Positions 1 through 64,000 of a stretch of 64,000 bases of DNA are shown here, in pieces. Below the pieces are notes generated by a model. It was not told the DNA's origin. It ran no database searches and saw only the letters and a program-made list of their open reading frames with translations. The position numbers and the translations under genes were made by a program. Origin of the DNA: Amycolatopsis viridis (GTDB lineage Bacteria; Actinomycetota; Actinomycetes; Mycobacteriales; Pseudonocardiaceae); the NCBI RefSeq assembly GCF_011758765.1, contig NZ_JAANOU010000001.1, positions 3,410,001-3,474,000 on the forward strand, written 5' to 3'. Positions within the stretch are counted from its first letter, which is position 1. The number at the start of each line of letters is the position of its first letter.

Positions 1-696
1 GCCGGACACCGGGCCGGCCAGGTCGAAGGCCATGTAGCCGGACGCCGCGCACAACGCCCACAGGATCAGCCGCGCCGGGCCGGGCTTGCCGCTCGGGCTG
101 CGGATCTCGGCCCGCATGGCGAACCCGCACGCGATCAGGGCCACCTCGACCACGGCGAACATCGCGGCCCGCTCGTAGACGTTGGAGATCCCGAGCTTGT
201 CCCCGAAGAACCGCCACGAGGTGTCCACCGAGACCAGCAGCGACATGAACGCCACCAGGTAGAAGCCCCGCGAGCCCTCCGGCGACCTCCGGGCGGAGGG
301 TGCGGTCATCTCGGCGGTGTCCGTGCCCTGGCCGGTGGGGGTGTCGGCGTCCTCGCCGGACGGCTCCGCGGCGGCCTCCTCGGCGTCGCGCCGGTCGTCC
401 AGTTCGGCCAGCATCTTCACCGACAGCCGCGGCAGGTCGCCGGTGTCACCCAGCCCGCGCTCCTTCCGCCACCGGGTGACCTGCTCCCCCACAGCGGCGC
501 GTTCCCGCTTGGGGTTGGTGACCACGCCGTAGGTCACCAGGAAGGCCAGCACGTCCGACGTGGACGGCTCGCCCAGGGTTTCGCACGCGTACCGGACCTT
601 CTCGTCCATGGTGTCCAGCATGACCAGGCGGGCGGCGTGGGCCGCGCTGCTGATCACGTCGGTCGAAGCAGCGTGCTGGTCGCTCTCGGTTTCCAT
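1..696 (-). CDS. Conserved actinobacterial membrane protein (3' end outside window)
   Basis: 232 codons are visible from an ATG at 696 and the frame runs off the left edge. Residues 1-140 are soluble and acidic, with a charged linker rich in Asp, Glu and Thr (about 100-130). Three hydrophobic segments follow (about 144-157, 175-194 and 207-226), separated by a conserved-looking stretch VDTSWRFFGDKLGISNVYER. I do not recognise a named family. Similar DTSxRFFG...NVYERAxMF proteins occur, from memory, in actinobacteria, sometimes near integrative or conjugative genes, but nothing else here supports a mobile element. Function unknown. Confidence 0.7.
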   Translation of the reverse strand, partial: METESDQHAASTDVISSAAHAARLVMLDTMDEKVRYACETLGEPSTSDVLAFLVTYGVVTNPKRERAAVGEQVTRWRKERGLGDTGDLPRLSVKMLAELDDRRDAEEAAAEPSGEDADTPTGQGTDTAEMTAPSARRSPEGSRGFYLVAFMSLLVSVDTSWRFFGDKLGISNVYERAAMFAVVEVALIACGFAMRAEIRSPSGKPGPARLILWALCAASGYMAFDLAGPVSG

Positions 697-778
697 GTTC
701 GTCCTTGTGAAGCTCTCGTCGGTGGGGTCGCGAGCATAGCGGGTATGTCGATCAACCGGGTGATCGCCCTTGATCTTG

Positions 779-2242
779 CTACCCGCGGCCCCCCGCCGCC
801 GCCGCGTGCGCCGTGCTCGACGTGGGCAGGGCACGCAGCAGGTCCTCGACCCGCTCCTTGGCGTCGCCGAAGAGCATCGCCGAGTTCTCCCGGAAGAACA
901 GCGGGTTCTGCACGCCCGCGTACCCGGAGGACATGGAGCGCTTGAACACGACGACGTTCTTGGCCTCCCACACCCGCAGCACCGGCATGCCGGCGATGGG
1001 TGAGCCGGGGTCCTCGGCCGCGGCCGGGTTGACGGTGTCGTTGGCCCCGATGACGAGGACGACGTCGGTGCCGGCGAAGTCGTCGTTGATCTCGTCCATC
1101 TCCAGCACGATGTCGTAGGGCACCTTGGCCTCGGCGAGCAGCACGTTCATGTGCCCGGGCAGCCGTCCGGCGACGGGATGGATGCCGAAGCGCACCTCGA
1201 CGCCGCGGTCGCGCAGGCGGCGGGTCAGTTCGGCCACCCCGTGCTGGGCCTGCGCGACGGCCATGCCGTAGCCGGGGGTGATGATCACGCTGCTCGCGTC
1301 GGCGAGCAGTTCCGCGGCACCGTCGACGCCGATCTCCCGGTGCTCGCCGTAGTCCGTGTCGGCCGCCGGGCCCGCCTCGATCCCGAACCCGCCGGCGATC
1401 ACGGACAGGAACGACCGGTTCATCGCCTTGCACATGATGTAGGACAGGTAGGCACCCGAGGAGCCGACGAGCGCGCCGGTGACGATGAGCAGGTTGTTCT
1501 CCAGCAGGAAGCCGCTCGCCGCGGCCGCCCAGCCGGAGTAGCTGTTGAGCATCGACACGACCACCGGCATGTCACCGCCGCCGATCGACGCAACGAGGTG
1601 CCAGCCCAGGGCCAGCGCGACCACGGTGACGGCGATGAGCAGCCACAGCTGCGGCTGGGCGATGAACCACACCGTCAGCGCCACGAACAGGACCAGCGCG
1701 CCGAGGTTGAGGAAGTTCTTGCCGGGCAGCATCAACGGCGCGGACTTCATCCGCGCGGACAGCTTCAGGAACGCGACGATCGAACCGGTGAACGTGACCG
1801 CACCGATGAACACGCCGATGAACACCTCACCGGAGTGGATCCCGCCCAGGCCGAGCGCGTCCAGCGCGTGCGCCTCGGCGCCGCCGGGTTCGGCTTCGAC
1901 CTGGAGGTAGCCGTTCCAGCCGACCAGCACCGCGGCCAGGCCGACGAACGAGTGCAGCAGGGCGATCAGCTCGGGCATGCCGGTCATCTGCACGACGCGG
2001 GCCCGCTGCAGGCCGACCGCCGCGCCGGCCACCATGGCGACCACCAGCAGGATGACGCCGAGGGTGGAGATGTGGCGGTTCGCCGCGAGCGCGACGGTCG
2101 CGGCCAGCGCCACGACCATGCCGGCGATGCCGAACCCGTTGCCGGTCTTCGCGGTCTCGTGCTTGGACAGGCCCGCCAGCGCCAGGATGAACAGCAGCGC
2201 GGCGACCAGGTAGGCCGCCTGCGCGATGGTGTCGAGAGTCAT
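779..2242 (-). CDS. pntB: NAD(P) transhydrogenase subunit beta
   Basis: 487 aa, inner-membrane beta subunit of the proton-translocating transhydrogenase, which passes hydride between NADH and NADP+ using the proton gradient. About nine hydrophobic segments fill the first 300 residues. The C-terminal NADP-binding domain carries [23 protein letters not shown] and [17 protein letters not shown], all typical of PntB. The ATG at 2242 is chosen over an upstream in-frame start because it has an AGGAG box about 7 nt upstream and the family N-terminus begins near MTLDTIAQ. It lies 25 nt after pntA and is clearly co-transcribed. Confidence 0.96.
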
Positions 2243-2267
2243 GGGTACAGGTCTCCTGGGTCCGGCT

Positions 2268-3794
2268 TCAGCTGCGGGAGAACATGGCGAGCATGCGCCG
2301 GGTGACGGCGAACCCACCGAAGATGTTGATCGAGGCCAGCAGGATCGCCGCGAACGACAACCAGGTCACCACGGCGTTGCTGTGGCCGACCTGCAGGAGC
2401 GCGCCGACCACGATGATCCCGGAGATCGCGTTGGTCACCGACATCAGCGGCGTGTGCAGCGCGTGGTGCACGTGCCCGATCACGTAGTAGCCGATCACCA
2501 CGGCCAGCGCGAACACCGTCAGGTGCCCCTGCAACGCCGGCGGGGACACCGCGACCAGCAGGAACAGCAGCGCACCCGCCACCGCGACCAGCCCGATCCG
2601 GGCCGCGGGCGACAGCTTCTTCGCCGGCTCCGGCTCCGCCTTGGCCGCGGCCGGGGCGGCCTTCGCGGGCGCCGCGGACACCTGCGCCGGGGGCGGCGGC
2701 CACAACACCTCACCCTCCCGCACCACCGTCATCGACCGGATCACGATGTCGTCCAGGTCGAACACCGGTGTGCCGTCCTTGCCCGGTGTCACCAGCTTCA
2801 TCAGGTTGACCAGGTTCGTGCCGTAGAGCTGCGAGGACTGCGCCGGCAGCCGCCCGGGCAGGTCGGTGTAGCCGAGGATGGTCACCCCGTTGTCCGTGGT
2901 GACGGCCTTGCCGGGCACGGTGCCTTCGACGTTGCCGCCGTTGGCCGCGGCCATGTCCACGATGACGCTGCCGGGCCGCATCGAAGCGACCATCTCCGCG
3001 GTGATGATCCGCGGCGCCGGTTTCCCGGGGATCAGGGCGGTGGTGATGATGATGTCGACGTCACGGGACTGCTCCTCGTAGAGCTGCCGCTCGCGCACCT
3101 TGTAGTCGTCGCTCATCTCCTTGGCGTAGCCGGTGGTGGAGACCTCCACGTCCGGCGCCTCGATGGACAGGTACTCCCCGCCGAGCGAGGCCACCTGGTC
3201 GGCCACCTCCGGGCGCGGGTCGGTCGCCCGCACCACCGCACCCAGGCTCCCGGCCGCCCCGATCGCCGCCAGCCCGGCCACCCCGGCGCCGACGACGAGG
3301 ACCTTCGCCGGTGGCACCTTGCCGGCCGCGGTCACCTGGCCGGTGAAGAACCGGCCGAAGGTGTGCGCCGCCTCCACCACGGCCCGGTACCCGGCGATGT
3401 TCGCCATCGACGACAACACGTCCAGCGACTGCGCCCGGGAGATGCGCGGCACCGCGTCCATCGCCAGCGCCGTGATCGGCCGCTTCCCGAGGTCGGCCAC
3501 CAGATCCGGCTTGAGCGCCGGGCTCAGCAGGCTGATCAGCGTCGCGCTGGGCTTCAGCGCGTCCAGCTGCTCCACGGCCGGCGCGTTCACCCCCAGCACG
3601 ATGTCGGCTCGCACCGCGTCCCCGATGGACGCGCCGGCCTCGGCATACGCCTCGTCGGTGAAACTCGCCGCCGCACCGGCACCGGGTTCCACGACCACCT
3701 CGTACCCCAGCTTCAGCAGCTGGGCCACCGTGGTGGGGGTCGCGGCCACCCGGGTCTCGCCCGGAGCGGTCTCCTTCAGCACTCCGACCAGCAT
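2268..3794 (-). CDS. pntA: NAD(P) transhydrogenase subunit alpha
   Basis: 508 aa, close to the 510 aa E. coli PntA, so this is the single-chain form and not a split alpha-1/alpha-2. The NAD-binding domain I spans roughly 1-375, with the glycine-rich GAGVAGL at 169-175. An Ala/Pro/Lys linker (about 375-405) leads to four membrane segments at the C-terminus. It forms the NADH-oxidising half of the complex with the downstream pntB. GAGGTG lies just upstream of the ATG. A 14-bp palindrome sits 42 bp upstream of the start and could be an operator. Confidence 0.96.
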
Positions 3795-3835
3795 TGGTCA
3801 CCTCGTCCACGCTCGAACGACGAACGCCGGGTGTC

Positions 3836-3849
3836 GTACGTCGACGTAC
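3836..3849. promoter_or_regulatory. Palindrome upstream of pntA
   Basis: GTACGTCGACGTAC is a perfect 14-bp palindrome, 42 bp before the pntA start codon, in the only region that could hold the pntAB promoter. It may be an operator for an unidentified dimeric regulator; no regulator gene is adjacent. Confidence 0.35.
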
Positions 3850-4229
3850 TCCGCGGCGCTTTCCCGTGGCCGATCCCGGTCGGAAAGCGCGGCGATCACA
3901 TTGGCAGCTTTTCTAGCACGATGACCCGATTCTGCCGATGACACCAGCCACATACCGGCCCGCACCTCAGCAGCTCACGGACCACTACCGGCGAGTAAGG
4001 GGCCGCCCGGGACCAGCACTGGCCCCCGGCGGAAACCAACCTTCAGCCCCTGATGCTCCCCATCATTACCTATCCGACCTTATTCGCGGATTTTTCAGGT
4101 GCTTATCCCGACCTGAGGAGGCAACGAGGATGATCTACGACACTTTTGACGTACGACCACCTTGTCGGTCTCGATGCGTGGAACGACAACCCGTGCGCAC
4201 GCCGCGATCGTCAGGCGCGCACGGCGCCG
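3850..4229. other. Non-coding stretch between pntA and the NlpC/P60 gene
   Basis: About 380 bases holding the 5' region of pntAB on the minus strand. Around 4050-4150 it is clearly more AT-rich than its surroundings. A good GGAGG box precedes an ATG at 4130 on the plus strand that opens a 47-codon frame, reported separately. No RNA gene or repeat was recognised. Confidence 0.5.
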
Positions 4230-4273
4230 GCTACCCGACCAGACGTGTCGCGAACGGCAGGATGTCGCCGTAG
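4130..4273 (+). CDS. Possible small ORF antisense to the NlpC/P60 gene end
   Basis: 47 codons from ATG 4130, preceded by CTGAGGAGGCAACGAGG, an unusually good ribosome binding site for this window. The product (MIYDTFDVRPPCRSRCVERQ...) is Arg/Pro-rich with two Cys and no recognisable domain. Its last 43 bases overlap the 3' end of the convergent peptidoglycan hydrolase. The good Shine-Dalgarno and the local AT-rich upstream sequence are the only support. It could equally be chance. Confidence 0.25.
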   Translation: MIYDTFDVRPPCRSRCVERQPVRTPRSSGAHGAGYPTRRVANGRMSP

Positions 4274-5580
4274 CGCACCGGGGCGACCCGGACGGTGAGA
4301 CCGGACTGCGGAGCCTCGATCATCATGCCGTTGCCGAGGTACAGCGCGACGTGGTGGATGCCGCTGCGGCCCCAGAACAGCATGTCCCCGCGCCGCATCT
4401 GGGCCAGCGGCACCCGCCTGCCTGCGGTGTACTGGTAGCCGCTGTAGTGCGGAAGCGAGGCGACCCCGGCGAAGGCGTAGATCATCAGGCCGGAACAGTC
4501 GAACCCGATCTTGCGGTAATCCCCGTAGGCGTCGGCGACACCGCCGTCCCGGATGCCGCGCGTGGGGCCGGCGGTGTTGCCGCCGCCCCACGCGTACGGC
4601 AGGCCGAGCTGCGACATCGCCCGCGCGATCACCCGCTCGACGGTCTGGGCGGCCGAACCGGAGGAAGCCGGCGGCGGAGCGGGCCGGCCACCACCGCCGC
4701 CGCCCGCCGGCGGAGCCGATGCGGCAGCCGCGGCCAGCGCCGCCTGCCGCGCCTGCTCCTCGTCCTCGCGCTGCTTCTGCGCGAGCCAGTCCTCGTAACG
4801 CTGGCGCTGCCCCTGCAGCCCGTTGACCCGCTGCTGCGCCTGGAACAGCTGTTGCTCGACCGTGGTCTTCTGCGACTCCAGCTGGGTGGTCTGCGCGGCC
4901 TGGGCCTGCTGGGCCTGGACCGCCGCGGTCTGGGCGCCGTCCGCGGTCTGCTTCGCCCGCGCCGCCTGCTCCTGCGCCTGCTGGGCGAGCTGCAGCGCCT
5001 GACGGGCCGCGGCGTCCTTGTTGGACTTGTCGGTCTGGGCCTGCTGCATCATCTCCAGCGCGTTGAGCTGGCTGCCGCTCACCGACTCCAGCAGCTGGGC
5101 GCGGGCCAGCAGGTCCTTCGGGCTGCTGGCACCCAGGTAGGCCGAGATGGAGCCCATGGTGCTGCCCTGCTGGTAACTGCTGGAGATGAACGCGTCGAGG
5201 TTGGCGCGGGCGGTGTCGATCTGCGCCTGGGCCGCGTCGGCCTCGCGCTTGGCCGCGTCCGCGTCGCGCTGCGCGGCGTCGGCCGCGTCCTGCGCGGTCT
5301 GCAGGTCGACCAGCGCCTTGTTGGCCTCTTCCATGCGCAGCTCGACCGTGCTCTGCAACTGGTCCAGCCGCGACTCCGCCTCGGCGAGCTGGTTGGTCAG
5401 CTGGCCGACCTCCCCGGCCTTGGTGTTCGCATCGCGCTGGCTCGCGTCGATCTCGGAATCGCTCGGATTGGGCGGGGGCGGCGGCACGGCGGCGGCCGGG
5501 CCGGCCGCCACCGACACGACCACGAGCGCCAGTGCGCCGATCCCCAGCCAGCGGCGCACTCCCCGGCCCCGGTCACTCAC
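4231..5580 (-). CDS. Secreted NlpC/P60 peptidoglycan endopeptidase, RipA-like
   Basis: 449 aa. The N-terminal signal peptide (Arg-rich start, hydrophobic 12-30, AAA-type cleavage near 32) is followed by a long Ala/Gln/Asp coiled coil (about 45-285), a Gly/Pro linker (about 288-315) and a C-terminal NlpC/P60 domain. The catalytic triad reads Cys362 (FDCSGL), His410 (GIHHVALYLGNG) and Glu422 (IEAP), with the spacing known for mycobacterial RipA. It should cleave D-Glu-mDAP bonds in the peptide stems during septum splitting. The coiled coil probably keeps the catalytic domain inactive until processed or bound. It is monocistronic. Confidence 0.93.
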   Translation of the reverse strand: MSDRGRGVRRWLGIGALALVVVSVAAGPAAAVPPPPPNPSDSEIDASQRDANTKAGEVGQLTNQLAEAESRLDQLQSTVELRMEEANKALVDLQTAQDAADAAQRDADAAKREADAAQAQIDTARANLDAFISSSYQQGSTMGSISAYLGASSPKDLLARAQLLESVSGSQLNALEMMQQAQTDKSNKDAAARQALQLAQQAQEQAARAKQTADGAQTAAVQAQQAQAAQTTQLESQKTTVEQQLFQAQQRVNGLQGQRQRYEDWLAQKQREDEEQARQAALAAAAASAPPAGGGGGGRPAPPPASSGSAAQTVERVIARAMSQLGLPYAWGGGNTAGPTRGIRDGGVADAYGDYRKIGFDCSGLMIYAFAGVASLPHYSGYQYTAGRRVPLAQMRRGDMLFWGRSGIHHVALYLGNGMMIEAPQSGLTVRVAPVRYGDILPFATRLVG

Positions 5581-5726
5581 GCCCTCGACTCCCTCCAGGC
5601 ACAGATCCCCACTGCACCGCAGACTGTGCCACCTGAGTCACTGCCAGACCAGGTGTCACACGCTGCACGCGTGCAACATTCACCCCAACCGGGGATCCTT
5701 CGGCCGTTTTCGCGCGTCACAGGGTC

Positions 5727-6167
5727 ATGCACGGATCACGGACCGGCCCCGCGGCCGCCTCGCTGGGGCTCGCCCTCGTGGTGACGGGCACCTTCCTGCC
5801 CTGGTTCCGGTCCGGGTCGGTGAGCCGGAGCAGCTACGCGGCGGCCGGCCTGGCCGACCGGCTGGCGCTGCTCGACCACCCGCTCGCCGGTCCCGCGCTG
5901 CGCGCGTGGGTGGCGGTTCCGGCGGCGGCGGCGGTGTGCCTGGTGCTGTTCGTCTGTGGCGTGGCACGCACCGCCGCAACGGTGGCGGCACTTCTGGCGA
6001 TCACCGGGGGAACCATCGCGCTGCTCGCCACCGTCCAATCGGGCGGAACCGCGAGCGTGGTCTCGGTGTCCCTGAGCGGCCCGCTGACCACGCTGGGCGG
6101 ATCCGCCCTGGCGCTGGCCGGCGCGCTCGGCACCTTCATCACGGCGAGAGCAGGTAGGACACGGTGA
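5727..6167 (+). CDS. Small integral membrane protein
   Basis: 146 aa with four predicted membrane segments (about 9-25, 53-76, 80-97 and 115-137) linked by short loops. The order and the FLPWFRSG motif after segment 1 resemble small actinobacterial membrane proteins of unknown function. It overlaps the next gene by four bases (GTGA), so the two are translationally coupled and probably act together at the membrane. The ATG at 5727 has no strong ribosome binding site; no better start is in frame. Confidence 0.75.
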   Translation: MHGSRTGPAAASLGLALVVTGTFLPWFRSGSVSRSSYAAAGLADRLALLDHPLAGPALRAWVAVPAAAAVCLVLFVCGVARTAATVAALLAITGGTIALLATVQSGGTASVVSVSLSGPLTTLGGSALALAGALGTFITARAGRTR

Positions 6168-7585
6168 GCACGCCTCCCCACGACGGCCAGTGGCCGTCCC
6201 CGCAGCACAACCAGTACCCCCAGCAGCCCCCGAACCCGCAGCAGCCGTACCCGCAGCAGCCGTACCCCCAGCAGGAGTACCCGCAGGCTGGTCACGGGCA
6301 GCCGTGGGGGCAGCAGCCATGGGGGCAGCCGCCGGCGCAGCCGTTCCAGCTGCTGCCGCCCCAGCAGCCACCGCCGCGGAGCCGCCGCGGGCTGGTCATC
6401 GGCCTGGTGGTCGCGCTGGTCGTGCTGCTGGGCGGCGGCGGGACCTGGTTCGCGCTGTCGCAGCGGGACTCGATCGCCTCCGGTGCGGCCACCCCGACCG
6501 AGGCGGCGCGGAACCTGGCGACCGCGCTGAGCGGCAGCGACGTGGTCGGCATGATCGGCGCGCTCGCGCCGGCCGAGGCGAAGCTGCTGACCGAGCCCGT
6601 CGGCCAGGCGACCGGCGAGCTGAAGCGGCTCGGCATCCTCAAGCCGGACGCCGATCCGCGGGCCCTGACGGGCCTCCAGGTCAAGGCCGAGAACCTGACC
6701 TTCGACGAGACGGGCGCCGAGCAGGTCAACGACCACCTGACGATCACCAAGCTCACCGGCGGCACGCTCACCGTCACTGCGGACCCGGCGCGGCTGCCGC
6801 TGTCGGATCAGCTGATGGACCAGATGCCTGCCGGGCAGGGCCCGCAGACCAACACGATCGACATCGCCCGGCAGGTCCGCCGGTCCGGTGAGCCGGTGCG
6901 GATCGCCACCGTGAAGGTCGACGGCGAGTGGTACCCCAGCCTGCTCTACACCGTCGCCGACTACGCGCTGCGCGAAGCGCACGAGCCCTGGCCGTCCACC
7001 TCGATCCCGGCGCGGGGCGCGTCCAGCGCGAACGAGGCCGTCGAGCAGCTGCTCCAGGCCGCACTGGACGCCGACGTCACGCGGGTCATCGAGCTGCTGC
7101 CGCCGGACGAGATGGCCGTGCTGCACGACGCCGGCCCCGCGATCGTCGCCGCCGCGCGCGAGGACGCCGAGCCCAGCGGGGCGAAGGTGCTCGACCTGAC
7201 CACCGAGACCTCTCCGGTGCCGGGCGGTACCCGTGCCACCGTGACCCGCGTGCGGCTGCAAGGCCCGGACGGTGACACCTACACCCTGACGAAGAAGGGC
7301 GACTGCTACGAGGCCACCGGCGAGGGCCGTACCGAGGAGCTGTGCGCCGACTACCTCGCGGACAACATCGAGCACGAGATCGGCTCCTCGGTGCCCGCCG
7401 AGGTCACCGCGGTGCTGCGCCACCTGTCCAGCGGTGTTCTCAGCCAGGGCCTGGGCATCGTCACCACCGAGATCGCCGGCCAGCACTACGTCAGCCCGCT
7501 GCGCACGTACACGGAGCTGGGCCTGACCGTGCTGCGCAGCCTGCAGCCGGAGGACATCACCGCGCTGCTGCACCTGGCCGGGTAG
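6164..7585 (+). CDS. Membrane-anchored protein with Pro/Gln-rich cytoplasmic tail
   Basis: 473 aa from a GTG that overlaps the previous stop. Residues 1-68 are a low-complexity Pro/Gln/Tyr tail with repeated PQQPYPQQ units; 75-94 is one membrane segment; the remainder is an extracytoplasmic region of two apparently similar halves (about 105-270 and 285-455), each with an AxxAVxxLLxxALxxD-like helix start. The pattern resembles actinobacterial proteins whose disordered tail precedes a single transmembrane helix and an external domain. No catalytic motif was found. The function is unknown, probably cell-envelope related. Confidence 0.8.
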   Translation: MSTPPHDGQWPSPQHNQYPQQPPNPQQPYPQQPYPQQEYPQAGHGQPWGQQPWGQPPAQPFQLLPPQQPPPRSRRGLVIGLVVALVVLLGGGGTWFALSQRDSIASGAATPTEAARNLATALSGSDVVGMIGALAPAEAKLLTEPVGQATGELKRLGILKPDADPRALTGLQVKAENLTFDETGAEQVNDHLTITKLTGGTLTVTADPARLPLSDQLMDQMPAGQGPQTNTIDIARQVRRSGEPVRIATVKVDGEWYPSLLYTVADYALREAHEPWPSTSIPARGASSANEAVEQLLQAALDADVTRVIELLPPDEMAVLHDAGPAIVAAAREDAEPSGAKVLDLTTETSPVPGGTRATVTRVRLQGPDGDTYTLTKKGDCYEATGEGRTEELCADYLADNIEHEIGSSVPAEVTAVLRHLSSGVLSQGLGIVTTEIAGQHYVSPLRTYTELGLTVLRSLQPEDITALLHLAG

Positions 7586-10597
<3,012 letters not shown>

Positions 10598-10611
10598 CGG
10601 TTTCTCCCCGA

Positions 10612-10644
10612 GAAGCGCCCGCGAGCCCCGCTCGCGGGCGCTTC
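10612..10644 (+). terminator. acn terminator
   Basis: A perfect 14-bp stem (GAAGCGCCCGCGAG / CTCGCGGGCGCTTC) with a 5-nt loop starts 14 nt after the acn stop. It is followed by TTCGTG and not by a real T-tract, as is common at this GC content. Confidence 0.85.
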
Positions 10645-10971
10645 TTCGTGTCCAGGCCCGCCTCCCGTTCGCGACTCCCCTGGAGGAGGGTTGCGGCCGA
10701 CGGCGAAACCGACCCCGCCATCCGGGCGCACCACCGGGCCTTCGGGGACGGGCTCTTCTGCGATTCCACGCTGGACTTCGCCGCTCACGGGGATCCCGGC
10801 AAGTCCGTGCACGGCGCCGCGCCGTATAGGTCGTTATACGTCAGTCGCGCGATGACGGGCTCCAGGCACCGCAGCAGCGCGCCGACTCTGCGTCGTCACC
10901 ACCGCGGTCGTCCAGCCTCCGCCGCGGCGGCGACACGCCTCGCCCGCACGGGGCCCAGCCGGCGTGCGGCG
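10645..10971. other. Non-coding stretch between convergent acn and the ECF sigma gene
   Basis: About 330 bases with no credible gene. The only structure seen is CGTATA-N6-TATACG at 10823-10840, an inverted repeat in a short AT-rich island; it has no neighbouring start codon to control. Confidence 0.5.
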
Positions 10972-12207
10972 CTACCGCAACTGGTCGCGGCGGCGCGTGA
11001 GGTAGGCGGTCTCGGCGGTGTTGCCGGCCAGCTCGATGGCCTTGTCATAGGCCGCGCGGGACTCCTGGCCGCGGCCGAGCCTGCGCAGCAGGTCGGCGCG
11101 CGTGGCGTGGAAGGCGTGGTAGCCGGCCAGCTTCGGTTCGAGGCGGTCGACGGCGGCGAGCGCCACCTCCGCGCCGTCGAGTTCGGCGACCGCAACGGCC
11201 CGGTTGAGGGCGATGATCGGCGAGGGGTCGAGGCGGACGAGCTGGTCGTAGAGGGCGAGGATCTGCGACCAGTCGGTGTCGCGGGCGTCGCGGGCGGAGG
11301 TGTGCACGGCGTTGATCGCGGCCAGGATCTGGTAGCGGCCCGGCGCCACCCCGGCTGCGGCAGCGGCGAGGCGCTCGCGCACCAGCCGGTGACCCTCGGC
11401 GACGAGTTCCGCGTCCCAGGCCCCGCGGTCCTGCTCCTGGAGGGGGACCAGCTCGCCGCCCGCCGTCACCCGGGCCGGGCGGCGCGCCTCGATGAGCAGC
11501 ATCAGCGCCAGCAGCCCGGCCACCTCGCCGTCGTCCGGTAGGAGGGCGCGGATCAGGCGGGCGAGGCGGATCGCCTCGGCGGTCAGGTCGTCGCGGACCG
11601 GATCGGCGCCGGACCCGCTGGCCAGGTAGCCCTCGTTGAACACCAGGAACAGCACCGCGAGCACACCGGACACGCGTGCCGGGAGATCCTCCGCCGACGG
11701 CACGCGGTACGGGATGCGGGCGGCCTTGATCTTGGCCTTCGCGCGGGTGATCCGCCGCTCCATGGCGGTCTCGGCCACCAGGAACGCGCGGGCGATCTCG
11801 CGCACGGTCAGACCACCGACCATGCGCAGCGTCAGCGCCACCCGGGCCTCCACCGCCAGCGCGGGGTGGCAGCAGGTGAAGATCAGCCGGAGCCGGTCGT
11901 CGTCGATCACGGCGAGGGTCCCGGGTGGTTCGTCGTCGTGCACCATCCGGGCCTCCTTCTGCTTGTCGTCGCGTTTGTTCTCGCGCCGGATGCGATCGAT
12001 CGCCTTGCGGGTGGCGGTGGTGGTCAGCCAGGCGCCGGGGTTGGGCGGCACCCCGTCGGCGGGCCACCGCTCGACCGCGGTCGCGAACGCCTCGGCGGCG
12101 GCCTCCTCGGCGAGGTCGAGGTCGCCGAAATGGCGGGTCAGGGCGGCCACCACCCGGGCCCACTCCTCGCGGTGGGCCCGGGTGACCGCCTCGCGCGCGT
12201 CCATCAC
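10972..12207 (-). CDS. ECF42-type RNA polymerase sigma factor
   Basis: 411 aa. Sigma region 2 (about 1-75, with DLAEEAAAEAFATAVERWP) and region 4 (about 110-165, LRMVGGLTVREIARAFLVAETAMERRITRAKAKI) are followed by a roughly 240-residue helical, TPR-like C-terminal extension. This architecture and the preceding YCII/DGPF gene are the hallmarks of group ECF42, which has no anti-sigma factor and is thought to be regulated through its C-terminal domain. It starts at GTG 12207 or ATG 12204, overlapping the YCII stop. It is the last gene of a three-gene operon. Confidence 0.9.
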   Translation of the reverse strand: MMDAREAVTRAHREEWARVVAALTRHFGDLDLAEEAAAEAFATAVERWPADGVPPNPGAWLTTTATRKAIDRIRRENKRDDKQKEARMVHDDEPPGTLAVIDDDRLRLIFTCCHPALAVEARVALTLRMVGGLTVREIARAFLVAETAMERRITRAKAKIKAARIPYRVPSAEDLPARVSGVLAVLFLVFNEGYLASGSGADPVRDDLTAEAIRLARLIRALLPDDGEVAGLLALMLLIEARRPARVTAGGELVPLQEQDRGAWDAELVAEGHRLVRERLAAAAAGVAPGRYQILAAINAVHTSARDARDTDWSQILALYDQLVRLDPSPIIALNRAVAVAELDGAEVALAAVDRLEPKLAGYHAFHATRADLLRRLGRGQESRAAYDKAIELAGNTAETAYLTRRRDQLR

Positions 12208-12527
12208 CGGAACGGCCGCACCTCGATCTTGCGGTCGCAGACCTTCGAGGCCTCGGTGGCGAGCTTGAGCGCGACGTCCAGATCGGGGACCTCCCAGACC
12301 CAGACCCCGGCAAGGTACTCCTTCGACTCGACGAAGGGCCCGTCGCTGAACACCGCCTGCTCGCCCCGGTTGTCGACGACCGTGGCCGACTCGGTGTCCG
12401 CGAGGCCGCCCGCGAAGACCCAGTAGCCCTCGGCGATCAGGCGTTCGTTGAACGCGCTGATGGCCGGCTGCCGGTCCGTCCGGCCGGGGTTGTCCTTGTC
12501 GTCGATGACGGAAACCAGGTACTGCAT
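12204..12527 (-). CDS. YCII-related (DGPF domain) protein
   Basis: 107 aa, a single YCII/DGPF fold. It has the core motif FSDGPFVESKEYLAGVWVWEV that names the DGPF family, and the typical end ASKVCDRKIEVRPFR. Such proteins are nearly always encoded next to ECF42 sigma factors, as here (4-bp overlap), and are suspected targets or partners of the sigma factor; their biochemical role is unknown. A GGAGGAG box lies about 13 nt before the ATG. It sits 34 nt downstream of the reductase-like gene. Confidence 0.9.
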   Translation of the reverse strand: MQYLVSVIDDKDNPGRTDRQPAISAFNERLIAEGYWVFAGGLADTESATVVDNRGEQAVFSDGPFVESKEYLAGVWVWEVPDLDVALKLATEASKVCDRKIEVRPFR

Positions 12528-12561
12528 CTGCAGATCAACTCCTCCAGTGGGCCGGGATTTT

Positions 12562-13182
12562 TCAGGCGGCCGGGTACTGCGGGCGCCCGGCGGGCTGGTA
12601 GACCTGGATCGTCACGCCCTTCGAATCGGTCCGCGAGTCCACGAGGTCGAGCGCAAGGTCCGGACCCGCGTCCGGGAACAGCCGTGCGCCCTGGCCGAGG
12701 ACCACCGGGATCACAATCAGCGTCAGCTCGTCGACCAGGTCGTTGGCCAGCAGCCACCGGATCAGGGCGCCGCTTCCGTGCACCTGCAGCTCGCCGCCCG
12801 GCTTGGCCTTCAGGTCCGCGACGGCGGCGGCCAGGTCGCCGCGCAGGACGGTGGTGCCCGGCCACCCCGGGTCGGTCAGGGTCGTCGAGGCGACGTACTT
12901 GGGCCGGGCGTTGAGCGCCCGCCGGACGGGCTCCCAGCCGGGGACGTCCGCGTCCGTCCAGGACCCCCACGAGCCGGCGAACAGCTCGTAGGTCCGCCTG
13001 CCGAACAGGAACGCGTCGGCGCGCTGGTAGGTCTGCTTGATCAGGGCGTGGGTGCCGTCGTCGCCCTTGCCCAGCGCCCAGCCGCCGCGGTCGAACCCGG
13101 CGCGGCGGTCCTCCTCCGACGCGCCGCCGTTGCCCTGCACCACGCCGTCCACGGTGATCTGGGTCATGGCCGTCAGTCTCAT
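12562..13182 (-). CDS. Dihydrofolate reductase-family (RibD C-terminal-like) protein
   Basis: 206 aa with the RibD_C/DHFR-like fold: N-terminal strand RLTAMTQITVDGVVQG, FGRRTYELFAGSW in the middle, GELQVHGSGALIRWLLANDLVDELTLIVIPVVLGQGARLF near the C-terminus. These are NADPH-dependent reductase-like proteins of mostly unknown substrate. The ATG at 13182 is chosen because GGAGG lies 8 nt upstream. It leads the operon with the YCII and ECF42 genes, a frequent arrangement, so it is probably a target of, or co-regulated with, that sigma factor. Confidence 0.85.
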   Translation of the reverse strand: MRLTAMTQITVDGVVQGNGGASEEDRRAGFDRGGWALGKGDDGTHALIKQTYQRADAFLFGRRTYELFAGSWGSWTDADVPGWEPVRRALNARPKYVASTTLTDPGWPGTTVLRGDLAAAVADLKAKPGGELQVHGSGALIRWLLANDLVDELTLIVIPVVLGQGARLFPDAGPDLALDLVDSRTDSKGVTIQVYQPAGRPQYPAA

Positions 13183-13292
13183 GGTCGCGGTTCCTCCACC
13201 TCGGCGCCGCCCCATTCGCGGGCGGCCTCACCCACACCACGAACGCGACCGACCGGATCCGACACCGCCCCCGGAACTGTTTTTGCGCGGTC

Positions 13293-13763
13293 CTACCGGC
13301 GGGTGAGGAGGAAGATCGGCAGTTCGCGGCCGGCGGCAAGGCGTTCCATCTCGTAGCCGGGCCAGAAGTCGAGCAGGCGCTGCCACATGCGGTCGTAGTC
13401 CTCGCCCTTGACGGGCTGCGCGGTGACCGGGATTTCCTTCCCGCGGATGGCCACCGTCGCCTCGGCGTGCTCGCGCAGGTTGTAGGTCCAGCCGGGGTCG
13501 CGGGGGCGGCCCCAGTTGGAGCCGACGAGCACGAAGCCGTCCTCGTGCGGGAAGTACAGCAGGTTGGTGCTACGTGGCAGCCCGCTCTTGCGCCCCAGCG
13601 TGGTCAGCCGCAGGGACGGCAGACCGGCGATCCCCACCAGGCTCACCCGCCCGCGGAACCACCGGTGCAGCCGCTGGTCCGACCAGATGATGACCTTCGC
13701 GAGCCGCATCAGCCACGGCCGGGTGCCCAGCCTGCGGGCGAGGAGCGGGAGCGGGTTCTTCAC
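13293..13763 (-). CDS. Deazaflavin (F420)-dependent nitroreductase-family protein
   Basis: 156 aa, the size and fold of the DDN/F420H2-dependent quinone-reductase family: RLTTLGRKSGLPRSTNLLYFPHEDGFVLVGSNWGRPRDPGWTYNLREHAEATVAIRGKEIPVTA. The Gly-Arg-Lys-Ser-Gly and NWG...PxWxxNL motifs bind the F420 tail and head in relatives. The substrate is unknown; quinones are reduced by mycobacterial homologues. It starts at GTG 13763 with GGGGA close upstream. It follows egtD by 45 nt in the same direction and may be read through from the ergothioneine operon. Confidence 0.88.
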   Translation of the reverse strand: MKNPLPLLARRLGTRPWLMRLAKVIIWSDQRLHRWFRGRVSLVGIAGLPSLRLTTLGRKSGLPRSTNLLYFPHEDGFVLVGSNWGRPRDPGWTYNLREHAEATVAIRGKEIPVTAQPVKGEDYDRMWQRLLDFWPGYEMERLAAGRELPIFLLTRR

Positions 13764-13808
13764 GTCCCCTATTGGACCATTCGACCGCTCCCGCCCCGCC
13801 CGCGGCGG

Positions 13809-14783
13809 TCAGCTGATCGCGCGCGCCAGCGACACCCCGAACCGGCCCTGCGCGTCGGTCCACCACTGCCGGACCTCGAACCCGGCGTCGGCCAGCTCGG
13901 CGACGAGACCCTCCCGGCGGAACTTCGCCGAGATCTCCGTCCGGATGTCCTCGCCAGCCTCGAACGACACCTCCATCCCCGCACCCGGGATGGATACCCG
14001 CACCGCCTCGGGGGTGCGCAGCCGCATCTCGATCCACTCGTTGTCGGCGTCCCAGTGGGCCACGTGCTCGAAGGCGTCCGGGTCGAAGTCGGCGCCCAGC
14101 ACCTCGTTGACCACGCGCAGCACGTTGCGGTTGAACTCCGCCGTCACCCCGGCGGAGTCGTCGTAGGCGCGCACCAGCGTGCCCGGGTCCTTGACCAGGT
14201 CGGTGCCGAGCAGGAACCACTCGCCGGGGGCGAGCACGTCCCGCACCGAACGCAGGAACTTGCCGCGTTCGGCGGGCAGGAAGTTGCCGAGGGTGCCACC
14301 TAGGAAGGCGACCAGCCGCGGCGGTTCGCCGGGCAGCAACCCCAGGTGCTCGGTGAAGTCGCCGACCACGCCGCGCACGTCCAGCCCCGGGTACTCCGCT
14401 CCGATCGCCTCGACCGCCTGGGCGAGGGCGGACTCCGACACGTCCAGCGGCACGAAGGTGCGCAAGCTGCCGTGCGCACGCAGGCCGTCGAGCAGCAGGC
14501 GGGTCTTCTCGCTCGACCCCGAGCCGAGCTCCACCAGCGTGTGCGCGCCGGTGATCCGCGCGATCGAGCCGGCCTCCCGTGCCAGCACCTCGCGTTCGGC
14601 TCGCGTCGGGTAGTACTCGGGCAGCGCGGTGATCTCCTCGAACAGCTCGCTGCCCCGCGCGTCGTAGAACCACTTCGACGGCAGCCACTTCCGCGGCGCC
14701 GACAGCCCCGCCCGCACATCGGCGCGCAGCGCCTCGGCGATCTCGGTCGCGCTGCGGTGGACGTCCAATTCGGACTCGGTCAT
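13809..14783 (-). CDS. egtD: L-histidine N-alpha-methyltransferase (ergothioneine)
   Basis: 324 aa (M. tuberculosis EgtD is 321 aa). It transfers three methyl groups from SAM to histidine, giving hercynine. The SAM-binding motif is LVELGSGSSEKTRLLLDGL; the N-terminal LPSKWFYDARGSELFEEITALPEYYPTRAE is characteristic of this methyltransferase family (DUF2260). It starts at ATG 14783, overlapping the egtC stop by four bases, and is last of the egtABCD operon. No PLP lyase gene (egtE) follows. Confidence 0.95.
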   Translation of the reverse strand: MTESELDVHRSATEIAEALRADVRAGLSAPRKWLPSKWFYDARGSELFEEITALPEYYPTRAEREVLAREAGSIARITGAHTLVELGSGSSEKTRLLLDGLRAHGSLRTFVPLDVSESALAQAVEAIGAEYPGLDVRGVVGDFTEHLGLLPGEPPRLVAFLGGTLGNFLPAERGKFLRSVRDVLAPGEWFLLGTDLVKDPGTLVRAYDDSAGVTAEFNRNVLRVVNEVLGADFDPDAFEHVAHWDADNEWIEMRLRTPEAVRVSIPGAGMEVSFEAGEDIRTEISAKFRREGLVAELADAGFEVRQWWTDAQGRFGVSLARAIS

Positions 14784-15541
14784 GACACCACACTCCGATC
14801 GGCGTTGAGGGGGAGGAGTTCGACGGCGCCGTGGTGCGCGCGGACCAGGTGCCGGTCCGGCACCTCCGACCAGCCCGGGGCGTCGTCCAGGGGTTCGGAC
14901 GCGACCAGCACCGCCTCGCCGTCGACCCGGACCGACAGCGAGTGCGTCCACGCCGTCGCGACGAGCACCGTCCCGTCGGTGAGCAGGAAGTTCAGCCGGG
15001 AACCGGGCGCGGCGCGCTGGACCTGTGCGATCAGGTCGGCGATCGCGCCCGCCGGGTCCTCCCCCGCCGTGAGCCGCTCGCGCAGCAACGCCCACAGCAA
15101 CGCCGAGTCGGTCGGCGCCGGCAGCGTCATCAGGTCGGTGACGGGGAGTTTCCCGGCCAGCGCCGCCATGCTGTCCGGCCAGCCGCGCACCACCCCGTTG
15201 TGGCTGAACAGCCACCGTCCGCCGGTGAACGGCGCGCAGGCGCCCTCCCCCGGCGGCATCCCGGTCGTGCCGTTGCGCACCGCGGCGACGAACGCGCCGC
15301 TGCGCACCGAGCGGGCCAGCCGCGGCAGGTCGTGGTCGCTCCACAGTGGCACCGGGCGCCGGTACCGCACGGGCTCCGGCCCGTCGTCGTACCAGCCCAG
15401 CCCGAAGCCGTCGGCGTTCACCACCCCGCCGCCGCGCATGTCCTGCGGTGCGAAGGTCTGCCGCAGCAACGAGTGCGGCGCGTCGAACAGGGCGTCCGCG
15501 GGTGAGCGCGGCGGGCCCAGGTAGCCCAGGTGGCGGCACAT
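14780..15541 (-). CDS. egtC: Gamma-glutamyl-hercynylcysteine sulfoxide hydrolase
   Basis: 253 aa, class II glutamine-amidotransferase fold. The mature protein would begin at Cys2 (MCRHLGYLG), the nucleophile that removes the gamma-glutamyl group from the EgtB product. NADGFGLGWY, FSHNGVV and the SRLNFLLTDG segment are typical of EgtC. The start at 15541 lies two bases after the egtB stop and the gene overlaps egtD by four, so translation is coupled along the operon. Confidence 0.95.
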   Translation of the reverse strand: MCRHLGYLGPPRSPADALFDAPHSLLRQTFAPQDMRGGGVVNADGFGLGWYDDGPEPVRYRRPVPLWSDHDLPRLARSVRSGAFVAAVRNGTTGMPPGEGACAPFTGGRWLFSHNGVVRGWPDSMAALAGKLPVTDLMTLPAPTDSALLWALLRERLTAGEDPAGAIADLIAQVQRAAPGSRLNFLLTDGTVLVATAWTHSLSVRVDGEAVLVASEPLDDAPGWSEVPDRHLVRAHHGAVELLPLNADRSVVS

Positions 15542-15543
15542 CG

Positions 15544-16929
15544 TCAGGCCCGCTCGCCCGGCGGGACGTCCCGCGCGCACCGGAACCCGGCGAAGATCTG
15601 CCGCCGGATCGGGTAGTCCCAGTTGCGGAAGGTGCCGCGGATGGCCGCCGCGTCGGTGCCGAACGAACCGCCGCGCAGCACCTTGTACTCCGGCCCGAAG
15701 AACACTTCCGAGTACTCCCGGTACGGGAAGGCGCGGAAACCCGGGTACCCGGCGAAGTCGCTGCTCGTCCACTCCCACACATCGCCGATCAGCTGGTGCA
15801 CGCCGGACGCCGAGACGCCCTGCGGGTAGGCGCCCACCGGCGCGGGCGACAGGTGACGCTGGCCGAGGTTGGCGTGATCGGGGGTGGGATCGTCGTTGCC
15901 CCACGGGTACCGCCGGGACTCGCCGGTGGCCGGGTCGAACCGCGCGGCCTTCTCCCACTCCGCCTCGCTGGGCAGCCGCTTGCCAACCCACTTCGCATAC
16001 GCCTCGGCCTCGTAGTACGACACGTGCACCACCGGCTGCTCAGGCGGCACCGGTTCGGCGACCCCGAACCGGGTGCGCCACCACCCGTCCGGCTCCCCGT
16101 GCCAGAACCGCGGCGCCGTGATGTCGTGCGCGCTGCGGTACGCCCAGCCCGCCTCGCTCCACCACTCGCGCCGGTCGTACCCGCCCGCCTCGACGAACTC
16201 GAGGTACGCGCCGTTGGTCACCGGGACCGTGTCCAGGTAGAAGGCGTCCACCTCCACCTGGTGCGCCGGGCGCTCATTGTCCAGCGCCCACGGCTCGAGC
16301 GAGGTGCCCATCACGAACGGACCGGCCGGGATCAGCACCTCGCCGGGCAGGGGCCCGGACCGCGCGGGCGGCGGCTCCGGCGCGTGCAGCACCGGATCGC
16401 CCCGGCGCAGCTGGTGGGTGGCCAGCATCGTCTCGTCGTGCTGCTGCTCGTGCTGGGTGATCATCCCGAAGGCGAACCCGGCCTCGGTGAGCGGTCTGCC
16501 CGTCAGGGGCGCGCGCTCCAGCACGTCGAACGCCTTGGCCCGCACCTCGGCGACGTAGGCCCGCGCCTCCGCCGGGCCGAGCAGCGGCAGCGACGGCCGC
16601 GCGGCGCGCGGGTGCTGGAAGGCGTCGTAGAGGTCGTCGATGTCGGGCCGCAGCGGCTCCCGGCCGCCCACGTCCCGCACCAGCCACAACTCCTCCTGGC
16701 TGCCGATGTGCGCGAGGTCCCAGACCAGCGGCGACATCAGCTTCGAGTGCTGCCGCACGAGGTCGTCGTCGTCCACCGCGTCGGTGAGCACCGTGCTGCG
16801 GGCGCGTGCCCGGTCCAGGGCCGACGCGGCGCGGGCCCGCAGGTGCTCGGCGGGCAGGTCGCGCACCGGGTTGGGCGCCTCGGACAGCGGAACCGGCGAT
16901 GCCGGCGAAGTCGGTGCCGCGTCGGTCAT
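15544..16929 (-). CDS. egtB: Ergothioneine sulfoxide synthase, non-heme iron enzyme
   Basis: 461 aa. It joins hercynine and gamma-glutamylcysteine with O2 at a three-histidine iron centre. The N-terminal DinB-like domain supplies His74 (WDLAHIGSQEE) and His160/His164 (QHEQQHDE), the spacing seen in the Mycolicibacterium enzyme. The C-terminal formylglycine-enzyme-like domain ends with VLRGGSFGTD...GFRCARD. Using gamma-glutamylcysteine as the thiol donor fits the presence of egtA and egtC. ATG 16929 overlaps the egtA stop by four bases. Confidence 0.96.
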   Translation of the reverse strand: MTDAAPTSPASPVPLSEAPNPVRDLPAEHLRARAASALDRARARSTVLTDAVDDDDLVRQHSKLMSPLVWDLAHIGSQEELWLVRDVGGREPLRPDIDDLYDAFQHPRAARPSLPLLGPAEARAYVAEVRAKAFDVLERAPLTGRPLTEAGFAFGMITQHEQQHDETMLATHQLRRGDPVLHAPEPPPARSGPLPGEVLIPAGPFVMGTSLEPWALDNERPAHQVEVDAFYLDTVPVTNGAYLEFVEAGGYDRREWWSEAGWAYRSAHDITAPRFWHGEPDGWWRTRFGVAEPVPPEQPVVHVSYYEAEAYAKWVGKRLPSEAEWEKAARFDPATGESRRYPWGNDDPTPDHANLGQRHLSPAPVGAYPQGVSASGVHQLIGDVWEWTSSDFAGYPGFRAFPYREYSEVFFGPEYKVLRGGSFGTDAAAIRGTFRNWDYPIRRQIFAGFRCARDVPPGERA

Positions 16930-18176
16930 CTCGTTGCCTCCCCAGCGTGCGCGAGCCGCTGCACGCCTTCGGTGATCTGGTTGACGGTCTCCCCGGGCAG
17001 GCCGGTGCGGGCCAGCTCGGCGCATCCGAGGTCGGCGACCTCGCGGGCCACCGCGGCGATCCGCGGGTCGCGCATCCCGGCCCGCGCGGCCGGCTCCCAC
17101 TCGCCCTCCACGGGCGCGCAGACCGCCCGCACGCGGTCCACAGTGGACGGCCGGTCGAGCAGCGCGGTGAGCAGCGCGACCGGGTGCAGCCAGCGCTGCC
17201 GCGGCTGGGCGTCGAGGTAGCGGACCTCCAGGTAACCGTGCGGCCGCACCGGGGTGAACATCGTGGTCAGGTGGTAGTCGAGGTCGGCCAGCGTGGGCCG
17301 CGGCAGCACGCGCCCGGCGCCGCGGCCGGCCGCCCAGTCCGCGAACGTCAGGCCCTCCGGGGCGTCCCACGGCCCGTCCCGCCGCACCACGAGCAGCGGG
17401 GTGTCCAGAACGCGGCGGGCCCAGCTCGCCGCCGCGTCCGGGCCGCACGCGGCGGCCGTGGTCCGGCAGGGATCGGTGGCCATCACCGCGAGCCACCGCG
17501 CGGATGCCGCGCCGGTGTCGCGGCCCGCGTGCCGCGGGGAATTGGCGAACAACGCCAGCAGCGGTGGGCCGAGCGCGTGGATCGCCGCCCAGCGGGCGGC
17601 GAACGAGCCGGCCTCGCCGGTGTCGACGCAGACCTGGAGCCCGGCGGTGCTGCACATCATCGTGAGGCCACCGGGGCCGCGCGGGGTGAACCGCCGTTCC
17701 ATCGCTGCGTAACGGGGCGTGTCGAGCAGCCGGGCGGGTGCGCGATGGGCGTCGATACCCTCGTCACGCAGGACGAACCCGCGCCGCGCGAGCAGATCGG
17801 TGAGATGGGCGAGATCGGCGGTGACCGCCTCGGCCAGGTCGCGCAGCGACGGCTGGGGCAGGGCGGAGATCTCCACCTGGCCACCGGGTTCGAGGGTCAC
17901 CGGAGAGCCGGCCGGCAACGGGAGGGCCGGGCTGTCGGGACGAAGGGTGCGCGGGGCGTGCGGGCCGAGCGCGCGGGCGAGGTCGCCGGGGTCGAGTGGT
18001 CTGCGGAGGTCTCCGGCGTAGTGCACGGTGTACTCCAGCTCAACGCCGAGCAGGCGCGGTGGGCCGTGCTTGAAGCACACGGACGCCACGTACGCCTCAC
18101 CCTCGGCGCGGTCGGAGACCACCTTCGCCGCCACCGCCCCGCCGGGTGCGGGTGACATGGGCCGGGCCGCTGTCAT
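16926..18176 (-). CDS. egtA: Glutamate-cysteine ligase for ergothioneine synthesis
   Basis: 416 aa from ATG 18176 (a TTG four codons upstream is also possible). GCS2-type ligase: LLGVELEYTVHYAG near the start, then RFTPRGPGGLTMMCSTAGLQVCVDTG and HGYLEVRYLDAQPRQRW, as in actinobacterial EgtA. It makes gamma-glutamylcysteine, the sulfur donor for EgtB. It is first gene of the operon and is read divergently from acnR, with about 170 bp between them holding both promoters. Confidence 0.93.
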   Translation of the reverse strand: MTAARPMSPAPGGAVAAKVVSDRAEGEAYVASVCFKHGPPRLLGVELEYTVHYAGDLRRPLDPGDLARALGPHAPRTLRPDSPALPLPAGSPVTLEPGGQVEISALPQPSLRDLAEAVTADLAHLTDLLARRGFVLRDEGIDAHRAPARLLDTPRYAAMERRFTPRGPGGLTMMCSTAGLQVCVDTGEAGSFAARWAAIHALGPPLLALFANSPRHAGRDTGAASARWLAVMATDPCRTTAAACGPDAAASWARRVLDTPLLVVRRDGPWDAPEGLTFADWAAGRGAGRVLPRPTLADLDYHLTTMFTPVRPHGYLEVRYLDAQPRQRWLHPVALLTALLDRPSTVDRVRAVCAPVEGEWEPAARAGMRDPRIAAVAREVADLGCAELARTGLPGETVNQITEGVQRLAHAGEATR

Positions 18177-18290
18177 GGTCGTGTCCAATCGCCGGGATCA
18201 CTTGGTTTCGGACGCTACACGCGGGTACCGACAATTTCAGGAGAGGAAAGCGGCCCACGGCAGAATTCCCGGCGGAATCCGGAAGTCTTG

Positions 18291-18306
18291 CAGTAAGTAC
18301 GTACGG
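18291..18306 (+). promoter_or_regulatory. Putative AcnR operator upstream of acnR
   Basis: CAGTAAGTACGTACGG has the same layout as the AcnR consensus (two six-base half-sites, four-base spacer) with two mismatches. It lies 39 bp before the acnR start, as expected for autoregulation. The core CGTACGGTTTGC differs by one base from that upstream of acn. Confidence 0.6.
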
Positions 18307-18344
18307 TTTGCGAAAGCCCGGCCCGCGGTGACAGGATCTGGTGC

Positions 18345-18938
18345 ATGCCCCGGGTCAGCCAGGACCACCTCGAAGCGCGCAGACGCCAGATCCTCGACGG
18401 GTCCCGTGTCTGTTTCGCCCGGTACGGCTACGAGGGTGCCACGGTGCGGCGGCTGGAGGAAGCGACCGGGCTGTCCCGTGGAGCGATCTTCCACCACTTC
18501 CGCGACAAGGAGTCCCTCTTCCTCGCCCTCGCGGAGGAGGACGCCGCCCGGATGGCCGACGTGGTCGCCGAGCAGGGCCTGGTGCAGGTGATGCGCGATC
18601 TGCTCGCCGAGGGCAGCGACCACCCGGCGGACTGGCTGGGCACCCGGCTGGAGGTGTCCCGGCGGCTGCGCACCGACCCGGAGTTCCGCGGGCGCTGGGC
18701 GGAACGCTCGCAGCAGCTGACCGCGGCGACCCGGCAGCGCCTGCTGTGGCAGCGGCAGGCCGGCAACCTCCGCGACGACGTGGACGTCGACGTGCTCACC
18801 GCGTATCTGGAACTGGTGCTGGAAGGCCTGGTCTCGCACCTGGCGATGGGCCTGCCCGCGGACGATCTGGGGCCCGTGCTCGACCTGGTCGAGGAGAGCG
18901 TGCGGCGCCACCGGGTCCGCGCCACGGCCGAATCCTGA
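18345..18938 (+). CDS. acnR: TetR-family aconitase repressor
   Basis: 197 aa. The HTH region YGYEGATVRRLEEATGLSRGAIFHHFRDKESLFLALAEEDAARMADVVAEQGLVQVMRDLL closely matches what I recall of Corynebacterium glutamicum AcnR, the repressor of aconitase, and continues to match through LEVSRRLRTDPEFRGRW and the C-terminal VLDLVEESVRR. It should repress acn in response to a TCA-cycle or metal-linked signal. It is normally adjacent to acn; here about 7.7 kb separates them. The start ATG follows GACAGGATCTGGTGC; candidate operator at 18291-18306. Confidence 0.88.
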   Translation: MPRVSQDHLEARRRQILDGSRVCFARYGYEGATVRRLEEATGLSRGAIFHHFRDKESLFLALAEEDAARMADVVAEQGLVQVMRDLLAEGSDHPADWLGTRLEVSRRLRTDPEFRGRWAERSQQLTAATRQRLLWQRQAGNLRDDVDVDVLTAYLELVLEGLVSHLAMGLPADDLGPVLDLVEESVRRHRVRATAES

Positions 18939-19045
18939 CACGCTCACCAGCGCCGACGCCCTCGCCCGATCCCCCGGCCCGGGTATCATGGCGCACACAC
19001 GTTTCGCCATTTCCGAGGAGTGACTTCTTTCGTGCGCGACGCGCA

Positions 19046-19085
19046 GTCACCTGGTGACAGTACGAAGCCGGGTGGCGAACCCGGC
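19046..19085 (+). promoter_or_regulatory. Structured leader before the CNNM genes
   Basis: Two inverted repeats lie in the 190-bp gap: GTCACC-T-GGTGAC (19046-19058) and GCCGGGT-GGCGA-ACCCGGC (19067-19085), about 45 bp before the start of the first CNNM gene. They may form leader hairpins or an operator. I could not match them to a known magnesium or c-di-AMP riboswitch. Confidence 0.35.
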
Positions 19086-19129
19086 TTACCCGAGCACCTC
19101 TCCGGCCCGGTTCAGGACCGTGACGGCCG

Positions 19130-20476
19130 ATGATGGACGTGCTCCTCTCCGTTCTCGGAGTCCTGTTCTTCGTGTTGCTCACCGTGGGCACCGGTCTCGC
19201 GGTGGCCGCCGAGTTCTCCCTCACCGCGCTCGAGCGCAGCACCGTCGAGGCCAATGTCCGCCAGGTCGGTGACCGGCGGTCCCGGACCGTCCGCAAGGCG
19301 CACTCGACGCTGTCGTTCCAGTTGTCCGGCGCGCAGGTCGCGATCACCCTGACCACCCTGGTCACCGGGTACGTCGCGGAACCGCTGATCGGCAACCTGG
19401 TCCGCCCGCTGCTGGCCGCCACCGGCCTGTCCGCGGGTGCCGCCGCCGGGGCGTCGGTCGCCATCGCCCTGCTGCTGGCGACCATCCTGTCGATGGTGCT
19501 GGGCGAGATGGCGCCGAAGAACCTCGCCGTGGCCAGGCCGCTGGAGACCGCGCGGGCCGTGATGGGCTACCACTCCCGGTTCTCGGCGCTGTTCCGCTGG
19601 CTGATCACGCTCATGAACAACAGCGCCAACTTCGTCGTCCGCAAGTTCGGCATCGAGCCGCAGGAGGCGCTGCGCTCGGCGCGCTCGCCGCAGGAGCTCG
19701 GGTCGATCGTGCGCACCAGCGCGGAAAGCGGCACCCTGGACACCTCGACCGCGCAGCTGCTGGACAAGTCGCTGCGCTTCGGCGACCGCACCGCCGAGGA
19801 GCTGATGACCCCGCGCGTGCAGGTGCAGTCGCTCACCGTCGGGGACACGATCAACGACCTGGTGGAGCTGTCCCGGCGCACCGGGTTCTCCCGGTTCCCG
19901 GTCTACACCGAGGATCTGGACGACGTGCAGGGCGCGGTGCACGTGAAGCAGGCGTTCGCGGTGCCGGCCGCCGAACGCGCCACGGTGAAGATCGGCTCGG
20001 TCATGCGACCGGTCCCCACGGTGCCGGAGTCGCTGCCCGGCGACGCGCTGCTGTCCCGGTTGCGCGACTCGCGTTTCCAGCTCGCCATGGTCGTCGACGA
20101 GTACGGCGGCACCGCCGGGCTGGTGACCCTGGAGGACGTGGTCGAGGAGATCATCGGCGACGTCCGGGACGAGCACGACACCGGCGAAGCGCCGTCCTCG
20201 CAACAGGTCGGCACCGACACCTGGCTGGTCTCCGGCCAGCTGCGCGCGGACGAGGTCACCGAGATCACCGGGTTCCGGATGCCCGATGGCGACTACGAAA
20301 CGATCGCCGGCCTGGTGCTGGAACGGCTGGGCCGGATCCCGGTGCCGGGTGACGCCACCGAAGTCGACGGCTGGCGGCTGACGGTGTCCGACATGGACCG
20401 GCACCGGATCGCCGCGGTGCGCCTGCGGCCGCTCGCCGACGCCGGTGCCGTCGGTTCCGCGGAGGTGACGCGGTGA
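19130..20476 (+). CDS. CNNM/CBS-domain membrane protein (CorC/HlyC family), long form
   Basis: 448 aa. The N-terminal CNNM transmembrane domain (about 1-190, with AAEFSLTALERSTVEANV and LGEMAPKNLAVARP) is followed by a CBS pair (about 205-345, ELMTPRVQVQSL and MVVDEYGGTAGLVTLEDVVEEIIGDV) and a CorC_HlyC domain (about 355-435). Family members take part in divalent cation (Mg2+/Co2+) transport or resistance; hemolysin is a misleading legacy name. It overlaps the next, paralogous gene by four bases. The start could be either of two tandem ATGs at 19130. Confidence 0.93.
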   Translation: MMDVLLSVLGVLFFVLLTVGTGLAVAAEFSLTALERSTVEANVRQVGDRRSRTVRKAHSTLSFQLSGAQVAITLTTLVTGYVAEPLIGNLVRPLLAATGLSAGAAAGASVAIALLLATILSMVLGEMAPKNLAVARPLETARAVMGYHSRFSALFRWLITLMNNSANFVVRKFGIEPQEALRSARSPQELGSIVRTSAESGTLDTSTAQLLDKSLRFGDRTAEELMTPRVQVQSLTVGDTINDLVELSRRTGFSRFPVYTEDLDDVQGAVHVKQAFAVPAAERATVKIGSVMRPVPTVPESLPGDALLSRLRDSRFQLAMVVDEYGGTAGLVTLEDVVEEIIGDVRDEHDTGEAPSSQQVGTDTWLVSGQLRADEVTEITGFRMPDGDYETIAGLVLERLGRIPVPGDATEVDGWRLTVSDMDRHRIAAVRLRPLADAGAVGSAEVTR

Positions 20477-21516
20477 ACGACTGGCTCGCCATTTTCCTGA
20501 TCGTCGTGCTGCTGCTGCTCAACGCGTTCTTCGTGGGTTCGGAGTTCACGCTGATCTCCTCGCGCCGCGACCGCCTGGAGGCGCTGCTCGAACAGGGCAA
20601 GACGCGCGCGCGGATCGTGATCAACGCCAGCCGGCACGTGTCGCAGATGCTCGCCGGCGCCCAGCTGGGCATCACGATCAGCTCGCTGCTGCTCGGCCGT
20701 CTGGGCGAACCCGCGGTGGCACACCGGCTCGCGGTGTTCTTCGACCTGTTCGGCCTGCCCGACGTCCTGCTGCACGCGGTGTCGTTCGCCATCGCGCTGG
20801 CCTTCATCACGATCCTGCACGTGCTGATCGGCGAGATGGTGCCGAAGAACCTCGCCATCGCCGAACCGGAGCGGCTGGCGCTGTGGCTGGTGCCGATCCA
20901 CGTGGCCTGGGTGAAGGTCGCCAACCCGTTCATCTGGCTGCTCAACGCGATGGCCAACAGCCTGCTGCGCCTGGTGCGGGTCGAGCCCAAGGACGAGCTG
21001 GAGACCGCCTACACCTCCGACGAACTGGCCGAGCTGCTGTCGGAGTCCCGCCGGGAGGGTCTGCTGGAGCAGTCCGAGCACGAGCGGCTGAGCCAGACGC
21101 TGTCGTCGGTGGCGAAGACCGTCGCCGACGTCGTGGTGCCCACCGGCAAGCTCACCACCCTGTCCAGCACGCCGACGATGGGCGACGTCGAGGAGGCGGT
21201 CTCGGCGACCGGGTTCTCGCGTTACCCGCTGCGCGGCGCCGACGGGGAGCTGATCGGGTACCTGCACGTCAAGGACGTCCTCGACCAGATCGGGGAGAGC
21301 CCGGGCAGCACGATCCCGGCGGACAAGACGCGCCCGCTGACCGACCTGCCGGTGCACGCCCGCCTGGACGAGGCGCTCTCGGCGATGCGGCGCGAGGGCA
21401 GTCACCTGGCGCGGGCCCGCGGCGACGACGGCGCGATCGTCGGCGTGGTGGCGCTGGAGGACCTGCTGGAGGAGTACGTCGGCACGGTGCGCGACGGCAC
21501 CCACGTGACCGCGTGA
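20473..21516 (+). CDS. CNNM/CBS-domain membrane protein, short form
   Basis: 347 aa, paralogue of the preceding protein: CNNM domain (FFVGSEFTLISSRRDRLEALLEQG, IGEMVPKNLAIAEPERLALW) and a CBS pair (VVVPTGKLTTLSS, GVVALEDLLEEYVGTV), but no C-terminal CorC_HlyC domain. A long plus short CNNM pair in tandem is common in actinobacteria and suggests a heteromeric transporter or regulator. The start is GTG or ATG within the GTGA overlap at 20473; it is coupled to the upstream gene. Confidence 0.92.
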   Translation: MNDWLAIFLIVVLLLLNAFFVGSEFTLISSRRDRLEALLEQGKTRARIVINASRHVSQMLAGAQLGITISSLLLGRLGEPAVAHRLAVFFDLFGLPDVLLHAVSFAIALAFITILHVLIGEMVPKNLAIAEPERLALWLVPIHVAWVKVANPFIWLLNAMANSLLRLVRVEPKDELETAYTSDELAELLSESRREGLLEQSEHERLSQTLSSVAKTVADVVVPTGKLTTLSSTPTMGDVEEAVSATGFSRYPLRGADGELIGYLHVKDVLDQIGESPGSTIPADKTRPLTDLPVHARLDEALSAMRREGSHLARARGDDGAIVGVVALEDLLEEYVGTVRDGTHVTA

Positions 21517-21524
21517 GGCGCCCG

Positions 21525-22391
21525 GTGATCCTGGCCGAGCACGAGTGGCGGGCGCGGGCCGCGGCGCACCTCGCACGCGTGCGCCGCTGGACCGGCCCGT
21601 ACCAGGAGCGCCGGTCGCGCGGCGCGAAGCACCCGGTACACGACTTCCTGTTCCAGTACTACCCGCACCGCCCGGCCCACCTGGAACGGTGGAGCCCGGG
21701 CCCCGGGGTGGTCCTCGCCGGAGCGGGCGCGCGGGTGTTCCTGGAGCGGCCCGGGTTCCGCCCGGTCCCCGGCGGCGTGACCCTGGATCCGGACACGTTC
21801 ACCCCGAAACGGGCGGCGACGACGAAGGCGGTGCTCGTCCTGCTCGAGGCCACCGCGTCCCGTGCGCCGCGGCTGAACTGCTTCGGGCTGCACGAGTGGG
21901 CGATGGTGTACCGGCAGGCGCCCGGGCAGATCCGGCACAGCCAGCTGCCGCTCCGGCTCGGCCCGGACGGGACGGACGCGGTGGTCGAGTCGCTGGAGCT
22001 GCGCTGCGGGCACTACGACGCGTTCCGGTTCTTCACCCCGCCCGCGCGGCCGCGCAATGCGCTGGAGCCGTCCCGCGAGCGGCAGGTGGAGCTGGAGCAG
22101 CCGGGGTGCCTGCACGCGAACATGGACCTCTACCGGGCCGCGGTCAAACTCGGCCCGTTCGTGCCGTCGGAGCTGGTCGGGGACTGTTTCGAGCTGGCGG
22201 TGGAGATCCGCGAACTGGACATGCGAGCGAGTCCGTACGATCTGTCGGAGCTGGGCTACTCCCCCGTGCGGATCGAGACCGCCCGGGGGCGCGCGGAGTA
22301 CGCGCGTGCCCAGGCTGCGTTCGCGGCGCGCGCGGAGCCGCTGCGGATTCGGCTGATCGAGCACTGCCGGACACTCCTCGCGCAGGAGTAG
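21525..22391 (+). CDS. Conserved protein often labelled 3-methyladenine DNA glycosylase
   Basis: 288 aa from GTG 21525, eight bases after the CNNM stop. The N-terminus (LAEHEWRARAAAHLARVRRWTGPYQERRSRGAKHPVHDFLFQYYPHRPAHLERWSPG) is the signature of a conserved actinobacterial family that automated pipelines call 3-methyladenine DNA glycosylase. I see no helix-hairpin-helix, Asp catalytic motif or similarity to Tag/AlkA to justify that name. Cys/His residues (LNCFGLHEW, LRCGHYDAFRFF, GCLHANMDLYR) are conserved-looking and could bind metal. Real function unknown. Confidence 0.82.
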   Translation: MILAEHEWRARAAAHLARVRRWTGPYQERRSRGAKHPVHDFLFQYYPHRPAHLERWSPGPGVVLAGAGARVFLERPGFRPVPGGVTLDPDTFTPKRAATTKAVLVLLEATASRAPRLNCFGLHEWAMVYRQAPGQIRHSQLPLRLGPDGTDAVVESLELRCGHYDAFRFFTPPARPRNALEPSRERQVELEQPGCLHANMDLYRAAVKLGPFVPSELVGDCFELAVEIRELDMRASPYDLSELGYSPVRIETARGRAEYARAQAAFAARAEPLRIRLIEHCRTLLAQE

Positions 22392-22502
22392 TGACGCTCG
22401 GTCCTGCGATTTTCCGGGGTTCATCACGTTTCGCTAACGTCGAGCCCCTGTTAGGGTGAACGACGTTTGGCGCCGCACACGAAGAGTCGAGGAAAGGCAC
22501 GC

Positions 22503-23684
22503 ATGGGGCGACACAGCAAGGGCGACGACCCCGGGCACGGCCGTCCTGAGGCTGGGGAGCCGGCGGGGTACCCGCGACCAGGCGAGGTCACCGGCGCGTT
22601 CGCGGTCGGGTCCGCGCCGGGCGGAGCGCCTGGGCGGAATCGCGCTCCCGGTGAACCCACCGGCCGCTGGAGCGCTCCGCGCGATGCGGCGCCGGGCTCG
22701 CGACCGGTCCGTGCGGCGCGCGCCGCCGCGACAGCGACCGGCAATCATCGCGTCCACGCGGCCGACACCCCCGCCGAGTCCACCGGCAGCCGCCGCGCCT
22801 ACTCCCCCACCGAGACCACCGGCAGCCGCCGCGCCTACTCCCCCACCAGCCCCACCGAGACCACCGGCACGCGCCGCGCCGTGGGTACGACCTCGGGCGA
22901 CCGGCGGTCATCCACCGGCGGATCGACGGGCACCTCACGGCCGGTGGCCGCGGGACAGCCGGGCCGCCGGGGCGAGTCGACGGGCACATTGCAGGTCCTC
23001 GGCGTCGACGGGCGTCCGCAGCTGGGCCGCCGCCGGGCCGGCGAGACCACCGGCTGCCATCGCATCACCCCACCCGGGGAGACCACCGGATCACACCGCG
23101 TGGTCGCCGAGGGCAAGCGCGGGATCGCGAAGTGGCCCATCGTCGCCGGGGTGTTCGTCCTGCTCCTCGTCCTGGGGCTGCTCGGCTGGGGCTGGGCCGA
23201 CGACGTCCTCAGCAACCGGGCCGAGGCGCAGGCCAGCGCGTGCGCCGAGGGCGACTCGAACCTCACGGTGGCCGCCGCTCCGTCCGTGGCGCCCGCCATC
23301 ACCGCCGCCGCCGACCGGTGGAACCGCGCCGGGACGGTCGTGCACTCGCACTGCATCAACGTCCAGGTGCGGGCCCTCGACGACCAGCGGGTGCTGCAGG
23401 CCCTGACCGGCCAGGGCAACCTCGATTCCATCGGCGGTCAGCCCGCCGTCTGGATTCCGCAGACCACGGCGGCACTCACCCAGCTCACCACCGCGCGGCC
23501 CGCGGTGCTGACCTCCCCGGCCGAATCGCTGGCGACGACCGCCGGCGGCGACTACCCGTGCGCGGTGCTCACCACCGACAACGTCGACGAGGTCCAGCAG
23601 CGGGCCGCTCAGGTCTTCCGCAACTTCCTCGAGGAACCCGCGCAGAAGACCGACCTCACGCGCGCGCTCACCCCCGGGGCGTAG
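22503..23684 (+). CDS. MGRHS-type membrane protein with truncated substrate-binding-like domain
   Basis: 393 aa. It starts MGRHSKGDDPG, an N-terminus shared by many Pseudonocardiaceae membrane proteins. Residues 20-205 are disordered with imperfect repeats of (T/S)TGSRRAYSPTE type; 212-233 is a single membrane helix; the external part (about 245-390) resembles the start and end of extracellular solute-binding domains (LTVAAAPSVAPAITAAADRWNR, NVQVRALDDQRVLQAL). It is shorter than a full binding protein. ATG 22503 is preferred over an upstream in-frame start. Function unknown. Confidence 0.75.
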   Translation: MGRHSKGDDPGHGRPEAGEPAGYPRPGEVTGAFAVGSAPGGAPGRNRAPGEPTGRWSAPRDAAPGSRPVRAARAAATATGNHRVHAADTPAESTGSRRAYSPTETTGSRRAYSPTSPTETTGTRRAVGTTSGDRRSSTGGSTGTSRPVAAGQPGRRGESTGTLQVLGVDGRPQLGRRRAGETTGCHRITPPGETTGSHRVVAEGKRGIAKWPIVAGVFVLLLVLGLLGWGWADDVLSNRAEAQASACAEGDSNLTVAAAPSVAPAITAAADRWNRAGTVVHSHCINVQVRALDDQRVLQALTGQGNLDSIGGQPAVWIPQTTAALTQLTTARPAVLTSPAESLATTAGGDYPCAVLTTDNVDEVQQRAAQVFRNFLEEPAQKTDLTRALTPGA

Positions 23685-23709
23685 CGCCGCCGGCACGGGC
23701 GACGGGAGG

Positions 23710-24489
23710 TCACCCCGGCTGGCGGCGCGCGAGGACCTCCCGCGTGGCGGCGTCGGCCGGGTAGAAGGACTCGATCACCAGCTCGGCCAGCGTCACGTCC
23801 AGCGCCGTGCCGAAGGTGGCGACCATCGACATCAGGGTCAGCACGCCGTCGCCGTGGCGGAGCCGCACCGGCACGAACACCGACCCGGCCGGCGCCTCGT
23901 CCACCGGGTCGTCGCAGGGATAGCCGCTCACCTCGGTCAGCAGCGCGGCCAGATCGGCGTCGCCGGTGATCTCCACCTGCCGCCGCAGCCGGCCGAGCAG
24001 CTCGGCTCGCCACTGGCCGAGGTTGAGGACGTGCGGCGCCAGGCCACGCGGGTGGAGGGCGGCCCGCAGCACGTTGGCCGGCGGCTCCAGCAGGTCCGGG
24101 TCCACGAGGTCGGTCAGCAGCGTGATCCCGCTGTTGGACTCGACGAGGTCCCAGCCGCGGTCGAGCACCAGCGCCGGGTACGGCTCGTGCCCGGCCAGCA
24201 GGTGCCGGACCGCCTCCAGCGCCACACCCAGGTCGGGCAGCGGGGTCTGCGGGTAGACCGGGGCGTAGCCGGCGGCGAGCAGCAGCCGGTTGCGTTCCCG
24301 CAGCGGCACCTCCAGCCGTTCGCCCAGCCGCAGCACCATCTCGCGACTGGGCCGGGACCGCCCGTTCTCCAGGAAGCTCAGGTGGCGGGTGGAGATCTCG
24401 GCGGACAGGGCGAGGTCGAGCTGGCTGAGCCGGCGGCGTTCCCGCCACTGCCGCAACTGCTCGCCCACGGGGCGCTGCATGGTCGTCAC
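23710..24489 (-). CDS. XRE-family regulator with MmyB-like ligand domain
   Basis: 259 aa from GTG 24489 (ATG 24480 also possible). N-terminal HTH (about 8-63: LRQWRERRRLSQLDLALSAEISTRHLSFLENGRSRPS) joined to an MmyB-like C-terminal domain (about 95-250, LNLGQWRAELLGRLRRQV ... LTLMSMVATFGTALDVTLAELVIESFYPAD), a PAS-like fold that binds fatty acids in a characterised relative. It is divergent from the SnoaL-like gene and probably controls it. The 115-bp gap holds ATTAC-N7-GTAAT and the near-palindrome AGATCGTGATCT, both candidate operators. Confidence 0.9.
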   Translation of the reverse strand: MTTMQRPVGEQLRQWRERRRLSQLDLALSAEISTRHLSFLENGRSRPSREMVLRLGERLEVPLRERNRLLLAAGYAPVYPQTPLPDLGVALEAVRHLLAGHEPYPALVLDRGWDLVESNSGITLLTDLVDPDLLEPPANVLRAALHPRGLAPHVLNLGQWRAELLGRLRRQVEITGDADLAALLTEVSGYPCDDPVDEAPAGSVFVPVRLRHGDGVLTLMSMVATFGTALDVTLAELVIESFYPADAATREVLARRQPG

Positions 24490-24525
24490 CCCGTCGAAAG
24501 TACGGGCCGCGCCGGCGGAGCCGCC

Positions 24526-24575
24526 ATTACCTCCGGCGTAATCGACGCGCCGCGCGGTCCGGGAGATCGTGATCT
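24526..24575. promoter_or_regulatory. Candidate operators between XRE and SnoaL-like genes
   Basis: Two inverted repeats in the divergent promoter region: ATTAC-N7-GTAAT (24526-24542) and AGATC-GT-GATCT (24564-24575). Either could be the site of the XRE regulator; neither is a known motif. Confidence 0.3.
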
Positions 24576-24604
24576 GGTCACACCGACCCGATCAGGAGGA
24601 TCCG

Positions 24605-24967
24605 ATGACCGACTACACCACCCTCGCCCAGCGCTACATCGACGTGTGGAACACCACCGACGCGGACAAGCGCCGGGCGCTGGTGGAGGACCTGTTCACC
24701 CCCGGCGCCACCTACACCGATCCGCTGGGCGCGGTGCAGGGCACCGACGGGATCGACGGGTTCGTCGCCGGGGCGCAGGCGCAGTTCGCGGGGCTGGAGT
24801 TCCGCCTCGGCGGCGCCGTCGACGGCCACCACGACCAGGCCCGGTTCACGTGGCACCTGGGGGCACCCGGGGAGGCGGAGCCGCTCGTGATCGGCTTCGA
24901 CGTCGTCACTACCGTGGACGGGCGGATCAACCAGGTGCTGGGATTTCTGGACAAGCTGCCCAGCTAG
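24605..24967 (+). CDS. SnoaL-like / NTF2-fold protein
   Basis: 120 aa, one SnoaL-like domain (YIDVWNTTDADKRRALVEDLFTPGATYTDPLGAVQGTDGIDGFVAGAQAQF ... VVTTVDGRINQVLGFLDKLPS). Such proteins are small ligand-binding or isomerase-like proteins; substrate unknown. A near-perfect AGGAGG lies 6 nt before ATG 24605. It is divergent from the XRE regulator. It occupies the place where gcvP would lie in the conserved gcvH-garA neighbourhood, and its 3' end faces an antisense glycine riboswitch. Confidence 0.88.
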   Translation: MTDYTTLAQRYIDVWNTTDADKRRALVEDLFTPGATYTDPLGAVQGTDGIDGFVAGAQAQFAGLEFRLGGAVDGHHDQARFTWHLGAPGEAEPLVIGFDVVTTVDGRINQVLGFLDKLPS

Positions 24968-24980
24968 GGTCCCGCGGCCC

Positions 24981-25004
24981 GGCCCGGACCCCCGGGTCCG
25001 GGCC
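24981..25004. terminator. Bidirectional terminator hairpin
   Basis: GGCCCGGACCC-CC-GGGTCCGGGCC, a perfect 11-bp inverted repeat 13 nt after the SnoaL-like stop. On the minus strand it comes directly after the glycine riboswitch, so it may also end, or be the expression platform of, that transcript. No T-tract on either side. Confidence 0.75.
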
Positions 25005-25010
25005 CTCCCC

Positions 25011-25217
25011 ACTCTGTCGTGCCCATGGGCGCCTGAGAGGTTCGCCCGAGTGTTGAGCCGGGCTTGCACCGTCGGCGGGGCACGACGGAGTTGTGCCCGT
25101 CGGCCCGCTTTCCAGAGGCGTCTCGTCCGCGCGGTCCGGGGTGCCTGAGAGGTTCCGGGGAGGACTTGCTCCTTCGGCGCCGGGCACGATGGTGGTGGCC
25201 CGGTCTCTCCCGCGCGG
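25011..25217 (-). ncRNA. Tandem glycine riboswitch (orphan)
   Basis: Read on the minus strand. Aptamer 1: GGGAGAGACC (25211-25202), GCCGAAGGAGCAAG (25178-25165) and CCTCTCAGGCACC (25152-25140). Linker and aptamer 2: CTCTGGA (25117-25111), GCCGACGGTGCAAGCC (25076-25061), CCTCTCAGGCGCC (25040-25028) and GACAGAGT (25018-25011). These are the conserved elements of both glycine aptamers, in order and in Bacillus-like spacing. It lies 3' of the second MerR gene, where gcvP stands in relatives, but the DNA beyond it is a hairpin and a gene on the other strand. No glycine gene follows within the window. Confidence 0.95.
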
Positions 25218-25264
25218 CTTCGGCGACTGCGCTCAGTACCCTACTCCCCGGTTCGGGAAGACGA

Positions 25265-25831
25265 TCATCCGGTACGGCGGGCGTTGCGGCGCTGGGTGAG
25301 CTCGTCCGGGGCGGCCGGCTCCACCTGGCCCCCATCGGCGCGTTCGGCGGGGAACTCGTGCAGGGTGCCGCTGATTTCCTGCATGGGGACCTTCACCGCG
25401 ATGCCGAAGACACCCTGCCCGCCCTGGAGCAGATCCACGATCTCCTCCGGCGAGGTGCACTCGTAGACGGTGGTGCCGTCGGAGACCAGGGTGACCTTCG
25501 CCAGGTCACGCGCCCCGCGCTTGCGCAGGTGCTCGACGGCCACGCGGATGTTCTGCAGCGAGACGCCCGTGTCGAGTAAACGCTTGACGATCTTGAGGGC
25601 GAGGATGTCCTTGAACGAGTAGAGCCGCTGCGATCCCGATCCGTGGGCCGTGCGGATGCTGGGCGCGACCAGCCCGGTGCGCGCCCAGTAGTCCAGCTGG
25701 CGGTAGGTGATGCCGGCGATCTGACAGGCCGCGGGACCCCGGTATCCGACCAGCTCGTCAGGCAGTGACGAGTCCGGGAAGAGCTCACCCTGCTCTCCCG
25801 GCACGACCTGAACCGGCCCTTCGTCGACCAC
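25265..25831 (-). CDS. MerR-family regulator (Rv1830-like)
   Basis: 188 aa. The winged HTH (YRGPAACQIAGITYRQLDYWARTGLVAPSIRTAHGSGSQRLYSFKDILALKIVKRLLDTGVSLQNIRVAVEHLRKRG, about 30-105) is followed by a small C-terminal domain (VSDGTTVYECTSPEEIVDLLQGGQGVFGIAVKVPMQEISGTL). Its place after bfn matches Rv1830 of M. tuberculosis, a regulator linked there to cell division and antibiotic response. GTG 25831 is chosen because GGGGAGG lies 6 nt upstream; a longer in-frame start lacks support. Its own promoter is needed because a terminator separates it from bfn. Confidence 0.92.
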   Translation of the reverse strand: MVDEGPVQVVPGEQGELFPDSSLPDELVGYRGPAACQIAGITYRQLDYWARTGLVAPSIRTAHGSGSQRLYSFKDILALKIVKRLLDTGVSLQNIRVAVEHLRKRGARDLAKVTLVSDGTTVYECTSPEEIVDLLQGGQGVFGIAVKVPMQEISGTLHEFPAERADGGQVEPAAPDELTQRRNARRTG

Positions 25832-26121
25832 GCATGCCTCCCCTCGCCCGGCCGGTGCGGCCGGTCGAAACAAGCACCCGGGGCCCTGGATGTAGGACCC
25901 TCGGCAGTGGCAAACCGCGAGTGTGCCCCAGTGACCGCGCCGCGGCCGAATCACACCGAAGCGATTTACCGCCATCGACGGTATGCGCGGGCAGGCCCCC
26001 GGTCAACGCGACGCGCGGCCCGCCCTCGAGCCTGTCTGGAGAGTTGACCGGTCAAGGCGTCCGACCAGCGTTACCCGGACGGGTAATTTTCGTCGCCGGG
26101 CCGCGGCGACCGGGCCGGAAC
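25832..26121. other. Upstream region of the MerR gene
   Basis: About 290 bases without a gene. It holds the perfect palindrome TTGACCGGTCAA at 26044-26055 and a short AT-rich patch near 26080, likely parts of the promoter/operator of the minus-strand MerR gene. Nothing else was recognised. Confidence 0.45.
26044..26055. promoter_or_regulatory. Palindrome in the MerR gene 5' region
   Basis: TTGACCGGTCAA, a perfect 12-bp palindrome about 210 bp before the MerR start. It could be a regulator site or overlap a -35 element (TTGACC on the minus strand); distance to the start argues for a long leader if so. Confidence 0.3.
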
Positions 26122-26175
26122 GCGCCGAAGGGGCCCTCCCGGCCGGTGCTCGAGCCGGGAAGACCCCTTCGGCGC
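26122..26175 (-). terminator. bfn terminator
   Basis: A two-tier hairpin 16 nt after the bfn stop: outer stem GCGCCGAAGGGG / CCCCTTCGGCGC (12 bp, perfect) and inner stem TCCCGGC / GCCGGGA. It should end the pgsA-to-bfn transcript and isolate the next MerR gene. Confidence 0.85.
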
Positions 26176-26191
26176 CGCCGGAGGCGGGCGG

Positions 26192-26665
26192 TCAGGTGTC
26201 CGCGCCGCGGAAATCCTCCGGCGAGACGGACTCGAGAAATTCGCGGAACTTCTCGACCTCGTCCTCCTGCTCGTCCGGGATGATCAGCCCGGCCTCGTCG
26301 AGCACCGCGTCCACCGCGTGGATCGGCACGCCGACGCGCAGGGCCAGCGCCACCGAGTCGCTCGGCCGCGCGGACACCCGTACGTTGCCGTCGAAGACCA
26401 GTTCGGCGAAGAACGTGCCTTCGCGCAGGTCGGTGATCACGACCTGCTCGAGCTCACGGCCCAGCGCGCCGATGACCTCCTTCAGGAGGTCGTGGGTCAG
26501 TGGCCGGGCGGGGCGGACGCCCTGCTGCTCGAGCGCGATCGCGGTGGCTTCCACCGACCCGATCCAGATCGGGAGGTACCGCTCACCCTGCGCCTCCCGC
26601 AGCAACAAGATCGGCTGGTTCGCGGGCAGTTCCACCCGCACGCCGACGACGCGCATTTCGCTCAT
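26192..26665 (-). CDS. Bifunctional nuclease family protein (DUF151)
   Basis: 157 aa, a single BFN/DUF151 domain: MRVVGVRVELPANQPILLLREAQGERYLPIWIGSVEATAIALEQQGVRPARPLTHDLL, DLREGTFFAELVFDG and SARPSDSVALALRVGVPIHA are the conserved blocks. Plant and thermophile homologues have RNase/DNase activity; the role in actinobacteria is unclear (Rv1829 homologue). An acidic C-terminal tail (DEQEDEVEKFREFLESV) is present. It lies about 250 bp after ftsR, so it may have its own promoter as well as read-through. Confidence 0.92.
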   Translation of the reverse strand: MSEMRVVGVRVELPANQPILLLREAQGERYLPIWIGSVEATAIALEQQGVRPARPLTHDLLKEVIGALGRELEQVVITDLREGTFFAELVFDGNVRVSARPSDSVALALRVGVPIHAVDAVLDEAGLIIPDEQEDEVEKFREFLESVSPEDFRGADT

Positions 26666-26912
26666 CGGGCTTCGCCTCCCTCTCGTGTGCGCGGGCCGCG
26701 GCGCTGGTCCGAGGGCCCCGCATCGACATCTTCGACGCTACCCGCCATCCCGGCGCTGTGCTCGCTTTCGGAACCGCGTGGCAGTCGCATGAACCGTTCC
26801 GGCAAATCCATCACCAACGGTACGGCATCCGCGGCTCGGTGCGGAGCCCTGAAACCAGTTCCTTACCGTCGGGACCGGCGACCTGGGAAGATCGGGATCC
26901 GGCCGGGCGCGC

Positions 26913-27665
26913 TCAGCCGCCCGTCACGTCCCGGATACCCGCCTTCACGAGCAGTGTGTGCAGCGTCACCGACAGCGCGGCGAACTGGCGCGCCAGTTCG
27001 TCCGCCCTGGCCTTCGCATCCGCGTCGTGGTGCCGCGACACGGGCGCGATGATCTGCTGCAGCAGGCCGACCTCCCGGTCCGCCGAGGCGCGGAACGCAC
27101 GCAGGTGCCGCGGTTCGATGCCGAACTCCGTCATCGCGCGAACCGTGCGGGCCACCAGGACCGCGTCCGGGTCGTAGAACCCGGCCGCACCCGCGCGGAT
27201 CAGCCCGTACTGCTCCAGCTCGGCGAGCAGGGCGCCGTCGACGCCGGCCTCGGCGAGCAGGTCCTCCCGGGTCAGCCGGACCTCGCGGCCGGGCGCGAAG
27301 TCCTCGGGACGGGGCAGCCCGTCACCTGCGCCCGGGTTCGCCGGGAGCGGAACCAGCTTGCGCGGCAGGCGCCCCCCGGGACCCTGACCGTCGGTCAGCC
27401 CGCGGTCGGCGGCATCGAGCTGCTCCTTGATGACCTTGAGCGGGAGGTAGTGGTCCCGCTGCGCGGCCAGCACGAACCGGAGCCGTTCGACGTCCGCCGC
27501 GGAGAACTGCCGGTATCCGGATGCCGTCCGGCCCGGGCGGACCAGTCCCTCGGACTCGAGGAACCTGATCTTGGAGATGGTGACGTCGGGAAAGTCCGGG
27601 CGCAGCTGCGCCAGCACCGCCCCGATGCTCAGCCCATCACGCTGTGGCCGCCCGGCAGCCGTCAC
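26913..27665 (-). CDS. ftsR: MerR-family cell-division regulator FtsR
   Basis: 250 aa. N-terminal MerR HTH (LSIGAVLAQLRPDFPDVTISKIRFLESEGLVRPGRTASGYRQFSAADVERLRFVLAAQRDHYLPLKVIKEQLD, about 12-82), a variable linker and a C-terminal effector-like domain with a second HTH-like segment (LTREDLLAEAGVDGALLAELEQYGLI). The homologue in Corynebacterium glutamicum (FtsR) activates ftsZ; Rv1828 is the mycobacterial homologue. It overlaps garA by four bases. Confidence 0.93.
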   Translation of the reverse strand: MTAAGRPQRDGLSIGAVLAQLRPDFPDVTISKIRFLESEGLVRPGRTASGYRQFSAADVERLRFVLAAQRDHYLPLKVIKEQLDAADRGLTDGQGPGGRLPRKLVPLPANPGAGDGLPRPEDFAPGREVRLTREDLLAEAGVDGALLAELEQYGLIRAGAAGFYDPDAVLVARTVRAMTEFGIEPRHLRAFRASADREVGLLQQIIAPVSRHHDADAKARADELARQFAALSVTLHTLLVKAGIRDVTGG

Positions 27666-28126
27666 CGCGCCCCCTGGCCCCCGTGCCCCGGGCCGGTCAG
27701 GAAGACCAGGCGGAACTTCCCGATCTGCACCTCGTCGCCGCCCGCGAGCACCGCCTGGTCGACCGGCTCACGGTTGACGTAGGTGCCGTTGAGGCTGCCC
27801 ACGTCGATGACGACGAACTCCCCGCCCTCGCGGCGGAACTCCGCGTGGCGACGGGACACGGTGACGTCGTCGAGGAAGATGTCGCTGTCCGGGTGGCGCC
27901 CCGCGCTCGTGGTGTCCCGGTCGAGCAGGAAGCGCGAACCCGCGTTCGGGCCCCGCTTGACCACCAGCAACGCCGTACCCGCCGGCAGCGCGTCGACACC
28001 GGCGACCGAAGGCTCCGGCGTCGGCGCCTCCTGACCCTCCACATCCGCCAGGAAGTCGGCCCGGAAGACCGAGGTCCGCTCCGGAGACTGCTCCGGGGGA
28101 ACGCCGGGCCCGTCGTTGGTGCTCAC
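27662..28126 (-). CDS. garA: FHA-domain TCA-cycle regulator GarA/OdhI
   Basis: 154 aa from GTG 28126 (GAGGAG about 8 nt upstream). The FHA domain (about 60-140, AGRHPDSDIFLDDVTVSRRHAEFRREGG ... VGSLNGTYVNREP) is nearly identical to GarA and OdhI, which bind and control 2-oxoglutarate dehydrogenase, glutamate dehydrogenase and glutamate synthase. The N-terminal phospho-switch normally reads ETTSVFRADF; here it is E16-R17-T18-S19. The second threonine (PknB-type site) is kept and the first (PknG-type site) is Arg. It is encoded between gcvH and ftsR as in mycobacteria. Confidence 0.95.
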   Translation of the reverse strand: MSTNDGPGVPPEQSPERTSVFRADFLADVEGQEAPTPEPSVAGVDALPAGTALLVVKRGPNAGSRFLLDRDTTSAGRHPDSDIFLDDVTVSRRHAEFRREGGEFVVIDVGSLNGTYVNREPVDQAVLAGGDEVQIGKFRLVFLTGPGHGGQGAR

Positions 28127-28229
28127 CTGAGCTCTCCTCACCACTGATGTGTCGCTGGCTGAAAACCTGTGGCTGTCAACGTACCGTGCCTGATCGATTC
28201 GGCCCCCGCCGCTCCCCCAAAACGCGGTC

Positions 28230-28613
28230 CTACCCTGCGGTCAGCCGGTTGTAGGCGTCCGCGTCGAGCAGCCCGGAGGGCGCATCCGGGTCGCTCACCC
28301 GGATCTCGACGAGCCAGCCCTCGCCGTAGGGGTCGCTGTTGATCAGCTCCGGCGAGTCGGCCACGGCGTCGTTGACCGCGACGACCTCTCCGTCGACCGG
28401 GGCGAACAGCTCGGACACGCTCTTGGTGGACTCGATCTCGCCGAACGGTTCCCCCGCCGTCACCGACTTGCCCGCCTCGGGCAGGTCGACGAACACCACG
28501 TCGCCCAGCTGGTCCTGCGCGTACTCGGTGATCCCCACCCGGACCACGTCGTCGGCACGGGTGGCGACCCACTCGTGCTCCTCGGTGTAGCGCAACTCTT
28601 CTGGCGCGGACAC
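28230..28613 (-). CDS. gcvH: Glycine cleavage system H protein
   Basis: 127 aa, standard length. It shuttles the aminomethyl group between the P, T and L proteins on a lipoyl arm attached to Lys64 ([20 protein letters not shown]). RYTEEHEWV at the N-terminus and [15 protein letters not shown] near the C-terminus are typical. No gcvP or gcvT lies in the window; in relatives gcvP is about 3 kb downstream, where only the riboswitch remains here. Confidence 0.96.
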
Positions 28614-28670
28614 TGCCTGCCCCTTTCCTGCCCCGGCGCGCCCGGGGCGTCCCGATGCTCGCGCGCAGTC

Positions 28671-29282
28671 TTACATCCCCGCGCCCGTCCTGGCACGCCG
28701 GACCGCCCAGAAGGTCTGCAACAGGTACAGGGCACCGGACCACACGTACAGCACGGTGCCCCACGCGGTGAAGGAGTAGGCGATCGGCCGTGCGATGGCC
28801 GCCGCGATCGACGTGCCCTGTGTGAGCAGCAGGAACGGGAAGGCGTACATCAGCACGAAAGTCGCGGCCTTGCCGATGTAGGTGACCTCCGGCGGCGCGT
28901 AGTCGTGGCGGCGCAGCACCACGAGCGCTACGCCGACCAGCAGCTCGCGCCCGACGAGCACCGCGACCAGCCACCACGGGACGATGCCGCGGACCAGGAA
29001 CGCGGCCAGCGTGGCGACGATGTAGAGCCGGTCGGCGGCCGGGTCGAGCAACTGCCCGAGGCGGCTGGTCTGATCCAGCCAGCGGGCCAGTTTGCCGTCC
29101 AGCCAGTCGGAGACGCCGCTGAACACCAGCAGCACCAGGGCCCAGCCGTCGGCGCGGGGGCCGAGCAGGAGCCAGAGGAACACCGGGACACCTGCCAGCC
29201 GCAGCAGGGACAGCAGGTTCGGCACGGTCCACGCCTGCCGCAACAGGCTGGGCCCGGCCGGCTCGGTGCGGTGTTCGATCAC
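28671..29282 (-). CDS. CDP-alcohol phosphatidyltransferase (PgsA2-like)
   Basis: 203 aa membrane enzyme with the full CDP-alcohol transferase motif DG-x2-AR-x8-G-x3-D-x3-D, read in DWLDGKLARWLDQTSRLGQLLDPAAD (about 60-85). Five or six membrane segments. Homologous and syntenic to Rv1822 (pgsA2); the precise product (phosphatidylglycerophosphate or cardiolipin) cannot be told from sequence. It is the first gene of the gcvH-garA-ftsR-bfn string, 57 bp before gcvH. Confidence 0.92.
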   Translation of the reverse strand: MIEHRTEPAGPSLLRQAWTVPNLLSLLRLAGVPVFLWLLLGPRADGWALVLLVFSGVSDWLDGKLARWLDQTSRLGQLLDPAADRLYIVATLAAFLVRGIVPWWLVAVLVGRELLVGVALVVLRRHDYAPPEVTYIGKAATFVLMYAFPFLLLTQGTSIAAAIARPIAYSFTAWGTVLYVWSGALYLLQTFWAVRRARTGAGM

Positions 29283-29368
29283 CCCGTAACCCTAATCGGT
29301 GCGGTGCCGCTTTCCGGCGGCGGCGCCGGGGCGGCGCGCCCGGGCCTGCCGGCGGCACGCGCGGGCGC

Positions 29369-29572
29369 TCAGCCGGCGCGGCGGTGGCTCCAGCCACGGC
29401 GGTGCAGCTCGGCCCCGCTGAGGGCCTGCGGGCGGCCCAGGTGGTCGGTGCCCACCCAGCGCAGCGCCCCGGCGCCGGACTCGAGGACGTAGGGGCGGCC
29501 CTGGCTCCACACGACGGAGCACGGGGTGGTCGGGAGCGGATCCGTCGTGGCGGCGGTTTCGGTGCTCAACAC
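29369..29572 (-). CDS. Small conserved-looking protein
   Basis: 67 aa from GTG 29572. The sequence (SVVWSQGRPYVLESGAGALRWVGTDHLGRPQALSGAELHRRGWSHRRAG) has normal amino-acid composition and a plausible beta-rich pattern. Its codons show strong third-position GC bias, unlike the overlapping frames. No known domain. There is no clear ribosome binding site. It precedes the pgsA-like gene by 86 bp in the same direction. Confidence 0.55.
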   Translation of the reverse strand: MLSTETAATTDPLPTTPCSVVWSQGRPYVLESGAGALRWVGTDHLGRPQALSGAELHRRGWSHRRAG

Positions 29573-29724
29573 GACCGTTGTGTCGCGTCACGGCGCCGAA
29601 GTGTTAGCAGTCGGCCAACTATTCACCCGGCCGGTGGATCAACGTCCACAGTGGAGCCGGCGTGGGCGCGTCCTGCCTGCGATTTCGCCGCGGGGCGGTA
29701 GTTTCCCCATCCGGGAGGGATCAC

Positions 29725-30210
29725 ATGACCACACCTGGCCGCACCCTGGCGCTGCTGCTCGTGTCGGCGGGCGTCCTCGCCGGCTGTACCGGGACACCGG
29801 CCGCCCCGGCACCCGCTCCGCCCCCGCCGGCGAGCACCCCCGCACCGGACACCACCGCACCGGACACCACCCCACCGGCCCCGGCCGCCCCGAGCACCCC
29901 GGCGCCGGATCCCGCCGGCGCCGGCGCGGGCACCCGTGCCGGCGGGTGCGGCACCGTGCCCGCGGCGAGCGGGCTCACCTTGCAGGTCATGGACACCACG
30001 ACCAGCCCGCTCAGCTGCGGGCAGGCGACCGACCTGGTGACGCGGTTCCAGCAGGCGATCGCCGGGCGCCAGCCGGCCAGATCGGCCCTTCCGGTCCGGG
30101 AAACGGTCGACGGGTGGATGTGCGTGTCCGGCCCGCCCGCCTCCCAGGGCGGTACCACGTGCAGCCGCGGCGAGGACACCGTCTTCGCCCAGGTCACCGA
30201 ATCGGAGTAG
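29725..30210 (+). CDS. Putative lipoprotein
   Basis: 161 aa. Type II signal peptide with the lipobox LAGC at about residues 18-21 (LLLVSAGVLAGCTGTP), then a Pro/Ala/Thr linker (22-72) and a small C-terminal domain with four cysteines (GGCGTVPAASGL, LSCGQATDLV, WMCVSGPPA, TTCSRGED), probably two disulfides. GGGAGG lies 7 nt before the ATG. The function is unknown, anchored outside the membrane. Confidence 0.85.
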   Translation: MTTPGRTLALLLVSAGVLAGCTGTPAAPAPAPPPPASTPAPDTTAPDTTPPAPAAPSTPAPDPAGAGAGTRAGGCGTVPAASGLTLQVMDTTTSPLSCGQATDLVTRFQQAIAGRQPARSALPVRETVDGWMCVSGPPASQGGTTCSRGEDTVFAQVTESE

Positions 30211-30249
30211 CGGCCACCCCACCCCCGGGGCGGGGCAGGGCGGCCGCGC

Positions 30250-31965
30250 TCAGCCCTTGAGGTTCGGGAAGTCGTCCTCGCGGAACTCGCCCGCGGTGCG
30301 GGACTCCGGCGACGCCTGCTCCTTGCCGCGCAGCTCGACGCGGCGGATCTTGCCGGAGATCGTCTTCGGCAGGTCGGCGAACTCCAGCCGGCGGATCCGC
30401 TTGTACGGCGCGAGGTGCTCGCGGCAGAACGCCAGGATGCTCTCCGCGGTGGCCGCGTCCGGCTCGTGCCCCGCGGCCAGCACCACGTACGCCTTGGGCA
30501 CCGCGAGGCGGATCGGGTCCGGCGCCGGCACCACCGCGGCCTCGGCGACCGCCTCGTGCTCGAGCAGCACGCTTTCCAGCTCGAACGGCGAGATGCGGTA
30601 GTCCGACGCCTTGAACACGTCGTCGGTGCGGCCGACGTAGGTGATGTAGCCCCGTTCGTCGACCGAGCCGACGTCACCGGTGTGGTACAAGCCGCCGCGG
30701 AAAGCCTCTGCGGTGCGGTCGTCGTCGTCGGCGTACCCGACCATCAGGCCCACCGGGCGTTCGCTCAGGTCGAGGCAGATCTCGCCCTCCTCCGCCGGTT
30801 CACCACCGACCGGGTCGACCAGCACGACCTTGAAGCCGGGCACCGGGCGGCCCATCGACCCGGGCTTGACCTCCTGCCCCGGCGTGTTGGCGATCTGCAC
30901 ACTGGTCTCGGTCTGGCCGAAGCCGTCCCGGATGGTCACGCCCCACGCCTTGCCGACCTGGTCGATCACCTCCGGGTTGAGCGGCTCCCCCGCCCCGACC
31001 ACCTTCACCGGCGGGGTCCGCAGCGCGGTGAGGTCGGCCTGGATCAGCATCCGCCACACCGTCGGCGGCGCGCAGAAGCTGGTGATGCCGCAGCGCTGCA
31101 TCTGCGCCAGAAGCGCACCCGCGTCGAAGCGGGTGTAGTTGTACAGGAACACCGTGGCCTCGGCGTTCCACGGCGCGAACACGTTGCTCCACGCGTGCTT
31201 GGCCCACCCCGGCGAGGAGATGTTCAGGTGCACGTCGCCCGGCTCGAGGCCGATCCAGTACATCGTGGACAGATGCCCGACCGGGTAGGACACGTGCGTG
31301 TGCTGCACCAGCTTCGGCTTGGCCGTCGTGCCCGAGGTGAAGTACAGCAGCAGCGGGTCGGTCGCCGCGGTCGGCCCGTCCGCGGTGAACGATTCCTCGG
31401 CGGAATAAGCGTCGGCGAAGGACAGCCAGCCGCCGCCGGCGCCCTCGCCCACGGCGATGCGGGTGTAGTCACCCGGGACGTCGGCGAACTTCTCCACGTC
31501 CGCCGATCGCACGACCACGTGCCGGGCACGGCCGCGGTCCACCCGGTCCCGCAGGTCGGCCGCGCCGAGCAGGGTCGAAGCCGGGATGATCACCGCGCCC
31601 AGCTTGATCGCGGCGAGGATCGTCTCCCACAGCTCGACCTGGTTGCCCAGCATCAGGATCAGCCGGTCGCCGCGGCGGACCCCGTGCCCGCGCAGCCAGT
31701 TCGCCACCTGACTGGACCGGCGGGCCATCTCCGGGTAGGTCCAGCGGCCCTCGCTGCCGTCCTCCTCGACGATCCACAGCGCGTACCGGTCCGCGTTGGC
31801 CGGGTCGGCGGCGACCACGTCGAACCAGTCCAGCGCCCAGTTGAACTCGTCCAGCCGCGGCCACGCGAAGTCGCGGTACGCGGTGTCGTAGTCCTCGCGA
31901 TGCGCGAGCAGGAAGTCGCGTGCCTCGCGGAAGCGTTCGTGAGCGGTCGAATGGACAGTGTTCAT
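30250..31965 (-). CDS. AMP-binding acyl-CoA synthetase
   Basis: 571 aa ANL-superfamily ligase making an acyl-CoA via an acyl-AMP. P-loop LYFTSGTTAKPKLVQHTH, GDGFGQTET, the hinge region YHTGDVGSVDERGYITYVGRTDD and the catalytic-lysine motif KTISGKIRRVELR near the end are all present. The PGWAKHAWSNVFAPWNAEATVF segment suggests the medium-chain/acetyl- or benzoate-type subgroup; the substrate is not determinable. GAGGAG lies before ATG 31965, 10 bp after the dienoyl-CoA isomerase-like gene, so the two form an acid-activation and beta-oxidation operon. Confidence 0.92.
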   Translation of the reverse strand: MNTVHSTAHERFREARDFLLAHREDYDTAYRDFAWPRLDEFNWALDWFDVVAADPANADRYALWIVEEDGSEGRWTYPEMARRSSQVANWLRGHGVRRGDRLILMLGNQVELWETILAAIKLGAVIIPASTLLGAADLRDRVDRGRARHVVVRSADVEKFADVPGDYTRIAVGEGAGGGWLSFADAYSAEESFTADGPTAATDPLLLYFTSGTTAKPKLVQHTHVSYPVGHLSTMYWIGLEPGDVHLNISSPGWAKHAWSNVFAPWNAEATVFLYNYTRFDAGALLAQMQRCGITSFCAPPTVWRMLIQADLTALRTPPVKVVGAGEPLNPEVIDQVGKAWGVTIRDGFGQTETSVQIANTPGQEVKPGSMGRPVPGFKVVLVDPVGGEPAEEGEICLDLSERPVGLMVGYADDDDRTAEAFRGGLYHTGDVGSVDERGYITYVGRTDDVFKASDYRISPFELESVLLEHEAVAEAAVVPAPDPIRLAVPKAYVVLAAGHEPDAATAESILAFCREHLAPYKRIRRLEFADLPKTISGKIRRVELRGKEQASPESRTAGEFREDDFPNLKG

Positions 31966-31975
31966 GACGTTCTCC

Positions 31976-32818
31976 TCACTCGCCCGTGAACTCCGGCGTG
32001 CGGCGTTCCACGAACGCCTGCACCGCTTCCTGCAGATCCTTGCTGGGGAGGAACGCCGCGTTCCAGGCGGAGACGTAGCGCAGCCCGTCGGCGACCTGGC
32101 GCTCGGTGTTGAGCGACAGCACGTCCTTGACACCCCGCACGACCAGCGGCGGGTTCGCGGCGATCTCCCCGGCCAGCGCCCCGGCCGCGGCCAGCAGGGC
32201 GTCCGCGTCCGGGTACACGTCGTTGACCAGGCCGATCTTCTCCGCCCGCGCGGCGTCGATGTCCTTGCCGGTCAGGGCCAGCTCCCGCAGGTGGCCCTCG
32301 CCGATGATCCCCGCCAGCCGCTGCAGGCTGCCCAGGTCGGCCACGATCGCGACCTTCGCCTCGCGCACGCTGAACTTCGCGTCCGCGCTGGCCAGGCGCA
32401 CGTCGGCGGCGGCGATCAGGTCCACCCCGCCGCCGATGCACCAGCCGGACACCGCGGCGATCACCGGCGTGCGGCACTCCGCCACGGCCGTGACGCTGTC
32501 CTGCAGGGACCGGATCTCGCGCAGGAACTCGGTCCGCGGCCCGGCCAGGGCGTCCCCGGCCAGCAGCGGCGCCCAGCCGCCCATCATGGCGGGCAGGTCG
32601 AGACCGTAGGAGAAGTTCCTCCCGCTGCCGGTCAGCACGATCGCCCGGACCGCGGGATCGGCGTCCAGGGTGCGGAACACGATCGGCAGCTCGCGCCAGA
32701 AGTCCGGGCCCATCGCGTTGCCCTTGCCCGGCCCGAGCAGCGTCACGCGGGCGAGGGCGCCGGTGCGCTCGACGGCGAGCGAGACCAGGTCCGGCAGCTT
32801 GTCGGCGGTGTCAGTCAT
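31976..32818 (-). CDS. Crotonase-family protein, dienoyl-CoA isomerase type
   Basis: 280 aa crotonase. It carries the three acidic residues of mammalian delta(3,5)-delta(2,4)-dienoyl-CoA isomerase (ECH1 Asp176, Glu196, Asp204) with identical spacing: Asp133 (CIGGGVDLIAA), Glu153 (FSVREAKV) and Asp161 (VADLGSLQRL). The C-terminal RYVSAWNAAFLPSKDLQEAVQAF also follows ECH1. It therefore likely isomerises 3,5-dienoyl-CoA from unsaturated fatty acids and is not a plain enoyl-CoA hydratase. ATG 32818 chosen; ATG 32827 is possible. Shares an 79-bp promoter gap with the divergent hydrolase. Confidence 0.88.
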   Translation of the reverse strand: MTDTADKLPDLVSLAVERTGALARVTLLGPGKGNAMGPDFWRELPIVFRTLDADPAVRAIVLTGSGRNFSYGLDLPAMMGGWAPLLAGDALAGPRTEFLREIRSLQDSVTAVAECRTPVIAAVSGWCIGGGVDLIAAADVRLASADAKFSVREAKVAIVADLGSLQRLAGIIGEGHLRELALTGKDIDAARAEKIGLVNDVYPDADALLAAAGALAGEIAANPPLVVRGVKDVLSLNTERQVADGLRYVSAWNAAFLPSKDLQEAVQAFVERRTPEFTGE

Positions 32819-32897
32819 GGCTGCCATCTTGACGCATCCGGACGCTTTCGCGCGCCGCAGCTGTGCGGGAGCGGCCGGTGGTGGTTTCCTGATCGAC

Positions 32898-33716
32898 ATG
32901 CTGACCCGCCCCCTGGAGCTGGCCGGTGCCTTCACCTTCGAGGGACACCGGCTGTGCTACACGCAGTTCGGCACCGGCGACCGCGTCGTGGTGCTCGCCC
33001 ACGGCCTGATGTTCACCCGGCGGATGCACGCCCCGCTGGCCCGCACGCTGGCCGCCGACGGGTTCCGGGTGATCACCGTGGACCTGCTCGGCCACGGCGA
33101 CTCGGACCGGCCGCGCGAGTCGTGGCAGTACTCGATCCCGGCGTTCGGCGATCAGGTGCTGGCGCTGCTGGACCACCTGGACGTGCGGGCAGCCGTGGTG
33201 GGCGGGACGTCGCTGGGCGCGAACGTCGCGCTCGAGGTGGCGGTCCGGGCGCCGGAGCGGCTGCGCGGGATCGTGGTGGAGATGCCGGTGCTGGACAACG
33301 CCATCGTGGCGGGGCTGCTGGCGTTCACCCCGCTGCTGTTCGCGGCGCGGTTCGTGCCCTTCGGCGTGCGGGCGGTGGCGCGGCTGGCCGCGCTGGTGCC
33401 GCACGGCAGCCAGTGGGTCGACGTCGTCACCGACACGCTGGAGCAGCAGCCACCGGCCCTGGCGGCGTTGCTGCACGGGGTGTTCTTCGGGCGCATCGCG
33501 CCGCCGCGGTCGGTGCGGCGGCGGATCGAGGTGCCCGCGCTGGTGATCGGCCACGAGCGCGACCCGGTTCACCCGTTCGGCGACGCCGACACCCTGGCCG
33601 CGGACCTGGCCGCGGCGGAATTCGTGCAGGCCCGCAGCCCGGTCGAGCTGCGCTTCGACCCGCAACGGCTGACCGGGACGATCCTGGACTTCCTGCGCCG
33701 CTGCCACCCCGCCTGA
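32898..33716 (+). CDS. Alpha/beta hydrolase
   Basis: 272 aa alpha/beta-hydrolase fold: VVVLAHGLMFTRRMH (oxyanion region), ITVDLLGHGDSDRP, nucleophile elbow VVGGTSLGANVAL (Ser within GTSLG), and the acid/His part VIGHERDPVHPFGDADTLA. The final His is not obvious; the protein ends FDPQRLTGTILDFLRRCHPA. The substrate is unknown, perhaps an ester linked to the divergent acyl-CoA genes. ATG 32898 is chosen over an upstream in-frame start that would overlap the divergent gene. Confidence 0.88.
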   Translation: MLTRPLELAGAFTFEGHRLCYTQFGTGDRVVVLAHGLMFTRRMHAPLARTLAADGFRVITVDLLGHGDSDRPRESWQYSIPAFGDQVLALLDHLDVRAAVVGGTSLGANVALEVAVRAPERLRGIVVEMPVLDNAIVAGLLAFTPLLFAARFVPFGVRAVARLAALVPHGSQWVDVVTDTLEQQPPALAALLHGVFFGRIAPPRSVRRRIEVPALVIGHERDPVHPFGDADTLAADLAAAEFVQARSPVELRFDPQRLTGTILDFLRRCHPA

Positions 33717-33720
33717 CCGG

Positions 33721-33892
33721 CCAACACACCGCCACCAGCAGCCAACACGCCGCCGCTGGCGGCAAACACGCGCGTGTTGGCCGCTCCGGGCGCCGTGTTC
33801 GCCGGCGCGGGCGGTGTGTTCGCCGGCGCGGGCGGCGTGTTGGCCGCTCCGGGCGGTGGGTTGGCGGCTCCGGGCGGTGGGTTGGCCGTTAG
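33721..33892. repeat. Intergenic 21-bp tandem repeat with inverted flank
   Basis: Five full 21-bp units plus a partial one run from 33774 to 33892, starting GTGTTGGCC or GTGTTCGCC and ending CCGGGCGG or CGGGCGG. To the left, CCAACAC motifs (33721, 33742) lie in the opposite orientation, and the junction AACACGCGCGTGTT (33765-33778) is a perfect palindrome. The region could fold into a long hairpin between the convergent hydrolase and siroheme genes. The last unit overlaps the cysG stop codon. Confidence 0.85.
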
Positions 33893-35118
33893 TGCAGGTC
33901 GTCGGGGAGCAGGCCGGCGACGGGGCCGATCACGATCACCGCGGGCGGGCGGACCCCGGCGGCCTTCGCCTCCGCGGCGGCGGTCGCCAGGGCGAACCGG
34001 TGCACCCGCTGGGTCGGCATCGTGGCGTTCTCCACGATCGCCACGGGCGTGTCGCCAGGACGGCCGCCCGCCAGCAGCGCGGCCGCGAACCGGTCGAGCC
34101 GTTCCACGCCCATCATCAGCACGATCGTGCCGCGCAGCCGCGCCAGCGCGGCCCAGTCGGTCAGCGAGCTCTCGTCACCGGGCGCGACGTGCCCGGACAC
34201 CACGACCACCTCGTGTGCCACCCCGCGGTGGGTGACCGGCACCCCGGCGACCGCGGGACCGGCGATCGAGCTGGTGATGCCCGGGACCACCGTGACCGGC
34301 ACCCCGGCCTCGGCGCAGGCCAGCAGCTCCTCGAAACCGCGCCCGAACACGTACGGGTCACCGCCCTTGAGGCGGACCACGAACTTGCCGGCCTTGGCGT
34401 GCTCGATCAGCGTGGCGTTGATGAAGTCCTGGCTCGCCGCCCGGCCGTAGGGGATCTTGGCGGCGTCCACGACCTCGGCGTCCGGCGACAGCTCGTCGAG
34501 CAGCTCGCGGGGCGCCAGCCGGTCGGCGACGACGACGTCGGCGCGGGCGAGCAGCCGGCGGCCCTTGACGGTGATCAGCTCCGGATCGCCGGGGCCGCCA
34601 CCGACGAGCGCGACCCCGGGCAGTTCGGTGGCGTCGGGCGCGGGGCGGTCGCCGGCGATCGCGCCGGTGTGCAGGGCCTCGACGATGTTGTCCCGCACGG
34701 CGGCCGACCGCAGCGGCTGACCGCCGGACAGTACGCCGACGACCAGTCCCTCGTGCCGCCCGACCGCCGCGGTGACCGCGGTGCCCTCGATCCCGGCGTC
34801 GGCGCGCACGCAGAAGACGCGGCGCCGCTCGGCCTCCGCGCAGACCGCGGCGTTGACCTCCGGGTCGTCGGTGCAGGCCAGCGCGTACCAGGCGCCCTCG
34901 AGGTCGCCGTCGGTGTAGCGGCGCTGGTGCCACACCACTTCGCCAGCGTCGATCATGCCGCCCACGGCCGGAGTGGTCGACGGCGAGATCAGCTCGACGG
35001 CCGCGCCGGCGCCGATCAGCCGCGGCAGCCTGCGCTGGGCCACGGTGCCGCCGCCGACGAGCACCACGCGCCGCCCGGCGAGATCGAGGCCGACGAGGTA
35101 GTGCTGGTCTTCAGGCAT
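33889..35118 (-). CDS. cysG: Siroheme synthase: precorrin-2 dehydrogenase / uroporphyrinogen-III methyltransferase fusion
   Basis: 409 aa. The N-terminal half (about 1-150, VGLDLAGRRVVLVGGGTVAQRRLPRLIGAGA) is the NAD-dependent precorrin-2 dehydrogenase/ferrochelatase-like domain; the C-terminal half (about 160-405, VALVGGGPGDPELITVKGRRLLARADVVVADRL, VPGITSSIAGPAVAGVPVTHRG) is the SAM-dependent uroporphyrinogen-III methyltransferase. It makes siroheme for sulfite and nitrite reductases. ATG 35118 has no strong ribosome binding site; an upstream in-frame start at 35199 is rejected. Monocistronic. Confidence 0.92.
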   Translation of the reverse strand: MPEDQHYLVGLDLAGRRVVLVGGGTVAQRRLPRLIGAGAAVELISPSTTPAVGGMIDAGEVVWHQRRYTDGDLEGAWYALACTDDPEVNAAVCAEAERRRVFCVRADAGIEGTAVTAAVGRHEGLVVGVLSGGQPLRSAAVRDNIVEALHTGAIAGDRPAPDATELPGVALVGGGPGDPELITVKGRRLLARADVVVADRLAPRELLDELSPDAEVVDAAKIPYGRAASQDFINATLIEHAKAGKFVVRLKGGDPYVFGRGFEELLACAEAGVPVTVVPGITSSIAGPAVAGVPVTHRGVAHEVVVVSGHVAPGDESSLTDWAALARLRGTIVLMMGVERLDRFAAALLAGGRPGDTPVAIVENATMPTQRVHRFALATAAAEAKAAGVRPPAVIVIGPVAGLLPDDLH

Positions 35119-35214
35119 GCGGACAAGCATGCCTGCTGGTTGCCGCGAAGACACCCCAGGGTTGCACGAGTGTGAGCAACTCCGTACCGCCCATTGCATA
35201 CCCGGTCCGCTGCG

Positions 35215-35243
35215 GTGCGGGCCACCGGGCCGGCGGCCCGCAC
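35215..35243 (-). terminator. rpsR2 operon terminator
   Basis: GTGCGGGCC / GGCCCGCAC, a perfect 9-bp stem with an 11-nt GC-rich loop, directly after the stop of the alternative S18 gene. Confidence 0.65.
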
Positions 35244-35247
35244 GTGC

Positions 35248-35496
35248 TCAGCGCGTCCGCGAGGGGTAGGGCAGCAGGGCCATCTCGCGGGCGTTCTTGA
35301 TGGCCTGGGCCACCTGTTTCTGCTGCGCCGGTGACAGGCCGGTCACCCGCCGGGCGCGGATCTTGCCCCGGTCGGAGATGAACTTGCGCAGCAGGTCCAC
35401 GTCCTTGTAGTCCACAACGGACACCTGCTCCGCGGTGAGCAGGTTGCGGCGACGGCGGCCCGGCCGGGCCTCGGTGCGCTTGGACACCGCGCTCAC
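35248..35496 (-). CDS. rpsR2: 30S ribosomal protein S18, zinc-free paralogue
   Basis: 82 aa. The core [49 protein letters not shown] is S18. The N-terminus lacks the Cys residues of the zinc-binding form, so this is the C-minus paralogue, made when zinc is scarce to free zinc from ribosomes. Last gene of the rpmB-rpmG-rpsN-rpsR operon; overlaps rpsN by four bases. Confidence 0.96.
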
Positions 35497-35798
35497 CAGC
35501 TCGACTTCGTCACGCCGGGCAGCTCACCGCGATGAGCCATCGCGCGCAGCCGCACCCGGGACAGGCCGAACTTGCGGAGGTAGCCGCGCGGGCGCCCGTC
35601 GGCGGTGTCGCGATTGCGCAGCCGTGTCGGACTGGAATCGCGGGGCAGCTTCCGCAGCGCCGCCCCGGCCGCCGCGCGTTCGTCCGCCGAGGACCGCGGC
35701 GACGAGATCACGGCCTTCAGCTCGGCCCGGCGCCCGGCGTAGCGGGCCACGACAGCACGCCGCTGCTCGTTGCGGGCGATCTTCGACTTCTTGGCCAT
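35493..35798 (-). CDS. rpsN2: 30S ribosomal protein S14, zinc-free long form
   Basis: 101 aa, the long S14 without the CxxC...CxxC zinc ribbon of the short form ([31 protein letters not shown] ... [39 protein letters not shown]). It replaces zinc-binding S14 in zinc starvation. TGATG coupling with the upstream rpmG. Confidence 0.96.
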
Positions 35799-35962
35799 CA
35801 GCGCTCCTCCCGGAACTCGACGTGCCGGCGCACGACCGGGTCGAACTTGCGCAGCACCAGCCGGTCCGGGTCGTTGCGGCGGTTCTTCCTCGTCACGTAC
35901 GTGTGACCGGTGCCCGCGGTCGAGCGGAGCCGGATGATCGGCCGGACCTCGTTGCGGGCCAC
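35798..35962 (-). CDS. rpmG2: 50S ribosomal protein L33, zinc-free paralogue
   Basis: 54 aa from GTG 35962 ([54 protein letters not shown]). It has no cysteines, so it is the C-minus form. One base (TAGTG) links it to the preceding rpmB stop; it overlaps the next ATG by one base. Confidence 0.96.
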
Positions 35963-36198
35963 TACAGCTTCACCCCCTTCGCGCGCAGGCCGGCGACGAC
36001 CGCCTCGATGCCGCGCTTGTCGATCGTCTTGATGCCCTTCGCCGAGACACGCAGGGTGACCCAGCGTCCCTCCGCGGGGAGCCAGTAGCGGCGTCGCTGG
36101 ACGTTCGGGTCCCACCGCCGCGAGGTCCGCCGGTGCGAATGGGACACCTGCTTGCCGAAGCCCGGCTTGCGGCCGGTGACCTGGCAGACCGCCGACAT
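35962..36198 (-). CDS. rpmB2: 50S ribosomal protein L28, zinc-free paralogue
   Basis: 78 aa ([78 protein letters not shown]). Only Cys5 is present, so the zinc-binding set is missing. A consensus AGGAGG lies 7 nt before ATG 36198. First gene of the four-gene Zur-controlled operon; the Zur box begins 14 bp upstream of its start. Confidence 0.96.
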
Positions 36199-36211
36199 CC
36201 ATCCTCCTAGT

Positions 36212-36232
36212 TGATAGTGATTTTCATTATCA
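36212..36232. promoter_or_regulatory. Zur box between divergent zinc-free ribosomal operons
   Basis: Arms TGATAGTGA and TCATTATCA around TTT give a 21-bp imperfect palindrome with one mismatch, an excellent fit to actinobacterial Zur boxes (TGATAATGATTTTCA type). It is centred in the 49-bp gap between rpmB2 and the CobW-like gene, so one Zur dimer pair can shut both operons when zinc is plentiful. Confidence 0.9.
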
Positions 36233-36247
36233 GTTACTCTACACGGT

Positions 36248-37486
36248 GTGGATCCCGAAACGACCGGCACCACCCGGGTGCCCCTCACCCTGATCAGCGG
36301 CCTCGTCCCGGCGGCCACCGCCGACCTCGCCGAACAGGTCCGCGCGGCCCGGCCCGGCACCGCCGTCGTCCACCACGACCTGCGCGAGATCGGCAGCGGC
36401 GTCGTGCGGCGGCGCCTGCAGCTGGGCGTCCGCGACGAGACGACCGTGCTCGAGCTGGCCCACGGCTGCGTGTCCTGCACGCTGCGGGAGGATCTGCTCC
36501 CCCTGCTGCGCCGCCTGGCCGGCACCTCCGGCGTGCGGCACATCGTCGTGCGGCTGGACGAGGCGATGGAGCCGGAACCGGTCTGCTGGGCGATCCGGCA
36601 CGTGCTCGTCGGCGACCGTCCGGTGAGCGACTTCGTGACGATCGACGGCGTGCACACCGTGCTGGACCGCGGCACCTGGCTGGCCGACGCGACCGGTGCA
36701 GACACCCTCGCCGAGCGCGGGCTGCAGGCGAGCCAGGACGACGAGCGGACGGTCGCACAGGTCGCGCTGTCCCAGGCCGAGTTCGCCGACGTGCTCGTGC
36801 TCACCGGCGCGGCCGATGCCTGGACCGACGCGAAGACCGCGGCCGTCCTCGACCGGGTCGCGCCGGCGGCGTGGCGCACCTCGCGGCTGGCCGAGGTGCC
36901 CGCGGGTGCGCGGCGGGGCCAGGTGACCGACATGCACGGCCCGCTGCTGCACGGCGAGCCACCCCTGGGCGCCGACTGCGGTGTGGCCACGCTGCTGTTC
37001 CGGGTGCAACGCCCGTTCCACCCGCAACGGCTGCACGACGCGTTGGACGTGCTGCTGGACGGGGCCGTGCGCACCCGCGGCCGGGTGTGGGTGGCCAGTC
37101 AGCCGGACGTGGCGCTGTGGCTGGAATCGGCCGGCGGCGGCCTCGGCGTCGGACACGCCGGGCCGTGGCTGGCCGCGCCGGACGGCCCCGGCTGGACGGA
37201 CGTGTCGCCGGAGCGCCGGACGCTGGCGTCGCTGCGCTGGCACCCGGTGTTCGGCGACCGGGCCTCGGAAGTCTTCGTCGTCACCGATCAGGCCACCCCG
37301 GCGGAGATCGAGGCGGCGCTGTCCGCCGCGCTGCTCACGGACGCCGAGCTCGCGGCCGGGCGGCGGGAATGGCTGTCCTACGAGGACCCGTTCGGCGCCT
37401 GGCACGAGGAGCCCTGCGGGGACGCCGACGAAACCACAACAGAAACGCAGGACGCACCCTTCGCGTCCGGAACGGAGAGGCAGTGA
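36248..37486 (+). CDS. mrf: CobW/COG0523-like protein, Mrf type
   Basis: 412 aa from GTG 36248, immediately after the Zur box. The C-terminal CobW domain (about 285-400) and overall length fit COG0523. However, the Walker A loop expected near 17-25 is lost ([16 protein letters not shown]) and the metal motif GCxCC reads GC-V-S-C (Cys74, Cys77). These features recall mycobacterial Mrf (Rv0106 type), which recruits the hibernation factor Mpy to C-minus ribosomes in zinc starvation. It is co-transcribed with rpmE2 and rpmF2. A metallochaperone role is the alternative. Confidence 0.82.
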
Positions 37487-37731
37487 AACAGGGTATCCAT
37501 CCGGGCTACCACCCGGTGGTCTTCCAGGACTCGGCGACCGGGGACGCGTTCCTGACCCGGTCGACCATGACCTCGGACAGGACGATCGAGTGGAGCGACG
37601 GCAACACCTACCCGCTCGTGCTGGTCGACGTGAGCGCGTGGTCGCACCCGTTCTGGACGGGCGGGCGCCGGATCATGGACACGGCGGGTCAGGTGGAGAA
37701 GTTCCACCGGCGCTACGGAAGGCGGAAGTGA
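37483..37731 (+). CDS. rpmE2: 50S ribosomal protein L31 type B (zinc-free)
   Basis: 82 aa ([29 protein letters not shown] ... [40 protein letters not shown]). It has no cysteines, so it is the type-B L31 that replaces zinc-binding L31. Starts at GTG 37483 within the GTGA overlap; ends in a TGATG junction with rpmF2. Confidence 0.96.
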
Positions 37732-37889
37732 TGGCCGTTCCCAAACGCAGGATGTCCCGCAGCAACACCCGCCACCGCCGCGCCCGGTGGAAGGCCGTGC
37801 AGCCGGACCTGGTGCCGGTCGTGATCAACGGCAGGCAGCAGCTGGTACCGCGCAAGCTGCTCCGCCACTTCCACCGGACCGGACGGTGA
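37731..37889 (+). CDS. rpmF2: 50S ribosomal protein L32, zinc-free paralogue
   Basis: 52 aa ([52 protein letters not shown]). The two CxxC pairs of zinc-binding L32 are absent. It ends the Zur-controlled plus-strand operon, 26 bp before the stop of the convergent PLP decarboxylase gene. Confidence 0.96.
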
Positions 37890-37915
37890 CCGTCCCGTGC
37901 TGATCGAGGCCGGAC

Positions 37916-39346
37916 TCACCCCGGTGAACCCGGCCGGTAGAGCATCCCGAGGAATTCACGCAGCAGCCGTTCCCGCAGCGGCGGCGGCGCGGCGCCGAGC
38001 AGGGCGTTGATCTCTGCCATCCGGTCCGGCAACCCCGCCCCGCCGCCCATTCCGGCCGCGGTGAGCAGACCCGCGAACTGCTCGCCGGTCAGGGTGTCCG
38101 GGTCCAGCGCGGCGACGAACGCGGCCACGTTCTCGTCCACGGTGACCGGGCCGGCGGCGCGGGCGGCGCTGACCGAGGCGGCGAGGTCGGCGAGGAACTC
38201 CGCCTCGCTGCCCCGGTTGGCGGCGGTGACGGTCAGGTGCAGGTTCACCGGCGAGGACCGGTGGGCGAACTGCGGCTGCACGTACCAGCCGCGCACCCGC
38301 ATCTCGTCGGCGACGGTGAACAGGTCGAAGCCCTCGTCCTCGGTGGTGAGCGCGAGCAGGGTCGAGTCCGGTTCGGCCAGCAGCCGCAGGCCCCGGGTCC
38401 CGGTGATGCCGCGCGCCAGCTCGCTCACCGCGGCCAGTGTCCGGCGGGCGAGTTCGAGGTAGCCGTCGTCGCCGAGGTGCTGCACGACTGCCCACGCAGC
38501 CGCGAGCGGGCCGCCGGAGCGGGTGGACTGGATGGTGCTGTTCAGCATCGTGTAGCCGGGCCAGTCGGCGCTGGCGAAGTAGTGGCCGCGCCGCAGGTCC
38601 GGGCCCGCGTGCAGCAGCACCGACACGCCTTTCGGGCAGTAGGCGTACTTGTGCAGGTCGACCGACACGCTGGTGACACCCTCGACGCCGAACCCGAACT
38701 CCGGCACCGCCCGGCCCAGACGCCGGAAGTACGGCAGGATCCACCCGCCGATGCAGGCGTCCACGTGCATCCGGACCCCGCGGGCGGCGGCCGCGGCGGC
38801 GATCGGCGCGATCGGGTCGATGATCCCGTGGGCGTAGGAGGGGGCGCTGGCCACGACGAGGACCGTCGTGTCGTCGATGGCCGCGGCCATCGCAGCGGGG
38901 TCCGCGCGGAAGGTGACCGGATCGACCGGAACCACGACCGGGCGCACGCGGAACAGGTGCGCGGCCTTGTGGAACGCGGCGTGCGCGGTCGCGGGCAGCA
39001 CCATGCTCGGCTCGGCGACGTCCGGGCGGCTTTCCCGCGCGGCGAGCACGGCGAGCAGGCATGATTCGGTCCCGCCCGAGGTCACCGCGCCGACGGTGTC
39101 CGGGGTGCCGCCCACCAGGCGCGCGGTCGCGGCGACCAGGTCGTTCTCCAGGCGCCGCAGGCTCGGGAACGCAGTCGGGTCCAGGCCGTTCGCGGACGAC
39201 GCGAGTGCGTGGGCCTGCGCGGCGAGCTCGTCCAGCCCGGTCAGGCCGCTGTCGTAGACGTAGGCGAGGGTGCGGCCCCCGTGGGTGGGCAGGTCGCCCG
39301 CACGCAGCTCGCGCAGCTGCGCCAGGACCTCACGCGCGGATCTCAT
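37916..39346 (-). CDS. PLP-dependent decarboxylase/lyase (fold type I)
   Basis: 476 aa of the group II decarboxylase/sphingosine-phosphate-lyase superfamily. The PLP lysine is Lys233 (SVDLHKYAYCPKGVSVLL); GAVTSGGTESCLLAVLAAR binds the cofactor phosphate and HVDACIGGWILPYF holds the Asp that contacts the pyridine nitrogen. The N-terminus (LPTHGGRTLAYVYDSGLTGLDELAAQAH) and NGLDPTAFPSLRRLENDLV resemble sphingosine-1-phosphate lyases and related amino-acid decarboxylases. The substrate is unknown. It overlaps the upstream MFS gene by four bases, which may carry the substrate or product. Confidence 0.9.
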   Translation of the reverse strand: MRSAREVLAQLRELRAGDLPTHGGRTLAYVYDSGLTGLDELAAQAHALASSANGLDPTAFPSLRRLENDLVAATARLVGGTPDTVGAVTSGGTESCLLAVLAARESRPDVAEPSMVLPATAHAAFHKAAHLFRVRPVVVPVDPVTFRADPAAMAAAIDDTTVLVVASAPSYAHGIIDPIAPIAAAAAARGVRMHVDACIGGWILPYFRRLGRAVPEFGFGVEGVTSVSVDLHKYAYCPKGVSVLLHAGPDLRRGHYFASADWPGYTMLNSTIQSTRSGGPLAAAWAVVQHLGDDGYLELARRTLAAVSELARGITGTRGLRLLAEPDSTLLALTTEDEGFDLFTVADEMRVRGWYVQPQFAHRSSPVNLHLTVTAANRGSEAEFLADLAASVSAARAAGPVTVDENVAAFVAALDPDTLTGEQFAGLLTAAGMGGGAGLPDRMAEINALLGAAPPPLRERLLREFLGMLYRPGSPG

Positions 39347-40644
39347 CGTGGCTCCAGGATCGAGCGGCGCAGCAGCGGCAGGCCCGCCACCACGAGGATT
39401 CCGGGCAGCAGCGCGAACCCGAGCAGGATCGCGGTGACCGCGCTGCCCGGTTGCACCGCCGAGGCGTCCACACTGGACACGTATCCCCCGGCCGACAGCA
39501 CCAGGCCGAACAGGCCCGGGCCCAGCGCCAGGCCGAGCGTCTCGGACGCGGTCCACACCCCGGCGGTGATCCCGGCGCGGGTGGCGCCCGTGCGCTCCTC
39601 CTCGGCGCTGATCAGGTCGGGCAGGATGGCCAGCGGGAACACCTGGATTCCGGCGTAGCCGACCCCGGCGAGCGCGACGAACACGAACGACACGGCGACC
39701 GGCAGCACCCGCGCCCCGCACAGGCCCGCGCACGCCACGCCGAAGGCGATGCAGGCGAACCGGAAGCCCCACAGCTTGCCCCAGCGCGCCCCCAGGCGCG
39801 GCCACAGCGGCATGGTCACCAGCGCGGGCAGCACGAACCCGACGAACAGGTACGTCTGCAGGCTCGCGTCGCCGAAGACGTACCGGGACGCGTAGTTCAC
39901 CCCGGCCAGCAGCGTGGCCAGGCCGAGCGACTGGACGAAGTAGACGCCCAGCAGCCAGCGGAACGGCCGCCACCGGCGCATGGTCGCCAGCAGCTCACGC
40001 CAGCCGGGCGTCGGCGGGCGGAGGTTGCCGACCGGTGCGCCGCGCGTGCCCAGGAACACCGCGATCGTGCCCAGCACCATGATCACACCCATCACGGCGC
40101 CCATGACGCGGTAGCCGGGGACGCCGCCGACCTGGTTGGTGATCCCGGGAGCGCCACCGCCGGAGACCAGGATCGCGATGGCCAGCAGGCCGATGCGCCA
40201 GCTGGTCAGGCGGGTGCGCTCGTCGTAGGAGGAGGTCAGCTCCGCGGGCAGCGCGTTGTAGGGCACCTGGAAGAACGCGAACGCGGTGGCGCACAGGAAG
40301 AACGCCAGCACCACGTACCCGGCGTCCAGCGGGGTGCTGCCGAAGCCGGGGTGGGCGAAGATCGCCGCGAACAGCACGGCCACCCCGAGGCCGCCGAAGA
40401 GCAGGAACGGCCGCCTGCTCCCCCGGCGCGCCAGGCTCGCGTCGGACAGCCGCCCGGCAACCGGGTTGAACACGACGTCCCACGCCTTGGGCACGAGCAC
40501 GATCGCCCCGGCGACGGCGCCCGGCACCGCCATCGTGTCGGTGAGGTAGGGCAGCAGCAGCAGGCCGGGCACGGTGCCGAACGCGCCGGTGACGAACGAC
40601 CCCGCGGAGTAGCCGAGCCTGGTCTTGGCCGGTAGGGCGACCAT
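39343..40644 (-). CDS. MFS transporter, GPH (glycoside-pentoside-hexuronide) type
   Basis: 433 aa with twelve membrane segments. LTDTMAVPGAVAGAIVLVPKAWDVVFNPVAGRLSDASLARRGSRRPFLLFGG is the loop 2-3 signature of GPH-type cation symporters, and FFQVPYNALPAELTSSYDERTRLTSWR is typical of loop 4-5. The substrate is unknown. GGAGGACC lies directly before ATG 40644. Coupled with the PLP enzyme (ATGA overlap). Confidence 0.9.
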   Translation of the reverse strand: MVALPAKTRLGYSAGSFVTGAFGTVPGLLLLPYLTDTMAVPGAVAGAIVLVPKAWDVVFNPVAGRLSDASLARRGSRRPFLLFGGLGVAVLFAAIFAHPGFGSTPLDAGYVVLAFFLCATAFAFFQVPYNALPAELTSSYDERTRLTSWRIGLLAIAILVSGGGAPGITNQVGGVPGYRVMGAVMGVIMVLGTIAVFLGTRGAPVGNLRPPTPGWRELLATMRRWRPFRWLLGVYFVQSLGLATLLAGVNYASRYVFGDASLQTYLFVGFVLPALVTMPLWPRLGARWGKLWGFRFACIAFGVACAGLCGARVLPVAVSFVFVALAGVGYAGIQVFPLAILPDLISAEEERTGATRAGITAGVWTASETLGLALGPGLFGLVLSAGGYVSSVDASAVQPGSAVTAILLGFALLPGILVVAGLPLLRRSILEPR

Positions 40645-40740
40645 GGTCCTCCGATCGACACCCGATGATCGAGCGCATCGTGTCACCGCCCGCCCCGCGA
40701 CGTCCGCGCGGGGCACGAATTCGCCGCGCGGCGGCGGCGC

Positions 40741-41766
40741 TCAGCCCAGCGCGGCGGCGACCCGGCGGAGGGTGGCGGCGTCCCCGCGCAGCAGCAGCGT
40801 CGTCACCACCGTCTCCTCCCAGGCGGCCAGCTCCGCCCGGATCTTCGCGGGCGGGCCGATCAGCGAGGTGTCCTCCACCAGCGCGGTGGGGATCGCCGCC
40901 GCGGCCTCCTCCTTCCGCCCGGCCAGGTAGAGCTCCTGGACCTTCTCGGCCACGTCGCCGTAACCCAGCCGCGCGAACACGTCCTTGTGGAAGTTCACCT
41001 GCCGCGCCCCCATGCCCCCGATGTAGAGCGCCAGCGACGGCTTGACGAAACCGGCCGCGGTCTCCACGTCGTCGTGCACGATCACCGGTACCGACGCGGC
41101 GACCTCGAAGTCCGCCGCGGAGCGTCGCGCCCCCGGCCGGGCGAAGCCCTCCGCGAGCGCCGCCCGGTAGAACGGGTCGCTCTTCGGGGAGAAGAACAGC
41201 GGCAGCCAGCCGTCGCAGATCTCGGCGGCCAGCGCGACGTTCTTCGGGCCCTCGGCCGCGAGGTAGATCGGGATCTCCGGCCGCAGCGGGTGCACGGTGG
41301 ACTTCAGCGGCTTGCCCAGGCCGGTCCCGCCGCGCAGCGGCAGCTGGTAGGTGTCCCCGTCGAAGGTGACCGGCTCGCGCCGCGCCACCACGCGCCGCAC
41401 GATCTCCACGTACTCGCGGGTCCGGGCCAGCGGCCGCGGGTACGGCTGCCCGTACCAGCCCTCCACCACCTGCGGCCCGGACGCGCCCAGGCCGAGGATG
41501 AACCGGCCGCCGGAGAGGTGGTCCAGTGTCATCGCCGCCATCGCCGTCGCCGTCGGCGTACGAGCCGACATCTGGACGATGTTCGTGCCCAGCTTGAGCC
41601 GCTCGGTCGCCGCGCCCCACCAGGCCAGCGGGGTCAGGGCGTCGGAGCCGTACCCCTCGGCCGTCCACACCGAGTCGAATCCCAGCTCCTCGGCGGCGCG
41701 GATGGCCGCCAGTGCACCCTCCGGCGGGCCGGCCGACCAGTAACCGATGTGATAGCCGAGCTTCAC
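40741..41766 (-). CDS. LLM-class F420-dependent oxidoreductase
   Basis: 341 aa luciferase-like TIM barrel: KLGYHIGYWSAGPPEGALAAIRAAEELGFDSVWTAEGYGSDALTPLAWWGAATERLKLGTNIVQMSARTPTATAMAAMTLDHLSGGRFILGLGASGPQVVEGWYGQPY is characteristic of the F420-dependent subgroup. The substrate is unknown. Starts at GTG 41766 with GGGAGG upstream and overlaps the MpaB-like gene by four bases, so the two oxidoreductases are coupled and probably share a pathway under the divergent TetR. Confidence 0.92.
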   Translation of the reverse strand: MKLGYHIGYWSAGPPEGALAAIRAAEELGFDSVWTAEGYGSDALTPLAWWGAATERLKLGTNIVQMSARTPTATAMAAMTLDHLSGGRFILGLGASGPQVVEGWYGQPYPRPLARTREYVEIVRRVVARREPVTFDGDTYQLPLRGGTGLGKPLKSTVHPLRPEIPIYLAAEGPKNVALAAEICDGWLPLFFSPKSDPFYRAALAEGFARPGARRSAADFEVAASVPVIVHDDVETAAGFVKPSLALYIGGMGARQVNFHKDVFARLGYGDVAEKVQELYLAGRKEEAAAAIPTALVEDTSLIGPPAKIRAELAAWEETVVTTLLLRGDAATLRRVAAALG

Positions 41767-42686
41767 GGCACCTCCCGGGGAACGTAGTGCGTCGGGCTGT
41801 CCCGTTCGGACAGCGGAGGCAGGTTGCGCGCGGGCGTTTCCACGAGCGGGGCATCCGGCGGGAGGTCCCCGCGCGCCCGCCGCCACGCCGCCCGGGCCCG
41901 GGGGTGGTACCGGAGGTCGTGCGGCACGAGGGCGAACGCGCGCCCGATGGCCCGGCCGGCCAGCCGGTGCAGCGCCTCGTCCCGGCGCGACCAGGAAAAG
42001 CCCAGCCGGTCCCGAACCGCCGGGTGGTACAGACCGACCGTCCACCACACGAACGACTTCGCCACGAGGATCCGCAGGACGCGCCACACCGGGTCGGGCA
42101 CCCGCGCCAGCAGCGGTGGTTTCGCGATCCCGACGAGGTCGAGCACGTCCCGGGTGGCCTTGTTGTCCTCCAGCACGTCGGTGCACATGCGGTCCCAGTA
42201 CGCGCGGAACTCCTCCCACGATCCGGGCACCGGCCGCATGCTCAGCCCGTAGAGCCGGTACCACTGGACGTGCTCGTCGAACAGGCGCCGTTTGTCCGCC
42301 TCGCTCAGCCCGCCCATCAACCGCTCGGCGGCAACCACGGTGAGCATGAAGAACGTGGCGTGCGCCCAGTAGAAGGTGCCCGGGTTCAGGGCGTGGTAGC
42401 GGCGGCCGCGCGAGTCCACCCCGTGGATCGTCTCGTGGTAGCCGCGCACGGCGCGGGCGGTCTCGGCCGCGCGCGGCCCGTCGTAGACCGTGCCGCCGAT
42501 CGGGTACAGGGAGCGGAACAGGCGCTGCCACCGTTCGGCGAAGAACCGCGAGTGCTCCGCCACCGCGGCACCGAGTTCGGGGTGCATGTTCTGCATCGAC
42601 CCCGCCCACAGTGCCATGAGCAGGGTCCGCCAGTCGCCGAAGTACTTCCACGTCAGGGAGCCGGGACCCAGGGGCTGCGCTGCCAT
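41763..42686 (-). CDS. Oxygenase MpaB-family protein (DUF2236, Lcp-like)
   Basis: 307 aa DUF2236 protein: SLTWKYFGDWRTLLMALWAGSMQNMHPELGAAVAEHSRFFAERWQRLFRSLYPIGGTVYDG and GTFYWAHATFFMLTVVAAERLMGGLSEADKRRLFDEHVQWYRLYGLSMRPVPGSWEEFRAYWDRM. The family includes latex-clearing protein Lcp and MpaB oxygenases, which bind haem b in an all-alpha fold. Its own substrate is unknown. ATG 42686; the gap to the divergent tetR gene holds one clear operator. Confidence 0.88.
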   Translation of the reverse strand: MAAQPLGPGSLTWKYFGDWRTLLMALWAGSMQNMHPELGAAVAEHSRFFAERWQRLFRSLYPIGGTVYDGPRAAETARAVRGYHETIHGVDSRGRRYHALNPGTFYWAHATFFMLTVVAAERLMGGLSEADKRRLFDEHVQWYRLYGLSMRPVPGSWEEFRAYWDRMCTDVLEDNKATRDVLDLVGIAKPPLLARVPDPVWRVLRILVAKSFVWWTVGLYHPAVRDRLGFSWSRRDEALHRLAGRAIGRAFALVPHDLRYHPRARAAWRRARGDLPPDAPLVETPARNLPPLSERDSPTHYVPREVP

Positions 42687-42698
42687 GATCCGAACGCT

Positions 42699-42726
42699 AC
42701 AATTGACAACATCTGTAGTCAATTGT
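42699..42726. promoter_or_regulatory. TetR operator (ACAATTGAC-N10-GTCAATTGT)
   Basis: A perfect 9-bp inverted repeat with a 10-bp spacer in the 48-bp gap between mpaB-like and tetR genes, so it should overlap both promoters. This position and symmetry fit autoregulation and control of the mpaB-LLM operon by the adjacent TetR protein. Confidence 0.8.
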
Positions 42727-42734
42727 GAGGGCGG

Positions 42735-43325
42735 ATGACGGAGAAGACCTGGGCGGGCACCACCCTGCGCGACCGCCGGGCGGCCCGGCGCGCCCAGCTG
42801 CTCGACGCGGCCCTCGACCTGCTCGGCACGGCGGGCAGCGCCGCGGTAACGGTGCGGGCGGTGTGCCGGCACGCCAAGCTCACCGAACGCTACTTCTACG
42901 AAAGCTTCACCGACCGCGAAGAGCTGGTGGTCGCCGTCTACGAGCAGGTCGCCGACGAGGCGCACAGCGCGCTCGTCGGCGCGGTCGGCGGCAGCGGCCG
43001 GAACCCGGCCGAGCGGGCCGAGGCGGCGGTCACCGCGTTCGTCGAGCTCATGCTGGACGATCCGCGCAAGGGCCGGGTCCTGCTGCTGGCCCCGATCACC
43101 GACCCGGCCCTGTCCGCCCGCGGGGTGGCGCTGCTGCCCGCCTTCGCCGCGCTGATCCGCGACCAGCTGCCCGGGCGCATGGACACCCTGGACCGGCAGC
43201 TGACCGCGATCGGCCTCGTCGGCGCGCTGACCCACCTGTTCACCGCCTACCTGTCCGGCACGCCGCAGATGACCCGCGAGCGCCTCGTCGGCCATTGCGT
43301 CCGGCTGCTGGCCCGATCGTCCTAA
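42735..43325 (+). CDS. TetR-family regulator of the MpaB/LLM operon
   Basis: 196 aa. HTH at about 15-60 ([60 protein letters not shown]), then a helical ligand domain. The start ATG 42735 lies nine bases after the inverted repeat; GAGGGCGG is the likely ribosome binding site. The gene ends four bases inside the convergent aldolase gene. It probably senses an aromatic, steroid or lipid intermediate, since both flanking operons are catabolic in type. Confidence 0.9.
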
Positions 43326-44344
43326 GCGGACTTGCGCTCCGCGGCCAGCTCCAGGGCGATGTCGATGATCATGTCCTCCTGGCCACCGACGTAACAGTTC
43401 TCGCCCACCCGGTAGAGGATCTCGTGCGCCGCCACGCCGTAGCGTTCCGCGGCCCGCTCGGCGTGCAGCAGGAAGCTGGAGTACACCCCGGCGAACCCCT
43501 GCACGATCGACGACCGGTCCATCACCGGCAGCCGCGTGATGAACGGCTTGACGACGTTCTCCGCCGCGTCCATCAGCACGTCCTTGTCCACTCCGGTCTC
43601 GACGCCGAGCCGCTCGAACACCGCGGCGAGCACCTCGGTCGGCGAGTTTCCGGCACCCGCGCCGAGCGCGACCAGGGAACCGTCGATCTGCTTGGCACCG
43701 GCCCGGTGGGCGAGGACCGAGTTGGCGACCCCGAAGCTGAGGTTCTGGTGGCCGTGGTAGCCGACCTGGGCCGCGTCACCGAACTCCGCGACCAGCGCGG
43801 CCACCCGGTCGGCCGCCTCCTCCAGGATGAGCGCCCCGGCGGAGTCCACGATGTACACGCACTGGCAGCCGGCGTCGACCATGATGCGGCCTTGCTCGGC
43901 CAGGGTTTCCGGCGTGGCCATGTGCGACAGCATCAGGAAGCCGACCGTCTCCAGCCCGAGTTCGCGTGCCGCGGTGAAGTGCTGGATCGACACGTCGGCC
44001 TCGGTGCAGTGCGTCGCGATCCGGACCGCGCCGGCGCCGAGATCCGCTGCGGCCTTGAGGTCGGTGACGGTGCCCTGGCCGGGGAGCAGCAGCACCGCGA
44101 TCCTGGCCTGCGTGGCTTCCTCGACGGCCGCGGCGATCAGCTTCCGCTCGTCCACCAGCGAGAATCCGTAGTTGAAGGTCGAGCCGCCCAGTCCGTCGCC
44201 GTGGGCCACCTCGATCAGCGAGATCCCGGCGCGGTCCAGCGCCCGCACGGTGTCCCGCACGTTCTCCTCGGTGAACTGGTGCGCCATGGCGTGGCTGCCG
44301 TCGCGCAGGCTCGTGTCGACGAGCCGCACCTCCCGCTCGGTCAT
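43322..44344 (-). CDS. hsaF: 4-hydroxy-2-oxovalerate aldolase
   Basis: 340 aa DmpG/HsaF-type aldolase: [56 protein letters not shown] (catalytic and metal residues in RDG...H) and [48 protein letters not shown]. It splits 4-hydroxy-2-oxoacids to pyruvate and an aldehyde that is channelled to the partner dehydrogenase encoded just upstream (ATGA overlap). Used in meta-cleavage of aromatics and steroid ring A. Symbol by homology; could equally be dmpG/mhpE. Confidence 0.94.
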
Positions 44345-45252
44345 GCCGGCACCTCCTGCGTGCGCTGGGTCGCCAGCAGCTCGCCAACGCGGGCGGCCGC
44401 GGCGGTCATGATGTCCAGATTGCCGGCGTAGGGCGGCAGGTAGTCCCCGTTGCCGGCGACCTCCAGGAACACCGCCACGCGCGCCCGGCCCTGCCAGCCC
44501 GGCCGCGGATCGTCGAACTGCGGCGCCGCCTTGAGCGTGTACCCCGGCACGTAGGTCTGCACGTCGGCGACCATCCGCTCGATCGAGGCGGTGATCGCGT
44601 CCCGGTCGGCGTCCGGCGAGATCGCGCAGAACACGGTGTCCCGCATGATGAGCGGGGGTTCCACCGGGTTGATGATGATGATCGCCTTGCCCTTCGCCGC
44701 CCCGCCGACGATCTCCAGGCCACGGGCGGTGGTCTCGGTGAACTCGTCGATGTTCGCGCGGGTGCCCGGTCCCGCCGAGCGCGACGACACCGACGCGACG
44801 ATCTCGGCGTAGGGCACCTCGGTGACGCGGGAGACCGCGTGCACGATGGGGATGGTGGCCTGACCACCGCAGGTGATCATGTTGTAGTTCGCCGCGCCCA
44901 GCCGCCCGGGCAGCTCCACCGCGGGGCAGGTGAACGGGCCGACGGCGGCCGGTGTCAGGTCCACGGCCTGGATGCCGGCCTCGGCGTAGCGCGGCGCGTT
45001 CGCCAGGTGCGCCTTGGCCGAGGTCGCCTCGAACACGATGTCGGGCAGCTCGTCGCGGGACAGCAGCCAGTCCACGCCCCCGGCGGACGTGTCCACGCCC
45101 AGCGCGGCCGCGCGCGCCAGCCCGTCCGAAGCTGGGTCGACGCCGACCATGTAGGCGACCTCGATGTGCTCGCTGCGCCGCAGCTTGACGAGCAGATCGG
45201 TGCCGATGTTGCCGGGTCCGACGATCGCGGCCCGTGCCTTGCGGGTGCTCAT
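44341..45252 (-). CDS. hsaG: Acetaldehyde/propanal dehydrogenase (acylating)
   Basis: 303 aa. NAD-binding [20 protein letters not shown] at 8-27 and the acyl-enzyme Cys128 in [14 protein letters not shown]. It oxidises the aldehyde from the aldolase to acyl-CoA, forming the channelled HsaF-HsaG complex. The third enzyme usually encoded with this pair, 2-hydroxypenta-2,4-dienoate hydratase (HsaE/MhpD), is missing. ATG 45252 has GGAGAGGG nearby. An IclR regulator is divergently encoded. Confidence 0.94.
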
Positions 45253-45298
45253 GCGCCCTCTCCTTTCGGGGTCCGTCCCACGGTGCGCGCCGGGGTGG

Positions 45299-45321
45299 GG
45301 CACACTCAACACATGTGTGCC
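45299..45321. promoter_or_regulatory. Inverted repeat at the IclR start codon
   Basis: GGCACAC-N9-GTGTGCC, perfect 7-bp arms, with the palindrome ACACATGTGT inside the spacer. It overlaps the chosen ATG (45313), and sits in the 60-bp gap shared with hsaG, so it is a candidate IclR operator; overlap with the start codon would imply a road-block type autoregulation or a downstream start. Confidence 0.45.
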
Positions 45322-46059
45322 GCTGAGCGGGACGACGGGATGACGGCGGCGCGGATCGCCGCGCTGCTCGGCGCGTTCCGTCCCGGAGACCAGACACTGG
45401 GCACGTCCGAGCTGGCGCGCCGCACGGGCCTGCCCAAGTCGTCGGTGCACCGGCTCACCGGGCACCTGGTCACGCACGGCCTGCTGGAGCGCGACGGCCC
45501 CGCGGTGCGGCTCGGCCTGCGGCTGTTCGAGATCGGGCAGCTCGCCGGGCGCGAGCGCGGGCTGGTCGACGCCGCCCGCCCCTACCTGGCCGATCTGCGG
45601 GAAGCCACCCGGAACACCGTGCACCTGGCGGTGCTCGAAGGCATCGAGGTGGTCTACCTCGACATCGTGCGGGGGCCGGACGCGCCGGCCCTGCCCTCGC
45701 GCATCGGCGGCCGCTTCCCGGCACACGCCACGGCGGTGGGCAAGGCGATCCTGGCCCACTCCCCCGCGTCCGTACTGGACACCGTGCTGGCCGCCGGCCT
45801 GACCCGGATCGGCCCGCGCACCATCACCGCGCCGGGGCTGCTGCGACGGCAGCTGACCAGGGTCCGCGACGAGGGTGTCGCCTACGAGCGGGAGGAGTCG
45901 GGTGCAGGCGTAACCTGTGCAGCCAGTCCCGTGCTCGACGCGACCGGGCGGGCACGGGCCGCGATTTCGATCTCGGGCTGGAGCAACCGAGTCCGGGTCG
46001 AGCGCGTCTCCCCAGCGGTGCGCACGGCGGCTCTCGCTTTGTCACGAGCCTTGCCGTAG
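45313..46059 (+). CDS. IclR-family transcriptional regulator
   Basis: 248 aa. The N-terminal winged HTH ([63 protein letters not shown], about 11-75) precedes the IclR effector domain ([30 protein letters not shown] ... [13 protein letters not shown] ... [21 protein letters not shown]). It is divergent from hsaG-hsaF and likely controls them in response to an aromatic-degradation intermediate. An alternative start is the ATG 27 nt downstream ([10 protein letters not shown]). Confidence 0.9.
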
Positions 46060-46138
46060 GGTCGCGCACCACCGGGGAAGATCGACAGCAACGGGCTCGT
46101 GGCGCTCGCTGGGCCACGGGATGTGAGGGAGGAATGGC

Positions 46139-46642
46139 GTGACCACCGCGACCACCCAGGTAGACGACCTTCGGCTCGTGGCGGCACCGACCGCCGTCAA
46201 CTGCGCCGAGATGTTCGTCCGCTTCGCCCTCCTGGAGTGGAAACTACGGCCGCTGGCCGACGACGCGGTCACGGTCATCCGCCACCTGGTGCGGTCCTCG
46301 GTGGACGGGGCGGACCGGCGCTCACCCCGCTTCCTGACCGTCCGGCTGCGCCTGCACCGCGACTGCGTGGTCGTCGAGCTCGACGACGACCGTCCCGGTG
46401 AACCCCCGGAACTGCCCGGCTGGACCATCAACACCGTGGCGCTGCCCGGCGGCCACCGCACCGCGTGGTGCGAGCTGCCGCTGCCCGACGGGCTCAGCGG
46501 TGCCCTGCCCACCCGCTCCCCGCACCGGCTGCCCAGCCCGGCCACCGAGTACCCGCCCGAGGAGCCGCTGCCCGAGCCGGACCTGCTGGACTCGCAGATC
46601 CTGCAGCGCGTGCTGCACGGCCTCAACGGCTCCGCGCGATAA
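46139..46642 (+). CDS. HATPase-like protein (atypical RsbW-type)
   Basis: 167 aa, in the length class of actinobacterial anti-sigma/ATP-binding regulators: RLVAAPTAVNCAEMFVRFALLEWKLRPLADDAVTVIRHLVRSSV ... RLRLHRDCVVVELDDDRP. The usual ExxxN of the N box is not seen (HLVRSS instead of ELVTNA), so ATP binding is doubtful. The C-terminal third is Pro-rich and disordered (PSPATEYPPEEPLPEPDLL) and ends in a short helix. GGGAGGAATGGC precedes the GTG at 46139. It may bind a sigma factor; no partner gene is adjacent. Confidence 0.7.
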   Translation: MTTATTQVDDLRLVAAPTAVNCAEMFVRFALLEWKLRPLADDAVTVIRHLVRSSVDGADRRSPRFLTVRLRLHRDCVVVELDDDRPGEPPELPGWTINTVALPGGHRTAWCELPLPDGLSGALPTRSPHRLPSPATEYPPEEPLPEPDLLDSQILQRVLHGLNGSAR

Positions 46643-46661
46643 CGCTTTCCGCCCGCCGGCC

Positions 46662-47531
46662 TCAGGCCAGGCCGCGCACCGCCTGCGCCGGCGGGCGCTC
46701 CCCGGCGATCGTCGCGACCATCTCCAGCACGCGGCGCGTCTGCTGCACCTCGTGCACGCGGAACACCTGCGCGCCGTCGCGGGCGGCCAGCGCGGTGGCG
46801 GCCAGCGTGCCGTCCAGGCGCTCGGTGATCCCGGCGCCCAGGGTCTCGCCCACGAAGTCCTTGTTGGACAGTGCCATGAGGACCGGCCAGCCGGTCGCCG
46901 TCAGGGCAGCCGCGTGACGCAGCAGCGCCAGGCTGTGCCAGGTGTTCTTGCCGAAGTCGTGCGTCGGGTCGATCAGGACGCCGCCACGCGGCACGCCGAG
47001 CGCCACCACGTCCTCGGCCCGCCGGGTGAGCTCCTCGACGACCTGGGCGACCACGTCCTCGTAGCGGACCCGGAACGGGCGCGTGCGCGGTGCTGCTCCC
47101 CCGGTGTGCGAGCAGACGTACCCGGCGCCGAACTCGGCCGCCACCGCCGCCAGCTCGGGATCGGCACCCGCCCAGGTGTCGTTGAGCAGGTGCGCGCCCT
47201 CCTCGCAGGCCAGCCGGCCAACCTCGTGCCGCCAGGTGTCCACGCTGATCACCAGGCCGGGGTGCCGCCGGCGGATCTCCGCGACGAACGGCACCACCCG
47301 GCGGATCTCCTCGGCCACGCCGACCTCGCTGCCGGGGCCGGCCTTGACCCCGCCGATGTCCACGATGTCGGCGCCCTCGGCCACCGCGCGGTCGACGGCG
47401 GCGAGGGCGTCCGGATCGGCGAAGGACGCGCCGCGGTCGTAGAAGGAATCGGGCGTGCGGTTCACGATCGCCATCACGAGTGCGCGGTCGGAGACGATGC
47501 GCCGTCCGCGGAAGACCAGATCTACTGCCAC
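46662..47531 (-). CDS. folP2: Dihydropteroate synthase-like protein (FolP2 type)
   Basis: 289 aa TIM barrel: VMAIVNRTPDSFYDRGASF, GADIVDIGGVKAGPGSEVGV, GLVISVDTWRHEVGRL and the lysine loop DPTHDFGKNTWHSLALLRH. The substitutions DTWR and DPTHDFGKNT are those of the mycobacterial FolP2 paralogue, whose homologue in M. leprae lacks DHPS activity, so a true folate role is doubtful. It starts at GTG 47531 with no clear ribosome binding site. It is divergent from a TetR gene whose operator lies between them. Confidence 0.85.
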   Translation of the reverse strand: MAVDLVFRGRRIVSDRALVMAIVNRTPDSFYDRGASFADPDALAAVDRAVAEGADIVDIGGVKAGPGSEVGVAEEIRRVVPFVAEIRRRHPGLVISVDTWRHEVGRLACEEGAHLLNDTWAGADPELAAVAAEFGAGYVCSHTGGAAPRTRPFRVRYEDVVAQVVEELTRRAEDVVALGVPRGGVLIDPTHDFGKNTWHSLALLRHAAALTATGWPVLMALSNKDFVGETLGAGITERLDGTLAATALAARDGAQVFRVHEVQQTRRVLEMVATIAGERPPAQAVRGLA

Positions 47532-47563
47532 ATCTTCATCATGCCTGCCACATCGGGTGCGCG

Positions 47564-47577
47564 ATAACGCGCGTTAT
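47564..47577. promoter_or_regulatory. TetR operator palindrome
   Basis: ATAACGCGCGTTAT, a perfect 14-bp palindrome (extended GCGATAAC...GTTATGCC), in the 88-bp gap between folP2 and the tetR gene, 42 bp before the tetR start. Confidence 0.7.
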
Positions 47578-47619
47578 GCCCTAAGTTCTTTCCAGGCAGA
47601 TCGAAGGGGGTGCGCGCGG

Positions 47620-48255
47620 ATGGCCACCCGACACGGCCCGGCGGGGCCCGCCGACAGCCACACCAGGGAGCGCTTCCTGCAGGCCGCGCTGACCGTGCTG
47701 CTCGAGCAGGGCGTATCCGGGCTCACCGTGCGCAGCGTCGCCGAAGCCGCGGGCACGTCGACGATCGGGGTGTACACGCGCTTCGGCGGCCGCAACGGCG
47801 TGCTGGACGCCTTGTACGAACGCACTTTCGAGATGCTGCACGAGGAGTTCGCGGCCGTGCCGCGGATCCCGGACGACCCGGCGGCCGGAATCCTCGCGCT
47901 GGCCCGGTCCTACCGCCGGTTCGCGCTGGACAGCCCCGCCCGGTACGCGTTCATGTTCGAGCAGGCGGTACCCGGCTTCGACCCGGACCCGGATCTGCGG
48001 GCCTTCGCGCAGCACACGACGTTCGACCTGCTCGTGGACCGCGTCACCCCGGTGACCCCGCCGGATCGCGACCCGAACCGCACCGGGTACCTGATCTGGA
48101 CCACGATGCACGGTCTGGTGAGCGTCGAGCTGACGCACCGTGCGCGCAACCCGCCGCCGAAGTGGTTCATCGACACCACCGACGAGGCCTACGACGAGGT
48201 GTTCGCCGCCGGGATCCGGGCGATCCTCATCGGACTCGGCCTCCAGCTCCGCTGA
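47620..48255 (+). CDS. TetR-family regulator
   Basis: 211 aa. HTH at about 14-60 (HTRERFLQAALTVLLEQGVSGLTVRSVAEAAGTSTIGVYTRFGGRNGVLDALYERTFEML) and a TetR_C domain of the WHG type (RFALDSPARYAFMFEQAVPGF ... LIWTTMHGLVSVELTHR). ATG 47620 chosen; GGGGG lies upstream and an earlier in-frame start is unsupported. It likely represses itself and folP2 through the palindrome at 47564. Confidence 0.9.
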   Translation: MATRHGPAGPADSHTRERFLQAALTVLLEQGVSGLTVRSVAEAAGTSTIGVYTRFGGRNGVLDALYERTFEMLHEEFAAVPRIPDDPAAGILALARSYRRFALDSPARYAFMFEQAVPGFDPDPDLRAFAQHTTFDLLVDRVTPVTPPDRDPNRTGYLIWTTMHGLVSVELTHRARNPPPKWFIDTTDEAYDEVFAAGIRAILIGLGLQLR

Positions 48256-48310
48256 GCCGCACCGCTTCCCCCGCACGGGCCCTGGCCCAGGGCACCTGCC
48301 CGGAGAACGG

Positions 48311-48348
48311 CCGTGGCCCCCGGTCTCGATGGAGACCGGGGGCCACGG
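48311..48348 (-). terminator. rpsA terminator
   Basis: CCGTGGCCCCCGGTCTC / GAGACCGGGGGCCACGG, a perfect 17-bp stem with a GATG tetraloop, 27 nt after the rpsA stop; one of the strongest hairpins in the window. It also faces the convergent tetR gene. Confidence 0.9.
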
Positions 48349-48375
48349 GTGGTTCAGTCAGCTCGGGAGACGAGC

Positions 48376-49872
48376 TCACGCACCGCCGGAGAGCTTCTCG
48401 CGCAGAGCCGCGAGCTGCTCGTCGCTGGCGAGGGTGCCGCCGCTGCGCTGCTCGGACGAGCCGGTCGAGCTGTAGTTCTGCTCGCCGCCGCCGACCGGCG
48501 GGCCGCCGGTGGCCTCCTCGGCCGCCGCCTGAGCGTTGGCCTCGGCCGCCTTGGCGATCTGCCGCATGTGGGCCTCGTAGCGGGCGTGCGCCTCGGCGTA
48601 CTGGCGCTCCCACTCCTCACGCTGCTTGTCGTAGCCTTCCTGCCACTCCTGCGTGTCGGGGTCGAAGCCCTCGGGGTAGATGTAGTTGCCCTGGTCGTCG
48701 TACTCGGCCGCCATGCCGTACTGGGTCGGGTCGAACTCGGTCTCCGTGGTGAAGCCTTCGTTCGCCTGCTTCAGCGACAGCGAGATGCGGCGGCGCTCCA
48801 GGTCGATGTCGATGACCTTGACCATGACCTCGGTGCCGACCTGGACAACCTGCTCCGGGATCTCCACATGGCGCTCGGCCAGCTCGGAGATGTGCACCAG
48901 GCCCTCGATGCCCTCCTCGACGCGGACGAACGCGCCGAACGGGACGAGCTTGGTGACCTTGCCCGGCACGATCTGGCCGATCGCGTGGGTGCGGGCGAAC
49001 TGGCGCCACGGGTCTTCCTGGGTCGCCTTCAGCGACAGGGACACGCGCTCGCGGTCCATGTCGACGTCCAGCACCTCGACGGTGACCTCCTGGCCGACCT
49101 CGACGACCTCGCTCGGGTGGTCGATGTGCTTCCAGGACAGCTCCGAGACGTGCACCAGACCGTCGACGCCGCCGAGGTCGACGAACGCACCGAAGTTGAC
49201 GATCGAGGACACGACGCCCTTGCGGACCTGGCCCTTGGCGAGGTTGTTGAGGAACTCGCTGCGCACCTCGGACTGGGTCTGCTCGAGGTAGGCCCGGCGG
49301 GACAGGACCACGTTGTTGCGGTTCTTGTCCAGCTCGATGATCTTCGCCTCGAGTTCGCGGCCGACGTAGGGCTGCAGGTCGCGCACGCGGCGCATCTCCA
49401 CCAGCGAGGCGGGCAGGAAGCCGCGCAGGCCGATGTCGAGGATCAGGCCGCCCTTGACGACCTCGATGACGGTGCCCTTGACGGGCTCGTCCTTCTCCTT
49501 GAGCTCCTCGATCGTGCCCCAGGCGCGCTCGTACTGGGCGCGCTTCTTGGACAGGATCAGCCGGCCTTCCTTGTCCTCCTTCTGGAGGACCAGGGCCTCG
49601 ACCTCGTCACCGACGCTGACGACCTCGCCGGGATCGACATCGTGCTTGATGGACAGCTCACGCGAGGGGATGACGCCCTCGGTCTTGTAACCGATGTCGA
49701 GCAGCACCTCGTCGCGGTCGACCTTGACGATGGTGCCCTCAACGATATCGCCGTCGTTGAAGTACTTGATCGTCTTGTCGATCGCGGCGAGGAAGTCTTC
49801 CTCCGACCCGATGTCGTTGACGGCGACCTGGGCGGCGCCGGACGTCGGGGCGGTGGTGGTGTCGGTGGTCAT
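48376..49872 (-). CDS. rpsA: 30S ribosomal protein S1
   Basis: 498 aa with four S1 RNA-binding repeats (about 40-105, 125-190, 210-280 and 295-365; e.g. GDIVEGTIVKVDRDEVLLDIGYKTEGVIP, GQVRKGVVSSIVNFGAFVDLGGVDGLVHVSELS), then a long Ala/Glu/Gln-rich tail (about 375-498) typical of actinobacterial S1. It binds mRNA leaders on the 30S subunit. ATG 49872 is chosen over an in-frame start 39 codons upstream; homologues begin near MTTDTTTAP. The tail end ...LREKLSGGA is conserved. Confidence 0.97.
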   Translation of the reverse strand: MTTDTTTAPTSGAAQVAVNDIGSEEDFLAAIDKTIKYFNDGDIVEGTIVKVDRDEVLLDIGYKTEGVIPSRELSIKHDVDPGEVVSVGDEVEALVLQKEDKEGRLILSKKRAQYERAWGTIEELKEKDEPVKGTVIEVVKGGLILDIGLRGFLPASLVEMRRVRDLQPYVGRELEAKIIELDKNRNNVVLSRRAYLEQTQSEVRSEFLNNLAKGQVRKGVVSSIVNFGAFVDLGGVDGLVHVSELSWKHIDHPSEVVEVGQEVTVEVLDVDMDRERVSLSLKATQEDPWRQFARTHAIGQIVPGKVTKLVPFGAFVRVEEGIEGLVHISELAERHVEIPEQVVQVGTEVMVKVIDIDLERRRISLSLKQANEGFTTETEFDPTQYGMAAEYDDQGNYIYPEGFDPDTQEWQEGYDKQREEWERQYAEAHARYEAHMRQIAKAAEANAQAAAEEATGGPPVGGGEQNYSSTGSSEQRSGGTLASDEQLAALREKLSGGA

Positions 49873-50145
49873 TAGGTGGGTAGCTCCGGTTGGTTTACGG
49901 CTCGAGTAGGTGTGCAGTTCGCGCGCGCGGTGAGCGTACGACGGCAACCATGAGCAAACGTTCACAACGGAACGGCCGCGGAGCATCACCGCCGACGGTG
50001 CGCGACCTCGGAACCCGGCTCAGCTTCGCCGAGTGAAGGTAGCGCGAACCCACTGCGCTAGAGATATCGTACGCGGCCGCCCGCGCGCCGCACAAACAGG
50101 GTCGCCCAGGCGGACGGCGCCAGCGCCGGTGGCGAGAATACCGGT

Positions 50146-51024
50146 GTGACGACGGCGGAGGACAACGGCAGCGAAGACACGGGCGCGGACCGGCACGCGA
50201 GCGCCGAGCACCGGCTCGGCACGGTCGGCGTGGCCCACCGGGACGTCGCGGCGGCCGAGGCGACGGCAGCCAACCTGGCGTGGTGGGACGCCGACGCCGA
50301 CGACTACCAGGCCACCCACGGCGGGTTCCTGGGCGACGCCGACTTCGTGTGGTGCCCGGAAGGGCTGCGCGAGGCCGACGCCCGCCTGCTCGGCGAGGTG
50401 CGCGGCCTACGGGTCGCGGAGATCGGCTGCGGCCAGGCGGCCTGCTCGCGCTGGCTCGCCGCGGCCGGGGCGCACCCGGTCGGGCTGGACCTGTCCGCCG
50501 GGATGCTGCGGCACGCCCGCGCGGGTGCGGCGCGCACCGGCATCGCGGTCCCGCTGGTGCAGGCGACGGCGGAACGGCTGCCGCTCGCGGACGGGAGCAT
50601 GGACGCGGCCTGCTCGGCGTTCGGCGCGCTGCCGTTCGTCGCGTCGCTGGAGACCGTGTTCGCGGAAGTGCACCGGGTGCTGCGCCCGCGCGGGCTGTGG
50701 GTGTTCGCGGTGACTCACCCGATCCGGTGGATCTTCCCGGACGATCCAGGACCGGCCGGACTGACCGCGAGCCAGCCGTATTTCGACCGCACCCCGTACG
50801 TGGAGGTCGACGCGGACGGGAACGCGACCTACGTCGAGTACCACCGCACGCTGGGCGACTACGTGCGGGCGCTGACGGCCACCGGGTTCGTCCTGGAGGA
50901 CCTGCTGGAGCCGGAGTGGCCGGCCGGGCACACCCGGGTGTGGGGGCAGTGGAGCCCGTTGCGCGGCAAGCTCTTCCCCGGCACCGCGATCTTCCGGACC
51001 CGCGCGCGCCCGGGAGCCCGGTGA
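50146..51024 (+). CDS. Class I SAM-dependent methyltransferase
   Basis: 292 aa. Rossmann methyltransferase: motif I VAEIGCGQAACSRWLAAAGAHPVGLDLS (about 88-115), then motif IV DAACSAFGALPFV and LRPRGLWVFAVTHP. The N-terminal DADADDYQATHGGFLGDADFVWCPEGLREADARLLG is typical of small-molecule methyltransferases of the UbiE/Methyltransf_11 type. Substrate unknown. GTG 50146; no strong ribosome binding site. Coupled by a GTGA overlap to the GNAT gene. Confidence 0.88.
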   Translation: MTTAEDNGSEDTGADRHASAEHRLGTVGVAHRDVAAAEATAANLAWWDADADDYQATHGGFLGDADFVWCPEGLREADARLLGEVRGLRVAEIGCGQAACSRWLAAAGAHPVGLDLSAGMLRHARAGAARTGIAVPLVQATAERLPLADGSMDAACSAFGALPFVASLETVFAEVHRVLRPRGLWVFAVTHPIRWIFPDDPGPAGLTASQPYFDRTPYVEVDADGNATYVEYHRTLGDYVRALTATGFVLEDLLEPEWPAGHTRVWGQWSPLRGKLFPGTAIFRTRARPGAR

Positions 51025-51938
51025 CCGCCGGGCTGCTGTCGGCGCAGCGGGCCCGGTTCGCCGCGCTGGACCCGCTGCTGCCGCCGGCCGCGCCACCGCC
51101 GGACGGCGAGGAGCTGACCGCCGCGACCGCGGACGGCACCCGGGTCAGCGGCGTGCTCCAGGTGCAGCGGCACGAGCCGGGCGCGTTCGACCTGTTGTGG
51201 TCGGCCGCGCAGGTGTGGCAGCTGTTCCCGTGCACCGGCGCCACCGGGACCGCGGGCATGGACGCGCTGCTGCGCGCGTGGCGGCACCGCATGGACCGCG
51301 AGTCGCCCGGCCCCGATTCCGCCTGCACGGTGACCTGGCCGAGCCGGGACGCGGAAGCGATCCGCGCGTTCCTCGACCACGGCCTGGTGCCGCTGTCGGT
51401 GCTCGCGGTCCGCACCGGCCCGCCGTCCGGGGATCCGCTCCCGCCCGGCGTGACGGTCCGCCGCGCCCGGCCGGAGGACCTGGAGGAGGTCGTCGCGCTG
51501 TCGCTGACGACGTTCCGCTACTCCGCCCTCGTCGCCGGTCCGTGGCGGCCGGGTACCGCCGAGCTCATCGCGCCCCGGCTGGAGCGCAACCTCGCCGCCG
51601 GGGCGCCGATCTGGCTCGCCGAGCGGGACGGGGTCGCCGTCGCGCTCGCCGACTGCGGCTGGATGGAGTCGGTGCCCGGGTCCTGGGCGGCCGAGTTGCT
51701 GCCGTCCGGGCAGTGGGGTTACGTCAACAACGTGGCCACCAGCGAGCACGCCCGGGGCCTGGGCATCGGGCGGGCGCTGATGGCGCGGGTGCACCGCGAG
51801 TTCCACACGCGCGGCGCCCGCGCGACCTACCTGTACTACAACCCGGCCAACCCGCTGTCGTCGGTGTTCTGGCCCCGGCAGGGCTACCGGCCCTTGTGGA
51901 CCTACTGGGAGGTGCGGCCCGCCTCGGCGCTGCGGTGA
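51021..51938 (+). CDS. GNAT-family N-acetyltransferase
   Basis: 305 aa. The C-terminal GNAT domain (about 140-300) carries the acetyl-CoA loop WGYVNNVATSEHARGLGIGRALM (V-x4-R-G-x-G-x-G/A type) and YLYYNPANPLSSVFWPRQGYRPLW at its end. The N-terminal half (about 1-130) has no clear domain and may be a degenerate GNAT repeat. Substrate unknown. GTG 51021 within the methyltransferase stop; the two products may act on one molecule. Confidence 0.88.
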   Translation: MTAGLLSAQRARFAALDPLLPPAAPPPDGEELTAATADGTRVSGVLQVQRHEPGAFDLLWSAAQVWQLFPCTGATGTAGMDALLRAWRHRMDRESPGPDSACTVTWPSRDAEAIRAFLDHGLVPLSVLAVRTGPPSGDPLPPGVTVRRARPEDLEEVVALSLTTFRYSALVAGPWRPGTAELIAPRLERNLAAGAPIWLAERDGVAVALADCGWMESVPGSWAAELLPSGQWGYVNNVATSEHARGLGIGRALMARVHREFHTRGARATYLYYNPANPLSSVFWPRQGYRPLWTYWEVRPASALR

Positions 51939-51971
51939 TCCCCGAGTTGCCGCTCCTCCGGCAGCGGCGTA

Positions 51972-51997
51972 TTTTGAACTGACCAGTCAGTTCAAAA
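51972..51997. promoter_or_regulatory. TetR operator, 26-bp perfect palindrome
   Basis: Arms TTTTGAACTGAC and GTCAGTTCAAAA around CA; perfect 12-bp inverted repeat. It ends 12 bp before the GTG of the pseudo-ATPase gene and overlaps the likely promoter. The TGAC/GTCA core is typical of TetR family sites, and the operon carries its own TetR gene last. Confidence 0.85.
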
Positions 51998-52008
51998 GGG
52001 GGGATCCT

Positions 52009-52671
52009 GTGCGGGTGCACGCCGACCGGGTCACCGTCGAAGGTCCGCACGGCACGGTGCTGCGGCCGACCTCGCTCACCATCACCGAGGGCGAGCTCGC
52101 CTTCGTGCACGGCGAACCGGGCGCGGGGGTCACCGCGTTCGGTCTCGCCCTGACCGGACGGATGCGGCCCACGACGGGACTCGTCACGCTCGACGGCAAG
52201 GCCGATGCGGCCCGGCTGCGCGCAGCCGGCGCGGTGGTGGACGCGCCGGAGATCACGGCACCGGAGGACTCACTGCCGGTCCGGATGGTGATCGCCGAGG
52301 AGCTGTCGATCGGGAAGCTGCCGGCCGGGAAGGACGACGTCGCGCGGTGGCTGGCCGAGCACGACCTCGCCGGGCGCGCCGGTGCCCGGTTCGAGCACCT
52401 GTCCGCGGACGAGCGGCTCCGGCTGCTCACCGCGCTCGCCGCGGCGCGCCCGGGCATCCGGCTGCTCGTGCTCGACACCCCCGACCGGCACACCAGCGAC
52501 GTCGCGAGCTGGACCGGCCTCGCCCGGACCTACGCCGAGCGCGGGTTCGCCGTCGTCGTGCTGACCGCCACCACCCCGCCCGAGGTGCTGCCCGCTCCCC
52601 CGGCCCGGCTCGGCCGGACCGAGCAGCCCGAACCCGAACTCGTGCAACTCGCGCAAGGAGATCCGCAGTGA
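52009..52671 (+). CDS. Degenerate ABC-type ATP-binding protein
   Basis: 220 aa with the ABC-ATPase fold but damaged motifs. Walker A is GEPGAGVT (35-42), with Val41 in place of the essential Lys. The signature is LSADE (131-135) in place of LSGGQ, and Walker B RLLVLDTPD lacks the catalytic Glu. Hydrolysis is therefore unlikely; it may be a regulatory or structural partner of the next, YhgE/Pip protein, with which it overlaps by four bases. GTG 52009 has GGGGGG 5-10 nt upstream. It is the first gene of a TetR-controlled operon. Confidence 0.85.
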   Translation: MRVHADRVTVEGPHGTVLRPTSLTITEGELAFVHGEPGAGVTAFGLALTGRMRPTTGLVTLDGKADAARLRAAGAVVDAPEITAPEDSLPVRMVIAEELSIGKLPAGKDDVARWLAEHDLAGRAGARFEHLSADERLRLLTALAAARPGIRLLVLDTPDRHTSDVASWTGLARTYAERGFAVVVLTATTPPEVLPAPPARLGRTEQPEPELVQLAQGDPQ

Positions 52672-54548
52672 CCGGACTTCGCCTCGCCGCCGGGGAACTG
52701 CGCCGCCTGACCGCCGGCAAACTGCCCAAGCTGGCCGTGGCCGCCCTGGTGCTCGTCCCCCTGCTCTACGCCTCGTTCTACCTCTACGCCAACTTCGACC
52801 CCTACGGCCGGCTGGGCCACCTGCCCGCGGCGATCGTCAACGAGGACGCCGGGGCGAACGACCGGAACGTCGGTGACGAGGTCACGTCCTCGGTCGTGGG
52901 CTCGCGCACCTTCCAGTGGCACGAGGTGTCCGCCGCCGATGCCGACGCGGGGGTGCGCGACGACCGGTACTCGTTCGCGATCACCATCCCGCGCGACTTC
53001 ACCGCCGCGCTGACCTCGAGCGGCGATTTCAACCCGCAGCGCGCCACCATCCAGCTGACCACCAACGACGCGAACAACTACCTGTCGCACACGATCGCGA
53101 ACCAGGTGGCCGAGCAGATCCGCGGCACGATCGCGGAGAAGGTCGGCAACGAGGCCGCGAACCGGTTCCTGATGGGTTTTTCCACGATCTACGGCAAGAC
53201 GCAGGAGGCCGCGAACGGCGCGACCCGGCTCGCCGACGGCGCGACCCGGTTGCAGTCCGGGCAGCAGCAGCTCGCCGACGGCGCCCAGCGCCTGGCGGCC
53301 GGCAGCGCCCAGCTGTCGTCCGGGCTGGCCACGCTGAAGTCGAGCACCGCGACCCTGCCGCAGAGCACGCGGCAGCTGGCCGACGGCGCGCAGCAGGTCG
53401 CCGACGGCAACAGCCGGGTCGCCGCCGCCGGGTCCACCGTCGCGAGCGGGTCGGCGCAGCTGGTCAGCGACCTCGACAACGTGAACAACCAGCTCACCCA
53501 GCGGCTGCGCGCCGCCGGACTGTCCGACGCAGACATCCAGCGCGTGCAGGGTGTGCTGGGCGATCTGCGCTCCCCCGTGGACCAGGCGAACGCGAAGATC
53601 CAGCAGACCTCGGCCCAGCTCGACCAGCTCGCCGACGGGGCACGGCGGGTCGCCGCCGGTGCCGCCACCCTGGCCACCTCCGCGCCCGCCCTGACCAGCG
53701 GCATCGCGCAGGCCGCGGACGGCGCGAACACCCTGTCCGCGGGTGCCGCGCAGCTCGACGACGGCGAGAAGACCGCGCTGTCCGGCACACAGCAGCTCGC
53801 CACCGGCGCCGGGCAGCTGCGCGACGGCCTCACCGCAGGGCTGCAGCAGATCCCCAACCCCAGCGACCCGACCCGGACCGCGACCGCGGACACGATCGCC
53901 GACCCGGTGACGGTCAACTCGGTCGGCGTCGCCTCCGCCGGCACCTACGGCGCGGGGCTCGCGCCGTTCTTCCTCGCCCTGGCCACCTGGATCGGCGCGT
54001 TCGTGCTGTTCCTGCTGATCCGGCCGCTGTCCGCGCGTGCAATCGCGGCCGGGACGGCGCCGCTGCGGGTGGCGCTCGGCGGGTGGCTGCCCTCCGCACT
54101 GCTCGGCATCGCGCAGGTGGTCGTGCTGTTCGCGGCGGTGACCTGGTTCGTCGGCATCCACATCGCCCAGCCGCTCGCCGCGCTGGCCTTCGCGATCCTC
54201 GCGTCGCTGACGTTCACCGCGATCGTGCATGCGCTCAACGCGTTCTTCGGCGCGGTCGGCAAGTTCCTCGGACTGGTGCTGCTGGTGCTGCAACTCGTCA
54301 GCGCGGGCGGCACGTTCCCCTGGCAGACCCTGCCCGACGCGCTGTACCCGCTGCACGTCGTGCTGCCGATGGGGTACGTGGTCGACGGGTTGCGGCACCT
54401 GCTCTACACCGGCGCGTCGCTGCGCAACCTGCTCGACGTCGGTGTGCTGGTCGCCTACCTGGTGGGTGCGCTGGCGGTGTCGGCGCTGGCGGCGCGCCGG
54501 CAACGGGTGTGGACGGTGTCGAAACTCCAGCCGGAGCTGTCGCTGTGA
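52668..54548 (+). CDS. YhgE/Pip-domain membrane protein
   Basis: 626 aa. N-terminal membrane helix (about 20-42, KLAVAALVLVPLLYASFYLYANFDPYG), a large extracytoplasmic region with the YhgE/Pip start (LPAAIVNEDAGA) and many [LADGAxxLxxG] heptad-like repeats forming a coiled coil (about 180-410), then five membrane helices (about 430-620) of ABC-2 type. The family includes phage-infection protein Pip and ESX-like exported or efflux-linked proteins. The transported substance is unknown. Coupled to the pseudo-ATPase and to the tetR gene by four-base overlaps. Confidence 0.9.
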   Translation: MTGLRLAAGELRRLTAGKLPKLAVAALVLVPLLYASFYLYANFDPYGRLGHLPAAIVNEDAGANDRNVGDEVTSSVVGSRTFQWHEVSAADADAGVRDDRYSFAITIPRDFTAALTSSGDFNPQRATIQLTTNDANNYLSHTIANQVAEQIRGTIAEKVGNEAANRFLMGFSTIYGKTQEAANGATRLADGATRLQSGQQQLADGAQRLAAGSAQLSSGLATLKSSTATLPQSTRQLADGAQQVADGNSRVAAAGSTVASGSAQLVSDLDNVNNQLTQRLRAAGLSDADIQRVQGVLGDLRSPVDQANAKIQQTSAQLDQLADGARRVAAGAATLATSAPALTSGIAQAADGANTLSAGAAQLDDGEKTALSGTQQLATGAGQLRDGLTAGLQQIPNPSDPTRTATADTIADPVTVNSVGVASAGTYGAGLAPFFLALATWIGAFVLFLLIRPLSARAIAAGTAPLRVALGGWLPSALLGIAQVVVLFAAVTWFVGIHIAQPLAALAFAILASLTFTAIVHALNAFFGAVGKFLGLVLLVLQLVSAGGTFPWQTLPDALYPLHVVLPMGYVVDGLRHLLYTGASLRNLLDVGVLVAYLVGALAVSALAARRQRVWTVSKLQPELSL

Positions 54549-55135
54549 GCCCGCGTGGTGAGCACACCAAGCAGAAGCTGTTCGAGTCGACGCTGCGGCT
54601 GGCCACCGCGAAGGGCCTCGCCGGGCTGACGGTGGACGAGATCGCGGCGGAGGCCGGGGTCGCCAAGGGCACGGTGTACTACAACTTCGGCAGCAAGGAC
54701 GGGCTGATCGACGCGCTGCTGCGGTACGGCGTCGGTCAGCTCGCCGAGCGGCTGCGCGCGCACACCGGCGAACCCGACCCGGTGGTCGCGCTGGAGTCCA
54801 TGGTGGACACCGGGCTGGAGTTCATCGCGACCTACCGTGGGTTTTCGCAGATCCTGGTGAGCGAGTTGTGGCGCACACCGGGCCAGTGGCACGAGACGTT
54901 GTCGCTGCTACGGGAGGACATCATCTCGATCGTGGAGGAGCAGCTGCACCGGGTGGCTGACGCCGGGCGCCTGCCAGCCGGGGTGCAGGTGCCCACCGCG
55001 GCAGCCGGGTTGTTCGGCACCCTGCTGGTGGTCGCGCTGGACTGGCAGGTGTTCCAGCCGCACCGCCCCCGCGCCGAGGTGCGCGACGGGATCATGCTGC
55101 TGGTCCGCGGCGTGGCCGGGGCGAACGGGGGCTGA
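54545..55135 (+). CDS. TetR-family regulator of the YhgE/Pip operon
   Basis: 196 aa from GTG 54545. HTH (TKQKLFESTLRLATAKGLAGLTVDEIAAEAGVAKGTVYYNFGSKDGLIDALLRYGVGQLAERL, about 8-70) and a helical ligand domain with a TetR_C-like LEFIATYRGFSQILVSELWRTPGQW. It overlaps the membrane protein gene and probably binds the 26-bp palindrome at 51972 to autoregulate the whole operon, releasing it when an exported substrate or drug is bound. Confidence 0.92.
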   Translation: MSPRGEHTKQKLFESTLRLATAKGLAGLTVDEIAAEAGVAKGTVYYNFGSKDGLIDALLRYGVGQLAERLRAHTGEPDPVVALESMVDTGLEFIATYRGFSQILVSELWRTPGQWHETLSLLREDIISIVEEQLHRVADAGRLPAGVQVPTAAAGLFGTLLVVALDWQVFQPHRPRAEVRDGIMLLVRGVAGANGG

Positions 55136-55137
55136 TC

Positions 55138-56004
55138 TCAGCCGACCGGCGCACCGGGGACGTCGGCGGTCCAGCCGGCCAGCAGCCGCAGCGCCGCCTC
55201 GGAGGCGGAGCCCGCTTCGGCGGTGTAGACGCACAGGACCTGGTCGGGGTCACCGGGCAGCGTGAAGCACTCGTAGTTCACCACGAGGTCCCCGACCAGC
55301 GGGTGGCGGTAGCTCTTCGTGCCGTGGCTGCGGTCGCGGACGTTGTGGTCGGCCCACCAGCGCCGGAACTCGGGGCTGGCGACCGCGAGCTCCCCGACCA
55401 GCTCGGCCAGCAGCGGATCGTCGGGGTGGCGGCCGGCGTCCAGGCGGAGGAGCGCGACGTTGTCCCGGGCCACCACCTCCCAGTCCAGGAAGAGCTCGCG
55501 CGCCGACTCGTCGAGGAACGTGTAGCGCAGCATGTTCCGGTCGCGGGGCGGCAGCGCCTCGAAGTCGGTCAGCAGCGCGCGAGCCAGCCGGTTGGCGGCG
55601 AGGATATCCATCCGCCGGCCGAACACGAACGCCGGGGACACCTCGTCGAGGGTCTCCAGCATCCGGCGGACGCCCGGGCGCACGCGCTGCACGCGGGCGG
55701 CGGTCCGGCGCCGCGGGCGGCGCGAGTTGGTGCGCGCGATCTGCCACAGGTAGGAACGCTCGGTGTCGTTGAGGCGCAGCGCGCCGGCGATGGCGTCCAG
55801 CACCTCGTCCGAGACGTGCGGAGCGCGGCCCTGTTCCAGCCGCGTGTAGTAGTCCACGCTGACGCCGGCGAGCCGGGCCACCTCCTCCCGGCGCAGCCCG
55901 GGCACGCGCCGGACACCGCTCGTGCCGCCGAGTTCCACGTCGTCGACGCCGAGCCGCGCGCGGCGCGAGCGCAGGAACTCCTTCAGCTCCACGTTGTGAT
56001 CCAC
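55138..56004 (-). CDS. XRE-family regulator with MmyB-like ligand domain
   Basis: 288 aa from GTG 56004. HTH at about 25-85 (VRRVPGLRREEVARLAGVSVDYYTRLEQGRAPHVSDEVLDAIAGALRLNDTERSYLW), then an MmyB-like domain with the characteristic YTFLDESARELFLDWEVVARDNVALLRLDAGRHPDDPLLAELVGELAVASPEFRRWWADHNV. It is divergent from the SDR gene; the gap contains a 25-bp inverted repeat. This arrangement (XRE-MmyB plus SDR) is common in actinobacteria, the regulator controlling the SDR. Confidence 0.92.
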   Translation of the reverse strand: MDHNVELKEFLRSRRARLGVDDVELGGTSGVRRVPGLRREEVARLAGVSVDYYTRLEQGRAPHVSDEVLDAIAGALRLNDTERSYLWQIARTNSRRPRRRTAARVQRVRPGVRRMLETLDEVSPAFVFGRRMDILAANRLARALLTDFEALPPRDRNMLRYTFLDESARELFLDWEVVARDNVALLRLDAGRHPDDPLLAELVGELAVASPEFRRWWADHNVRDRSHGTKSYRHPLVGDLVVNYECFTLPGDPDQVLCVYTAEAGSASEAALRLLAGWTADVPGAPVG

Positions 56005-56034
56005 CAGTTCATTCTGCCGGGCCGCGGGCCACCG

Positions 56035-56059
56035 AACCTGGTTCTGCCGGAACCAGGTT
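56035..56059. promoter_or_regulatory. Operator between XRE and SDR genes
   Basis: AACCTGGTTC-TGCCG-GAACCAGGTT, perfect 10-bp arms and a 5-bp spacer, 31 bp before the XRE start and 115 bp before the SDR start. Each arm itself is near-symmetric (AACC-TGGTT), suggesting two dimers. Best candidate for the site of the MmyB-like regulator. Confidence 0.8.
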
Positions 56060-56173
56060 TGGTGTGCCCGGTCACCACGGGGCCGGAAGAAGCCGCCCAC
56101 TGCCCGGCTCCCGCTGGTTGCATCAGTGGTGCGGCCGGACGGTCGCACTGGAGATCGAGGAGACACACAAGCC

Positions 56174-56941
56174 ATGACCGTGCACACTTCCCTGACCGGG
56201 CGGATCGCCGTGGTGACCGGCGCGTCGAGCGGCATCGGCCGGGCCGCGGCCGTGCGGCTCGCCGCCGCGGGCGCGAAGGTGGCCGTGCTGGCCCGCCGCG
56301 CCGACCGTCTCGCCGAGCTGACCGGGGAAATCGAGCGGGCCGGCGGTACAGCGCTGGCGCTGGCCGCCGACGTGACCGACGCGAGCGCCCTGCGGTCCGC
56401 GGCCGACCGGGTGGCCGCCGAGCTGGGCACCGCGGACCTGCTGGTCAACAACGCCGGGGTGATGCTGCCCGCGCCGGTGGCGGAGCTGCCGACCGAGCAG
56501 TGGCAGCACCAGATCGACCTCAACGTCAGCGGGCTGATGAACACGATCGGCGCGTTCGTCCCGCAGCTGATCGCCTCCGCCGCGGACCGCGGCGTGGCCG
56601 ATCTGGTGAACACGTCGTCGATCGCCGCGCAGAACATCTTCCCGAACTTCGCGGTGTACTCCGGCACGAAGGCGTTCGTGACGCACCTGTCGCGGACGTT
56701 GCGCGCCGAGCTGGGCCCGAAGGACGTCCGGGTGTCGGCGGTCGAGCCGGGCATCGTGGGCACCGAGCTGCAAAGCCACGTCACCGACCCGGGCGCGCAG
56801 GACTGGCTGGAGGGCTCGAAGAAGGAAATGACGTGGCTGGCCCCCGAGGACGTCGCCGAGGCGATCGCGTTCCTGGCCGCCCAGCCCGCGCACGTGAACC
56901 TTCAGCAGGTCACCATCATGCCCACGCGGCAGGCTGCCTGA
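56174..56941 (+). CDS. Short-chain dehydrogenase/reductase
   Basis: 255 aa classical SDR: cofactor motif VVTGASSGIGRAAAVRLAAAGAKVAVLARRADRL (TGxxxGxG), LVNNAG in the middle, NTSSIAAQ with the catalytic Ser, and YSGTKAF (Tyr-x3-Lys). Prefers NADP by the Arg residues after strand 2. Substrate unknown; controlled by the divergent XRE regulator. ATG 56174 chosen with AGGAGAC upstream. Confidence 0.93.
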   Translation: MTVHTSLTGRIAVVTGASSGIGRAAAVRLAAAGAKVAVLARRADRLAELTGEIERAGGTALALAADVTDASALRSAADRVAAELGTADLLVNNAGVMLPAPVAELPTEQWQHQIDLNVSGLMNTIGAFVPQLIASAADRGVADLVNTSSIAAQNIFPNFAVYSGTKAFVTHLSRTLRAELGPKDVRVSAVEPGIVGTELQSHVTDPGAQDWLEGSKKEMTWLAPEDVAEAIAFLAAQPAHVNLQQVTIMPTRQAA

Positions 56942-56950
56942 CCCCCGCCA

Positions 56951-56984
56951 CCGGAGGGGCCGGGCCGCGGCCGGGCCCCTCCGG
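56951..56984 (+). terminator. SDR terminator
   Basis: CCGGAGGGGCC / GGCCCCTCCGG, 11-bp stem with a 12-nt GC-rich loop, nine bases after the SDR stop; no T-tract. Confidence 0.75.
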
Positions 56985-57036
56985 GCAGCCGGGGAACAAG
57001 CGGCGTCGCCCCCGCGGCGCAGGCGGGCGAACTGGG

Positions 57037-57642
57037 CTAACGCACCAGTGGCCGCAGCTGACCGACCTGGTGCACGGACGTGGCGTGCCCGGCGAGGGCG
57101 CGCCGCACGGCCTCGAGCACTCCCTCACCGATCTCGGCCTGCGCCAGCGACCGGTGCGGGTCGTAGGCGGAGACCGTGCCGAGCTGGACCACCTGGGTCG
57201 GGTGCAGCGGCAGGAGCGGGTCGGGCGGGTCACCGCTGGGGCCACCGCGCACCTCGACCACCGTCGCATCGGCCGCGAGCAGGGGCGCCACCGCCCCCAT
57301 CACCGCGCGCCGGTACTGCTCATGGATCCACGCCACCAGCAGGTCCGCCGGCCCGCGCAGAGCGCTCTCTGCCTTCGCCGCGAGCTCGCGCGGCCGGTCC
57401 CAGTGCGCCTCGACCCAGATCGCCTTGCCCTCACCCCGGGATCGGGCGGCGCCCGGGCGGTACGGCCGGTGCCCGGGCCGCCGGAGCGCGCGCAGTGCTG
57501 CCGCACCGGGCCGCACCTCGCAGTCGAGCGGGTGGTACCGCCGGCACGGCAGCACCACGTGCCAGCCCTCCCGGGTCAGGACCTCGGCGAGTTCGGCGAG
57601 CATCCCGGTACCCGCCAGGATCAGCGCTTTCCTGCCAGCCAT
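57037..57642 (-). CDS. Rossmann-fold protein (divergent SDR-like)
   Basis: 201 aa. The N-terminus GRKALILAGTGMLAELAEVLTREGWHVVLPCRR is a Rossmann dinucleotide loop (G-x-G-M). ALRGPADLLVAWIHEQYRRAVMGAVAPLLAADATVVEVRGG and LGTVSAYDPHRSLAQAEIGEGVLEAVRRALAG resemble a family of atypical SDR-like proteins, but the YxxxK motif is absent. An unusual Arg-rich insert occupies about 50-72 (ALRALRRPGHRPYRPGAARSRGEG). Function unknown. ATG 57642. Confidence 0.72.
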   Translation of the reverse strand: MAGRKALILAGTGMLAELAEVLTREGWHVVLPCRRYHPLDCEVRPGAAALRALRRPGHRPYRPGAARSRGEGKAIWVEAHWDRPRELAAKAESALRGPADLLVAWIHEQYRRAVMGAVAPLLAADATVVEVRGGPSGDPPDPLLPLHPTQVVQLGTVSAYDPHRSLAQAEIGEGVLEAVRRALAGHATSVHQVGQLRPLVR

Positions 57643-57728
57643 GGCCTCACGCTACCTGGCGCCGGCCCCCCGGGCAGCCTGTCGACGTGCCCCGCCCGCG
57701 CGGCACCACGCCCGGAGACCACCGCACG

Positions 57729-58159
57729 TCACGCCCAGTTCTTGTCCGGGTCGAACTCGTGACGCTCGGTGAGGCTGAACCAGTTGCCCGAGTCGTCGCG
57801 GAACACCGCTTCGATCCCGTACGGCCGTTCGGCCGGCTCCTGCAGGAACGTGACCCCGCGCGCGGCCAGCTCGGCGTGGGTCGTACGGCAGTCGCGGGTC
57901 GTCCAGACACCCCCGCCCAGCGCGCCCTTGGCGACAGTTCCCGGATCTGCTTCTCGGTTTCCGCGTCGTGCTGCGGCGGCCCCGGCTTCATCAGGATGAA
58001 GTCGAGGTCCGGCTGGTCGGGCGGGCCCACGGTGAGCCAGCGGAACTCCCCGATCCGCAGGTCCTGCCGCACCTCGAAGCCGAGCTTGCCGGTGTAGAAC
58101 TCCTTCGCCGAGTCCTGGTCCAGCACGTAGACGCTGGAATGGGACAGTCCCCTGATCAT
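57729..58159 (-). pseudogene. VOC (glyoxalase-like) protein with frameshift
   Basis: The first frame from ATG 58159 (GGAGG 6-7 nt upstream) encodes MIRGLSHSSVYVLDQDSAKEFYTGKLGFEVRQDLRIGEFRWLTVGPPDQPDLDFILMKPGPP...QIREL, the N-terminal half of a VOC domain. Near 57934 the coding frame shifts by one: the second half (KGALGGGVWTTRDCRTTHAELAARGVTF ... DSGNWFSLTERHEFDPDKNWA) continues in another frame to a TGA at 57729-57731. One missing base explains it: a normal gene would be 143 aa. It may be a real pseudogene or a sequencing error. Upstream AraC gene is intact. Confidence 0.88.
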
Positions 58160-58190
58160 CACGGACCTCCTGTCGTCGAGGAATACGACG

Positions 58191-58649
58191 CTACGGGTCC
58201 GGAGCCTGCGGAAGCTTCTCCGGATGTGCGGTTTCCGGTGCCGGCCGGGTCCACATCATCAGGAAGCACCCCGGGACCGGCGGCGGCCCGCCGGCCCGCA
58301 TCCGGGCGCGGTACCGGCTCGGCGACTCCCCGGTGATCTCCGCGAAGCGGCGGCTGAAGGTGCCCAGGCTGGCGAAGCCGACGGCCAGGCAGACTTCGGT
58401 GACGGTGAGGTTCACCGACCGCAGCAGGTCCTGCGCGCGTTCGATGCGCCGCCGCGTCAGGTACGCCTTCGGGCTCTCCCCGTACGCGGCGGCGAACGAG
58501 CGCGTGAAGTGGGAACGCGAGCAGCAGGCGACCGCGGCGAGCCGGTCCACGTCGAGCGGCTCCGCGTAGTGCGCGTCCATCCAGTCCTTGGCGCGCCGCA
58601 ACGGCGCCAGCACCACCGCCCGGTCGTTCCGCGTGCCGGCGCTCCGCAC
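58191..58649 (-). CDS. AraC-family regulator (HTH domain only)
   Basis: 152 aa from GTG 58649. It has the two-HTH AraC domain and little else: APLRRAKDWMDAHYAEPLDVDRLAAVACCSRSHFTRSFAAAYGESPKAYLTRRRIERAQDLLRSVNLTVTEVCLAVGFASLGTFSRRFAEITGESPSRYRARM. Such short AraC proteins are typically paired with VOC-domain partners, as here (31 bp before the VOC gene). Starts one base after the polA stop, so it may be read from the polA transcript. Effector unknown. Confidence 0.9.
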   Translation of the reverse strand: MRSAGTRNDRAVVLAPLRRAKDWMDAHYAEPLDVDRLAAVACCSRSHFTRSFAAAYGESPKAYLTRRRIERAQDLLRSVNLTVTEVCLAVGFASLGTFSRRFAEITGESPSRYRARMRAGGPPPVPGCFLMMWTRPAPETAHPEKLPQAPDP

Positions 58650-58650
58650 G

Positions 58651-61386
58651 TCAGTGCGCCGCGTCGTTCCAGGACCGGCCGAACCCGACCGACACCTCCA
58701 GCGGCACGGCCAGCTGGTACGCCGCCCCCATCTCGCGGCAGACCAGCTCCTCGACCCGGTCGCGTTCCCCCTCGGCGACCTCGAGCACGAGCTCGTCGTG
58801 CACCTGCAGCAGCACCCGCGACGACAGCCCGGCCCCGGTGAGCGCCCGGTGCACACCGATCATCGCGACCTTGATGATGTCGGCGGCGCTGCCCTGGATG
58901 GGCGCGTTGAGCGCCATCCGCTCGGCCATCTCGCGGCGCTGCCGGTTGTCGCTGTTGAGGTCGGGCAGGTAGCGGCGGCGGCCGAAGATCGTCTCGGTGT
59001 AGCCGACCTTGCCCGCCTCGGTGACGATGCTCTGCAGGTAGTCCCGCACCCCGCCGAACCGGGCGAAGTACTCGGTCATCAGCTCACGGGCCTCCTCGGT
59101 GGAGATCCGCAGCTGCTGCGACAGCCCGTAGGCCGACAGACCGTAGGCCAGGCCGTAGTTCATCGCCTTGATCTTCGCCCGCTGCGGGCCGGTGACCTCG
59201 GACGGATCCACCCCGAACACGCGCGCCGCGGTGGCGGCGTGGAAGTCGAACCCGGACTGGAACGCCTCGATGAGCGCCGCATCCTCGGACAGGTGCGCCA
59301 TGATCCGCATCTCGATCTGGCTGTAGTCCGCGGTGAGCAGCTCCGCGTACCCGTCGCCGACCACGAAGGCGTCACGGATGCGGCGGCCCTCCTCCGTGCG
59401 GATCGGGATGTTCTGCAGGTTGGGGTCCACAGAGGACAGCCGGCCGGTGGCCGCGATCGTCTGGTGCAGCGTGGTGTGGATCCGCCCGTCGTCGGCGACC
59501 GCCTTGAGCAGGCCCTCCACGGTGCTCTTGAGCCGGGTGGCGTCCCGGTGCTCCAGCAGGTGCTGCAGGAACGGGTGCTCGGTCTTCTCGAACAGCGTCT
59601 GCAGCGCCTCGGCGTCGGTGGTGTACCCGGTCTTGGTGCGCTTGGTCTTGGGCATGCCCAGCTCGTCGAACAGCACCACCTGGAGCTGCTTGGGCGAGCC
59701 CAGGTTGACCTGCTTGCCGATCACGCCGTACGCGGCCTCCGCGGCCTGCTTCACACGAGCGCCGTAGTGCGCTTCCAGGGCGGTCAGCTGCTCGATGTCG
59801 ACCGCCACGCCCGCGGCCTCGACCTCGGCGATGACCTGCAGCAGCGGCAGCTCGATCTCGTTGAGCAGGGTGGTGCCGCTGATCTTGTCCAGCTCGCCGG
59901 TGAGCGCGCCGGCCAGCTCGGCGACCGCGCTGGCGCGGACCAGCTCGCCCTGGACCAGCGACTGGTCGCCGTCGTCGCCGTCGAGCAGCGACAGCTGGCC
60001 GTCACCTGCGTCGGTGTCGTTGCGCAGCTCCCGCTGCAGGTACCGGAGCACCAGGTCGTCCAGCTCGAACGACCGCTGGCCCGGCCGCACCAGGTACGCG
60101 GCCAGCTCGGTGTCCATGGCGAGCCCCGCCAGCCGCCAGCCGCGGGCGCGCAGCGCGTGCAGCGGCACCTTCAGCGCGTGCCCGGCCTTGCGGATCGCGG
60201 GGTCGGCCAGCCACCCGGCCAGGGCCTGCTCGTCGGCCTCGTCCAGCGTGGTGACGTCCACGTACCCGGCCGGCCCGCCCGGCGCGGCGAGGGAGACCGA
60301 CTGGATGTCCGAGCGCACCGAGGACCCGGTGGTGCGGAACGACAGCCCCACCGTCTGTCCCGCGCTGGTGTGCTGGGACAGCCAGGCGGCGAGACCGCCG
60401 GCCGGCACCGCGGCGCCCTCGACCTCGAACCCGGACTCGGCTTCCGGCTCGGCGCTGGACAGCGTCTGGAACAGCCGGTCGCGCAGCACCCGGAACTCGA
60501 GCTCGTCGAACAGCCGGTGCACCGCGTCCCGGTCCCACGGCCGCAACGCCAGATCGGCGGGCACGGTGTCCAGCGGCACGTCCCGAACCAGCTCGGTGAG
60601 CTGCCGGTTCAGCATCACCGAGTCCAGGTGGGCGCGCAGCGCGTCGCCCACCTTGCCCTTGACCTCGTCGACCCGGTCGATCAGCGCGTCCAGCGACCCG
60701 AACTGCTGGATCCACTTGGTGGCGGTCTTCTCCCCCACGCCCGGGATGCCCGGCAGGTTGTCCGACGGGTCGCCGCGCAGCGCCGCGAAGTCCGGGTACT
60801 GCGACGGGGTGAGCCCGTACTTCTCCGACACCCCCGCCGGGTCGTACCGCACCAGGTCGGACACGCCCTTGCGCGGGTAGAGCACCGTCACCGAATCGGT
60901 CACCAGCTGCAGCGCGTCCCGGTCGCCGGTGCAGATGAGCACCTGGAAACCATCGGCGGTGGCCTGGGTGGTGAGCGTGGCGATGATGTCGTCGGCCTCG
61001 TAGTTGTCCTTGGCCAGCACCGGGATACCGAGCACCCCGAGCACATCCTTGACCAGGTCGACCTGCCCCTTGAACTCGTCCGGCGTGGTCGTGCGCGTCG
61101 CCTTGTACTCGGCGAAGGTCTGCGAGCGGAACGTCTGCCGCGACACGTCGAAGGCCACCGCGAGGTGGGTGGGCTGCTCGTCGCGCAGCAGGTTGATGAG
61201 CATCGAGGTGAACCCGAACACCGCGTTGGTGACCTGGCCGGTGGAGGTCTTGAACCGGTCGGCCGGCACCGCGAAGAACGCGCGGTAGGCCATCGAGTGG
61301 CCGTCGATCAGCAGCAGCCGCGGCCGCCCCTCGGCGGGCGGGGTGGCTGTGGCGTTGGCTACGGGCTGGTTCTGGCTGGGGCTCAC
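58651..61386 (-). CDS. polA: DNA polymerase I
   Basis: 911 aa. N-terminal 5'-3' exonuclease (about 15-300: LLLIDGHSMAYRAFFAVP, YEADDIIATL, PGIPGVGEKTA), a middle region lacking the DxE and related 3'-5' exonuclease residues as in other actinobacteria, and the C-terminal polymerase domain (about 500-911: DPNLQNIPIRTEEGRRIRDAF, LTADYSQIEMRIMAHLSEDAALIEAF, RAKIKAMNYGLAYGLSAYGLSQQL, QVHDELVLEV). GTG 61386 is chosen because a TAGACT -10 sits seven bases upstream, placing transcription start at the codon itself; the longer in-frame start at 61410 would be upstream of that promoter. Confidence 0.97.
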   Translation of the reverse strand: MSPSQNQPVANATATPPAEGRPRLLLIDGHSMAYRAFFAVPADRFKTSTGQVTNAVFGFTSMLINLLRDEQPTHLAVAFDVSRQTFRSQTFAEYKATRTTTPDEFKGQVDLVKDVLGVLGIPVLAKDNYEADDIIATLTTQATADGFQVLICTGDRDALQLVTDSVTVLYPRKGVSDLVRYDPAGVSEKYGLTPSQYPDFAALRGDPSDNLPGIPGVGEKTATKWIQQFGSLDALIDRVDEVKGKVGDALRAHLDSVMLNRQLTELVRDVPLDTVPADLALRPWDRDAVHRLFDELEFRVLRDRLFQTLSSAEPEAESGFEVEGAAVPAGGLAAWLSQHTSAGQTVGLSFRTTGSSVRSDIQSVSLAAPGGPAGYVDVTTLDEADEQALAGWLADPAIRKAGHALKVPLHALRARGWRLAGLAMDTELAAYLVRPGQRSFELDDLVLRYLQRELRNDTDAGDGQLSLLDGDDGDQSLVQGELVRASAVAELAGALTGELDKISGTTLLNEIELPLLQVIAEVEAAGVAVDIEQLTALEAHYGARVKQAAEAAYGVIGKQVNLGSPKQLQVVLFDELGMPKTKRTKTGYTTDAEALQTLFEKTEHPFLQHLLEHRDATRLKSTVEGLLKAVADDGRIHTTLHQTIAATGRLSSVDPNLQNIPIRTEEGRRIRDAFVVGDGYAELLTADYSQIEMRIMAHLSEDAALIEAFQSGFDFHAATAARVFGVDPSEVTGPQRAKIKAMNYGLAYGLSAYGLSQQLRISTEEARELMTEYFARFGGVRDYLQSIVTEAGKVGYTETIFGRRRYLPDLNSDNRQRREMAERMALNAPIQGSAADIIKVAMIGVHRALTGAGLSSRVLLQVHDELVLEVAEGERDRVEELVCREMGAAYQLAVPLEVSVGFGRSWNDAAH

Positions 61387-61393
61387 GGGTGCG

Positions 61394-61399
61394 AGTCTA
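61394..61399 (-). promoter_or_regulatory. -10 element for leaderless polA mRNA
   Basis: TAGACT on the minus strand ends seven bases before the polA GTG, the spacing of leaderless actinobacterial transcripts (TANNNT, start at the G of GTG). No Shine-Dalgarno is present before the codon, in agreement. Confidence 0.65.
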
Positions 61400-61470
61400 G
61401 GGTGGGTCACCGACAGAACCGCGCGAGCGGTCGCCCCTGTCCGCTGTCATCTCACCGAGGAGTTGCCGCA

Positions 61471-61914
61471 TTGACCGAGAACCTGTCCGAAGCCCTCCGC
61501 GAACAGCTCGCGGGCATCGACCCGCGGGTCGCGGAACAGCAGCTCAACGACAAGCTGGGCATCGAACTCGTCGAGGTCACGGCCGAACAGGTGGTCGGCA
61601 CGATGCCGGTGGCCGGCAACCTGCAGCCCTACGGCCTGCTGCACGGCGGCGCCAACGCCGTGCTGGCCGAGGCGCTGGGCTCCACGGTGGCCGCGCTCAA
61701 CGCCGGTCCGGACAAGGCCACGCTCGGGTTCGAGCTGTCCTGCACCCACCACCGCGCGGCCCGCGACGGCCTGGTCACCGGCGTGGCGAAGCCGGTGCAC
61801 GTGGGCCGGGGCACCATCACCACCGAGATCGTGCTGACCGACGAGCAGGGCCGCCGCACCTGCACCGCGCGCCTGAGCTGCCTGGTGCGCGACCGGGCGC
61901 CGGGCAGCCGCTGA
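61471..61914 (+). CDS. Hotdog-fold thioesterase (PaaI-like)
   Basis: 147 aa. The PaaI-type hotdog motif is QPYGLLHGGANAVLAEALGSTVAALNA; GTMPVAGNLQ and GTITTEIVLTDEQGRRTCTARLSCLV complete the fold. It should hydrolyse acyl- or aryl-CoA thioesters. The start is TTG 61471: GAGGAG lies eight bases upstream and no ATG/GTG in frame fits. Divergent from polA, with a shared gap of 84 bp. Confidence 0.9.
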   Translation: MTENLSEALREQLAGIDPRVAEQQLNDKLGIELVEVTAEQVVGTMPVAGNLQPYGLLHGGANAVLAEALGSTVAALNAGPDKATLGFELSCTHHRAARDGLVTGVAKPVHVGRGTITTEIVLTDEQGRRTCTARLSCLVRDRAPGSR

Positions 61915-61927
61915 CCCTCGGCACGGG

Positions 61928-61959
61928 ACGGGCCCCGGCGCCGCGGCACCGGGGCCCGT
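61928..61959. terminator. Bidirectional terminator (thioesterase and livF)
   Basis: ACGGGCCCCGG / CCGGGGCCCGT, 11-bp perfect stem with a 10-nt loop, in the 61-bp gap between the convergent stops. Confidence 0.8.
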
Positions 61960-61975
61960 TCGCGGGTCCACCCGA

Positions 61976-62675
<700 letters not shown>

Positions 62676-62689
<14 letters not shown>

Positions 62690-63593
62690 CGTCGGGCACT
62701 CCCAGGTAGGCGGCGATCACCGCGGGGTTCTCCCGGATCTCGGCCGGCAGTCCTTCCGCGATCTTCTTGCCGAACTCCAGAACGACGATCCGGTCGGTCA
62801 CGCCCATCACGAGCTTCATGTCGTGCTCGATCAGCAGCACGGTGAAGCCGTCGTCGCGGATCTTGCGGATGAGCTCCATGAGCTCTTCCTTCTCCGCCGG
62901 GTTGAACCCGGCGGCCGGCTCGTCGAGGCACAGCAGCTTCGGCTCGGTGGCCATCGCCCGCGCGATCTCCAGGCGGCGCTGGTAGCCGTAGGGCAGGTTC
63001 TTCGCCTTGTCCGCGGCCCGGTCGGCGATGCCGACGAACTCCAGCAGCGCCATCGCCCGCTCCACCGCGGTCTGTTCCTCCCGGTGGTGCCGCGGCAACC
63101 GCAGCAGTGCACCGAGCACGCTGGTGTGGTGCCGGGCGTCGGTGCCCACCACCACGTTCTCCAGCGCGGTCATCTCGCCGAACAGGCGGATGTTCTGGAA
63201 GGTGCGGGCGATGCCGCGGCGGGTGATGTCGTGCCGGGACGCCTTGCCCAGCGGCTCGTCCTCCAGCAGCACCTGCCCCGACGTGGGCCGGTAGACCCCG
63301 GTCATCGCGTTGAAGCAGGTGGTCTTGCCGGCGCCGTTGGGCCCGATCAGGCCGAGGATCTCGCCGCGGCGGATGCCGAACGAGACCGAGTCCAGCGCGG
63401 TCAGGCCGCCGAACTTGAGGGTGACGTCCCGCAGCTCCATCAGGGTCTCGCCGACGCCGACCCGGATGGTCCGGTCGATGGCGACGGTGTCGGCGACCTC
63501 GGCCTCGTGCTCGGCGAGCTCCTCCGGGCTCATCCGGGCGACCTCGGCCACGAGCCCGCCGTCGACCGGCGTGTTCTCCGTGGGGTGGCTCAT
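62676..63593 (-). CDS. livG: Branched-chain amino acid ABC transporter ATP-binding protein LivG
   Basis: 305 aa. Walker [10 protein letters not shown], signature [15 protein letters not shown] (LivG variant), Walker [24 protein letters not shown]. An extra N-terminal stretch of about 48 residues ([45 protein letters not shown]) precedes the usual LivG start at about 51 ([24 protein letters not shown]); it is acidic and helical and of unknown role. Overlaps livM by four bases. Confidence 0.95.
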
Positions 63594-64000
63594 CGGCGAC
63601 CTCCCTGCGTGTCGGCGGCGAGCGCGCTGTCCCCGCTGATCTGCTCGCCGCGGCCCAGCAGGCGGTGGTACGCCTGGCGGCCCCGGGCCAGCAGCCGCTG
63701 CCGCGCGCCGAGCAGGCCCTGCGGCCGGAAGATCATCAGGATGATCAGCGCGATGCCGAAGATCAGGTAGTTGTAGTCGGCGAGCTGGACGAAGCGCAGC
63801 GGCAGGTAGGCCACCACGATCGCGCCGAGCAGGACGCCCACCTTGTTGCCGGCACCGCCGAGCACGACCGCGGCCAGGAACAGCATCGAGGTGATCACGT
63901 CGAAGGACTGGTTGTTGACGAACCCGAGCTTGCCGGCGTAGAGCGCGCCGGACAGGCCACCGATCGCGGCGCCGATGACGAACGCCCAGATCTTGAACTT
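63590..64000 (-). CDS. livM: Branched-chain amino acid ABC transporter permease LivM (5' part outside window)
   Basis: 137 codons of the C-terminal part, open at the right edge ([106 protein letters not shown]). [17 protein letters not shown] is the conserved permease motif and [19 protein letters not shown] the family end. A polar tail of about 35 residues follows. Permease for a high-affinity branched-chain amino acid or related system. Confidence 0.93.

Follow-up and report, generated by a model that had tools for sequence, protein, structure and literature searches.

Repeated loss of gcvP has left behind a conserved tandem glycine riboswitch, possibly a stand-alone glycine-sensing RNA, in Amycolatopsis viridis and its relatives

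Glycine riboswitches usually reside in the 5′ leader of a gene for glycine metabolism or transport, such as gcvP, and riboswitches in general are usually interpreted through the gene that lies behind them. What, then, does such an element do when that gene is gone? The question is raised by a 64,000-nucleotide stretch of the Amycolatopsis viridis genome (the window), in which a complete tandem glycine riboswitch (25004-25222, minus strand) lies between a MerR-family gene and a convergent SnoaL-like gene, which is the next gene, with no gcvP behind it. A reading made from the sequence alone had described two complete aptamers and proposed that either gcvP was lost or moved and the riboswitch stayed behind, or that the RNA now acts by itself, for example as an antisense RNA against the SnoaL-like gene. 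The comparisons described below lean, if narrowly, toward a short glycine-binding RNA that stands alone, has its own promoter, is under selection and would act away from its locus.

Both aptamers were borne out by matches above the curated Rfam cut-off (Table 1); the cmscan tables print aptamer 1 alone, aptamer 2 being left out as an overlapping (4 nt), lower-scoring match of the same clan. A tandem covariance model (R1) built from 22 gcvP-linked copies alone matched the window at 25006-25229 with 203.8 bits (E 1.8e-56). Protein profiles also confirmed the gene order given in the sequence-only reading, which runs cardiolipin synthase/PgsA-like, GcvH, OdhI/GarA, FtsR, bifunctional nuclease and MerR upstream of the element and, downstream of it, SnoaL on the plus strand and XRE.

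Table 1. Features of the orphan riboswitch locus, in window coordinates
Feature	Position	Strand	Evidence or remark
XRE regulator with MLTR_LBD domain	23710-24489	minus	PF17765, PF01381; start about 530 nt after GACAGAG, co-directional with the RNA
SnoaL-like (SnoaL_2) gene, convergent	24605-24967	plus	PF12680
GC-rich hairpin, 10 pairs, without U-tail here	24981-25004	minus	Proposed 3′ end of the short RNA
GACAGAG + TGGGGAGG	25004-25018	minus	3′ strand of aptamer 2 P1; in gcvP-linked leaders, the stretch taken up by the hairpin that competes with P1
Glycine aptamer 2	25004-25125	minus	Rfam RF00504, 45.5 bits; gathering score 32
Glycine aptamer 1	25122-25222	minus	Rfam RF00504, 56.6 bits, E 5.2e-9
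-10-like box TAGGGT (TAnnnT)	25238-25243	minus	Predicted own promoter of the RNA
MerR-family regulator gene, constant upstream neighbour	25265-25831	minus	PF13411, 1.2e-14

The genome that contains the window is a single contig of 5.68 Mb and is 95.4% complete. A genome-wide search for gcvP, gcvT and further glycine riboswitches, which had been suggested as a check, located gcvP (940 aa, TIGR00461) elsewhere, at G000:C1:1591258, where a second tandem glycine riboswitch stands directly before it and gcvT comes next. A third tandem glycine riboswitch was found before gcvH-glyA-sdaA (G000:C1:4218220-4218404, locus L039). Under strict filters, matches at a third site were seen in only three of the 19 genomes of the same genus (G000, G001 and G003).

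The arrangement in the window is not peculiar to this strain. Nineteen of the 41 genomes surveyed (the window genome and 40 others) belong to its own genus, and in all of them MerR is followed by the riboswitch without gcvP, gcvP being found elsewhere behind a separate glycine riboswitch. GACAGAG and the letters that follow it, TGGGGAGG, are the same in the alignment of all 19. A 15-letter motif of the orphan was present in 78 of 390 genomes of the family, namely all 19 of the own genus, 56 in a sister genus and three elsewhere (G160, G315 and G320, from two other genera, with one occurrence each).

All 80 sister-genus genomes of the family list were then read at the MerR locus. Riboswitch and gcvP were found within 1.5 kb in 52, gcvP was absent from the stretch examined in 27, and one locus (L220) ends at a contig end and is counted with neither. 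MerR precedes the riboswitch in 77 of the 80, as it does in 19/19 genomes of the own genus. The full tandem riboswitch is kept in 24 of the 27 gcvP-less loci, the exceptions being L211 and L230, which have no riboswitch, and L214, in which it has decayed. Taken with the own genus, 43 of 46 gcvP-less loci retain the complete element. When the 27 gcvP-less genomes were searched, along with two control genomes that bear the resident gcvP (gcvP1), each of the 27 proved to have, at another place, a single gcvP that scored above the cut-off and was preceded by a glycine riboswitch match no more than 300 nt away.

Outside these two genera, MerR, riboswitch and gcvP follow one another in nine outgroup loci (L058, L061, L065, L068, L072, L073, L074, L096 and L097). 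An extra gene separates MerR from the riboswitch in L067, and in others the gcvP riboswitch does not adjoin MerR. Among named MerR loci (the best 80 of a longer list, a few genomes of which overlap the other sets), gcvP lies downstream with a riboswitch between in 75, of which the motif finds 72 and R1 the other three. The remaining five have no gcvP in the stretch examined; the riboswitch is present in A. deserti and A. thermalba, and none was found at the MerR locus of A. antarctica, Prauserella endophytica or Pseudonocardia sp. N23. The latter two are riboswitch-less, gcvP-less loci beyond the 46. The element is thus dispensable, having been lost or having decayed in three of the 46 loci and being absent from these two.

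The history of gcvP was examined with a tree built from the N-terminal portions of 75 GcvP proteins (DISPLACEMENT; quick search, SH-aLRT support; the candidate locus L080 gave no match). The gcvPT copies of the own genus are monophyletic (97) and nested in a larger clade (100) that also contains the second copies of the sister genus (gcvP2). The gcvP1 copies behind MerR stand apart and cluster with gcvP genes from the family's other genera (90-94). From this phylogeny, gcvP2 probably arrived ahead of the split between the two genera, and the loss of gcvP1 came afterwards. As the gcvP-less genomes carry another gcvP of a different clade, the resident gene was displaced rather than moved. The first alternative of the sequence-only reading therefore holds in part: gcvP is gone and the riboswitch was left, but its suggestion that gcvP had moved is rejected, since the gcvP of the own genus belongs to the gcvP2 clade shared with the sister genus.

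A six-gene tree that spans 105 loci requires the gcvP state to have changed at least five times; if gcvP1 was never regained, seven losses are counted (L211; L217 with L219; L204 with four others; L193; the own genus; a clade of 17; and L212), a number that is an estimate, as the tree comes from a quick search and several of its deep forks have supports of 80-93. SnoaL lies behind gcvP in 23 of the 52 gcvP-bearing sister-genus loci, 22 of which have XRE as well; the other 29 have no SnoaL in the stretch examined. The order in these 23 loci indicates that gcvP was excised from between the riboswitch and SnoaL in the gcvP-less lineages. The ancestral locus was probably MerR, glycine riboswitch, gcvP1, SnoaL and XRE, as it still is in 22 sister-genus genomes. 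Synteny and the trees suggest that gcvP2 entered with its own glycine riboswitch before the genera split and that gcvP1 was then deleted repeatedly, with one deletion at the base of the own genus.

Upstream of the aptamers, a TAnnnT box stands at one of two adjacent offsets from the motif GGGAGAG in 43/43 orphans and in 52/52 gcvP-linked copies. In mononucleotide shuffles, TAnnnT occurred anywhere in the 24-nt range in a mean of only 1.3 of 19, 1.6 of 24 and 4.2 of 52 sequences. The box is missing, by eye, from the decayed copy in L214. A consensus scan of positions 24500-25400 returned no sigma-70 promoter and no T-tailed terminator, a T-tail being required by the terminator scan.

The putative start signal bears on the main rival explanation, which we regard as rather unlikely: that the riboswitch belongs to the merR mRNA, senses glycine at its 3′ end and determines where that mRNA ends or how stable it is. 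Every one of the 43 orphans has MerR upstream, and the merR stop codon is 43-52 nt from GGGAGAG in 33 of them, a gap so short that read-through from merR is likely. The spacing of the -10-like box to the aptamers is nevertheless fixed in 43/43, despite a gap between MerR and the riboswitch that ranges from 28 to 214 nt in the orphans. Moreover, merR occurs without any riboswitch in L211, L230, Prauserella endophytica and Pseudonocardia sp. N23.

Beyond the aptamers, all 19 loci of the own genus have a hairpin with a stem of at least 10 pairs that starts at or inside GGGGAGG (G-U pairs and one mismatch allowed), and it precedes SnoaL in the 16 loci that have this gene. Five of its pairs show double changes, which 2 of 500 shuffles reach, and its covariation score was reached by none of 500. 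On the riboswitch strand, a clear T-run follows the hairpin in three of the 19 loci (L047, L057 and L076); the same was seen in L221 and L229 of the sister genus. In six sister-genus orphans (L193, L203, L210, L212, L216 and L226), the hairpin was no better than shuffles (z above -0.6). The whole RNA folds no better than dinucleotide shuffles (z -0.04), and inspection by eye of the 19-sequence alignment for a small protein behind the riboswitch revealed no conserved start codon after GGGGAGG.

The hairpin also differs from that of gcvP-linked leaders in its relation to the aptamers. In the 39 leaders with gcvP close by, the GTGGGG after aptamer 2 is hairpin-paired (mean 0.94), several having CCCCAC downstream, and forcing P1 of aptamer 2 costs a mean of 8.2 kcal/mol. 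The cost is 1.7 kcal/mol in the 19 orphans of the own genus and 2.4 in the 24 of the sister genus, all of these values being predictions from secondary structure without ligand or tertiary contacts. At 2.7 kcal/mol, the 14 rows in which gcvP is further off (13) or cut off (L220) show as little competition as the orphans. P1 is favoured in no group without ligand (mean probability 0.25 in own-genus orphans, 0.29 in sister-genus orphans and 0.02 where gcvP is close). By these energies, no expression platform competing with P1 was found in the own genus. The modeling suggests that competition with aptamer 2 P1 has largely been lost in the orphans and that, in the own genus, a covarying, uncoupled hairpin would have replaced the competing one. 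A GC-rich palindrome that recurs across genomes, GGGGGTGC...CCCCC, was also noted in 8 of the 13 sister-genus loci with gcvP1 further off (L166, L170, L172, L181, L218, L222, L223 and L225), where it sits in the 194-428 nt stretch between GACAGAG and gcvP.

A second explanation is that the element yields a glycine-controlled antisense RNA, in which read-through past the hairpin would cover SnoaL and might reach XRE, comparable to the B12-controlled AspocR. SnoaL is convergent in 37 of the 43 orphans, in the 16 own-genus loci that have it the gene ends at a distance of 46-57 nt from GACAGAG, and XRE lies co-directionally about 530 nt on in those same 16 of 19. We nonetheless consider this explanation unlikely. 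The riboswitch is kept where there is no SnoaL in the stretch examined (6/43: L047, L076, L077, L212, L217 and L219), and in 14 of the 21 sister-genus orphans that have SnoaL the gene lies 111-475 nt from GACAGAG. In the own genus, the covarying hairpin intervenes, hardly competes with P1 and gives no visible read-through switch. As SnoaL stands behind gcvP in 23 of the 52 gcvP-bearing loci, its closeness in the orphans follows from the deletion of gcvP. Control of SnoaL, which had been offered as an example of the RNA acting by itself, is thus not supported as a general role; antisense read-through may still occur in some species.

Another explanation is that the riboswitch controls in cis whichever co-directional gene is now downstream: XRE in the window, XRE directly in L217 and L219, and in L076 and L077 a gene that we take to be aldo/keto reductase-like. 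Co-directional genes do begin at 88-236 nt in these four loci and at 289 nt in L212, as judged from the starts called by a custom script, of which that in L076 is possibly cut short. Such control is improbable given that no gene is common to the orphans, that the next four genes in L047 are on the opposite strand, and that over 2 kb separate XRE and MerR in 10 of the 24 sister-genus orphans, with no XRE in the stretch examined in L212. Control of XRE or of a reductase as a general role is not supported, as the downstream genes differ among the orphans. Neither SnoaL nor XRE was found in L076 and L077, which have the co-directional reductase-like gene instead, preceded in L076 by a hairpin with six T.

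The degree of constraint was estimated by comparing aptamer divergence with that of fourfold-degenerate sites, using means over pairs of genomes, which are not independent. At a fourfold-site difference of 0.2, aptamers differ by 0.047 in the own genus and by 0.051 when all 43 orphans are taken together, and the 52 gcvP-linked copies differ by 0.059; at 0.3, the values, in the same order, are 0.090, 0.096 and 0.101. At 0.4 the orphans differ more (0.156 in the own genus and 0.178 in all, versus 0.128 in gcvP-linked copies). Judged from these alignments, orphan aptamers appear to diverge about as slowly as gcvP-linked ones.

R1, when searched against 81 sources, scored all 43 orphans at 170-243 bits, and 34 gcvP-linked copies outside its training set at 226-248 bits (the gcvP-linked L171 and L180 were left out of the scoring). 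Neither L211 nor L230 gave a match with an E value of 1 or lower. The decayed copy (L214:5254-5426) scored 55 bits; by eye, its aptamer 1 is changed and its aptamer 2 is not recognisable, making this locus a natural control for the appearance of riboswitch loss. In an alignment fitted to the model, 18 pairs of the orphan aptamers are altered on both sides, which none of 500 shuffles reached. The core motifs of the glycine aptamer are kept in the orphan sequences, with one change in the aptamer 1 core, in L077. By eye, nothing is conserved in orphans that is missing from gcvP-linked copies, and no obvious candidate emerges for a seed that would pair with a target. We also considered whether the conservation arose because another riboswitch in the genome had been copied onto this one, which was not supported: with gaps left out, the window copy equals that of L179, which is gcvP1-linked, at 188 of 208 aligned letters, versus 145/173 for the gcvPT copy and 145/179 for the gcvH-glyA-sdaA copy of its own genome.

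These data leave very little room for the orphan being a dying relic without function. As such an account would have it, the element no longer has its own gene, and decay or outright loss has befallen three of the 46 copies; against this, box and aptamers are kept in 43/46 loci after repeated gcvP losses, and own-genus aptamers have a mean difference of 0.119, the corresponding means being 0.325 for fourfold sites and 0.422 for the adjoining upstream DNA. The least tenable explanation, a misassembly that hides a gcvP really adjoining the riboswitch, which the sequence-only reading had named as a threat to its case, is for practical purposes excluded by the same junction in 19/19 own-genus genomes, five of them single contigs (G000, G001, G003, G006 and G013), and by the location of gcvP elsewhere with a separate riboswitch.

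We return, then, to a stand-alone glycine-sensing RNA. The 43 orphans have no downstream gene in common and share only the box, the aptamers and the upstream MerR, which favours a short RNA that is started independently. In line with the other alternative of the sequence-only reading, the RNA looks like one that works on its own. Comparison of the genomes demonstrates, at the level of sequence, loss of gcvP1 with gcvP2 elsewhere, retention of the riboswitch, constraint on it, the box and the changed hairpin. What survived of the leader is the -10-like box and both aptamers, with, in the own genus, the strong covarying hairpin as a probable 3′ end. We infer that the promoter yields an RNA of about 250 nt that terminates at the hairpin whether glycine is bound or not, and that glycine binding would alter its fold, the RNA then acting in trans, elsewhere in the cell, by pairing or by binding a protein.

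More tentatively, and at somewhat less than an even chance, we hypothesize that the element is an RNA gene for sensing a metabolite, in which a promoter and a terminator of its own flank a tandem glycine aptamer and no cis gene is left. In this view, selection has kept it after repeated gene loss, and its role in trans would be older than the losses. The greater age of that role is suggested by the sister-genus aptamers being kept about equally whether gcvP1 is close, further off or absent. Before gcvP1 was lost, the RNA may have been a by-product of termination in the leader with a second role.

The interest of the locus is that a sensor has been kept here while its gene was removed repeatedly. 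Natural controls come from the 99 comparable loci, some of which have gcvP, while others lack it or lack the riboswitch, and they allow one to ask what role a riboswitch leader can have beyond control in cis and how a trans-acting sensor RNA originates. In Amycolatopsis, the orphan may bring to light a level of glycine and one-carbon regulation that has so far gone unnoticed.

Among the matches listed in the open-licence literature, there was no stand-alone glycine riboswitch. The word "orphan" occurs 0 times in the main text of a 2025 survey of contiguous riboswitches (PMC12452182), and sRNA studies of Streptomyces clavuligerus and Sinorhizobium name glycine riboswitches, in the passages that concern them, only as conserved or leader elements (PMC11678152, PMC2573895). 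In Clostridioides difficile, an orphan riboswitch with no known function is listed between CD2517 and CD2517.1; we interpret it from its position in the table as a c-di-GMP riboswitch, and the passage gives no comparative evidence for it (PMC11477304).

The tandem glycine riboswitch of Bacillus subtilis gcvT (RF00504) is described as an ON switch that operates through a terminator (PMC5666159). The orphan resembles that leader in its two aptamers, conserved cores and tandem layout, and the hairpin of its gcvP-linked relatives, which competes with aptamer 2 P1, appears comparable to the gcvT terminator as described there. Unlike the gcvT leader, the orphan has no regulated downstream gene and hardly any competing hairpin. 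Other parallels lie in Listeria. According to the relevant section of a review (PMC8079631), the vitamin B12 riboswitches of AspocR and Rli55 control non-coding RNAs, and read-through gives a longer RNA that is antisense to pocR or carries an ANTAR element. The likeness is that of a riboswitch governing a non-coding RNA instead of a protein gene; in contrast to these B12 systems as described, no conserved longer part was found in the orphan, and its hairpin is largely uncoupled from the aptamer. The same section presents SreA and SreB as SAM riboswitches, of which terminated SreA pairs in trans with the prfA mRNA. SreA, as portrayed there, still controls its own operon in cis, unlike the orphan, whose cis gene is gone. 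Before the loss of gcvP1, the orphan may have worked as SreA does, and it resembles SreA as a putative short RNA from a riboswitch leader that is possibly active away from its locus.
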